A stretch of 35,157 nucleotides of DNA from the NCBI GenBank assembly GCA_028876065.1, contig JAGWTI010000030.1, forward strand, positions 1 through 35,157, given 5' to 3'. Of the stretch, positions 1 to 35,157 are shown in pieces. The position numbers were made by a program, and so were the translations under genes. The notes beneath the pieces were generated by a model that was given only the letters and a program-made list of their open reading frames with translations, had not been told where the DNA came from and ran no database searches. Position 1 is the stretch's first letter; each line of letters opens with the position of its first letter. The DNA is from Nitrospirota bacterium (GTDB lineage: Bacteria > Nitrospirota > Nitrospiria > Nitrospirales > Nitrospiraceae).

Positions 1-166
1 AACCGATACAGTACTGCCGCTTCTCGCCGGAACTGTGCGAAGCATCTTCGGCGATAACACGATGTGGATCGGCAAAGGCGAACTGGGCTTTCACAAAAGA
101 AACTCCGTGCTTCTCCTGGTTTTCCTTATCTTTCTTGGAGTCCCACTCAAATCGGGCCTTTGCCAT
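1..166 (-). CDS. brnT: BrnT family toxin, C-terminus cut by window edge
   Basis: Reading the minus strand from the ATG at 164-166 gives about 55 residues beginning MAKARFEWDSKKDKENQEKH, then GVSFVKAQFAFADP and a segment with EDASHS and GEKR. The order FEWD, KHGVSF, a hydrophobic FADP segment, then the D-x-x-HS and GE-R motifs is the hallmark of BrnT, the RNase-like toxin of type II BrnTA systems. In known systems the partner antitoxin BrnA, a ribbon-helix-helix protein, lies directly downstream, which here is beyond position 1. There is no strong Shine-Dalgarno; the start is chosen because it matches the family N-terminus. The gene and its upstream region look less GC-rich than the rest of the window, consistent with an acquired module. 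Seen: motifs and start. Inferred: toxin function and a BrnA partner. Confidence 0.85.
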   Translation of the reverse strand, partial: MAKARFEWDSKKDKENQEKHGVSFVKAQFAFADPHRVIAEDASHSSGEKRQYCIG

Positions 167-195
167 TGACACAGGGTACCACACAGCCATCGATA

Positions 196-217
196 TAACC
201 ATACGTTCGTATGGTTA
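196..217. promoter_or_regulatory. Perfect 10-bp inverted repeat upstream of brnT, candidate operator
   Basis: TAACCATACG and CGTATGGTTA are separated by only two bases, about 30 bp upstream of the brnT start. BrnTA operons are known to be autorepressed by the BrnA ribbon-helix-helix dimer binding palindromes near the promoter, so this is a likely operator. The left edge gives a TTATAT-like -10 on the minus strand. Binding is inferred. Confidence 0.5.
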
Positions 218-691
218 CACGACGGCCGTTCACTGACTCTTCGCCGGCGTTCTTCCGAGCAGGGACAGGTCACACAGCGGCCTGCCCCCGCCGCCTTCTC
301 TCTCCCTACCCTCAGCGGACGGAATGGGCAAGGAGGCTCTCGCTATTCATTCCTCACTTGCAGAATCAACTGCGAAGCCACCTCTAGCGTGAGACAAATC
401 TACAAGCGATTTGTCCACGCCAACCCCTCTCTTAAAGCGGCTGGAACGGATGGGCAGGGAGCGGACGGCCTCTGCGGGGTAAGTGATGCCTGGAGCCGAG
501 GGGTGAGAGCCGCGCCCTTCCGGTGGTCTTCCGGGCGCGGCGGAAAATAAGAACCGGCAGAGAGAGCAGTGGGAGTAGCGCCGCCATCGAGGCCGGCCGT
601 GACGGGGCCCACCGTTCGTCAGCCGCAGCGAATCTTTCTGGAGGCTTAAACCCGACCCGACGGTACTCGCCCCTCGTCAGCCGAGGCCTCT
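218..691. other. Non-coding stretch between brnT and the Rsm22-like gene
   Basis: No ORF here has recognisable protein character; the open frames are arginine-rich shadows of GC-rich DNA. Two small features are visible: a hairpin at 393-415 (8-bp arms GACAAATC and GATTTGTC, 7-nt loop) and two copies of the 10-mer TCGTCAGCCG at 616-625 and 674-683, just beyond the 3' end of the minus-strand gene. I see no tRNA, promoter or clear terminator. Confidence 0.5.
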
Positions 692-1879
692 TTAAACTGG
701 CCGGACGATCTGCACCGTCGCGTCGACCGGAATCCGCCCGAGGCCGCCCCCCTGGTTTTTGCGCACGATATGATCGATCCGCACGATCGCGCCGCGGTAC
801 CAGTCGTCCACGGCAGCATTCGATTCCGACTTCAGCCGATCCTGCCGGCCCACCTCGGGCCGCCCCGTCTCGTTGCACAGCCAGGCCCTCTTCTCCCCTT
901 TCATGACACGCAGTTCGCTCACCACCCGATAGACGTCCGGGCTGCGCGGCACGATGGTCCGCCCGTCTTTTCTGAGGAGCAGGTAGGAAAACTTCAGCGC
1001 GTCTTTGATAAAGCCCACGCGCTGATCAATGGCGGCCACTATCGGAGGCGGTTCCCAGGGCCGTTCCTCATGGCACCAATCCTCTTCCTTCACCAGCGCG
1101 GGACAGGGATGCTCGTGCAAGCAGGGGCTGTAGACGTTGCAGGCCCCGTCCGCCACCAGCCGGTTCCTGAGCTGGAGCAAGGCCCTGGAGGTCTCACGTA
1201 GGGCCGGTTCCAGGATCATCATGGTGCCCTGTTGATCCAGAAGGCCGATGAGTTCACGGAGCAAGTGAGCCCGCCGCTCGATCGGGTCGCGGGCGTCGGG
1301 GAACAATTCGTTCACCACGTTCCCCAGAACGATCAGATCGTAGGTTCTCTCGGCCACGCTCGCCGGAACCTTGCCTGCGCCCCACCCGCCTATGTCTCCC
1401 TTGACCGTAACCAGGCGCAGCGACGGCCCCTTGCCGATGGCCCTGTATGAAGCCCAGAGTCGTTCATACTCGGCCAGGGCCTGGACCGACCGTTCCACCG
1501 CCACCACCTCGCCTTTGACCTCGCGCAACGCCTGTGTGGACTGAAGCCACTCCAACAGGGCCAGCCCGGTCGTGCCGATCCCGCCGCCGAGATCCAGCAC
1601 GCGAAGTGGTCCGCCGGCCCGCGGCAGCGGCATCTCTTCCAACAGCACGCGCACTTTCGCGATGTTCACGGGCAGGTAGTAGGCCAGATAGGCGGCCCGG
1701 AGCTGTTCCTGATCCAGGTAGGAAGATCGGAGGCCCTGCCGTTCGCGGGTGAAGAGCTGCGAGAGCGCTTCCACGCCCCGGCACAGGTGCGGCAACCTAG
1801 CGTCCAGCGCTCCCGGGTCGCTCGCCCCGGAGGCTTGCGCGAGGAGGGTCACCAGCGACGTTGAAAGGGAGCTGGGCAT
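692..1879 (-). CDS. Rsm22-like small ribosomal subunit methyltransferase family protein
   Basis: A 395-residue protein with a class I SAM-binding motif VLDLGGGIGTTGLA at about 94-107, an acidic strand end at VVAVE (125-129), and a VLGNVVNELFP motif near 184-193. Together with the C-terminal half these match the Rsm22 family (homologues: yeast Rsm22, human METTL17), linked to assembly of the small ribosomal subunit. Cysteines at 247, 253, 259 and 269 in the segment YSPCLHEHPCP...DWCH, plus C335, resemble the Fe-S ligand set reported for METTL17. Cytoplasmic, no signal peptide. It stands alone on the minus strand, divergent from the small gene at 1941. A classical methyltransferase role is uncertain because many family members appear to act as assembly factors. 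Family assignment is fairly secure; substrate is unknown. Confidence 0.78.
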   Translation of the reverse strand: MPSSLSTSLVTLLAQASGASDPGALDARLPHLCRGVEALSQLFTRERQGLRSSYLDQEQLRAAYLAYYLPVNIAKVRVLLEEMPLPRAGGPLRVLDLGGGIGTTGLALLEWLQSTQALREVKGEVVAVERSVQALAEYERLWASYRAIGKGPSLRLVTVKGDIGGWGAGKVPASVAERTYDLIVLGNVVNELFPDARDPIERRAHLLRELIGLLDQQGTMMILEPALRETSRALLQLRNRLVADGACNVYSPCLHEHPCPALVKEEDWCHEERPWEPPPIVAAIDQRVGFIKDALKFSYLLLRKDGRTIVPRSPDVYRVVSELRVMKGEKRAWLCNETGRPEVGRQDRLKSESNAAVDDWYRGAIVRIDHIVRKNQGGGLGRIPVDATVQIVRPV

Positions 1880-1888
1880 GGCGACGAG

Positions 1889-1918
1889 TTGACCGCTAGA
1901 AAGACGCTGGTGTATCTT
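1889..1918 (+). promoter_or_regulatory. Sigma70-like promoter for the small gene at 1941
   Basis: TTGACC at 1889-1894, an 18-nt spacer, and TATCTT at 1913-1918 (5/6 and 4/6 matches to consensus). Transcription would begin near 1925, about 16 nt before the ATG at 1941. The -10 overlaps an upstream in-frame TTG at 1917, which argues against that codon as the start. Confidence 0.45.
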
Positions 1919-1940
1919 GAGCCATCACGGAGACACCACT

Positions 1941-2189
1941 ATGACCGACACGATCATGCAAGCCTATCTCGCGGTGGAACGAGCCATGGAGCAATACAAC
2001 CAAGTGCTCGAAGACCAGGTCAAAGCCCTCCGGGCGGCCGAGGCCGCCGATGCGACCAAGCTGGAGCGGATGACCCACGGAGCCAGGGCCATGCGCGACA
2101 GCAGCTCGATCTACCTCTCCTACGCCAAGTTTATCGCCTACGGCATGCCGGACAGCGAGGAGATGATCCAGGACGACATTCAGAGCTGA
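1941..2189 (+). CDS. Small helical protein of unknown function
   Basis: An 82-residue protein starting MTDTIMQAYLAVERAMEQYN. I do not recognise a family. It is predicted almost wholly alpha-helical, with heptad-like hydrophobic spacing over residues 8-45 (coiled-coil tendency), no cysteines, no signal peptide and no membrane segment, and an acidic C-terminus ending MIQDDIQS. The ATG at 1941 has CGGAG about 8-12 nt upstream. An upstream TTG at 1917 would add eight residues but lies in the -10 box. Good codon structure and a promoter support it as a real gene. It converges with the por operon across a strong terminator. Its size and helicity would fit a small regulator or scaffold, but nothing specific can be claimed. 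Confidence 0.65.
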   Translation: MTDTIMQAYLAVERAMEQYNQVLEDQVKALRAAEAADATKLERMTHGARAMRDSSSIYLSYAKFIAYGMPDSEEMIQDDIQS

Positions 2190-2190
2190 C

Positions 2191-2239
2191 GCAGTAAGCA
2201 GTGATCCGTCATCAGTTTTCGGTTTACTGACCACTGGAA
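2191..2239. repeat. Degenerate 7-bp word array 1 (about seven units)
   Basis: Consecutive 7-mers GCAGTAA, GCAGTGA, TCCGTCA, TCAGTTT, TCGGTTT share the form NCNGTNN. They are followed by ACTGACC and ACTGGAA, which carry the reverse complement core ACTG. The array starts two bases after the stop of the small gene and ends just before the terminator stem. It has the same 7-nt phase as the arrays at 18179, 24095, 25141 and 30661. Confidence 0.55.
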
Positions 2240-2243
2240 AACG

Positions 2244-2282
2244 AAGAGCCCGATCCCATCCGGGATCGGGCTCTTGTTTTTT
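2244..2282. terminator. Strong rho-independent terminator between convergent genes
   Basis: A perfect 14-bp stem (2244-2257 with 2262-2275) closed by the 4-nt loop ATCC, followed on the plus strand by GTTTTTT. It ends the plus-strand small gene. On the minus strand the stem is followed by CGTTTTCC, a shorter T-run, so it may also serve the por operon whose stop lies 16 nt away. Confidence 0.88.
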
Positions 2283-2297
2283 GGCCAACGCGTGAGC

Positions 2298-3644
2298 TCA
2301 GATGTTCTGCATGAAGTGGGACACGGCGCCCTGATCCACGTCCGTGCCCATGATCGCGGACAGCGGCACGTTGGTGGACTTCTTGCCGGTCAACCCGGAC
2401 TCCACTTCGTCCACGATCAATTCCACCGGCATGGACTGGCCGCCGTACACGTGCGGACCGGCGATGATCTTGGCCTTGGAGTGGCCGTAAATGGCCGTGG
2501 CGACTTCCTTGGCCAGCCAGCCCACGTAGTTGAATTCGGGAATGACGATCAGCTTGGTGTTCTTGCAGAGCTGCCGCAGTTCCTGGGTCGGGAACGGCCG
2601 CAGCGAGCGCACCTTGATCAAGCCGACCTTGATGCCCTTGTCCGCGCAGAGCCGCACGGCTTCGCGCGATTGCGCGGCCGCGCTGCCCGAGGCGATGATC
2701 ACGGCATCGGCGTTGTCCATGTTCTCCGCCGAGCAGAGCCCGCCCATGAACTTGTTGATGTACTTGCGCGACCGCTCCACCGCCGCCCAGACTTCCTGCT
2801 GCCAGACCGCGTGGATGTTGTAGGCCATGAAGTTGGACTTCTGCACGGGGGCGTCGCGGGAGAGCCGGGCCGGCGGGTTTTCCGCGTCCAGCACCGGCAC
2901 CGCGCCGCGCCAGGCTTCCCGAGGCGGCAGCTTGATGCCCTTTTCCTGCATGTGCACGTAGCCGCGGGCGTGGGTCACGAAGAAGCCGTCGCAGCAGACG
3001 CCGACCGGCAGGGTCACGTCGTTCATCTCGCTGATGATGAACGCCTTCATGATGAAGTCGAACATGTCCTGCTGGTTCTCGGCGTGGAAGACGATCATGC
3101 CGCAGTTCAGCAGGTAGGACACTTCGATGTTGTCCGGCTGGATGGCCAGCGGGGCGTTGACGACGCGGCAGGTGAACATGCACACGGCCGGCAGCCGGTG
3201 GCCGGGCCAGGAGGCGATCGGTTCGATGCCCCGCAGCGTGCCCGGGCCCGCCGTGGCCGTGAAGCAGCGCACCCCCGCGCGGGACGCGCCAGCGATCGCG
3301 GACATGACGCCGTATTCTTCTTCCCCGCGGTAATACTCCTTCACGTAGCCTTCGCCGTAGAGCACGCCGATGAGCTGCATGGTCTCGCTCTGCGGCGTGA
3401 TGGGATAGGCGATGGACAGGTCCACGTTCGAGCGCCGGACGGCCTCCTTGGCCGCCTCGCTCCCCGTGATGAACTCCTTGGTCCGCGGCGCATCGAAGAA
3501 CATGTATTCGGGCGTGACCACCCGCTGCTTCTTCGCCTCCGCGTGCGGGTCCTTCTTGACCTCGGTCGGCTTGGGAGCCGCCACGCTGGTGATCGGATCG
3601 CCCTGCGGATTGGTCTTGACTGCGGTTTCGAGGGATTCGCTCAT
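2298..3644 (-). CDS. porA: 2-oxoacid:ferredoxin oxidoreductase alpha subunit (PorA type)
   Basis: The 448-residue protein has an approximately 45-residue leader and then the alpha-subunit core: FITGSEAAKEAVRRSNVDLS (near 57-76), AYPITPQSETM, EEEYGVMSAIAGASRAGVR, TATAGPGTLRG and a C-terminal domain with a KGIKVGLIKVRSLRPFP segment. These are the Pyr_redox-type and domain II features of pyruvate/2-oxoglutarate:ferredoxin oxidoreductases. This subunit binds the 2-oxoacid and helps form the thiamine diphosphate site with PorB. It is the last gene of a five-gene operon; the ATG has AGAGGTG 7 nt upstream. In reductive TCA organisms the enzyme makes pyruvate from acetyl-CoA, or 2-oxoglutarate from succinyl-CoA, using CO2 and reduced ferredoxin. 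Pyruvate versus 2-oxoglutarate specificity cannot be read from the sequence alone. Confidence 0.9.
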   Translation of the reverse strand: MSESLETAVKTNPQGDPITSVAAPKPTEVKKDPHAEAKKQRVVTPEYMFFDAPRTKEFITGSEAAKEAVRRSNVDLSIAYPITPQSETMQLIGVLYGEGYVKEYYRGEEEYGVMSAIAGASRAGVRCFTATAGPGTLRGIEPIASWPGHRLPAVCMFTCRVVNAPLAIQPDNIEVSYLLNCGMIVFHAENQQDMFDFIMKAFIISEMNDVTLPVGVCCDGFFVTHARGYVHMQEKGIKLPPREAWRGAVPVLDAENPPARLSRDAPVQKSNFMAYNIHAVWQQEVWAAVERSRKYINKFMGGLCSAENMDNADAVIIASGSAAAQSREAVRLCADKGIKVGLIKVRSLRPFPTQELRQLCKNTKLIVIPEFNYVGWLAKEVATAIYGHSKAKIIAGPHVYGGQSMPVELIVDEVESGLTGKKSTNVPLSAIMGTDVDQGAVSHFMQNI

Positions 3645-3681
3645 CGTTGCACCTCTCTGTGTATCGGTCAGGTCGGCGACC

Positions 3682-4443
3682 TTACCCTTCGCGCTTCATG
3701 TGTTCCGGACTATGACCAAAGGCTGCGGCGCCGGCCGTCCCGCCCGGCGTGGGCATGAACACCAGCGGGTTCGTGTGGGTCTTGCCCCCGTGCACCTTGG
3801 ACTGGGTCCCGGTGAAGCGGACGTTCTCCCCGTTCTCCGGCAGCTTGAGGCCCATGCTCTCGCGCACCCGTTTGAAAATCTGCGCGACCTTCTTGAGCTT
3901 GGCGGAGTCCGCGTCCCGGATCGTGAGCATCGCGTCTTCGTGGCCCTGCTCGGCGCAAACGGCGCTGGTGCAGCAGTTGGTGCCGGCCCGGATCATCTTC
4001 AGCGTCAGGTTGGCATAGTGGCAATGGACGCCGATGAAAATGCAGGCTTCGATCTTGTTGCCCCAGATCGTCAGGTTCGGATGGTTCGGGTTGATCACCT
4101 CTTCCGGATCGATCTTCGGATACTTGGGCCGGTAGTCCGGCATCGGGATGATCAGCACGTCCGGAATCTGGGCCGCGATCTCCAGCACCGCCTTGGCTTT
4201 TTCCACCGCATGCTCGTTCCAGGCCCAGAGAACCATGGGGCCGGGGAAGAGCGTGGCGTTCGGGCTCGTGAGCATCTTGCGGGCGATCTCTTCGATGACC
4301 TGGTCCTCGTTGGGCTCCAGGATGCCGTACATGAGCCCCTGCCCCGGATCCGGCAACGACACGCCGAGCTGGGCGGCTGAAGGGGGATGGAACCCGGCCG
4401 GGCCGGGCACGATGATCCGTTCTGGCTTCTGCTCCGTCTTCAC
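3682..4443 (-). CDS. porE: Fifth subunit of the 2-oxoacid:ferredoxin oxidoreductase (PorE-like)
   Basis: A 253-residue protein starting from GTG (AAAGGGAGA upstream). It contains GLMYGILEPNEDQVIEEIA, a central region on pyruvate-binding-sized folds (LIIPMPDYRPKYPKID), an IFIGVHCHYANLTLKMIRAGTNCCTSAVC segment with four cysteines, and a Gly-rich C-terminus. It lacks ferredoxin motifs and TPP motifs. Similar proteins are often labelled carbon monoxide dehydrogenase beta subunit family, but nothing here shows a CODH. In the five-subunit oxidoreductases of Hydrogenobacter and Nitrospira an extra small subunit of this size is encoded with the A, B, G and D subunits, so position 4 of 5 in this operon points to that role. 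Seen: size, cysteines and context. Inferred: subunit identity and any catalytic or structural role. Confidence 0.72.
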   Translation of the reverse strand: MKTEQKPERIIVPGPAGFHPPSAAQLGVSLPDPGQGLMYGILEPNEDQVIEEIARKMLTSPNATLFPGPMVLWAWNEHAVEKAKAVLEIAAQIPDVLIIPMPDYRPKYPKIDPEEVINPNHPNLTIWGNKIEACIFIGVHCHYANLTLKMIRAGTNCCTSAVCAEQGHEDAMLTIRDADSAKLKKVAQIFKRVRESMGLKLPENGENVRFTGTQSKVHGGKTHTNPLVFMPTPGGTAGAAAFGHSPEHMKREG

Positions 4444-4458
4444 GCGTTCGGTCTCCCT

Positions 4459-4782
4459 TTAGCCGACGACCGGGCTGGTCAGCACGGCGGTGGTGCTCTT
4501 TTCGCCGTAGACCACGTTGTCGGTGATGGCCGCATTGGGCAGTTGGTCGATCATGATCATCTTGATGGCATGGTGCTTGGCCATGTTGTCGCAGACCCAG
4601 ACGCACTGGGCGCACCCCTTGCACCGGTCCACCGCCACGTAGGCCGCGCCGTACTTGTAGCCCTTCTCTTTGCCGGCTTGGTCGTTGTAGAGGATCGTGT
4701 TCGCCTCGGGGCAGAACTGGGTGCAGAGCTTACAGCTCGTCTGCGCACAGATGTCGACGTCGATATCGGCTACAAGATACAT
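4459..4782 (-). CDS. porD: 2-oxoacid:ferredoxin oxidoreductase delta subunit, 2[4Fe-4S] ferredoxin-like
   Basis: The 107-residue protein carries two cysteine clusters: C12, C17, C20 and C24-P (a widened first motif, four residues between the first two cysteines instead of two) and C54, C57, C60 and C64 in the order CxxCxxCxxxC. This is the electron-transfer subunit that carries electrons between external ferredoxin and the TPP site. The 15-residue tract after the second cluster and the C-terminal extension (residues 72-107) are longer than in minimal PorD proteins. Cytoplasmic. The spacing to porE is 15 nt, so the genes are probably co-translated. AGAGGA lies upstream of the ATG. Confidence 0.88.
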   Translation of the reverse strand: MYLVADIDVDICAQTSCKLCTQFCPEANTILYNDQAGKEKGYKYGAAYVAVDRCKGCAQCVWVCDNMAKHHAIKMIMIDQLPNAAITDNVVYGEKSTTAVLTSPVVG

Positions 4783-4806
4783 GGAATATCCTCTTTTCTG
4801 TGGCGA

Positions 4807-5532
4807 TCAGGCCTTGGCTGCCGCCGCCGCGGCGATTTCCGCCTTCTTGGCCGCCTTGCTCACTTCGTCCCAGCCGTTCTGAGCCGCAAAGTCCCAGCCC
4901 GCCTTGATCACCGCCACGTTCTTTTCGATCAGTTCCTGTTTCTTTTTGAATTTCCGCTCGACCACGCTGTCCAGGGCCGCGGTACCGCCCGACACGACGA
5001 ACCCTTTGCCGAGGAACCGGTCCTTCACCGCCTGCTCCAACGCGGCGATGGTGGTCAGGCCGGTGATGCACCCGATCGCGCCCATCAAGGCCATGTTGGT
5101 CGCCAGATCCATCCCGGCCACGTCCAGCGAGAGCTTCGTCGCCGGCAGATAGAACATGCGCGCCCGGCGCTCTTCCAGCTCGCGGGCCTGATCCTTGTGC
5201 AGCTTCATCGGCCCGTCGTTGTTGATCAGGCACACTCCGTCCTCTTTCAGCCCGAAGTAGAAGGGCATCGTGTAGGACTTGCCGTGCGTGATGACCTGCG
5301 GGTGGAAAATGATGATGATGTGCGGGAACGTGATTTCCCCGATCTCGTAGATCGGCTCATCCGACACCCGCACGTAGCTCTCCACCGGCGCCATCCGCTT
5401 CTCGGAGCCGTAGAACGGGACGATCGTGCTTTCCCCGCCCGCGTTGATGACCGCCGTGCTCAGGATGTGCGAACCGGTGACGACCCCCTGTCCTCCGACC
5501 CCGGCCATCCGAATGTTGAAGCGCTTCGCCAT
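4807..5532 (-). CDS. porG: 2-oxoacid:ferredoxin oxidoreductase gamma subunit
   Basis: The 241-residue protein begins MAKRFNIRMAGVGGQGVV; the GxGGQG loop at 11-16 is the CoA/nucleotide-type signature of the gamma subunit family. FYGSEKRMAPVESYVRVS (about 40-57) and the GLTTIAALEQAVKDRF segment are also typical. The C-terminus is an alanine-lysine-rich tail (KAAKKAEIAAAAAAKA) that is probably disordered. A strong GGAGG lies 6 nt upstream of the ATG. It follows porB across a 106-nt gap that holds a repeat pair and a hairpin, and precedes porD by 24 nt. Confidence 0.9.
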   Translation of the reverse strand: MAKRFNIRMAGVGGQGVVTGSHILSTAVINAGGESTIVPFYGSEKRMAPVESYVRVSDEPIYEIGEITFPHIIIIFHPQVITHGKSYTMPFYFGLKEDGVCLINNDGPMKLHKDQARELEERRARMFYLPATKLSLDVAGMDLATNMALMGAIGCITGLTTIAALEQAVKDRFLGKGFVVSGGTAALDSVVERKFKKKQELIEKNVAVIKAGWDFAAQNGWDEVSKAAKKAEIAAAAAAKA

Positions 5533-5545
5533 CGCGTCCTCCCTA

Positions 5546-5636
5546 CCGAGCTTGCTAAGCCGACCCCTTCGATCGAATGGGGTCGGAGAGGTTTCTCACT
5601 CCACTTTTCACATTCCCGAGCTTGCTAAGCCGACCC
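5546..5636. repeat. Pair of identical 21-bp direct repeats between porB and porG
   Basis: The same 21-bp sequence (core GAGCTTGCTAAGCCGACCC) occurs at 5546-5566 and 5616-5636, 70 bp apart start to start. Each copy contains a small GCTT/AAGC hairpin. The right copy almost reaches the porB stop codon. The pair makes up much of the only large gap inside the operon. Confidence 0.85.
5560..5586. other. Stem-loop in the porB-porG spacer
   Basis: CCGACCCC (5560-5567) pairs with GGGGTCGG (5579-5586); a single bulged T at 5578 is followed by three further pairs, TTC with GAA, closing a GATC loop. No T-run follows on the minus strand, so it is unlikely to be a simple terminator. It could be an RNA stability or processing site that sets unequal porB and downstream levels. 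Confidence 0.55.
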
Positions 5637-5638
5637 GC

Positions 5639-6529
5639 TTACGCCTTGGTCACCGCCGGAGCCGGCTTCGGCAGGAACTCCTTGTAGCCGTAGCGTTCCG
5701 CGAGGAATTGCTTGGCTTCGTCGGTGACGTATTCGGAGAACTGATAGCGATCGCCTTCCACGTTCTTGGCGTCTTCCATGACCTTGTCCGTGGGAATGGC
5801 GTATTCGATGTTGCAGGAGGTATAGGCCTGAATGTAGGTGGGGCCGATCTCGCGGGCGATCAACACCGCCTTCTTGATCACCGCTTCCACGCGCCGCGGG
5901 TTGTTCGGCACGACGGTCGCCACGTAGGCGCAGCCGGCGCTCTTGGCCATGGAGACCATGTCCATCTTCTCGAACTTCTTGCCGAGCGGCGCCATCTTGA
6001 GGACGGCGCCCTTGTTGGTCATGCCGCTCTCCTGGCCCCCGGTGTTGCCGTAGACCTCGTTGTCCAGCATGATCGTGGTGAACTTCTCTTTCCGGAACCA
6101 GGAGTGGAGCGTGCAGGAAAACCCGATGTCGGCCATGCCGCCGTCGCCGGCCATCACGACCACGTCTTTAGGCTTATCGCCGAAGCGCAACCGCAGCCCG
6201 CGCGACAGACCGCTCGCCACGCCGTTCTGATCGCCGTAATTGCCGTAAACGAAGGGAATGGCGGCCTGCGAGATGGACAGGCGGCCGCATCCGGCCGTGC
6301 CCACCGTAATGGTGTCCTCCGGGTTGGGGAACGAGATCATGGCCAGACGGATGAAGAGGGTCATAGCGCAGCCGGCGCACATGGGATGCTCTTCCAGAAT
6401 TTCCTTGAAGCTCCCCATCTGCGACACCGTCGTCTTCTTGCCGAAGGGACCGTGCTCGACCATGTCCCGATATTCCTTGGGCATGAACTTTTCAAAACCC
6501 GGTGAGAATTTCACATAATCGAGACTCAT
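5639..6529 (-). CDS. porB: 2-oxoacid:ferredoxin oxidoreductase beta subunit
   Basis: The 296-residue protein has the thiamine diphosphate motif GDGGMADIG at 128-136 followed by LDNEVYGNTGGQ at 155-166. Cysteines C51 and C54 (CAGC), C81 (TAGCGR) and C239 (TSCN) match the four ligands of the proximal [4Fe-4S] cluster in this family. It binds TPP-Mg and forms the active site with the alpha subunit. A 50-residue N-terminal extension precedes the CAGC motif, a feature of the five-subunit enzymes rather than of the two-subunit KorAB type. It is the first gene of the operon, with a G-rich SD (GGGGGG) 10 nt upstream. Regulation is probably from the promoter at 6701-6730. Confidence 0.92.
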   Translation of the reverse strand: MSLDYVKFSPGFEKFMPKEYRDMVEHGPFGKKTTVSQMGSFKEILEEHPMCAGCAMTLFIRLAMISFPNPEDTITVGTAGCGRLSISQAAIPFVYGNYGDQNGVASGLSRGLRLRFGDKPKDVVVMAGDGGMADIGFSCTLHSWFRKEKFTTIMLDNEVYGNTGGQESGMTNKGAVLKMAPLGKKFEKMDMVSMAKSAGCAYVATVVPNNPRRVEAVIKKAVLIAREIGPTYIQAYTSCNIEYAIPTDKVMEDAKNVEGDRYQFSEYVTDEAKQFLAERYGYKEFLPKPAPAVTKA

Positions 6530-6700
6530 CTGGATGCCCCCCTATCTATAGCCGGCCATCGGATTGCCTCCGACCGGGCAACAATCCTGTTTTTGATCAA
6601 CCTTGCCTCAGCAAGCCAAGCCCTACACGATCAAGGCCTCGGAGACCGGTCACTGAAAATGGCCCAAAACCTTGTCTTCCCACAGACTTGAGTGCGGTCG

Positions 6701-6730
6701 AGTCTAGCAAAGCGCCTCGAAGATTGTCAA
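6701..6730 (-). promoter_or_regulatory. Sigma70-like promoter for the por operon
   Basis: On the minus strand TTGACA (6730-6725) and TAGACT (6706-6701) are separated by 18 nt. Transcription would start near 6694 and leave a leader of about 165 nt before porB, containing a small CTTGC/GCAAG stem-loop near 6600. Confidence 0.5.
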
Positions 6731-6933
6731 TCGCTAACATCCCCGCTTCGAGGGCGTCTCCCAAGCGTAGCCGAACCGTATAACATCTCGGATATTCATG
6801 CAACTTGGCAGAAGACCCACCCGGGCCGAAAGAAGGCCTATCGGTCACTTTTGCGCTAGGCCCTTTGGGCTAAGGCCTGCCGACAGAAAGTCCGAATTTT
6901 TTCGAAAATACACGCAAAATCCCTTGCTTTGGC

Positions 6934-6963
6934 TTGACGCTCCAGACAACCATTCCCTATAAT
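6934..6963 (+). promoter_or_regulatory. Near-consensus sigma70 promoter for tldD
   Basis: TTGACG at 6934-6939, an 18-nt spacer and a perfect TATAAT at 6958-6963. The predicted start near 6970 gives a leader of about 100 nt before the tldD ATG at 7072. Confidence 0.75.
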
Positions 6964-7071
6964 GACGAAACTATGCAGGCTGGGCCTGCGTTTTACCCTC
7001 TTCTGATGCGGAAAGACACGAGTGTGATCGGTTCCTGAGCAGCGCACCTCAGCTTGATAAGGTCGGTCGGC

Positions 7072-8652
7072 ATGGCTCGTACGTTGGGCGTGAAGCCGCT
7101 CACAGTCGAAAGCCTCGACAAGATCAAACGCACCGCGTCTGATCTCGTCCGCCAAACCGGCAAGAGCCTGCGCCACTGCCGTTACGCCGACCTTCGCCTG
7201 GAACTCACCGAGATCAAATTCGCCCGCGCCGAGAACGGAGCCGGAAAATCCGCCTCCGATGACTATGCCTTTGGATTCGGCATCCGGGTCCTGGCCGGCG
7301 ATCCCTTCCCGGCCCCCGGCTATTTCGGCCACCGTTTGGGAAGCACGGACCTGCCCAAGCTGGCGGCTATCGTCAAAGCCGGGCTGAAACAGGCCTATGA
7401 CCGGGCCATGGCCAATGCCCGCTGTAAAGCCGAGGCCCGCACACGCTTCAAGGGGTTGGGCGACAGCTTGACCGGGCTGACCCTGGCGCCGATCGAAACC
7501 CACCAAGACACGGTCAAAGCCGAGTATGGGATCGATCCCCGCTCCGTGTCCCTGGCCGAGGTCACCCGGTACACGACCGACGCGTCTCGAGCCGTGAAGG
7601 GCCTGGGCTCGCGCATTCGTTTCAACTCGATCGCCGCCAGCACGAGTTTCAGCCGCGAACTGTTCGCCAGCTCGGAAGGGACCCTCATCGATCAATCCTT
7701 CGCCGCCACGCTGGGCTTTTGCTCCGTGGTCGCCGAGAACGACCAAGCGGAGCAGTCGCTCTACGATTACATCGGCCACCAGCGCGGATGGGAAGTGGTG
7801 ACGGAGGGCACCCGTACCGAACTCATCCGCCACTTGGATTTGCTCACGTTCTCGACCAGCCTGGCCCACGACTGCCTCAAGCTGATCGATGCGCCGCCGC
7901 TCAAGGCAACGGACAAGGACGTGGTGGTGGTGACGGACCCGCATTACAACACGCTGAAGGCCCACGAAATCATCGGCCACCCGGCGGAGCTGGACCGGGC
8001 GCTCAAGATGGAAACGGCCTATGCCGGACGCAGCTGGCTGCTGCGGTCGCTGCAAGAAACCCAGATCGGCAAGCCGATCGCGTCGCCGCTCGTCACCGCC
8101 TATTCCGATCCGAGCCTGCCCGGCCTCGGCCACTACGTCTACGATCATGAAGGCACGCCGGCGCAGAAAGTCGTGCACATCGAGAAGGGCCTGTTCAAAG
8201 GGTTCATGAACAGCCGGCAGACCGCGGCCATCCTGGGCGTGGAGCCCAACGGCGCCTACAAGGCCATCGAGGCCTCCATGGTCCCGCTGATCCGGATGTC
8301 CAACACGGTCTTCGGCGCGGGAACGCAGGACCCGCAGAAAATCATCGGCGAGGTGGACCGCGGCTATTACCTGGTGGGGCACCGGACCCCCTCCATCGCC
8401 GAATCCCGAGAAAACTTCAGCATCTCGGCCCAGAAGGTCTACGAGATTCGCAACGGACAGATCGGCCAGCTCTACCGCGGCGGCGGCATGACCGCCGACA
8501 CCAAGGATTACCTGATGAAGGTGGATGCGGTGGGCAAGGACTTCCGCCTCTTCCCCATCCCCAACTGCGGCAAGGGCCAGCCCATGCAGACGAAGCGGCT
8601 CGGCAACGGATCCCCGACGATGCGCAGCCGCGCCCGCTTGACCGGCCTATGA
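7072..8652 (+). CDS. tldD: TldD family metalloprotease subunit
   Basis: The 526-residue protein carries the TldD active-site motif HEIIGH (HExxxH, H298 to H303) after a hydrophobic strand VVVVTDP, and a C-terminal cysteine in PNCGKGQP (about C499) that matches the third zinc ligand of TldD. TldD and TldE form a heterodimeric zinc protease that trims unfolded peptides and, in known systems, processes microcin B17 and PQQ-type or CcdA-type substrates. The ATG at 7072 is preferred over an in-frame TTG 18 nt upstream because AAGG is placed about 9 nt before it and the family N-terminus aligns there. It overlaps tldE by 3 nt (ATGA). No ribosomal peptide precursor is visible nearby. Confidence 0.9.
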   Translation: MARTLGVKPLTVESLDKIKRTASDLVRQTGKSLRHCRYADLRLELTEIKFARAENGAGKSASDDYAFGFGIRVLAGDPFPAPGYFGHRLGSTDLPKLAAIVKAGLKQAYDRAMANARCKAEARTRFKGLGDSLTGLTLAPIETHQDTVKAEYGIDPRSVSLAEVTRYTTDASRAVKGLGSRIRFNSIAASTSFSRELFASSEGTLIDQSFAATLGFCSVVAENDQAEQSLYDYIGHQRGWEVVTEGTRTELIRHLDLLTFSTSLAHDCLKLIDAPPLKATDKDVVVVTDPHYNTLKAHEIIGHPAELDRALKMETAYAGRSWLLRSLQETQIGKPIASPLVTAYSDPSLPGLGHYVYDHEGTPAQKVVHIEKGLFKGFMNSRQTAAILGVEPNGAYKAIEASMVPLIRMSNTVFGAGTQDPQKIIGEVDRGYYLVGHRTPSIAESRENFSISAQKVYEIRNGQIGQLYRGGGMTADTKDYLMKVDAVGKDFRLFPIPNCGKGQPMQTKRLGNGSPTMRSRARLTGL

Positions 8653-10214
8653 TCCCTCTCGCCACATTAAAAAGCGCCGTGCAGCGAGCGCTCCGCCTGG
8701 CGGCCCGGGCCAAGGACGTGCAGGAGGCGGAGGTCTTTGCCTCCAGCACCGGCCACTTGCTCTGCCGGCTGAACTACACCTCCGCAATCCCCTGCAACGG
8801 CGTCGAGGAGCCCAAGTCGTCCGAGGCCTTCGGCCTGGGCATCCGCGCCGTCTTTGCCGGGGCGGACGGCCCTCGCGTCGGCTTCGGCAGCGAAGCGCGG
8901 GATCTCTCTCCCGTCGGCATCAAGCGCGCGCTGGAGAAGGCCCGACAGAACGCCGTGCCGGACCCGGAATTCATCTCCTTTCCGACCCCGTCTGCGGCGC
9001 AGAGCCGCGCGCCCAAGCCGTCCGTGTCCCACGATCGGGCAATCATGGACCTCAAGGACGGCACGCTGGTGGAAGCCGGGTGGCGGGTCCTTCAGGAGGC
9101 GCTCAAGACCTTCGACTCCTCGGAGCCGCTGGCCAAACTGGCCGGATCCAAGGAAAAGCTGGCCAACCTGAGCCTCATCGTGGGCGGGGACGTCAGTCTC
9201 TTTCAGCAACGCATGGCCATCGGCTCCACCCGCATCCCCAAGGTCCAGACGGATGAGACGACATACGTCACCTCCTCCGTGACCTCCATGGTCGAACGGA
9301 AAGCCGCCAAAGGCAGCGGCTATGCAGCCGCCACCCATCTCGCCAAGTTCAAAGGCGAGGCCGGCGCCGACGCAGCCCGCAACGCGATCCTGGGCGCAGA
9401 CGGACAGCGCTTGCCCAGCGGGACCTATCAGGTCGTGCTGGGCCCCCAGCCGGTGGCGGACCTCATGACCAATCTCATCCTCCCCAGCCTGAGCGCCGAC
9501 GCCTTTTACAGCTGTAAGTCGGCGTTTCTCGGGGAAGTGGGCCGTCCCGTGGCCTCCGAACTCCTGACCATCTACGACCATGGAGCCGCCAAAGGATTCG
9601 TGGGGACCAAGCGGCTGACCTGCGAAGGCCTGCCCACCGGACGGACCGATCTGATCCAAGGCGGCGTCTTGCGGGGCTTGCTCTCCAACCACTACGAAAC
9701 GCAGCGGCTGTTGAAGGACCCGCGCGCACGGGAAAAGCTCGGCGTAAATCCGCAGGAACATCCGGACGTGTTGGCGCCCCGCAACGGCTTCCGCCTCTCC
9801 CATCAAGGGGGCAGACAGTTCGACGCGCTGCCGTCCATCGCCGCCACCAACCTGTTCATCGAAGGGTCCCAGCCCCACAGCCGGGACAGCCTGCTGGCGA
9901 CGGTCGGCGACGGGGTCTACATCGGCCGCATCTGGTACACCTATGCGATGAACGGGCTGCGGGCCGGCGATTTTACCTGCACCGTCGTCGGCGATTCCTT
10001 CTTGATCCAGGATGGACGCCTGACGGCGCCGTTGCGCGGCAACACGATTCGCCTCACCGGCAACATCCACTCCCTCCTGCGTCAGGTAATCGGCGTCACC
10101 AAACAGACCAAGCCGATCATCGGCTGGGCCGCCGACGAAGTCATCTACGCCCCCGAGATGGCCGTCCGCGGCCTCCAGCTCACCGAGATTGCCCAATTCA
10201 TGGAATCCGTGTAA
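8649..10214 (+). CDS. tldE: TldE/PmbA family protein, metal-free partner of TldD
   Basis: The 521-residue protein has the PmbA/TldE fold markers: an N-terminal domain with QEAEVFASSTGHLLCRLNY, and a C-terminal beta-rich domain with GTYQVVLGPQPVADLM, FEGxQxxxRD-like residues and FTCTVVGDSFLIQDGRL. It lacks an HExxxH motif, as expected for the non-catalytic half of the heterodimer. It starts at the ATG inside the ATGA overlap with tldD, so translational coupling and equal dosage are likely. Length is longer than E. coli PmbA (about 450), mainly from insertions in the middle domain. Cytoplasmic. Confidence 0.88.
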   Translation: MIPLATLKSAVQRALRLAARAKDVQEAEVFASSTGHLLCRLNYTSAIPCNGVEEPKSSEAFGLGIRAVFAGADGPRVGFGSEARDLSPVGIKRALEKARQNAVPDPEFISFPTPSAAQSRAPKPSVSHDRAIMDLKDGTLVEAGWRVLQEALKTFDSSEPLAKLAGSKEKLANLSLIVGGDVSLFQQRMAIGSTRIPKVQTDETTYVTSSVTSMVERKAAKGSGYAAATHLAKFKGEAGADAARNAILGADGQRLPSGTYQVVLGPQPVADLMTNLILPSLSADAFYSCKSAFLGEVGRPVASELLTIYDHGAAKGFVGTKRLTCEGLPTGRTDLIQGGVLRGLLSNHYETQRLLKDPRAREKLGVNPQEHPDVLAPRNGFRLSHQGGRQFDALPSIAATNLFIEGSQPHSRDSLLATVGDGVYIGRIWYTYAMNGLRAGDFTCTVVGDSFLIQDGRLTAPLRGNTIRLTGNIHSLLRQVIGVTKQTKPIIGWAADEVIYAPEMAVRGLQLTEIAQFMESV

Positions 10215-10265
10215 ACTGGGCCCCGCAGCGTCATTCACTTGCCATGAGCAACCCGGACTAACCCC

Positions 10266-10523
10266 ATGCCAGCGCGCGTCATCATTCCCGGCGAAGAGGA
10301 CGGGGCCAACCACGTGGGCGGAGTGCATAATCGCCCCCCGATCCCGATCGTCCCGGACGGAGCCCCGAAGGCCGAATGTCCCAAATTCATGAGCCACGGC
10401 CCTTGCGGCGGAGTCCGTAAAGGCGGCTTTTGCGAAGTGTACCCGGACATGCCATGCCCCTGGGTCACGCTCTATTTCGAGTTGGAGAAAATCGGGCAAG
10501 TGGAATGGATGACTCGCGTATGA
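10266..10523 (+). CDS. Stand-alone methylenetetrahydrofolate reductase C-terminal zinc domain (MetV-like)
   Basis: An 85-residue protein with the signature CPKFMSHGPCGGVRKGGFCE and then PCPWVTLY: cysteines at about 38, 47, 57 and 64 in the pattern of the MTHFR C-terminal family. In acetogens a zinc-domain protein of this family (MetV) partners with a short MetF to form the methylenetetrahydrofolate reductase. Here the only MetF in the window (16416-17303) is about 6 kb away on the other strand and lacks this domain. The gene sits 51 nt after tldE and overlaps queF. Seen: cysteine motif and size. Inferred: partnership with MetF. Confidence 0.8.
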   Translation: MPARVIIPGEEDGANHVGGVHNRPPIPIVPDGAPKAECPKFMSHGPCGGVRKGGFCEVYPDMPCPWVTLYFELEKIGQVEWMTRV

Positions 10524-10915
10524 AACGGCGCACCGGACGACGAGGCTATACGGATGTCCACGCCCGGAGCGGCGTCCAGGCCAAGCTCCCCGCGATCGAG
10601 ACATGGGCCAATCAATACAAGGGCTATGAGATCACGATCGAGATTCCCGAATACACGGCCATCTGTCCCAAGACCGGTCTGCCGGACTTCGGCACGATTC
10701 GCCTGCGCTACATGCCGGACCAAGACTGTTTGGAACTCAAGTCGCTGAAGCTCTACATCCACGCCTATCGCAACCTCGGCATTTTTTACGAGAACGCCGT
10801 GAACCGCATCCTTCAGGACGTGGTCGCCTCCTGCCGGCCGGTCTGGGCCGTCGTCACCGGCGAATTCACGGCCCGCGGCGGGCTCAGCAGTCGGATCGAA
10901 GCGAAGTACCCCTGA
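10520..10915 (+). CDS. queF: NADPH-dependent 7-cyano-7-deazaguanine reductase (QueF), short form
   Basis: From the ATG at 10520 the protein has 131 residues. YTAICPKTGLPDFG contains the catalytic Cys49 and Asp56, and ELKSLKLY (72-79) is the QueF NADPH-site motif. The size is that of the unimodular B. subtilis type. QueF reduces preQ0 nitrile to preQ1 in queuosine biosynthesis. The ATG shares ATGA with the stop of the previous gene; an alternative in-frame ATG lies at 10505. No other queuosine genes are in the window, so preQ0 must be made elsewhere. Confidence 0.93.
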   Translation: MKRRTGRRGYTDVHARSGVQAKLPAIETWANQYKGYEITIEIPEYTAICPKTGLPDFGTIRLRYMPDQDCLELKSLKLYIHAYRNLGIFYENAVNRILQDVVASCRPVWAVVTGEFTARGGLSSRIEAKYP

Positions 10916-10982
10916 TTCAGCTCCCTTCTTTTTCGCCCGACGACCCGGTGCCTTCTGGCCGCTTCCACGTTACAATAACGAC

Positions 10983-11810
10983 ATGGCGATCTACGCGATC
11001 GGCGACGTACAGGGCTGTTTTCCCGCGCTGGAGCGACTGGTCGGGCAGATCCGGTTCGATCCGGCCTGCGACCAACTTTGGTTCGTCGGCGACTTGGTGA
11101 ACCGGGGACCCGATTCGCTCTCGGTCCTGCGCTACATCAAAGGGCTCGGGCCGGCGGCGATTACGGTGCTGGGCAATCACGATCTGCACCTGCTGGCCAT
11201 CGCCGCCGGCGTGACCAAGCTGGGCCGCAAAGACACGGTCCAAGATGTGTTGCAGGCGCCGGATCGAGACGAACTGATCGCGTGGCTCCGCCGCCAGCCC
11301 CTCGTCCACGTCGCCGACGGCCACATGCTGCTGCATGCAGGACTCCTCCCCCAATGGACCGTCGCCCAAACACAGGACCTCGCGCGGGAAGTGGAAGCCG
11401 TACTCCGCTCCCCTCGCTATCCCGAATTGCTGAGTTATCTGTATGAAGTCGGCTACAGGGAGAACAGCGGACCTCGCCGCTGGACCGACAGCCTGTCCGG
11501 CCGCGAACGACTGGGCGTCATTGCCAATGCCTTGACCAAACTGCGCGTCTGTTCCACGGAAGGAGAGATGGGGCTCTCGTACAAAGGCGCCCCGCACGCC
11601 GCGCCGCCGGGATTCATCCCCTGGTTTCATGCGCCCAACCGAAGAAGCGCCGAGACCACCGTGGTCTGCGGCCATTGGGCCGCCCTGGGCCTGCACATCC
11701 TAGACAACCTGCTCGTCCTGGACAGCGGCTATGTCTGGGGACAGCAGTTGACGGCAGTCCGGCTCGAAGATCGGCAAGTCTTTCAGGTTTCCAATCGAGA
11801 GCCGGCGTGA
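10983..11810 (+). CDS. apaH: Bis(5'-nucleosyl)-tetraphosphatase, symmetrical
   Basis: The 275-residue protein has the full phosphoesterase signature: GDVQGC (near 7-12), GDLVNRGPDSL, GNHDLHLLA and LLHAG, plus CGHWAALG near the C-terminus. ApaH hydrolyses Ap4A to two ADP and can remove Np4 caps from RNA. Length equals that of E. coli ApaH (280). It follows queF by 67 nt and overlaps the DUF309 gene by 4 nt (GTGA). A TACAAT lies only 7 nt before the ATG, but no matching -35 is seen. No strong SD is present. Confidence 0.94.
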   Translation: MAIYAIGDVQGCFPALERLVGQIRFDPACDQLWFVGDLVNRGPDSLSVLRYIKGLGPAAITVLGNHDLHLLAIAAGVTKLGRKDTVQDVLQAPDRDELIAWLRRQPLVHVADGHMLLHAGLLPQWTVAQTQDLAREVEAVLRSPRYPELLSYLYEVGYRENSGPRRWTDSLSGRERLGVIANALTKLRVCSTEGEMGLSYKGAPHAAPPGFIPWFHAPNRRSAETTVVCGHWAALGLHILDNLLVLDSGYVWGQQLTAVRLEDRQVFQVSNREPA

Positions 11811-12328
11811 CCGAGCCTCAAGCATCGGACCCTGCCCGGCCCCGCTATACGGCCACCCCGTTTCCGCCCTACCGATTCGTGCCCGGCCGATATCCGCATC
11901 CGCGGCGCAACCCTCTCGGCCATTCCTATGGACGACCGGAACCGCAACTCGAGCCGTTTTCACCAGAAGCCTGGCCACAAGCCGAGGGGTACCTCTATGG
12001 CATCGACTTGTACAACTATGCCTACTGGTGGGAATGTCACGAAGTCTTCGAAAGCTTCTGGCATGCAGTCGGGCACAAGACCGAGCAAGGCAACTTCTTC
12101 CAGGCGCTGATTCAGCTTGCCGCGGCCAACCTGAAACACGTTGTCGGCGACATCCAGGCGGCCGACAATCTGACGAGACGAGGATTGGTCCGACTCGATA
12201 CCGTACCGGATTTCTATATGGGAGTGGATGTCAGGGGCTTGAGTGAGGAGATCCGCCGACATGGCATTGGCCCGGCCAAGCGGCCGGTCCTGATCCGATT
12301 GACCAATCCCATCAATCCGTTGGAATGA
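11807..12328 (+). CDS. DUF309 domain protein
   Basis: The GTG in the GTGA overlap with apaH gives a 173-residue protein. Residues 1-60 are proline- and arginine-rich and probably extended. The DUF309 core follows: LYNYAYWWECHEVFESFWHA (about 65-84), QGNFFQALIQLAAANLKHVVG, and a region ending RRHGIGPAKRP. The conserved W-E-x-HE-x-x-E-x-x-W motif is typical of this small helical family, whose biochemical role is unknown. A start further upstream is possible but would lie entirely within apaH. Translational coupling to apaH is likely. Confidence 0.82.
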   Translation: MTEPQASDPARPRYTATPFPPYRFVPGRYPHPRRNPLGHSYGRPEPQLEPFSPEAWPQAEGYLYGIDLYNYAYWWECHEVFESFWHAVGHKTEQGNFFQALIQLAAANLKHVVGDIQAADNLTRRGLVRLDTVPDFYMGVDVRGLSEEIRRHGIGPAKRPVLIRLTNPINPLE

Positions 12329-12594
12329 ACTGACCGGCGGATAGGGCAAGGCACGCGCGTCCGCGCCTTCCGAAGCGGCCCAATCACGACCGCGGCTGAC
12401 GAAGGGCGGACAGCTCCGGCGTCGGCCTGATGCGTTGAGGACCATCCCGCTCCTGATGTCCTCCTGTTGGCCGGTCGCCTTATCGGATCAGCAGAACGGC
12501 GCCCGGCACCCTCGTTGCCATGAAGTGTTCCTCTCCCGCCAGGCCTCACGCCTCCCTGCCCATCCCTTCCAGCCGCGGCTATAGAAAAACTGGG
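12329..12594. other. Non-coding stretch after the DUF309 gene
   Basis: No ORF with protein character, no tRNA and no clear promoter. One copy of the 10-mer CGGCTGACGA (12393-12402) matches, in reverse complement, the pair downstream of the Rsm22-like gene. The stretch runs to the palindrome at 12595. Confidence 0.45.
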
Positions 12595-12627
12595 CAGGGG
12601 ACAGGCCGCTTACAAGCCTGTCCCCTG
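12595..12627 (-). repeat. Palindromic repeat copy 1, also a candidate terminator for the pentapeptide gene
   Basis: On the minus strand a perfect 12-bp stem (CAGGGGACAGGC with GCCTGTCCCCTG) encloses the 9-nt loop TTGTAAGCG, and CCCAGTTTTTCT follows. It lies 28 nt past the pentapeptide gene stop and has the form of a rho-independent terminator. The core and loop are closely related to the element at 13954-13984, in the opposite orientation. Confidence 0.75.
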
Positions 12628-12655
12628 TTGTATTTGTTGAAATACGCGGCCGACA

Positions 12656-13906
12656 TTACCGCCGGAATCGGCGACGGAGGGCGAGAAGAAAGAGCGCCAC
12701 TTGGGCAGGAATCAGGACCCGTTCAAAAATTTCAAGAAACCACGCAGCACCACTTCCCGCAATCGCATGGGTCTCACTTTTGAACGTCGCCACCTCAACC
12801 GCATGGATCAGACCAATAGGCTCCAGAACAGTTTGGCCAAGCCTCGGTGTCAATCCCACAAACGAATAGAGCAGTCCGAATGCCACCACCAGAAGCGCCA
12901 GCACCAGCAAAGCTCGCAAATAGCTGCTCCCATAGTTGCTTGCCACACGGTAGAGGTTGACCGCCAAGCGAACAAATGCTGGCTGAGCCGGATCAAGCCG
13001 CTTCATTTCCATTGCGCCGATCACGCAATCTTCAGATAAGTCGTACTGCTTGGCTTCATCAAAATTGATGATGAACCGACGGTAAGCCGCTGCCACCTGC
13101 TCGTAGCTTGCGGCCTCTTCATCATTGGCCAAACGGTCTAGTTCATCCTGCAGGACCATCCGGCCCTTTTCCCTGTGCCAGTCCACATCTTCAAAGAGCA
13201 CACCTTTAATGGGACAGCCGACAAACCTCCCTCGGAAACCCTGCCGGCTCTTTTCATTGACCCGGAGAAAACACACTTTTTCGGGCTTCATGAGCCTGAC
13301 GCTATGAAAACTCGCGATGGCCGGTTCGCCACCCGCTTCCCTCGCCAAGTCATCTTTCCCATACCCCCAGAGAGTCAACGTAAAGTCGGCCCCTTCAGTG
13401 AACATTGCCCCCCAGAAGTCGGCCCCTTCGGTGAATGTTGCTAGCCCAAAGTCGACCTCTTCAGTGAACGTCGCCTGCCGGAAGTTGGCTCTCTGGGTGA
13501 ACGTCGCCGCCCAGAAGTTGGCCGCCTGGGCAAATGTTGCCTCCCCGAAGTCGGCCCCCTTGGTGAATATCGCCCCCTGGAAGATTGCTTCCCCAATGAA
13601 CCTTGCATCACCAAAGAAGGCCTTCTCAGTGAATAGCTCTGCTCCAAAGTTGGCCTCATGAAAGACGAAGTAGCGAAAATCAAAGTGGTCCTTCGGACGG
13701 TGAAAGACCGAGGTCCGAAGAAGGATAGCATCAATTTCAGCACGGAATGCCTCCGCATCCTTACGTTGCTCGCGAGAGTGCATCAGGCAGACCGGCCTCT
13801 CATCCACGTCTGACGGCGCTGGGTGAATGGGCCGCCCACAAGGCCGCCCATCAGACATCACGACCGGACAGTCGGTCGGCTCAGACTGTTGTTCAAGTTC
13901 ACCCAT
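12656..13906 (-). CDS. Pentapeptide-repeat membrane protein with N-terminal Cys/His motif
   Basis: From the ATG at 13904-13906 the protein has 416 residues; an in-frame GTG at 13936 would add ten. Residues 13-43 contain C13, C23, H28, C40 and H43, a probable zinc site seen in some pentapeptide proteins. About residues 85-175 form pentapeptide repeats of the A(D/N)F-xx type, roughly 18 units (ANFGAELF, ADFGEATF, ANFRQATF, VDFGLATF), which should fold as a right-handed quadrilateral beta-helix. A helical region follows, then two membrane segments near 330-351 and 388-410 with a basic RRRFRR end. The DNA is visibly less GC-rich than its neighbours and the gene is bracketed by inverted copies of one palindrome, suggesting acquisition. 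Function is unknown; gyrase-mimic, stress and scaffold roles exist in the superfamily. Confidence 0.8.
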   Translation of the reverse strand: MGELEQQSEPTDCPVVMSDGRPCGRPIHPAPSDVDERPVCLMHSREQRKDAEAFRAEIDAILLRTSVFHRPKDHFDFRYFVFHEANFGAELFTEKAFFGDARFIGEAIFQGAIFTKGADFGEATFAQAANFWAATFTQRANFRQATFTEEVDFGLATFTEGADFWGAMFTEGADFTLTLWGYGKDDLAREAGGEPAIASFHSVRLMKPEKVCFLRVNEKSRQGFRGRFVGCPIKGVLFEDVDWHREKGRMVLQDELDRLANDEEAASYEQVAAAYRRFIINFDEAKQYDLSEDCVIGAMEMKRLDPAQPAFVRLAVNLYRVASNYGSSYLRALLVLALLVVAFGLLYSFVGLTPRLGQTVLEPIGLIHAVEVATFKSETHAIAGSGAAWFLEIFERVLIPAQVALFLLALRRRFRR

Positions 13907-13953
13907 GGCCGAGGAGTCTACTGACAAGTCGCACACATGGCAAGTTGGCCTTA

Positions 13954-13984
13954 CGGGGACAGGTTTTCAAGCGACCTGTCCCCG
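13954..13984 (+). repeat. Palindromic repeat copy 2
   Basis: An 11-bp stem (CGGGGACAGGT with ACCTGTCCCCG) encloses the 9-nt loop TTTCAAGCG, and TTTTTCT follows ten bases further on. It is the same family as 12595-12627: the stems differ mainly at the closing pairs and the loops match at 7 of 9 positions. Orientation is opposite, so the two copies point outward from the pentapeptide gene. Confidence 0.75.
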
Positions 13985-14250
13985 TTCACTTCACTTTTTC
14001 TCGCGCTGGGATGGACGGGATGGACGCGGAGGAGAGCTGCCTCTGCGGGGAGCATGGAGACCATCAGCCATCAAGTAAGAGCAGCGCCGTTCTGATCATC
14101 CGATGAGGCGCTGCGTCGCTGGCACAGGCCTGGGAAAAGCAGAGAGGAGAACGCCGCATCGAGGCGGCCGACGGAGTGTCCGCCCGTCACCAGCCCAGGC
14201 TGATTCAACTCGTCGTTAGCCGAGGCTCCTCCTGTTCGAAGGTGCTCTAT
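13985..14250. other. Non-coding stretch between the palindrome and the DUF2238 genes
   Basis: I see no gene, tRNA or convincing terminator here. Short frames lack protein character. The region lies downstream of the DUF2238 pair and upstream of the pentapeptide gene, so the promoter of the latter should lie between 13907 and about 14050, but no good -35/-10 pair was found. Confidence 0.4.
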
Positions 14251-14904
14251 TTAGATGCCAAGCTTGAACTGCGACTGGCTCAGACGGTGCAGGATAGCTG
14301 TCACGGCCATGCAGAGGATCGCGCCGCAGAGAGCGACGGTCATGTCCTGCTGCGCATCCCAGATATCCCCCTGGGTTCCCAGATAAGCATGGCCCAGTTC
14401 GGGGCTGACGATCTGGGCGACCCAGGATTCGATGATCTCAAACAGTCCGCTCATGGCCAGCAGCACCGCGGCAGGAAGGACATAACTCCAGAGTCCGGTG
14501 AGCGGGACGGTCCGGACCAGGAACTCGCGGAGGGGATAGGTCATCAGCAACCCGAACGCGAAGTGCGCGACCCGGTCGAAATGATTGCGCTCCAACGCCA
14601 TGGCGTCTTTCAACAACGAGCCGGCCGGCACTTCCGAATAGGTATAGTGGGCGGCAACCGTGTGCAGCGTCAGAAAGACGGTCATGAGCCCATAGGACAG
14701 GAGGGAGAAGGGAAACCGTCGATAGGTGACCGCCAAGACCGCAACCAGCGCCACGGACAGGATGTTTTCCAGGAACCAATCTCGCCGGTCCAGGGGCGAG
14801 ATGGCCATCACCGCCCAGAGCAACAGGTACCAGCCCAGCAACGCCGCGAGCAGACGGGTATGGCGCACGTCTCCCGTGCCCTGCCTCGTCGGCCAAGCGG
14901 TCAT
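14251..14904 (-). CDS. DUF2238 (YjdF-type) integral membrane protein, copy 2
   Basis: A 217-residue protein with about six hydrophobic segments. The family core is present: HTVAAHYTYSEVPAGSLL, NHFDRVAHFAFGLLMTYPLREF, then SGLFEIIESWVAQIVSPELG and YLGTQGDIWDAQQDMTVALCG. The conserved E, H and D residues at membrane edges are typical of this family, whose function is unknown. It lies 3 nt downstream of a second member with which it shares about half of its residues by eye, so the pair is a tandem duplication. No clear SD precedes the ATG, so it is probably translated by coupling. Confidence 0.85.
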   Translation of the reverse strand: MTAWPTRQGTGDVRHTRLLAALLGWYLLLWAVMAISPLDRRDWFLENILSVALVAVLAVTYRRFPFSLLSYGLMTVFLTLHTVAAHYTYSEVPAGSLLKDAMALERNHFDRVAHFAFGLLMTYPLREFLVRTVPLTGLWSYVLPAAVLLAMSGLFEIIESWVAQIVSPELGHAYLGTQGDIWDAQQDMTVALCGAILCMAVTAILHRLSQSQFKLGI

Positions 14905-14907
14905 GGA

Positions 14908-15528
14908 TTATACGGGACGCGCATCTCGATGCAGGACTTTCCGGATCGCCATCGTGAGGAGGAGACAGAGCAGGGCTCCGTACAAGGCCGCCGCGATATC
15001 CTGCTGCGCGTCCCAGATGTCCCCCTGCGATCCGAGATACTCAATCCCCTGCTCGGGGCTGACGGCTTGCGCCACCCAGGATTCCAGGATTTCCCACAAG
15101 CCGCTCAAGCCCAGTGGGGTCATCACGGACACGTAGTAGGAGACGAATCCGCTGAGGCTTAAGAAACGGATGAGCACTTCGAGGAGCGGATACGTCAGGA
15201 ACAGCCCGAAGGAAAAATGCACGATCCGGTCGAAGGGATTGCGGCTCAGGTCCAACGCCGCTTTCGCCCAATCCCCGACCGGGACCTGCGCGTAGGTATA
15301 GTGCGCCCCGATGGTATGCAGGGTGAGAAAGAGCGCGATCAGCCCATACGACAGGTTGGAAAGCGGGAAGGTCCGGTAGGTGGCGGCCAGGAACCCGACG
15401 AGGCACACCGGCAGGATATTGGCCAGCATCCAAAACTGCGGGTCAACGGGGGCATCCGCCATCCAGACAAAAAAGAGCAGGTACCAAGTCAAGAGACAAA
15501 GGGGCATGAGCCTATCCCGGTAATACAT
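14908..15528 (-). CDS. DUF2238 (YjdF-type) integral membrane protein, copy 1
   Basis: A 206-residue paralogue of the next gene, with the same signature: HTIGAHYTYAQVPVGDWA, NPFDRIVHFSFGLFLTYPLLE, GLWEILESWVAQAVSPEQG and YLGSQGDIWDAQQDIAAALYG. About six membrane segments, inner membrane. GGAGGA lies 8 nt upstream of the ATG. It starts 69 nt after panB and may be part of the same transcript. Function unknown. Confidence 0.86.
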   Translation of the reverse strand: MYYRDRLMPLCLLTWYLLFFVWMADAPVDPQFWMLANILPVCLVGFLAATYRTFPLSNLSYGLIALFLTLHTIGAHYTYAQVPVGDWAKAALDLSRNPFDRIVHFSFGLFLTYPLLEVLIRFLSLSGFVSYYVSVMTPLGLSGLWEILESWVAQAVSPEQGIEYLGSQGDIWDAQQDIAAALYGALLCLLLTMAIRKVLHRDARPV

Positions 15529-15597
15529 GCGATAGCTCCTCCGTGGATCATCCGGACCTGTATCGAACCGACGCGAACGGGGAATCAGTTTAGCAGT

Positions 15598-16389
15598 TTA
15601 GTGGTAGCTCTCGGAATCAGTCGGGAATTTCCCCTGCTCCACTTCTTCTTTGTAACGGCGGAGGGCTTGGAGCGCGTCGGCCTTGAGGTGGGCATAGGGT
15701 TTCACGAACTTCGGCGTAAAGTCATCGAAGAGGCCGAGCAGATCGTAGAGGACCAGCACCTGGCCGTCGCAATGCGGTCCGGCGCCGATGCCGATCGTCG
15801 GGATAGTGAGGGCGTCGGTCACGGTCTTGGCCAATGGGGCCGGTATGGCTTCCAACACGATGGAAAAGGCGCCGGCCGTTTCCAGCGCTTTGGCGTCCGC
15901 CAGCAAGGCCTGGGCCTGCCCCTGTTCCTTCCCTTGCACCTTGTAGCCGCCGTAGCGGTGGACGGACTGCGGCGTCATGCCGAGATGGCCCATCACCGGA
16001 ATGCCGAACTTGGTCATGGCCTCCACCCGGTCCAGCACGACGGCGCCGCCTTCCAGCTTCACCGCGGCAGCCCCGGCCTGGAGCAACCGGCCCGCGTTTC
16101 GAACCGCCTCCTCGACCGACACCTGATAGGAGAGAAAGGGCATGTCGGCGATCACCAACGACCGTTGTGCGGCTCCGGCCACCAGCTTCGTATGGTACAG
16201 CATGTCGTCCATCGTGACGGCGAGCGTGTCCCGCTTGCCCTGCACGACGACGCCGAGCGAATCCCCGACCAGGAGCACGTCGATCCCCGCCTGCTCCGCG
16301 ATCCTCGTGAAGAGGGCGTCGTAGGCCGTGACGACGATGACTTTCTTGCCGTCGCGTTTTCGATGTCGGAATTCCGGGACGGTCAGCAT
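15598..16389 (-). CDS. panB: 3-methyl-2-oxobutanoate hydroxymethyltransferase
   Basis: The 263-residue protein has all PanB landmarks: VTAYDALFTRI, VGDSLGVVVQG with metal ligand D43, ADMPF with D82, VKLEGG with K111, GHLGMTPQSVH and VLEAIP with the catalytic E180. It transfers the hydroxymethyl group from 5,10-methylene-THF to 3-methyl-2-oxobutanoate, the first committed step to pantothenate and CoA. It follows metF by 26 nt on the same strand, so folD, metF and panB share one folate cofactor and probably one transcript. No panC or panD is in the window. Confidence 0.96.
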   Translation of the reverse strand: MLTVPEFRHRKRDGKKVIVVTAYDALFTRIAEQAGIDVLLVGDSLGVVVQGKRDTLAVTMDDMLYHTKLVAGAAQRSLVIADMPFLSYQVSVEEAVRNAGRLLQAGAAAVKLEGGAVVLDRVEAMTKFGIPVMGHLGMTPQSVHRYGGYKVQGKEQGQAQALLADAKALETAGAFSIVLEAIPAPLAKTVTDALTIPTIGIGAGPHCDGQVLVLYDLLGLFDDFTPKFVKPYAHLKADALQALRRYKEEVEQGKFPTDSESYH

Positions 16390-16415
16390 GGTCTATTCTA
16401 TCCGATGCAACGCGC

Positions 16416-17303
16416 TTAGCCCAGCTCGGCCTTCGTGAGGATGTCCGGCAGCCGCTCCACCGCCTTGATCGCCATGATGTGGACCCCGTCGCAATGGGGG
16501 CGCACGGCCTTGATCGTCCGCACCGCGATCTCCACCCCCGCGTCCAACGCCCGCTGATCCCCCGCCTCGCGCAGTTCCGCGATCATCTCGTCCGGCACGG
16601 AGATGCCGGGGATATTGGCGTTCATGAACTCGGCCATCTTGGCGGAGCGCAGCAGGAGAATGCCGGCCAGCACCTTCACCTTGAACTTCCGCACCGCCTG
16701 CATGAAGGAGCCGAATTGTTCCGGGTGATAGATCGCCTGGGTCTGAAAAAACTGCGCGCCCGCGTTCACCTTGGCCTCGAACTTGGCCAGCATCGGCCCG
16801 CGGGGGTCCATTTCCGGCGTGACCGCCGCGCCGATCATGTAGTCGGTCGAACCGTCCAGCTTGTTGCCGGCGAAATCCTTCCCGTTGTTGAGCTTCTGGA
16901 CCAGTTGCATCACCTGGACCGAATCCAGGTCATAGACCGGCTTGGCGTCTTTATGATCGCCCACCGTCGGATAGTCGCCGGTGAGGCAGAGGATGTTCCG
17001 GATGCCCAGGATGTGCGCGCCCAGCAGGTCCGATTGCATGCCCAGGCGGTTGCGATCCCGGCAGGTCATCTGCATGACCGGATCGTGGCCCATCTCGTAG
17101 AGCATGCGGCAGACCGAGAGCGAACTGGCCCGCATGACCGCCGCCGTGTTGTCCGTGACGTTGACCCCGTGCACGCGCCCCACCAACGCCTTGGCATTGG
17201 CCAGCAGCCCCGTGACGTTGGTCCCTTTGGGCGGGTTGTATTCGATCGTGACGGCGAACTCGCCCCGATCCAGCACTTCTTTCAGCCGTCGTGGTCCGCT
17301 CAT
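16416..17303 (-). CDS. metF: Methylenetetrahydrofolate reductase, short MetF
   Basis: From the ATG at 17301-17303 the protein has 295 residues, a single TIM-barrel MTHFR domain. Visible features are TIEYNPPKGTNV with the catalytic-type E21, a VTDNTAAVMRAS segment, QMTCRDRNRLGMQSDLLGA, LCLTGDYPT, and FFQTQAIYHPEQF. It reduces 5,10-methylene-THF to 5-methyl-THF. It has no C-terminal zinc domain; that domain is encoded separately at 10266-10523. It overlaps folD by 4 nt (ATGA). A longer upstream frame is a shadow of folD and is not used. Confidence 0.93.
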   Translation of the reverse strand: MSGPRRLKEVLDRGEFAVTIEYNPPKGTNVTGLLANAKALVGRVHGVNVTDNTAAVMRASSLSVCRMLYEMGHDPVMQMTCRDRNRLGMQSDLLGAHILGIRNILCLTGDYPTVGDHKDAKPVYDLDSVQVMQLVQKLNNGKDFAGNKLDGSTDYMIGAAVTPEMDPRGPMLAKFEAKVNAGAQFFQTQAIYHPEQFGSFMQAVRKFKVKVLAGILLLRSAKMAEFMNANIPGISVPDEMIAELREAGDQRALDAGVEIAVRTIKAVRPHCDGVHIMAIKAVERLPDILTKAELG

Positions 17304-18166
17304 GTCGTCTTCGCCCCCGCCATGCGTGTGGCCGATTCCAGCGTGTTGGCCAGGAGCATCGTGATCGTCATCGGCCCGACCCCGCCGGGGACCGGGGAAA
17401 TCCATCCGGCCTTCTGGCTGACCGGTTCGAAATCCACGTCGCCGACGAACTTCCCGTCCGCCAGCCGGTTGGTACCCACGTCGATGACGACGGCGCCCTC
17501 CTTGACCATGTCGGCCGTCACGAACTTGGCTTTGCCGATCGCCACGACCAGAATGTCGGCCTCGCGGCACACGGCGGGGAGATCCTTGGTTTTGGAATGG
17601 CACACCGTCACCGTCGCATGCCGGTGCAGGAGCATCAGCGCCACGGGTTTGCCGACGATATTGCTCCGCCCCACGACCACCGCCCGCTTCCCCTCGATCC
17701 CCACCCCCGTGGAGTCGATCATTGCGATGATGCCCTTCGGCGTGCAGGCCTCGAAGATCGGACTCCCCTCCACCAGTTTACCGAGGTTGTAGGGATGAAA
17801 TCCGTCTGCGTCCTTCATCGGGTCGACGGCGTTCAAAATCACCTTGGTATCGATCTGTTTCGGCAGCGGGAGTTGCACGAGGATGCCGTGAATCTTGGGA
17901 TCGGCATTCATCTTTTCGACCAACGTCAACAACTCTGCCTGGGTCGTGGTCGCCGGGAGCTTGAAGTCCTCGATATAGATCCCCGCGGCATCGCAGGCTT
18001 TCTGTTTGCTGCGCACGTACAGAGCCGAGGCCGGATCGTCGCCGACGAGGATCGTCGCCAATCCCGGCCTGACTCCGGTCTTGGCCTGCAACTCCTTCGT
18101 CTCCGCCGCGATCCGGTCGCGGATGGTTTGCGCCAATGCTTTCCCGTCGATCAATCGTGCGGCCAC
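17300..18166 (-). CDS. folD: Bifunctional methylene-THF dehydrogenase / methenyl-THF cyclohydrolase
   Basis: The 288-residue protein starts from GTG with a very strong SD (GGAGGAGGG). Y50 and K54 in YVRSK are the catalytic pair of FolD; VVGRSNIVGKP and VPGGVGPMT are the NADP-loop and C-terminal signatures. It interconverts 5,10-methylene-, methenyl- and 10-formyl-THF and feeds MetF and PanB encoded just downstream. The leader holds the 7-bp word array at 18179-18262, which can form an imperfect stem-loop directly upstream of the SD. Confidence 0.96.
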   Translation of the reverse strand: MAARLIDGKALAQTIRDRIAAETKELQAKTGVRPGLATILVGDDPASALYVRSKQKACDAAGIYIEDFKLPATTTQAELLTLVEKMNADPKIHGILVQLPLPKQIDTKVILNAVDPMKDADGFHPYNLGKLVEGSPIFEACTPKGIIAMIDSTGVGIEGKRAVVVGRSNIVGKPVALMLLHRHATVTVCHSKTKDLPAVCREADILVVAIGKAKFVTADMVKEGAVVIDVGTNRLADGKFVGDVDFEPVSQKAGWISPVPGGVGPMTITMLLANTLESATRMAGAKTT

Positions 18167-18178
18167 GGCTCCCTCCTC

Positions 18179-18262
18179 CTCAACGCAGAATGCAGAATGA
18201 TGAGTGCTGAATGCTCGATCTTCTCAAAGACGCTCAGCATTTATCGTTCATCATTCCGCATT
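18179..18262. repeat. Degenerate 7-bp word array 2, forming an imperfect inverted repeat
   Basis: Left words CTCAACG, CAGAATG, CAGAATG, ATGAGTG, CTGAATG (18179-18213) and right words CAGCATT, TATCGTT, CATCATT, CCGCATT (18235-18262) keep one 7-nt phase across the whole span. The arms 18193-18215 and 18236-18258 are complementary at 18 of 23 positions. The array lies in the folD leader on the minus strand. Confidence 0.65.
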
Positions 18263-18354
18263 GTTATAATCGCGCCGCAGAATAGCAATGCTTTCGAACG
18301 TCCGTCAAGCGATTCGCACCGGCAGCCGAGCGCCGAGTTCTTACGGCGCCTTCC

Positions 18355-18384
18355 TTGACAGACATCCGAAGCGTCCTTTACCAT
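18355..18384 (+). promoter_or_regulatory. Sigma70-like promoter for the NHL-repeat gene
   Basis: Perfect TTGACA at 18355-18360, an 18-nt spacer and TACCAT at 18379-18384 (4/6). Start near 18391 would give a leader of about 75 nt. Confidence 0.5.
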
Positions 18385-18466
18385 CCGCCCATCACCCTGC
18401 ACGTTTTGCCGGCCGTGCAGCCCCCCGTGGGCCAGGCCTGTCCGACACAAGAAAGCTTCGATCCCG

Positions 18467-19495
18467 ATGCCATTGCCGAGAGTTGGTTGGTCATTGCTCA
18501 GGCAGCCGTGGCTGCGCCCTGTGGTGGTTGTCTGGCTGAGCGCTGTGTGCCTGTTCAGCCCCTTCACCGCCCAGGCGCTGCAAGTCACCGGCCTCCAGAC
18601 CCCCGAGAGCTTCCTGGCCGATCCGGCCGGCGAGGGCTATTTCATCTCGAACGCCAACGGCGATCCGGACCTCAAGGACAACAACGGCTTCATCACCAAA
18701 CTCGACAAGGCCGGAGCCATCTCCAAACTGCAGTTCATCAAGGGGGGGGAAGGGGCCACGGTCCTCCACGCGCCGAAAGGCATGGCGATCGTCAATCAGA
18801 CCCTCTACGTGGCCGACCTGGACTCGCTGCGCGCCTTCGACAAGGCGACGGGGCAATCGACCCTGACGGTGCCGTTCCCCAACCGGTCGAACGGACAGGC
18901 GACGGCGCTGACCGATGTGGCCTACGACGGCCGGGGCCTGCTGTACGCCTCGGACACGGCCGACAACACGATCTATCGCGTCGATATGGCCAAGCAGCAC
19001 GCGATCTCCATCCTGGCGCGGGATCAGACGCTGGCCGGACCCCGCGGGCTGGCCGTCCATCCCAAGACCGGCCACCTGATCGTGGCCAGTTGGGACAAGG
19101 GAAAGATCTTCGAGGTCACGCCGGAGGGGAAGATCACCGAATTGGTCTCCAACGGCTTCTTCACCGCCCGCTTCCATAATTTGGACGGCCTGGACTTCGA
19201 CAGTTGGGGCAATCTCTACATCTCCGACTTCACGGCCGGCAAGGTCTGGCGCATGCGGCCCGACCAGCACTTCGATGTCATCGCCGAATACCTCCCCTCC
19301 CCGGCCGACATCGGCGTGGACCGGGACAACCATCTGATTCTCGTGCCCTACCACTATGGGAACGCCGCGGAGATGAACGGGCTGGAGGCCCCGGTGAAGG
19401 CCAACAAGAAAAAACGCACCCTCGCCGACTACGGGTTTTCCGGCTCGCAAAGCTTGCAGGAATCCGAGGCCAAGAAGGGATCGGCGACGAAATGA
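18467..19495 (+). CDS. Secreted NHL/SMP-30-type beta-propeller protein
   Basis: A 342-residue protein. Residues 1-38 form a signal peptide: basic start, hydrophobic VVVVWLSAVCLFSPF, and an AQA cleavage-type site before LQVTG. The mature part has repeated four-strand blade segments: LHAPKGMAIVNQTLYVADLD, LTDVAYDGRGLLYASDTADN, GPRGLAVHPKTGHLIVASWD, LDGLDFDSWGNLYISDFTAG and PADIGVDRDNHLILVPYHYG, the usual pattern of NHL or gluconolactonase-like six-bladed propellers. The C-terminal 40 residues are lysine-rich and likely disordered. The protein should sit in the periplasm or outside the cell. Substrate or partner is unknown. The stop overlaps the start of the Cys/His-rich gene (ATGA). Confidence 0.82.
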   Translation: MPLPRVGWSLLRQPWLRPVVVVWLSAVCLFSPFTAQALQVTGLQTPESFLADPAGEGYFISNANGDPDLKDNNGFITKLDKAGAISKLQFIKGGEGATVLHAPKGMAIVNQTLYVADLDSLRAFDKATGQSTLTVPFPNRSNGQATALTDVAYDGRGLLYASDTADNTIYRVDMAKQHAISILARDQTLAGPRGLAVHPKTGHLIVASWDKGKIFEVTPEGKITELVSNGFFTARFHNLDGLDFDSWGNLYISDFTAGKVWRMRPDQHFDVIAEYLPSPADIGVDRDNHLILVPYHYGNAAEMNGLEAPVKANKKKRTLADYGFSGSQSLQESEAKKGSATK

Positions 19496-20214
19496 GCAAG
19501 TGCGTCTATTGCCACGAACGCAAGGGCAAGCGTCCCTGTCCCGCGCTGGGCGGGACGATCTGCAGTCCGTGCTGCGGCGAACATCGGATCGTCCGGGTGT
19601 CCTGTCCACCCGATTGTTCCTATCTGGACACGAACAGCGAGTACCAGCAAAAACGGACCGGCGATCGGTTTGCGTTGGCGCGGCGGGACTTTTATAAGGA
19701 GCTGTTCGACGTGGGGGGCGACAAGGCCGCGGCCCTGTTCAACCTGATCGAGGTGGTCTCGTTCGGCTACTTCCAGGGCCGGCGCGACGGACAGGACGGG
19801 GAGGTGATCGCCGCCATCCAGGCGCTCCGGAGGACCCTCAGCCCGCTGCACATTCCGGCCGCGCCGCTCCCGGTCTTTGCCGAACAGCTCAAGAAGGAAT
19901 ACGAGACCTTCATCAAACAACAGGGCCAGCAGGCCGCCGATCAGCAGACCGCCCCGGACGTGCTGGACCGGGCCATCAAATTTGTGACGGACTTTTCAGG
20001 CGGAGGGTTGCAATCCCAACGGTTTCTGAACGGCCTGATCGGCTATATCAGAACCCACCATCCGGAAATCGCCGAACACCTGGCCAAGCAGCAGGAAGGG
20101 GGCCGGATCGTGCTTCCCGGCCAGCTCACTCCGGGACAAGGGCTCGCCCAACCGCCGGAACACCTGCACGGCCATCAGCATACCCACGGCCCGGGCTGCC
20201 AGCATCACCACTAG
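19492..20214 (+). CDS. Cys-rich N-terminal, His-rich C-terminal putative metal-binding protein
   Basis: A 240-residue protein whose first 45 residues hold eight cysteines (C4, C7, C16, C24, C27, C28, C38, C42) in CVYCHERKGKRPC, TICSPCCGEHR and CPPDCSYL, a compact zinc-site pattern I have seen in uncharacterised proteins but cannot name. Residues 50-205 are helical. The last 20 residues are HLHGHQHTHGPGCQHHH, nine histidines and one cysteine, as in nickel- or zinc-handling proteins. It has no signal peptide, so it is probably cytoplasmic although it is translationally coupled (ATGA) to a secreted propeller. Metal binding is inferred from residues; no function is known. Confidence 0.72.
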   Translation: MSKCVYCHERKGKRPCPALGGTICSPCCGEHRIVRVSCPPDCSYLDTNSEYQQKRTGDRFALARRDFYKELFDVGGDKAAALFNLIEVVSFGYFQGRRDGQDGEVIAAIQALRRTLSPLHIPAAPLPVFAEQLKKEYETFIKQQGQQAADQQTAPDVLDRAIKFVTDFSGGGLQSQRFLNGLIGYIRTHHPEIAEHLAKQQEGGRIVLPGQLTPGQGLAQPPEHLHGHQHTHGPGCQHHH

Positions 20215-20240
20215 CCGGATGTTGAACCACGCCGCCAGCT

Positions 20241-20265
20241 CCGTGCGCGCGTCGCGCGAGCACGG
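20241..20265. terminator. GC-rich hairpin between convergent genes
   Basis: CCGTGC pairs with GCACGG, then one mismatch and four more pairs (CGCG/CGCG) close a TCG loop. It lies between the convergent stops at 20214 and 20286. There is no T-run, so termination would need Rho or another factor. Confidence 0.35.
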
Positions 20266-20285
20266 CGAGTCGGCCGGGAGCCCTG

Positions 20286-20957
20286 CTACTCCACGATCTT
20301 GACCGTCATCTCGATACGGTTCAGCGGGTTGTCCTTCGCATCCCGGGGCTCGTTCACAATCTTGTCCGCCACCCCGATCCCGCGGACGACCTCGCCGAAG
20401 ACCGTGTACTTACGGTCCAGAAAGCGCGAATCCTCCACCACGATAAAGAACTGCGAGCCGGCCGTGTCCGGATCGCCGGCTCTGGCCATGGACACGATGC
20501 CGCGCTTGTGCGGCGTGTCGCTGAACTCGGCCTTGATCGTATACCCGGGGCCGCCCGTGCCATACTCCTCCTTCTTCCGGGTCTCCTTGGTATAGGGGTC
20601 CCCGCCCTGGATCATGAAACCGGGAATCACCCGGTGGAAAATCGTGCCGTCGTAGAACCCTTCCTTGGCCAACTTGATGAAATTCTCGACGTGTTTCGGG
20701 GCCAGCTCCGGATAGAACTTGATTTCGATCTCCCCATGCTTGGTCTTGATGATCGCCCTGGGGCCTTTGGGCACCTCCGCTTTCGGTGCAGGGGCCTGGG
20801 TCTGCGGCGGCGGAGGCGACGAGGGCGTTGGCGGCGGCGTCTGCCGTGCAGCCCACGCAAGACCCGGGACCAAATGCACCGCGCCATACAGCGCGAGAGA
20901 CAGGCCGATCATGATCGCCGGCCGCACCACCCGATTGCCGACTCCCCTATGCGACAT
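20286..20957 (-). CDS. Secreted cyclophilin-type peptidyl-prolyl isomerase
   Basis: A 223-residue protein. Residues 1-37 form a signal peptide (hydrophobic VVRPAIMIGLSLALYGAVHL, then GLAWAA). A proline-rich linker follows to about residue 64 (TPPPTPSSPPPPQTQ). The cyclophilin domain then shows FYDGTIFHRVIPGFMIQGGD, GIVSMARAGDPDTAGSQFFI and YTVFGEVVRGIGVADKI, the typical active-site blocks including the FHR arginine. It should help fold periplasmic proteins; the linker suggests a tether near the membrane or wall. It is the last gene of the rnc end of the fab operon, 26 nt after rnc. Confidence 0.9.
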   Translation of the reverse strand: MSHRGVGNRVVRPAIMIGLSLALYGAVHLVPGLAWAARQTPPPTPSSPPPPQTQAPAPKAEVPKGPRAIIKTKHGEIEIKFYPELAPKHVENFIKLAKEGFYDGTIFHRVIPGFMIQGGDPYTKETRKKEEYGTGGPGYTIKAEFSDTPHKRGIVSMARAGDPDTAGSQFFIVVEDSRFLDRKYTVFGEVVRGIGVADKIVNEPRDAKDNPLNRIEMTVKIVE

Positions 20958-20983
20958 AGATACCTCCTCCGCTCATGACTGTG

Positions 20984-21688
20984 TCAGGCTCGTTTCATGA
21001 GCCGTTCGGCGGCCTGTCTGGCGGCCGCCTGCTCGGCTTCTTTTTTGGTCCGTCCCAGGCCCGTCCCGACGATGTCCCCCTGGATCGTCACTTGCACTTC
21101 GAACAGCTTCTGGTGGTCCGGGCCCGACTCGCGCACCGTGGCATACTGAGGCAAGGCTTCGTAGCGTTTCTGGCACCATTCCTGGAGCCGGGTCTTGTAG
21201 TCCCCCTGCGCCTCCGCGCCGTTCCCGAGCTGCGCCAACTCGTTCGCGCAGGAGCGGACGGCGAAGGCACGCGCCGCGTCCAGCCCGCCGTCCAGATAGA
21301 TGGCCGCCAGCACCGCTTCGAAGGCATTGGCCAGCAGCGAATTCTTGTCGCGCCCTTGATTGAGTTCTTCTCCCCGGCCCAGCCGCAGCAACGGCCCCAA
21401 CCCCAGCCCCCGCGCCGCCTGGGCCAAAACCACTTCGCTGACCAGCCTGGCTTTCAGCTTCGACAGCTCGCCCTCGGACGCGGCGGGCAACGCTCCCACG
21501 ACGTGCTCGCCGATGATCAACGACAAGACGGCGTCGCCGAGGAACTCCAACCGCTCGTTGTCATGGCCGCCCCGGTCCTTCCGTTCGTTGACATACGACT
21601 TGTGGGTGAGCGCTTCGTCGAGGAGGGCCGGACGGCTAAACCGATAGCCGATGGCCTGCTGGGCTTCGTCGGTCAAGGACCGCGCCAT
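20984..21688 (-). CDS. rnc: Ribonuclease III
   Basis: The 234-residue protein has the RNase III signature HDNERLEFLGDAV (42-54) with acidic residues E45, E48 and D52, a second metal-site block NSLLANAFEAVLAAIYLDGG, and a C-terminal double-stranded RNA-binding domain from about 160 ending KKEAEQAAARQAAERL. It processes rRNA and other duplex RNAs. It lies 34 nt after fabF; fab-acp-rnc clustering is common in bacteria. Confidence 0.96.
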   Translation of the reverse strand: MARSLTDEAQQAIGYRFSRPALLDEALTHKSYVNERKDRGGHDNERLEFLGDAVLSLIIGEHVVGALPAASEGELSKLKARLVSEVVLAQAARGLGLGPLLRLGRGEELNQGRDKNSLLANAFEAVLAAIYLDGGLDAARAFAVRSCANELAQLGNGAEAQGDYKTRLQEWCQKRYEALPQYATVRESGPDHQKLFEVQVTIQGDIVGTGLGRTKKEAEQAAARQAAERLMKRA

Positions 21689-21722
21689 CGTGCCATCCTA
21701 TAAACCGCTCAACCGCGAGGGG

Positions 21723-22973
21723 TCAGGCGTTGTACCGCTTGAACAGCACGCAGGCATTGACGCCGCCAAATCCGAAGGAATTGGACAGAGCCACCTGAAC
21801 CGTCGCTTCGCGCGCCTTGTTGGGAATGTAATCGAGGTCGCACTCCGGATCGGGCTGCTCGAGATTGATCGTGGGGGGCAGGATGCCGCGGTGCAGCGCC
21901 AGCACGCTGAAGACCGCTTCGATCCCCCCGGCCGCCCCGAGCAGGTGACCGGTCATGGATTTCGTCGAGCTCACGGGAATGCGATAGGCCCGCTCCCCGA
22001 ACACCTGCTTGATGGCTTTGGTCTCGATCGCATCGGCCATGGTCGAGGTGCCGTGGGCATTGATGTAGCCGATCTCGTCCTTCGACACGCCCGCATCCTT
22101 GACGGCCAACTCCATGCACCGCACCGCGCCTTCGCCGTTTTCCGACGGCGCCGTGATGTGATACGCATCGGCGTTCATCGCGTAGCCGACCATCTCGGCA
22201 TAGATCCTGGCGCCGCGCCGTTTGGCCGACTCCAATTCCTCCAACACCACCACCCCGGCCCCTTCTCCCAGGACGAATCCATCGCGGTCCTTGTCGAAGG
22301 GGCGGCTGGCCCGCTCGGGCGCGTCGTTCCGCCTCGACAGGGCGCGGGCGGCCGCGAATCCTGCGACGCACAGCGGCGTGAGCGCCGCTTCCGTCCCGCC
22401 CGCGACCATCGCATCGGCTTCCCCCCACTGGATCAGGCGAAACGCGTCGCCGATGCAGTGGTTGCCGGTCGCGCAGGCGGTCACCGCGCAGGAATTGGGC
22501 CCCCGCGCGCCGATCCGGATCGCCACTTGGCCGGAGGCCAGATTGATGATCACCATCGGAATAAAAAACGGCGAGACCCGATCGGGCCCCTTTTCTTTGA
22601 GCACATCGTGGTAATGCTCGATCCCCGGCAGGCCGCCGATCCCGGCGCCGATGTAGACGCCGACCCGATCGGCGTTCTCGGGGCCGATCTTCAGCCCCGC
22701 GTCCTCCACGGCCATCTGGCTTGCGCCGACGGCATAGTGGATGAACGTATCCATCTTCTTGATTTCTTTTTTCTCGATGTAGGTGGCCGGGTCGAAATCG
22801 CGGACTTCGCCGGCGATTTGCACCGGCAGATCGGCGGGGTCGAACCGCGTGATGCGGTGGATGCCGGAGGTGCCCGCGCAGATCGCCGGCCATGTTTTGT
22901 CCAGACCGGTTCCGAGGGGCGTAATCACCCCCAAGCCGGTTACCACGACCCGTCTGCGCGTCCGGTCATTCAT
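21723..22973 (-). CDS. fabF: Beta-ketoacyl-ACP synthase II
   Basis: The 416-residue thiolase-fold enzyme has the catalytic Cys167 in TACATGNHC, His307 in NAHGTSTMAD and His343 in SMTGHLLGAAGG, the Cys-His-His triad of KAS I/II. It elongates acyl-ACP with malonyl-ACP and, as the II type, is suited to longer chains. It begins 18 nt after acpP and precedes rnc. No second KAS I is in the window. Confidence 0.96.
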   Translation of the reverse strand: MNDRTRRRVVVTGLGVITPLGTGLDKTWPAICAGTSGIHRITRFDPADLPVQIAGEVRDFDPATYIEKKEIKKMDTFIHYAVGASQMAVEDAGLKIGPENADRVGVYIGAGIGGLPGIEHYHDVLKEKGPDRVSPFFIPMVIINLASGQVAIRIGARGPNSCAVTACATGNHCIGDAFRLIQWGEADAMVAGGTEAALTPLCVAGFAAARALSRRNDAPERASRPFDKDRDGFVLGEGAGVVVLEELESAKRRGARIYAEMVGYAMNADAYHITAPSENGEGAVRCMELAVKDAGVSKDEIGYINAHGTSTMADAIETKAIKQVFGERAYRIPVSSTKSMTGHLLGAAGGIEAVFSVLALHRGILPPTINLEQPDPECDLDYIPNKAREATVQVALSNSFGFGGVNACVLFKRYNA

Positions 22974-22991
22974 CGTGCCGCGGAAACCTCG

Positions 22992-23222
22992 TCACATCTT
23001 TTCTTTGATGTATTCCATGGCCCGCCCGACCGTGAGGATCTTCTCGGCATCCTCGTCGGGAATCTCGATGTCGAATTCTTCTTCGAACGCCATCACCAGT
23101 TCGACGGTGTCGAGGGAATCGGCCCCGAGGTCGTCCACGAACGACGCCTCCGGAACCACTTCGTCTTCCTCGACGCCCAACTGTTCGGCGATGATTTTCT
23201 TGATCCGATCTTCGGTCGCCAT
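22992..23222 (-). CDS. acpP: Acyl carrier protein
   Basis: From the ATG at 23220-23222 the protein has 76 residues, the usual ACP length. [14 protein letters not shown] contains Ser36, the phosphopantetheine site, within the DSL motif, and the protein is highly acidic. Two starts look usable: this one, preceded by GAGGAGGT, and an in-frame ATG at 23246 preceded by AAGGAGG, which would add MGEEVKKP. The canonical start is chosen by family length. It lies between fabG and fabF. Confidence 0.96.
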
Positions 23223-23328
23223 CGGTTTTTTTACCTCCTCACCCATGCTCGTCCTCCTTTATGCTGGGAACGCACCGTTGCGGGAAAGCCGCGTCCTCCG
23301 GCCGGCGCCTGCGTGTCTCGAGTCCTCG

Positions 23329-24072
23329 TTACGCCATCAACATGCCGCCGTTGACGTGCAACACATGCCCGGTAATATACCCCGCCGCATCGGACGCCAG
23401 AAAGCTGACCGCTTCCGCCACGTCCGACGGTTGCCCCAAGCGGCCCAGGGGAATCTGCTTCTGCAACGTCTCCTTCACCTCCGCCGGGAGGCCCTGGGTC
23501 ATGGCCGTGTCGATGAACCCCGGCGCGACCGCGTTGACGGTCACCAGCCGGCTGGCGTATTCGCGTGCCACCGTTTTGGTAAAGCCGATCACCGCCGCCT
23601 TGGAGGCGGCATAGTTGGCCTGACCGGCATTCCCCATGGCCCCGACGATCGATGCGATATTGACGATCCGGCCGAACCGCTGCTTGGTCATCGGGGACAG
23701 GACGGCTTTCGTGCAGTGAAACGTGCCGTTCAGGTTCACTTGCAGGACCAAGTTCCAGTCCTCTTCTTTCATCCGGAGCAACAGCCCGTCGCGGGTGATC
23801 CCGGCGTTGTTCACCAGGATGTCGATCTTTCCCCATTCCTTCATCACCTGATCGACCATGGCCTTCACGTCGGCAAAGTCGGCTACGTTCACCTTCACGT
23901 TGAGCGCCCGGCGGCCGAGTTTGGTCACCGCGCCGACCGTGTCCTGGGATCGGCCCGGGTCAAGGTCCGCGACGACGATATCCGCCCCGTGTCGTGCCAA
24001 TGTTTCGGCAATGGCCCGGCCGATGCCTTGAGCCGCGCCGGTGACGATAGCCGTTTTACCTTCGAGTGACAT
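23329..24072 (-). CDS. fabG: 3-oxoacyl-ACP reductase
   Basis: A 247-residue SDR enzyme with TGAAQGIGRA (11-20) for NADP, NNAG (88-91), and catalytic S141, Y154 and K158 in NYAASKAA. GYITGHVLHVNGGMLM at the C-terminus is diagnostic of FabG. It reduces beta-ketoacyl-ACP in each elongation cycle. It starts 65 nt after fabD; that gap is mostly the 7-bp word array. Confidence 0.95.
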   Translation of the reverse strand: MSLEGKTAIVTGAAQGIGRAIAETLARHGADIVVADLDPGRSQDTVGAVTKLGRRALNVKVNVADFADVKAMVDQVMKEWGKIDILVNNAGITRDGLLLRMKEEDWNLVLQVNLNGTFHCTKAVLSPMTKQRFGRIVNIASIVGAMGNAGQANYAASKAAVIGFTKTVAREYASRLVTVNAVAPGFIDTAMTQGLPAEVKETLQKQIPLGRLGQPSDVAEAVSFLASDAAGYITGHVLHVNGGMLMA

Positions 24073-24094
24073 CCGTTAAGTCCCCGTCGTTGAT

Positions 24095-24171
24095 GAACCG
24101 TATCTCGTGAAGCGTTGTTCGTATCTCGTTATACGTTTCACGCTTCACGCTTCGCGCTTAACGCATTCAGC
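24095..24171. repeat. Degenerate 7-bp word array 3 (11 units) entering the fabD 3' end
   Basis: Eleven consecutive 7-mers in perfect phase on the plus strand: GAACCGT, ATCTCGT, GAAGCGT, TGTTCGT, ATCTCGT, TATACGT, TTCACGC, TTCACGC, TTCGCGC, TTAACGC, ATTCAGC. The first ten share NNNNCG(T/C). The last five units lie within fabD (stop at 24138-24140), so about ten C-terminal residues and the stop codon are encoded by the array. The words also form a 9-bp inverted pair, 24107-24115 with 24140-24148. Confidence 0.75.
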
Positions 24172-25088
24172 GTGGCGTCCAGCGATTTCGGGTCATGGAC
24201 GTTCAACGTGGCCGCGTCCGGAAGAATCCGTTTGATCAACCCCGTCAGCACCGTGCCCGGCCCCACTTCGACGAAGGTCGTCACCCCCATCCCGGCCATG
24301 GCCCTGACCGAATCTTCCCACAAGACCGACGAAGGCAGCTGCCGGATCAGCGAGGCCTGCACCTCCGCGGCCGTGCGCAGGGGCCGCGCCTCCGCGTTGT
24401 TGACCAGCGGCACGACCAGGTCCGACCAAGCCGTGGCGGCCACGTCCTTGGCCAGCCGATCCGCCGCCACTTGCATGAGCGGCGTATGCACCGGCACGCT
24501 GACCGGCAACGGAATCGCCTTCCGGCATCCCTGGACCTTGGCCAGCTCGATCGCCCGTTCGACCGCCGCTTTTTCGCCGGCAATGACGACTTGGTCGGGG
24601 CTGTTAAAATTCGCCGCAGCCACCACACCGACGGCCGCGGCTTCCCGGCAGGCCGCTTTCACCGCGTCGCCGTCCAGCCCCAAAATGGCCGCCACCATCC
24701 CGCTCCCCGGTGGCACCGCCTCGGCCATGTACCGGCCCCGCTTCTGCACCAGGGCCACCGCCGCTTCGAAACTCATCCCGCCCGCCGCCACCAGCGCCGA
24801 ATATTCGCCGAGGCTGTGCCCGGCCACCGCCACAGGCCGCAGACCCGCAGGTTCAAGAAGACGATAGGCGGCGATGCTGGCTGTAAGCAGGGCGGGTTGT
24901 GTGTATTCGGTCAGGTTGAGGCGGTCAGCCGGTCCGTCGAAGCACAGCGCGGCGACGTCGTACCCGAGGATCGCCCCCGCTTCCTCATATACCGTCCGGA
25001 CAGCCGGGTAGGCATCGTACAGCGCTCGCCCCATCCCGACCGATTGCGACCCTTGGCCGGGAAACACCAACCCGATTCCGGAAGCCAT
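24138..25088 (-). CDS. fabD: Malonyl-CoA:ACP transacylase
   Basis: From the ATG at 25086-25088 the protein has 316 residues. FPGQGSQ (9-15), catalytic Ser92 in GHSLGEYSA, and His201 in VPVHTPLM identify FabD. It loads malonate onto ACP. The start fits the family, but it has no SD, and the predicted transcription start from the promoter at 25097-25127 is within about 2 nt, so the mRNA may be leaderless. The last ten residues, LNALSAKREA, come from the 7-bp word array. Confidence 0.94.
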   Translation of the reverse strand: MASGIGLVFPGQGSQSVGMGRALYDAYPAVRTVYEEAGAILGYDVAALCFDGPADRLNLTEYTQPALLTASIAAYRLLEPAGLRPVAVAGHSLGEYSALVAAGGMSFEAAVALVQKRGRYMAEAVPPGSGMVAAILGLDGDAVKAACREAAAVGVVAAANFNSPDQVVIAGEKAAVERAIELAKVQGCRKAIPLPVSVPVHTPLMQVAADRLAKDVAATAWSDLVVPLVNNAEARPLRTAAEVQASLIRQLPSSVLWEDSVRAMAGMGVTTFVEVGPGTVLTGLIKRILPDAATLNVHDPKSLDATLNALSAKREA

Positions 25089-25096
25089 GGCGGGGT

Positions 25097-25127
25097 ATGA
25101 TATGAGGGAATTGGTTTCCATTGTCAA
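25097..25127 (-). promoter_or_regulatory. Internal promoter before fabD
   Basis: On the minus strand TTGACA (25127-25122) and TATCAT (25102-25097, 5/6) are separated by 19 nt. Transcription would start near 25090, almost at the fabD ATG. Confidence 0.45.
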
Positions 25128-25140
25128 CGAGAAAAAGCGC

Positions 25141-25175
25141 GGTCAGCTCTCGGCAATCAGCCTTCAGCAAACGGC
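25141..25175. repeat. Degenerate 7-bp word array 4 (5 units)
   Basis: Plus-strand words GGTCAGC, TCTCGGC, AATCAGC, CTTCAGC and AAACGGC all share NNNC(A/G)GC in unbroken 7-nt phase. On the minus strand this reads as GCTGANN-type heptads. The array lies in the fabH-fabD gap, directly upstream of the fabD promoter. Confidence 0.65.
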
Positions 25176-25233
25176 AAAATATTGACTCCCGATACGCATG
25201 AACCGATGGCCGACGGCGGACCGCTTCTTCGTG

Positions 25234-26208
25234 TCACCAGCGAACGACCGTCGAGGCCCAGGTCAGCCCGGCCCCGAAGGCCTCCATCAGCACCAGACTC
25301 CCTTCTTTGATCCGTCCTTCCTTGACCGCTTCGTCCAACGCCAGCGGGATGGACGCGGCCGAGGTGTTGCCATACCGTTCCAGGTTCAGCATCACCTTCT
25401 CCAGCGGAAGATCCAGACGGGAGGCCACGGCCTTGATGATCCGCAGGTTCGCCTGGTGCGGCACCAGCAAATCCACATCGGCCGCCGTGAGATTGTTCGC
25501 CGCCAGGGCTTCGCGCACGCTGTCCTCCAAGGTCTTCACGGCCACCTTGAAGGTCTCGTTGCCCTTCATCTTGATATACTGCTGCCGCTCCGCCACCATC
25601 TTATCCGAGGGAGGCATCCGCGAACCGCCGCCGGGCACGGCGATCAAGTCCCAGAGCCCGCCGTCGGAATGAAGGTGGGACGAGAGAATGCCGCGATCAC
25701 CTTCCGAAGGGCCCAAGACCGCGGCCCCCGCTCCGTCGCCAAATAAGACGCAGGTATTCCGGTCCGTCCAGTCCGTCACGGCCGACATGACTTCGGATCC
25801 GATAACCAGCACATGCCGCATGCCGGTCCTGATGTAGGCATCCCCCACGCCCAGCGCGTAGAGAAACCCGCAACAGGCCGCCCCGATATCGCAGGCCGCC
25901 GCGCGGGCGGCGCCCAGCCGGTGCTGGACCAGGCAGGCCGTGGACGGGATGGGGTAATCGCCCGTGCAAGTCCCCAAGAGAATGAGGTCCAGATCGGCGG
26001 CCGCCACACCGGCCGCCGCCAGCGCCCGCTCCGCCGCGTTCACGGCCAAGTCGGAGCAGGCTTCGCCCGGCGCGGCGATTCGGCGTTCGCGGATGCCGGT
26101 GCGCTCCATGATCCAGGCATCCGACGTCGCCACCATCCGCTCCAAGTCGGCGTTCGTCAGCACCCGCTCCGGCACGTAGGATCCGGTGCCGAGGATGCGG
26201 GCCCTCAC
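25234..26208 (-). CDS. fabH: Beta-ketoacyl-ACP synthase III
   Basis: The GTG at 26206-26208, overlapping the plsX stop (GTGA), gives 324 residues, the normal FabH length. Cys112 in DIGAACCGF, His251 in VPHQANLRI and Asn281 in RYGNTSAAS form the KAS III triad. RARILGTGSYVPERVLTN is the family N-terminus. It condenses acetyl-CoA (or a branched starter) with malonyl-ACP to start chains. A longer upstream frame is a plsX shadow. An unusual pair of adjacent cysteines (C112-C113) is present at the active site. Confidence 0.95.
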   Translation of the reverse strand: MRARILGTGSYVPERVLTNADLERMVATSDAWIMERTGIRERRIAAPGEACSDLAVNAAERALAAAGVAAADLDLILLGTCTGDYPIPSTACLVQHRLGAARAAACDIGAACCGFLYALGVGDAYIRTGMRHVLVIGSEVMSAVTDWTDRNTCVLFGDGAGAAVLGPSEGDRGILSSHLHSDGGLWDLIAVPGGGSRMPPSDKMVAERQQYIKMKGNETFKVAVKTLEDSVREALAANNLTAADVDLLVPHQANLRIIKAVASRLDLPLEKVMLNLERYGNTSAASIPLALDEAVKEGRIKEGSLVLMEAFGAGLTWASTVVRW

Positions 26209-27239
26209 GCGGGTGCCCCTGGATTGGTGGTCCGCTCGTGTTGGGCCAAGCTCTCTTCGATGTCGCGCTGGATGAGCTGGTTCACGGAGCTGTCCACCAG
26301 ACTCTTGGCCCGGCGGATGGCGTTCTTGATGGCCTTGGACGAGGAGCGGCCGTGGCAGATGATGGTGATCCCGTTGACCCCGAGGAGAGGCGCGCCGCCG
26401 AATTCCGCATAATCCATCCGCCTGCGCAGACGCAGCAAGGGCGCGGCGATGAAGGGGTAGGAGAGCCGGCCCAGGAACGAGCCGGCGATTTCTTTGAGCA
26501 GCAATTTCTTGATCGTGTCCGCCAGCCCTTCGGAGATTTTGAGGGCGACGTTGCCGATGAACCCATCGCACACGATCACGTCGGCGCCGCCGCCGTAGAC
26601 GTCCCGGCCTTCGACGTTCCCCACGAAATTGATCGGGCTGGCCTTGAGCAGCTTGAAGGCTTCCTTGGTGACTTCGTTGCCCTTGCTGTCTTCCTCCCCG
26701 ATGCTGAGCAAGCCGATACGCGGGTTGGGCTTGCCGAACACCGACTTCCCATACTCGTTGCCCATCAGGCCGAACTGGTGCAAGTGTTGGGCGTTACAGT
26801 CCACGTTGGCGCCCACGTCCAGCATGATGGCGCTGCCCTCGAGCGTGGGCAGGCTGACGGCGATAGCCGGCCGTTCCACCCCCTTGATCACGCCCAGGAT
26901 GAAGAAGGCCGCCACCATGCTGGCTCCCGTATTGCCGGCGCTCACGACCGCGCTGGCCTCTCCCGCCTTGACCAGTTCGGTGGCCACCCAAATCGAGGAA
27001 TCCCGCTTCTTGCGCGCCACCAACGCCGGCGATTCGTGCATCCCGACGGTTTGCGGCGCATGGACGACGGTCATCCGTCGATCGTCGGACGCACCCAGCC
27101 GGCGCAACTGGTCCCTGACCTGGGGTTCGTCCCCGACCAGGATCACCTCGAGGGCCAACTCTTCGACCGCTTGCAGGGCGCCCTCGACGTTCGGAGCCGG
27201 TCCGAAGTCCCCGCCCATCGCATCTATGGCGATTTTCAT
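26205..27239 (-). CDS. plsX: Phosphate acyltransferase PlsX
   Basis: A 344-residue protein with MKIAIDAMGGDFGPAPNVEG at the N-terminus, SAGNTGASMVAAFF, GANVDC near the centre, NVEGRDVYGGGADVIVCDGF and FGGAPLLGVNG. PlsX converts acyl-ACP to acyl-phosphate for membrane phospholipid synthesis by PlsY. It is coupled to fabH by a 4-nt overlap and lies after rpmF in the usual yceD-rpmF-plsX-fabH order, but here a 300-bp gap with a repeat element separates it from rpmF. No good SD was found at its ATG. Confidence 0.95.
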   Translation of the reverse strand: MKIAIDAMGGDFGPAPNVEGALQAVEELALEVILVGDEPQVRDQLRRLGASDDRRMTVVHAPQTVGMHESPALVARKKRDSSIWVATELVKAGEASAVVSAGNTGASMVAAFFILGVIKGVERPAIAVSLPTLEGSAIMLDVGANVDCNAQHLHQFGLMGNEYGKSVFGKPNPRIGLLSIGEEDSKGNEVTKEAFKLLKASPINFVGNVEGRDVYGGGADVIVCDGFIGNVALKISEGLADTIKKLLLKEIAGSFLGRLSYPFIAAPLLRLRRRMDYAEFGGAPLLGVNGITIICHGRSSSKAIKNAIRRAKSLVDSSVNQLIQRDIEESLAQHERTTNPGAPA

Positions 27240-27240
27240 G

Positions 27241-27304
27241 GCAACAATTGGCTCGCGCTACACCCCAAAGGCATCTGCGAGCTAGAAAGAGAAGAACTGC
27301 GTTT
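27241..27304. other. Short leader segment before plsX
   Basis: Between the repeat element and the plsX ATG I see no promoter with both boxes and no ribosome binding site of normal quality. Confidence 0.35.
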
Positions 27305-27540
27305 GCAGGATGGTCAAACAGGCTACCTTCTCACCCGCCCACCCCGCGTGCGTTAAACGCACGCTGTTCCCGTGGCTCGGCCGCAGCGATCAAAGAGGCG
27401 ACGAGGTACATACCAAGCTTCGCTTGAACCGCTCGCTTCGATCACATGCGAGCGGAGAAGTATTTGGCCTCCAGTGCTGCCGTACGTGGAGCCTCCGAGC
27501 GACGCGAGAACAAAGCTGGCGGCCTGTTGCACCATCCTGC
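27305..27540. mobile_element. 236-bp non-coding element with terminal inverted repeats (MITE-like)
   Basis: The ends 27305-27327 and 27540-27518 (inverted) match at 19 of 23 positions; both begin GCAGGATGGT and continue with AACAGGC. Inside are a perfect 19-nt palindrome (27346-27364, GCGTGCGTT and AACGCACGC) and an 8-bp stem CCGCTCGC/GCGAGCGG (27429-27436 with 27448-27455). The right end coincides with the last base of the rpmF stop codon. There is no ORF of its own and no obvious target-site duplication. It resembles intergenic repeats I associate with Nitrospira, from memory only. Confidence 0.55.
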
Positions 27541-27725
27541 TAGGATTCTTCGACGGCGATGACCGCGTTGCCTTTGTAGGTCCCGCAGTTGAGGCAGGTA
27601 TAGTGTGGGCGCTTGGGCTCATGACACTGCGGGCACACGGACAAGCCCGGAGGCGTAATTTTGGACTTGCTCGTCCGGCGCTTATCCCGCCTGGCTCTGG
27701 ATAGCTTATGTTTGGGATTTGGCAT
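27540..27725 (-). CDS. rpmF: 50S ribosomal protein L32
   Basis: A 61-residue basic protein beginning MPNPKHKLSRARRDKRRT, the L32 N-terminus. Cysteines C31, C34, C44 and C47 (CPQC and CLNC) make this the zinc-ribbon form. It lies 32 nt after yceD, the classic pair. Its TAG stop is shared with the tip of the repeat element downstream. Confidence 0.96.
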   Translation of the reverse strand: MPNPKHKLSRARRDKRRTSKSKITPPGLSVCPQCHEPKRPHYTCLNCGTYKGNAVIAVEES

Positions 27726-27757
27726 CGTCGCTCCTCACTCGTTGTGCTGGCTGCTCG

Positions 27758-28342
27758 TTATTCGCCCCTGCGTTTGGGGCCCCCTGCCGACATCTTCCGT
27801 AACACCACAAACGGACTCTCCCGCCGTTCCTCGGGACAGTCGCACCGGCATTCGTTCAAATCCTGCCCGCAGGTCTGGCACAGGCCCCGACAATCTTCGC
27901 GGCAGAGCGGCTGCATGGGCGTCGCCAGGATAACCTGTTCCCGCAGCATCTCGGCCAATTCCAGCCGATCTTCCACCAACGCGTAGGTTTCCGATTCGTC
28001 TTCAAGCGCCGCGTCAGGCTCGTTCTCATCGTCGCGCGGCTTGGCCCGCTTCGGTTGAGGCTTGGCCGGCGCCTCTTCGCCCCGATAGTCGGCCGTGAAC
28101 GGAATGCGGACCGGCTCGTCGTAATCCTTCAGGCAGCGGACGCACTGACGCACAAACGTGCCCGTCAATGTCCCGTCCACGTGGACGGCCCGACCGACCT
28201 TGGCAATCGCGATCGCAAGATCGAAATCCCCGTCCACACGGGCATCGCCCGGCTCCAACTGCAGCTCCTCGGGCTGTACCGAACAGGTCAGCTGCAGCCC
28301 TTCAGCCGGAATGTCCGAGAGGTGCAGGCTGGGTAACGCCAT
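27758..28342 (-). CDS. yceD: YceD/DUF177 family protein
   Basis: From the ATG at 28340-28342 the protein has 194 residues starting MALPSLHLSDIPAEGLQL. It has FVRQCVRCLKDYDEPV (about 80-95), a charged low-complexity insert (PKRAKPRDDENEPDAALEDE), and the C-terminal PLCREDCRGLCQTCGQDLNE with Cys pairs of a DUF177 zinc-type end. The family is encoded next to rpmF in most bacteria and is linked to 23S rRNA accumulation in plants and E. coli. An upstream extension of the frame is arginine-rich and is rejected. Confidence 0.9.
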   Translation of the reverse strand: MALPSLHLSDIPAEGLQLTCSVQPEELQLEPGDARVDGDFDLAIAIAKVGRAVHVDGTLTGTFVRQCVRCLKDYDEPVRIPFTADYRGEEAPAKPQPKRAKPRDDENEPDAALEDESETYALVEDRLELAEMLREQVILATPMQPLCREDCRGLCQTCGQDLNECRCDCPEERRESPFVVLRKMSAGGPKRRGE

Positions 28343-28431
28343 AGGACCCGTCGCGCCTCCTCGACGCACCGTGGCCGCTCTATACCCCCTCGCCCTCGCG
28401 AAGTCAACCGACGGCGGGGGACCGCCAGCGC

Positions 28432-28659
28432 CTACCACTCCTCAGCGAACGCCAGCATCGCGATCGAACGCGCGCGCTTGATGGCGATCGTCAATTCCCG
28501 CTGATGGCCCATGCAATTGCCGGAAATCCGGCGGGGGACGATACGGCCCCGCTCCGTGAGAAAGTTCCGCAAGAGACCGATGTCTTTAAAGTCGATCGGC
28601 ATCTTTTCGTGGCAGAACCGGCAGACTCGTCGGCGCTGAAATAACCGTCCTCGCTCCAC
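28432..28659 (-). CDS. rpsR: 30S ribosomal protein S18
   Basis: A 75-residue protein from GTG with GGAGG upstream. CRFC (C13, C16) plus C49 and H52 fit the zinc-binding form. [22 protein letters not shown] and the [12 protein letters not shown] segment are the S18 core. It is the third gene of rpsF-ssb-rpsR; rplI (L9), which often follows, is absent and yceD comes next. Confidence 0.96.
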
Positions 28660-28693
28660 CTCGCTCCCTCCGTTCTCTAGTAATCAGCCTGCG

Positions 28694-29086
28694 TTATTGC
28701 GGAATGTCTTCTTCGTAGCCCGGCTCTTCGGCGTGCGCCGCCTCTCCGCCCGCCTCCTGCCGCCTGGGCAGGAAGTTGACGGTCTGGGCCACGACCTCGT
28801 GCTTGCTGCGCTTCTGTCCGTCTTCCGTTTCCCAGCGGCGCTGCTGCAACCGGCCGTCCACGATCACGCCGCTGCCCTTGCCCAGATACTGGCCGCAGTG
28901 CTCGGCTTGCTTGCCGAAGACCACGATGTCGATGTAACAGACTTCGTCTTTGAGTTCGTCCCCTTGGCGAAACTTGCGATTGACGGCCAAGCCGAAGCTG
29001 GCCACCGGCGTTCCGCTGGGCGTATAGCGAAGCTCGGGGTTTTTCGTCAGGTTCCCGATCAGAATGACCTTGTTGAATCCGGTCAC
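28694..29086 (-). CDS. ssb: Single-stranded DNA-binding protein
   Basis: A 130-residue protein from the GTG in the GTGA overlap with rpsF. The OB-fold is clear: NKVILIGNLTKNPELRYTPS, VASFGLAVNRKF, EVCYIDIVVFGKQAEHCGQY and GSGVIVDGRLQQRRWETEDG. The C-terminus is GYEEDIPQ. The usual acidic tip ends DDDIPF; here the terminal Phe that docks partner proteins is replaced by Gln. Its position between rpsF and rpsR is conventional. The substituted tip may weaken partner binding, or another SSB elsewhere may take that role. Confidence 0.95.
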   Translation of the reverse strand: MTGFNKVILIGNLTKNPELRYTPSGTPVASFGLAVNRKFRQGDELKDEVCYIDIVVFGKQAEHCGQYLGKGSGVIVDGRLQQRRWETEDGQKRSKHEVVAQTVNFLPRRQEAGGEAAHAEEPGYEEDIPQ

Positions 29087-29415
29087 GCCGCCGGCTCCTT
29101 GGCGTCGCTCGCCGGCTTGTTCACGGCGCCCAAGTCCTGCTTGACCGTCAAGAACTTGAGGATGGAGTCCTCGAGGCGGTAGGACCGCTCCAGCTCGTTC
29201 ACGACTCCGCCGGCAGACTTGAAATGAAAATAGACGAACGTCCCCTTGCGCTCGCGCTTGACCTCGTAGGCGAGCTTCTTCTTGCCCCAATTCTCGAGCT
29301 TGAGGAGCTGGGCCCCGGCTTTCTCCAGGACGCTCTTCATCTTCTCGATGAGCTTGTTGGTGTCTTCGTCGGAGAGGGTGGTGCGGACGACAAAAATAGA
29401 CTCGTAGAGCGCCAT
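29083..29415 (-). CDS. rpsF: 30S ribosomal protein S6
   Basis: A 110-residue protein beginning MALYESIFVVRTTLSDED, with KKLAYEVKRERKGTFVYFHF and VNELERSYRLEDSILKFLTV, the S6 core. Its C-terminus is a short alanine-rich tail. GAGGAGG lies upstream of the ATG. S6 and S18 bind rRNA together, and in many bacteria their complex represses this operon through the rpsF leader. Confidence 0.95.
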   Translation of the reverse strand: MALYESIFVVRTTLSDEDTNKLIEKMKSVLEKAGAQLLKLENWGKKKLAYEVKRERKGTFVYFHFKSAGGVVNELERSYRLEDSILKFLTVKQDLGAVNKPASDAKEPAA

Positions 29416-29533
29416 ACTCAGACCTCCTCGTGGACCATTGCGAACATGGGCCCCAGGACCGGGCCTGGAGCAAGGGGCACGGAGGTTCCGTGCAGAGGAC
29501 CGGACCCTACCATAGCCCCGGAGACACTGTCAA
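29416..29533 (-). promoter_or_regulatory. rpsF leader region: possible promoter and S6:S18-type leader hairpins
   Basis: On the minus strand TTGACA (29533-29528) is a good -35, but the best -10 is weak. Downstream are two hairpins: a perfect 7-bp stem with a 3-nt loop (29477-29493) and CCAGG/CCTGG (29453-29468). An S6:S18 autoregulatory leader is expected here in many bacteria, but I cannot match the conserved bulge with confidence. Confidence 0.3.
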
Positions 29534-29553
29534 ATACCGTAGCCGACTCGTCC

Positions 29554-30645
29554 TCATACGTTGAACCGGAAGTAAACGATATCCCCTTCCTTGATCACGT
29601 ACTCTTTGCCTTCGAGCCGGAAGAGCCCCTTTTCTTTGACGCGCGCCTCCGACCCGCAGGCGATCAGATCATCGTAGTGGTAGACTTCGGCCCGGATGAA
29701 CCCGCGCTCCATATCGGAGTGGATCTTCCCCGCCGCCTGCGGCGCCTTGGTTCCGGTCACGATCGGCCAGGCGCGGGACTCCGTTTCCCCGGCGGTGAAG
29801 AACGTGGTGAGGTTCAACAGCGCGTAGGCTTCACGGGCCAGGCGCACGAGGCCGGATTCCGTCAAGCCCAGTTCCTTCAGATAGTCGGCCCGCTCGGCTT
29901 CCGGCAGGGACGCCAGCTCCGCCTCCAGCTGGCCGCAGATCGTGACCACCCGCGCCCCACGCTGGCCGGCAAACTCGCGCACTTGATCGACCAGCGGGTC
30001 GTCGGCCGCGGTCTGTTCGGACACGTTCGCCACAAACAAGACCGGCTTGGCGGCGAGCAACTGGCACTCGTCGAGCATCACCCGTTCGTCGGACGTCAAG
30101 GCGAGGTTGCCGAGCCATTCCCCCTTGTCGAGCCGCTCCATGAGCGTCTGGATAAAGGTCATCTCGACGACGGCTTTCTTGTCGCCCGCCCGGACTTTCT
30201 TCTCCGTCTTCTGCTTGCGGCGTTCGAGAGTTTCCAGGTCGGCCAGGATCAGCTCCGTTTCGATCGTGCCGATATCGCGGAGCGGATCCACGTTGCCGCT
30301 CACGTGCACCACGTCGGTGCCCTGGAAACAACGGACCACGTGGATGAGCGCGTCCACTTCCCGAATATGCCCCAGGAACTGATTGCCCAGCCCTTCTCCC
30401 TTGCTCGCCCCCTCGACCAGGCCGGCGATGTCGCGCACCTCCAGGGTGCTGGGGGTCGTCTTCTTCGACGCAAAGATTTCCGTGAGCTTCAACAGGCGCG
30501 GGTCCGGCACCGGCACGATCCCGATGTTGGGGTCCACCGTCGCGAAGGGATAATTGGCCGCGAGCGCGCTGCCGCCCACGAGCGCGTTGAAGACGGTCGT
30601 CTTCCCCACGTTCGGCAATCCGATCATGCCGCAACACAACCCCAT
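29554..30645 (-). CDS. ychF: Redox-regulated ATPase / Obg-like GTPase YchF
   Basis: From the ATG at 30643-30645 the protein has 363 residues. GLPNVGKTT (9-17) is the G1 loop, DIAGLVEGASKGEGLGNQFL is the G3 region, and the C-terminal TGS-like domain includes SDMERGFIRAEVYHYDDL and KEGDIVYFRFNV. Length equals E. coli YchF (363). It binds ATP in preference to GTP and associates with ribosomes. It follows pth, as in many genomes. A TTG start nine bases upstream is less likely. Confidence 0.96.
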   Translation of the reverse strand: MGLCCGMIGLPNVGKTTVFNALVGGSALAANYPFATVDPNIGIVPVPDPRLLKLTEIFASKKTTPSTLEVRDIAGLVEGASKGEGLGNQFLGHIREVDALIHVVRCFQGTDVVHVSGNVDPLRDIGTIETELILADLETLERRKQKTEKKVRAGDKKAVVEMTFIQTLMERLDKGEWLGNLALTSDERVMLDECQLLAAKPVLFVANVSEQTAADDPLVDQVREFAGQRGARVVTICGQLEAELASLPEAERADYLKELGLTESGLVRLAREAYALLNLTTFFTAGETESRAWPIVTGTKAPQAAGKIHSDMERGFIRAEVYHYDDLIACGSEARVKEKGLFRLEGKEYVIKEGDIVYFRFNV

Positions 30646-30660
30646 GTTCTTCAAGCAATT

Positions 30661-30740
30661 TTGAATGTTGAATTTTGAGTGTTGAGTCGTCGGATCAGCT
30701 CCGAAAACTCACGATTCAAAACTCACAATTCAAAACTGTC
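30661..30740. repeat. Degenerate 7-bp word array 5, an imperfect inverted repeat entering the pth 3' end
   Basis: Left words TTGAATG, TTGAATT, TTGAGTG, TTGAGTC (30661-30688) and right words AACTCAC, GATTCAA, AACTCAC, AATTCAA, AACTGTC (30706-30740). The arms 30659-30687 and 30707-30735 are complementary at 23 of 29 positions, with a 19-nt loop. The right half overlaps the last codons of pth and contains its stop at 30723-30725. The left half ends 14 nt before the ychF ATG. Confidence 0.75.
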
Positions 30741-31322
30741 ATCCTCCTTTTCCCGCACGTTGAACCGGTTCATCGCCGCTGCCACGCCGTCGGTCAGCAG
30801 ACACTCCAGCGCCAGCACGGCTTGTTCGATCATCGCATCCACGTGGGAGACTTCTTCGGCCCCAAACGGGGCGAGGACGTAATCGGCGGCATCGACCCCG
30901 ACGGGCGGGCGCCCGACGCCGAGCTTCACCCGGCAAAACTCGTCTGTGTCCAGGGTCGTGATGAGGGAAAGGATGCCGTTGTGGCCGCCGGGCCCTCCGC
31001 GACGCTTGATCCGCAGGCGACCCAGCGGCAGGTCGAGGTCGTCATGGACGACGGTCATGGAATCGGACAATTGCCCGGCGGGAAGACCGAGGACTTCCGC
31101 CACCGCCTTGACGGCGGGCCCGGATTGATTCATCCAGGCCAGGGGCAATGCCAGCGTCACATCCGTCTGCCCAACCGCGCCGCGCCCCTGGCGCGCGACT
31201 CCGATTGGCGTGAGAGGAATCGCCCAGCGTGCCGCCGCCCGCTCCACGACCCGGTATCCGACATTGTGCCGGGTCCGGGCATAGCGGTCGCCGGGATTGC
31301 CGAGCCCGACGATCAGGTGCAA
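30723..31322 (-). CDS. pth: Peptidyl-tRNA hydrolase
   Basis: A 199-residue protein with GLGNPGDRYARTRHNVGY containing N9 and the catalytic H19, WMNQSG, VVHDDLDLPLGRLRIKRRGG and GGHNGILSLI, the full Pth signature. It recycles peptidyl-tRNA. It starts 2 nt after the rplY stop, a conserved pair. The last residues (SFEL and stop) are encoded in the 7-bp word array. Confidence 0.96.
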   Translation of the reverse strand: MHLIVGLGNPGDRYARTRHNVGYRVVERAAARWAIPLTPIGVARQGRGAVGQTDVTLALPLAWMNQSGPAVKAVAEVLGLPAGQLSDSMTVVHDDLDLPLGRLRIKRRGGPGGHNGILSLITTLDTDEFCRVKLGVGRPPVGVDAADYVLAPFGAEEVSHVDAMIEQAVLALECLLTDGVAAAMNRFNVREKEDDSFEL

Positions 31323-31324
31323 GG

Positions 31325-32101
31325 CTATTTCTTCTTCTCTTCCTTGGCCTCTTTCTTCTCACCCTTGGCTGCGCCGGCCGCCGCTTCTTTCTTTTCGCCG
31401 GGCTTCGCCTCACCAGCCGGCGCTGCCGCCTTCTCGGCCCCCTCGGCCCCCTCTTCCTTGCCCTTGCCGATCACTTCCGGCTCTTTGCCTTCTTCCGCCG
31501 CGGCGCCGCTCGTGAGCAGGGCCTCCAGCTTGGCTTCGGAAATCGGCGCGGCCACGCTCACCACCATCTGCTCGGCCTCGTCCAATATCTTGACCCCTGC
31601 GACCGGAGTCAGTTCCTTCACATGCACCCCCTGGCCGATGGCCAGATTGGACGCATCCACTTCGATGGCATCCGGCAGCGCAGCGGGCAAGCACTCGATG
31701 TGCAACTCGCGCAAATTGTGGTGCAACACCCCGCCCTCCTTCACACCGGCCGGCATGCCCCCCACGACGCTGACCGGCACCTTCACCCGAATCGGCTTGC
31801 TCATGGAGATTTCAAACAGGTCGACGTGCAGCAACTCGCCCGACACCGGATCGACCTGATACTCCCGCAGCAGCGCGGTCCGGTTGGGTTTGGACGCAGC
31901 GCCGGTCAGGCTGACGTTGATGAGCGCGGTGCTGCCGGCGTGGCCGCGAAGAATCTTGATCACCGCCGACGGGTCCACGGTCAGGAGGAGGCATTCCCCT
32001 TCGCCGTAGAGCACGGCCGGCACCTTGCCGATCCGCCGCAACTGCCGGGCGACCCCTTTGCCGGCCTTCTCCCTCACCTCTGCTGCCATGTCGAATTTCA
32101 T
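31325..32101 (-). CDS. rplY: 50S ribosomal protein L25 (long, Ctc type)
   Basis: A 258-residue protein. The N-terminal L25 domain (residues 6-95) has KAGKGVARQLRRIGKVPAVL, and a second TL5-type beta domain runs to about 190. The remaining 65 residues are low-complexity lysine, glutamate and alanine with no predicted fold (ending KEAKEEKKK). It binds 5S rRNA. A strong GGGAGGAGG precedes the ATG. It follows prs by 41 nt. Confidence 0.95.
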   Translation of the reverse strand: MKFDMAAEVREKAGKGVARQLRRIGKVPAVLYGEGECLLLTVDPSAVIKILRGHAGSTALINVSLTGAASKPNRTALLREYQVDPVSGELLHVDLFEISMSKPIRVKVPVSVVGGMPAGVKEGGVLHHNLRELHIECLPAALPDAIEVDASNLAIGQGVHVKELTPVAGVKILDEAEQMVVSVAAPISEAKLEALLTSGAAAEEGKEPEVIGKGKEEGAEGAEKAAAPAGEAKPGEKKEAAAGAAKGEKKEAKEEKKK

Positions 32102-32142
32102 GATCCTCCTCCCCTAGAAGCCCGTCCCTCTTGTGCAGACCG

Positions 32143-33084
32143 TCACGCGAAGAGCGAGCTGACCGATTCCTCCGCATGAATCCTGCTGATGGCCTCGCCC
32201 AACAGCGGCGCCACCGACAGCACCCGCAGCTTGGGACATTGCTGTTCTTTCCCGTTCAATGGGATCGTATTCGTCACAAAGATTTCCGTCAGGCACGAGG
32301 CCTGCAGCCGTTCCAACGCCGGGCCCGACAGGACCGGATGGGTGCAGCCGGCCCAGACATTCCTGGCTCCCTTGTCCGCACAGGCCTGAGCGCCCTGCAC
32401 GATCGTCCCGGCCGTATCGATCATATCGTCCAACAACAAGGCATTGCGGCCTTCGACATCGCCGATGATGTTCATGACCTGGGCGTTGTTCGGCCCCTCG
32501 CGCCGCTTGTCGATGATGGCCAGCTGGGCCTGGAGCCGTTTGGCGAAGGCCCTCGCCCGTTCCACCCCCCCGGCGTCCGGAGAGACCACGGTCAGATCCT
32601 CGCCGCCACGTTTGCTGATGTAGTCCAGCAAGACCGGCAAGGCGTACAGGTGGTCCACCGGGATGTTGAAAAACCCCTGGATCTGCCCCGCGTGCAGGTC
32701 CATCGTGAGCACCCGGTCGGCACCGGCCGTCGTGATCAGATCCGCCATCAACTTGGCGGTAATCGGCACCCGCGGCTGATCCTTCCGGTCCTGCCGGGCA
32801 TAGCCGAAATAGGGAATCACCGCCGTAATCCGGTACGCCGAAGACCGTTTGAGCGCGTCGATCATGATCAAGAGCTCCATGATCGCCGTATTGACCGGGG
32901 GGCAACAGGACTGCATGACGAACACGTCGGCGCCCCGGACGTTTTCTTCGATCCGGATGCGGATCTCCCCGTCGCTGAACGAGGATACCGTCGCCTCGCC
33001 GATGGCGATGCCCAGATACCCGCAGATTTCTTTGGCCAAGGACGGGTTCGCGTTCCCGGTAAAGAGCTTCAAAGCCTTGTCCAT
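32143..33084 (-). CDS. prs: Ribose-phosphate pyrophosphokinase
   Basis: A 313-residue protein with the PRPP synthetase blocks: [19 protein letters not shown], the metal-site [39 protein letters not shown], the flexible loop KRREGPN, and the PRPP loop [10 protein letters not shown]. It makes PRPP for nucleotide, histidine and tryptophan synthesis. GGAGGAG lies upstream of the ATG. The promoter at 33154-33183 would put a perfect stem-loop at the 5' end of its mRNA. Confidence 0.97.
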
Positions 33085-33110
33085 GGCGCTCCTCCAACAA
33101 GCTGACGCAC

Positions 33111-33141
33111 CAAGACCACCCTCCCTGACCGGGTGGTCTTG
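33111..33141 (-). other. Perfect 11-bp stem-loop at the predicted 5' end of the prs transcript
   Basis: CAAGACCACCC and GGGTGGTCTTG pair across a 9-nt loop, 26 nt before the prs ATG. There is no T-run. With the promoter at 33154-33183 the transcript would begin about 6 nt before the stem, which is the typical place of a 5' mRNA-stabilising hairpin. It could also weaken read-through from ispE. Confidence 0.5.
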
Positions 33142-33153
33142 ACGCGAATGGAC

Positions 33154-33183
33154 ACTGTATCGGAAACGTCAGGAGCCTGTCAA
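33154..33183 (-). promoter_or_regulatory. Sigma70-like promoter for prs
   Basis: On the minus strand a perfect TTGACA (33183-33178), 18 nt, and TACAGT (33159-33154, 4/6). The predicted start is near 33147. Confidence 0.55.
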
Positions 33184-33217
33184 CCGACCGACGGACCTGG
33201 CGGCCGATCGTCTGAGC

Positions 33218-34144
33218 CTAGCGGCAAGTCAGGGGGCCGGTTCCGGCGGGCGCCGCAAAGGCCCGGCGGCCCTCGGACCGCCCCACCAGATCTTTGGCAC
33301 GCATGGCCGTGGCCTCATCCCGGAAAATGCCGAAGACCGTGGCGCCGCTGCCGGACAACAGCGCCCCTTCCGCCCCGGCCAGCAGCAGTTCCGTCTTGAT
33401 CGCGGCCAGCGCCGGATGGATCGGCGCGAGCGCGCCTTCAAAATCATTCTCCATCAACGGCACCACCTCGTTCCACGACAGAGTCTCGCGCCCCATGAGC
33501 TTGACGAGCGCCGGCGCAAGCGGCCGAACCTCGCGGCGCGATTCGGCCAGGCATTGGTAGGCCCAGCGCGTCTCGATGGGGAAGCCGGGATTGACCAATA
33601 CGACCCATCGCGCGCCGGCCAGCGTCAGCGGGGCCACGTCTTCGCCCCGGCCCCGCACCCGCGCGCAGGGCGCGAAGAAAAAGAACGGCACGTCGCTGCC
33701 CACCGACTCCCCCAGTTTCGCCATTTCGCTGGCGGACCAGCCGAGACCCAGCAAGCGATTCAGCCCGAGGATCGTCGCGGCGGCGTCGCTGCTCCCTCCG
33801 CCGAGTCCCCCGCCCATCGGAATCCGTTTGGTCAGTCGGATGTCCACAGCCCGGGGCGGACAGCCCTGGGCCGCGGCCTGCGCCAGCACCAGTTCGGCGG
33901 CGCGCCGGACCAGGTTGCGCCCGTCCGTCGGCAGCGTCGGATCGTCGCAGGCAAGCCGCACCGTGAATGTCGCCACAGGCTCCGCCGTCAGTTGAAACTG
34001 CAGGTCGTCCTCCACACCCACCGTGTGCATGAGGGACCAAAGGTTGTGGTACCCGTCGGGCCGCCGATCCAGGACCCGGAGGATCAGGTTCACTTTGGCC
34101 GGAGCGCAGACCCGCACCGCTTGTTCATCCGCACGCCTATTCAT
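33218..34144 (-). CDS. ispE: 4-diphosphocytidyl-2-C-methyl-D-erythritol kinase
   Basis: From the ATG at 34142-34144 the protein has 308 residues. CAPAKVNLILRVLDRRPDGYHN at the N-terminus, the GHMP kinase ATP loop PMGGGLGGGSSDAA, and GALLSGSGATVFGIF near the C-terminus are diagnostic. It phosphorylates CDP-ME in the MEP isoprenoid pathway. An in-frame GTG one codon upstream is an equal alternative. It lies 21 nt after the sigma54 activator gene. Confidence 0.94.
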   Translation of the reverse strand: MNRRADEQAVRVCAPAKVNLILRVLDRRPDGYHNLWSLMHTVGVEDDLQFQLTAEPVATFTVRLACDDPTLPTDGRNLVRRAAELVLAQAAAQGCPPRAVDIRLTKRIPMGGGLGGGSSDAAATILGLNRLLGLGWSASEMAKLGESVGSDVPFFFFAPCARVRGRGEDVAPLTLAGARWVVLVNPGFPIETRWAYQCLAESRREVRPLAPALVKLMGRETLSWNEVVPLMENDFEGALAPIHPALAAIKTELLLAGAEGALLSGSGATVFGIFRDEATAMRAKDLVGRSEGRRAFAAPAGTGPLTCR

Positions 34145-34165
34145 CACACATCCTTCGGCTCGATC

Positions 34166-35157
34166 TTACTCGTCCTGGCCGCCCTTGATGGCATATTTTT
34201 CCAAACGATACCGGAAGGAACGGGTATTGAGCTTCAACAACCGCGCCGCTTTCTTCTTGACCCATTGGGTCCGTTCCAAAGCCTTGAGCAAGAGATCCTT
34301 CTCGATGCGGTTGATCAGTTCCTCCAAGTCCAACCCATCCGTCGGCAGGTCGGTGGGATAGCCGCCCTGCGGCGGAGCCGCCGGGCGGTGAAGCCAGCCG
34401 TTGATATCGCTCTCCGTGATCTGGGGACCGGAGGTAAAAGCCACCGCCCGCTCGATCAGGTTCTCCATTTCCCGCACATTGCCCCGCCATTCGTGGGCCA
34501 GAAGCAGGTGCATGGCTTCAGGAGTCAGCTCCGGAACCGGCTTGCCGCTCGCCTTGGCGAACCGCTCCAGAAAATGCTTGGCCAGCAGGGGGATATCCCC
34601 CGTGCGCATGCGCAGGGGCGGCAGGTTGATCGGGATCACGTCCAGCCGGTAATAGAGATCCTCGCGGAAGCTGCCGTCCGCCACCGCCTTCTCCAAATCC
34701 TTGTTGGTCGCCGCGATGATGCGCACGTCCACCTTCAGATCGCGGGTGCCCCCCACCCGGCGAAACTCGCGCTCCTGGATGACCCGCAGGAGTTTGACCT
34801 GCATCATCGGCGTGGTTTCGCCGATCTCGTCCAGGAAAATGGTCCCTCCGTTGGCGATCTCGAAGAGCCCGGCCTTGTTGGATACGGCCCCCGTGAACGA
34901 ACCCTTCATGTGCCCGAACAACTCGCTTTCCAGCAGCGGCTCCGGGAGCGCTCCGCAATTCACGGCGACGAAGGGGAGCCGGCTGCGGGCGCTGTTGTAA
35001 TGGATCGCGCGGGCCACCAACTCCTTCCCCGTCCCGCTTTCCCCGCAGATCAGCACGTTGCTCTTGTTGTCCGCCACCTTGCGGACCATGTCGAAGACCT
35101 TTTGCATCGCATCGCTCTGACCGACGATCTGGGCGAACGAGGACTGGCTGGCCAGTT
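34166..35157 (-). CDS. Sigma54-dependent enhancer-binding transcription factor, N-terminus beyond window
   Basis: The readable part has about 330 residues and continues off the right edge. FAQIVGQSDAMQKVFDMV opens the AAA+ domain; GESGTGKE is Walker A, GGTIFLDEIGE is Walker B, and ELFGHMKGSFTGA carries the sigma54-contact loop as GSFTGA instead of the usual GAFTGA. RIIAATNKDL, LYYRLDVIPINLPPLRMR and EWRGNVREMENLI follow. A Fis-type HTH ends the protein (AARLLKLNTRSFRYRLEKYA). The C-terminal style is close to PilR and NtrC regulators, so a receiver domain may lie upstream, but this is not visible. Target genes are unknown. Confidence 0.92.
   Translation of the reverse strand, partial: LASQSSFAQIVGQSDAMQKVFDMVRKVADNKSNVLICGESGTGKELVARAIHYNSARSRLPFVAVNCGALPEPLLESELFGHMKGSFTGAVSNKAGLFEIANGGTIFLDEIGETTPMMQVKLLRVIQEREFRRVGGTRDLKVDVRIIAATNKDLEKAVADGSFREDLYYRLDVIPINLPPLRMRTGDIPLLAKHFLERFAKASGKPVPELTPEAMHLLLAHEWRGNVREMENLIERAVAFTSGPQITESDINGWLHRPAAPPQGGYPTDLPTDGLDLEELINRIEKDLLLKALERTQWVKKKAARLLKLNTRSFRYRLEKYAIKGGQDE

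Follow-up and report, generated by a model that had tools for sequence, protein, structure and literature searches.

Introduction

The attC sites of integrons carry RYYYAAC and GTTRRRY core sites at their ends. For RAYTs, PMC2817692 and PMC6006769 describe REPs with a GT[AG]G foot on either side of the gene and a correlation with REP numbers. In the account given in PMC2229807, ERIC elements are imperfect palindromes of 127 bp with 7-bp terminal inverted repeats, target duplications and TA ends. The SPRITE elements of pneumococcus are presented in PMC3049150 as terminator-like hairpins enriched between convergent genes, with no mobiliser known from that source.

We have followed up a first-pass annotation of a 35,157-nucleotide stretch of DNA (the window; contig JAGWTI010000030.1 of assembly GCA_028876065.1) from a Nitrospirota bacterium, in which a low-GC pentapeptide-repeat gene lying between two palindromes was interpreted as a possible cassette that moves as one unit. 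The two palindromes turn out to form an end of a larger structured repeat of ∼250 nt. No account of this repeat in Nitrospira turned up in the literature searched and, as far as these searches go, the repeat looks previously undescribed. Among the structured interspersed repeats of bacteria, the best reading is that its behaviour is closest to that of ERIC or SPRITE elements. Like the ERIC (IRU) elements of enterobacteria as characterised in PMC2229807, it is interspersed and non-coding, forms a long imperfect hairpin, lies in transcribed intergenic DNA and has an orientation to the gene that matters. Unlike ERIC, it is ∼250 nt long and GC-rich (63.7%), lacks a terminal inverted repeat and possesses a separate end hairpin, where cargo begins. 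The terminator-like hairpin and enrichment between convergent genes are shared with SPRITE, but in the Nitrospiraceae repeat the terminator-like end is preceded by a conserved imperfect hairpin of 200 nt, orientation with respect to the upstream gene is fixed, and accessory genes border the element.

Results

Structure of the window locus

Both palindromes on which the cassette proposal was built are present. The stems, at 12595-12627 and 13954-13984, contain the GGGGACAGG core, the 9-nt loops CGCTTACAA and CGCTTGAAA, read on opposite strands, are equal at seven of nine positions, and TTTTTCT is found on the outer side of each palindrome. The window contains five occurrences of GGGGACAGG versus 0.5 expected, four of which constitute the stems of the two palindromes. 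The description is nevertheless incomplete, as each palindrome represents the last ∼30 nt of a ∼250-nt repeat copy. They are identified as one end of a larger repeat because inverted similarity spans ∼240 nt on each side, 12382-12625 corresponding to the reverse strand of ∼13955-14206 in a flank alignment. The features of the window are listed below, where G000 denotes the window's own genome and G003, together with G001 and G002, a sister species of the same genus.

388..640, - strand: third, weaker repeat copy, 86.5 bits, 51 nt past the stop of a co-oriented Rsm22-like gene
11675..12328, + strand: native DUF309 gene, stop codon 49 nt before the left copy
12378..12626, + strand: full-length left copy of the ∼250-nt structured repeat (241 bits), which follows the DUF309 gene in the same orientation
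12595..12627, + strand: terminal hairpin of the left copy, with the predicted form of an intrinsic terminator for the pentapeptide gene when read on the - strand
12656..13936, - strand: pentapeptide-repeat gene (Pentapeptide_3, PF13576), 426 aa, low GC, in G000 and G003 only of 41 genomes
13954..13984, - strand: terminal hairpin of the right copy, palindrome stem
13954..14211, - strand: full-length right copy of the repeat (167 bits), which follows the DUF2238 gene in the same orientation
14251..14904, - strand: native DUF2238 gene, stop codon 39 nt before the right copy

The DUF309 and DUF2238 genes are convergent and therefore their repeats and hairpins face each other across the inserted gene. 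The bracketed-cassette appearance of the accessory gene between the two facing repeats is explained by this convergence and needs no other cause. The distinct base composition ascribed to the gene is real but modest, 55.6% GC compared with 62.8% over the whole window and 59.6-63.8% in those neighbouring genes that were measured. Terminator calling agrees with the suggestion that one end doubles as the terminator of the gene, the left hairpin having the predicted form for termination of the pentapeptide transcript; the region as a whole yields two terminator calls versus 4.2 in its shuffles.

Distribution of the pentapeptide gene

Comparison with relatives supports the conclusion that the pentapeptide gene is accessory. 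Clear homologues of the protein (E ≤ 1e-10) were detected in two of the 41 genomes searched, G000 and G003, at the same locus in both, rather than in the same place in all relatives; G003 also encodes a 27%-identical paralogue. The site exists in an empty state, as anticipated by the first-pass annotation, in G001 and G002, which lack both the pentapeptide gene and the repeats. In G001, ∼25 nt resembling the 5' arm of the repeat remain, adjoining panB, and the G003 locus consists of a 47%-identical pentapeptide gene and a single repeat, located on the panB side. At the DNA level, the pentapeptide genes at 12656-13936 of the window and 1971-3407 of L155 are 81% alike over the last ∼395 nt and much less so towards the start, a pattern resembling an exchange of the 5' part.

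Size and distribution of the repeat family

With the region as query, 30 matches were obtained in the genome at E ≤ 0.001, self included, mostly to the left-copy segment. Fourteen copies were aligned, folded and built into a covariance model (250 positions, 48 pairs), which matched 53 places in the same genome at E ≤ 0.1, 29 copies scoring >60 bits. The exact palindrome core occurs six times. Palindromes of this family are thus scattered through the genome and mostly tied to a preceding native gene, which is one of the two outcomes that the first-pass annotation named as speaking against the cassette; the other, conservation of the pentapeptide gene in place in all relatives, was not observed. 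Among 41 genomes (the window's own and 40 relatives), 23 match the model at E ≤ 0.001, the number of matches being 32 in G007, 31 in G003, 30 in G001, 25 in G016, 21 in each of G014 and G023, 19 in G022, 14 in G015, 13 in G018 and 12 in G002; no matches were obtained at this threshold in G005, G012, G013 and G017, which belong to the same family. Across the phylum, 22 of 148 genomes match at E ≤ 1e-10, all within the same family. A degenerate 25-base core pattern recovered 30 contigs from GTDB genomes, all titled Nitrospira, Nitrospiraceae or Nitrospirae, and had no match in IMG/VR. The repeat family was found only in Nitrospiraceae. Part of the window and five loci gave no match in Rfam at the gathering score.

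Other repeats were also encountered. Another intergenic dispersed repeat of ∼150-250 nt in these same genomes, with copies ∼80-88% alike, is located at 27305-27542 of the window, L197 7475-7719, L181 4343-4497 and L182 8365-8525. A second structured type occurs at L137 3323-3485, L163 7002-7144, L160 5076-5260, L177 7024-7192, L178 5931-6072 and L199 2552-2703; in L177 it has the terminal hairpin and 5' arm in common with the main family and a different middle. A 220-nt repeat is present at L143 1433-1635, L201 5806-6030, L188 4449-4665 and L166 9440-9655, adjoining the foot of a terminal hairpin at two of these four sites.

Conservation of the fold

The repeat is composed of a long imperfect hairpin (200 nt) and a separate terminal hairpin, both of which are maintained through paired changes. 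In 88 full copies, 90.8% of cells are paired and 40 of the 48 pairs exhibit double changes, with a covariation of 0.356 versus 0.111 when shuffled and ≤0.067 when slid. The 4010 cells comprise 3558 Watson-Crick, 83 G-T, 139 A-C and 230 other combinations. Wobble pairs are thus rare on both strands and rarer on the strand of the upstream gene than on the opposite strand, a paucity which leans towards constraint at the DNA level and is suggestive, not decisive. Folded as DNA, the left window copy performs better than all of its shuffles (z -4.04); the fold of the right copy is not significantly better than its shuffles (z -1.24).

Position relative to genes

Repeat orientation mostly corresponds with that of the preceding gene. 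Copies point in the same direction as a called 5' neighbour in 74 of 89 cases and do not in 15, giving p = 1.5e-10 on the assumption of independent copies, which orthologous loci are not; one further copy, outside the 89, has no called 5' neighbour. In G000 alone, 23 of 27 copies are co-oriented with the 5' neighbour (p = 3e-4). Fifty-six of the 74 co-oriented copies begin ≤100 nt past the stop codon, with a median of 39 nt, and 3' neighbours are unbiased (39 same, 37 opposite). These positions derive from a simple codon-based caller which misses foreign genes, the pentapeptide gene included. The best reading is that each copy is tied to the native gene preceding it, in whose direction it is read.

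A terminal stem of at least 8 pairs is present in 70 of 109 mapped copies, short copies included, and absent from the other 39. The T-rich tract after these hairpins lies on the strand opposite to the upstream gene in 59 of 70 copies and on the same strand in 10 of 70; shuffled flanks produce an opposite-strand tract in 39 of 70, so that composition accounts for part of this pattern. In L199, L165, L201, L197, L198 and L149, a further 30-40 nt past the hairpin are conserved (AACGCTTCGCCACGTTCAGTGGG...). Since such a conserved segment follows some hairpins, not every subtype ends at the hairpin foot, and in some the element may extend beyond the hairpin. A common C-terminus of cargo proteins was considered and dropped, the recurring flanking letters being the conserved repeat flank.

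Turnover between species and the hairpin-foot border

Copies have been gained, lost or rendered mosaic among sister species. Thirteen of 19 listed G000 repeat sites were each compared in two sister species, and of these 26 comparisons five align through the hairpin, ten are partial or mosaic and eleven lack an alignable repeat. The L142 site is clean and empty in G003, where homology resumes 16 nt past the stop codon; G000 contains 262 nt at this position. Upstream proteins are 95-98% identical at several sites at which the repeats differ strongly between species, for example 97.6% versus 71% for the repeats at L136/L179 and 95.7% versus 69% at L148/L169. Elsewhere, the best repeat match is the orthologous site, as for L148/L183 (96%). 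The repeat therefore resembles MITE or ERIC-like elements in being multicopy, non-coding, intergenic, strongly structured and present or absent at orthologous sites. It departs from them in that terminal inverted repeats are absent (3.6 of 12 matching versus 3.2 at random) and no target-site duplication is visible at L142, the single clean empty site, where it was checked.

Five orthologous pairs carry the same hairpin-bearing repeat: L148/L183, L146/L166, L180/L164, L135/L162 and L135/L177. In all five, homology extends from the upstream gene through the repeat and breaks off at the 3' foot of the terminal hairpin, or a few nt from it, and the genes found past this point are different. Conversely, in L151/L173, the sole compared pair without a hairpin, homology continues into the downstream native genes. 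The same pattern is seen across four genomes at a convergent hot spot that lies between genes for an MlaD-domain protein and a thiamine-binding protein: G000 contains repeat, BrnTA, repeat, small gene and repeat in succession, G001 a 264-aa gene, G003 no called gene and G014 again a BrnT gene. Tandem arrays are present at L135 (native gene, repeat, BrnTA, repeat, small gene, repeat) and L190 (repeat, two small genes, repeat).

Cargo identified by Pfam and PADLOC includes the pentapeptide protein, BrnT, DUF433, DUF429 and DUF3800, most others matching nothing. PADLOC analysis of ten proteins provided one strong match, a DUF4145 cargo protein to the PD-T7-4 defence model (243.6 bits), and one weak SIR2-like protein. 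NCBIfam gave no name to nine cargo proteins or to the G003 pentapeptide protein.

The copy behind uvrA

In 19 low-copy genomes, 24 matches were detected, one to three copies in each, 20 of which were fetched. For ten of these 20, the upstream gene clusters with the gene preceding a copy in G000, G001, G003, G014 and G023. NCBIfam identifies this gene as the DNA-repair gene uvrA, with scores well over the cut-off in both genomes tested, G000 and G014, and at L286 the upstream gene ends, by eye, in a UvrA-like C-terminus. Two other fetched matches follow a glutaredoxin gene and the remainder lie behind other or uncertain genes. In 18 copies, 16 of them behind uvrA, 32 of 48 pairs exhibit double changes and covariation is 0.371 versus ≤0.099 when slid, values obtained in an alignment which was fitted to the covariance model; the uvrA copies of low-copy genera score 48-85 bits. 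The simplest reading of these sequences is that the uvrA 3' copy, common to at least five genera, represents a shared old site.

Candidate mobilising enzymes

A search for a recurrent transposase or recombinase among 1083 ORFs of ≥70 aa located near the hairpins (≤2.5 kb beyond) yielded two annotated clusters recurring at non-orthologous loci, BrnT and DUF433, the others corresponding to repeat products, native paralogues or unannotated ORFs.

The proposal that a Y1 (RAYT) transposase moves REP-type palindromes, and that the pentapeptide gene travels with its two palindromes as a complete cassette, draws on a likeness to REP/BIME elements associated with RAYT (TnpA-REP), since the repeats are palindromic, intergenic and multicopy, and palindromes flank genes in inverted orientation. 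The hairpins indeed face the pentapeptide gene from both sides, and two sister species possess the empty site. Two Y1 matches were obtained in G000, where the fragment C156:2-136 runs straight into a partial repeat, and an IS200-like gene lies ∼220 nt beyond a repeat in G014. However, no PF01797 match was obtained in G001, G002, G003, G007 and G023, each of which contains 12-32 repeats, GT[AG]G is present at the 5' foot of 16 of 70 hairpins (stems ≥8 pairs), and no GGGGACAGG-type palindromes were found around the 23 Y1 genes examined. In addition, G000 copies <5 kb apart are convergent in three cases and tandem in three, and a DNA-level comparison of non-orthologous loci revealed no shared cargo gene, only repeats and native paralogues.

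Two observations concern enzyme fragments. At L028 1-400 (C156, a contig end), the partial repeat at the 3' end of the Y1 fragment is without the first 25 model positions. On contig C48 of G018, three fragments resembling the C-terminal 60 residues of an integron integrase occur at 9638, 11467 and 13297, a spacing of ∼1830 nt.

Discussion

Overall, we consider it probable that the repeat is a structured gene-end element, similar to ERIC and SPRITE, which is positioned behind stop codons and whose hairpin borders a region of accessory-gene turnover. It would spread as a non-autonomous gene-end element of this type; we infer spread by transposition from presence and absence alone, because a mobilising enzyme and a target-site duplication were not found. 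The purine-tract-plus-hairpin end would terminate transcripts arriving from the far side and would thereby insulate the native gene. The hairpin foot may provide a preferred junction for insertion and loss of accessory genes, including the BrnTA toxin-antitoxin module, the PD-T7-4-like defence gene and the pentapeptide gene. The uvrA copy, shared by at least five genera, could plausibly be an old source from which the dispersed family arose, a suggestion we offer as a guess.

An alternative, which we regard as possible but doubtful, is that the repeat functions as a 3'-UTR RNA in mRNA stability or regulation, being ancestral at uvrA and duplicated behind other genes, with the accessory genes incidental. 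Conservation and covariation of the uvrA copy across at least five genera and the co-orientation with the upstream gene are consistent with this role, as is the report in PMC2229807 that ERIC affects upstream mRNA stability in one orientation. A selected RNA fits less well with paired changes that are nearly all double, with wobbles that are rare and rarest on the strand of the upstream gene, with the lack of an Rfam match and with presence/absence turnover at most sites.

It is unlikely that the repeats form a dispersed gene-capture platform of Nitrospiraceae, in which folded single-strand sites behind native genes, derived from the uvrA copy, would allow a recombinase to swap accessory genes (toxin-antitoxin, phage-defence) at the hairpin foot. 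We judge quite improbable an integron-like platform, with the repeats as attC-like folded single-strand sites at gene ends into which a recombinase inserts accessory-gene cassettes. The resemblance to attC lies in conservation of fold over sequence, in a position behind and co-oriented with a gene and in the accessory genes and toxin-antitoxin module nearby; the few G-T pairs, the tandem arrays at L135 and L190 and the junctions at the hairpin foot also conform. Unlike attC, however, none of the 88 copies contains both core motifs, IntI is not required, and the sites are dispersed behind ordinary native genes, not assembled in one array. IntI (TIGR02249) exceeds the NCBIfam cut-off in two of 41 genomes, G015 and G032, the latter without repeats. 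Many cargo genes have no repeat of their own and no relocated cassette was seen. An integron origin was rejected on the basis of the core motifs and IntI.

The RAYT cassette of the first-pass annotation is very improbable and is largely refuted because high-copy genomes without Y1 genes exist, so that only activity in the past could save it. In addition, the REP foot is mostly missing and no gene was seen to have moved together with its repeats.

The hosts are nitrite-oxidising relatives of Nitrospira, in which a gene-end repeat of the ERIC/SPRITE type is found behind the stop codons of many genes. With its strongly conserved fold and its location beside turnover of accessory and defence genes, the repeat is a marker for insertion hot spots in nitrifiers. 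The shared uvrA copy would be an unusual case of an interspersed repeat with a possible source that can be specified and put to the test. Should the hairpin foot prove to be an active junction, it would represent a route of gene capture which involves neither an integron nor a tRNA site.
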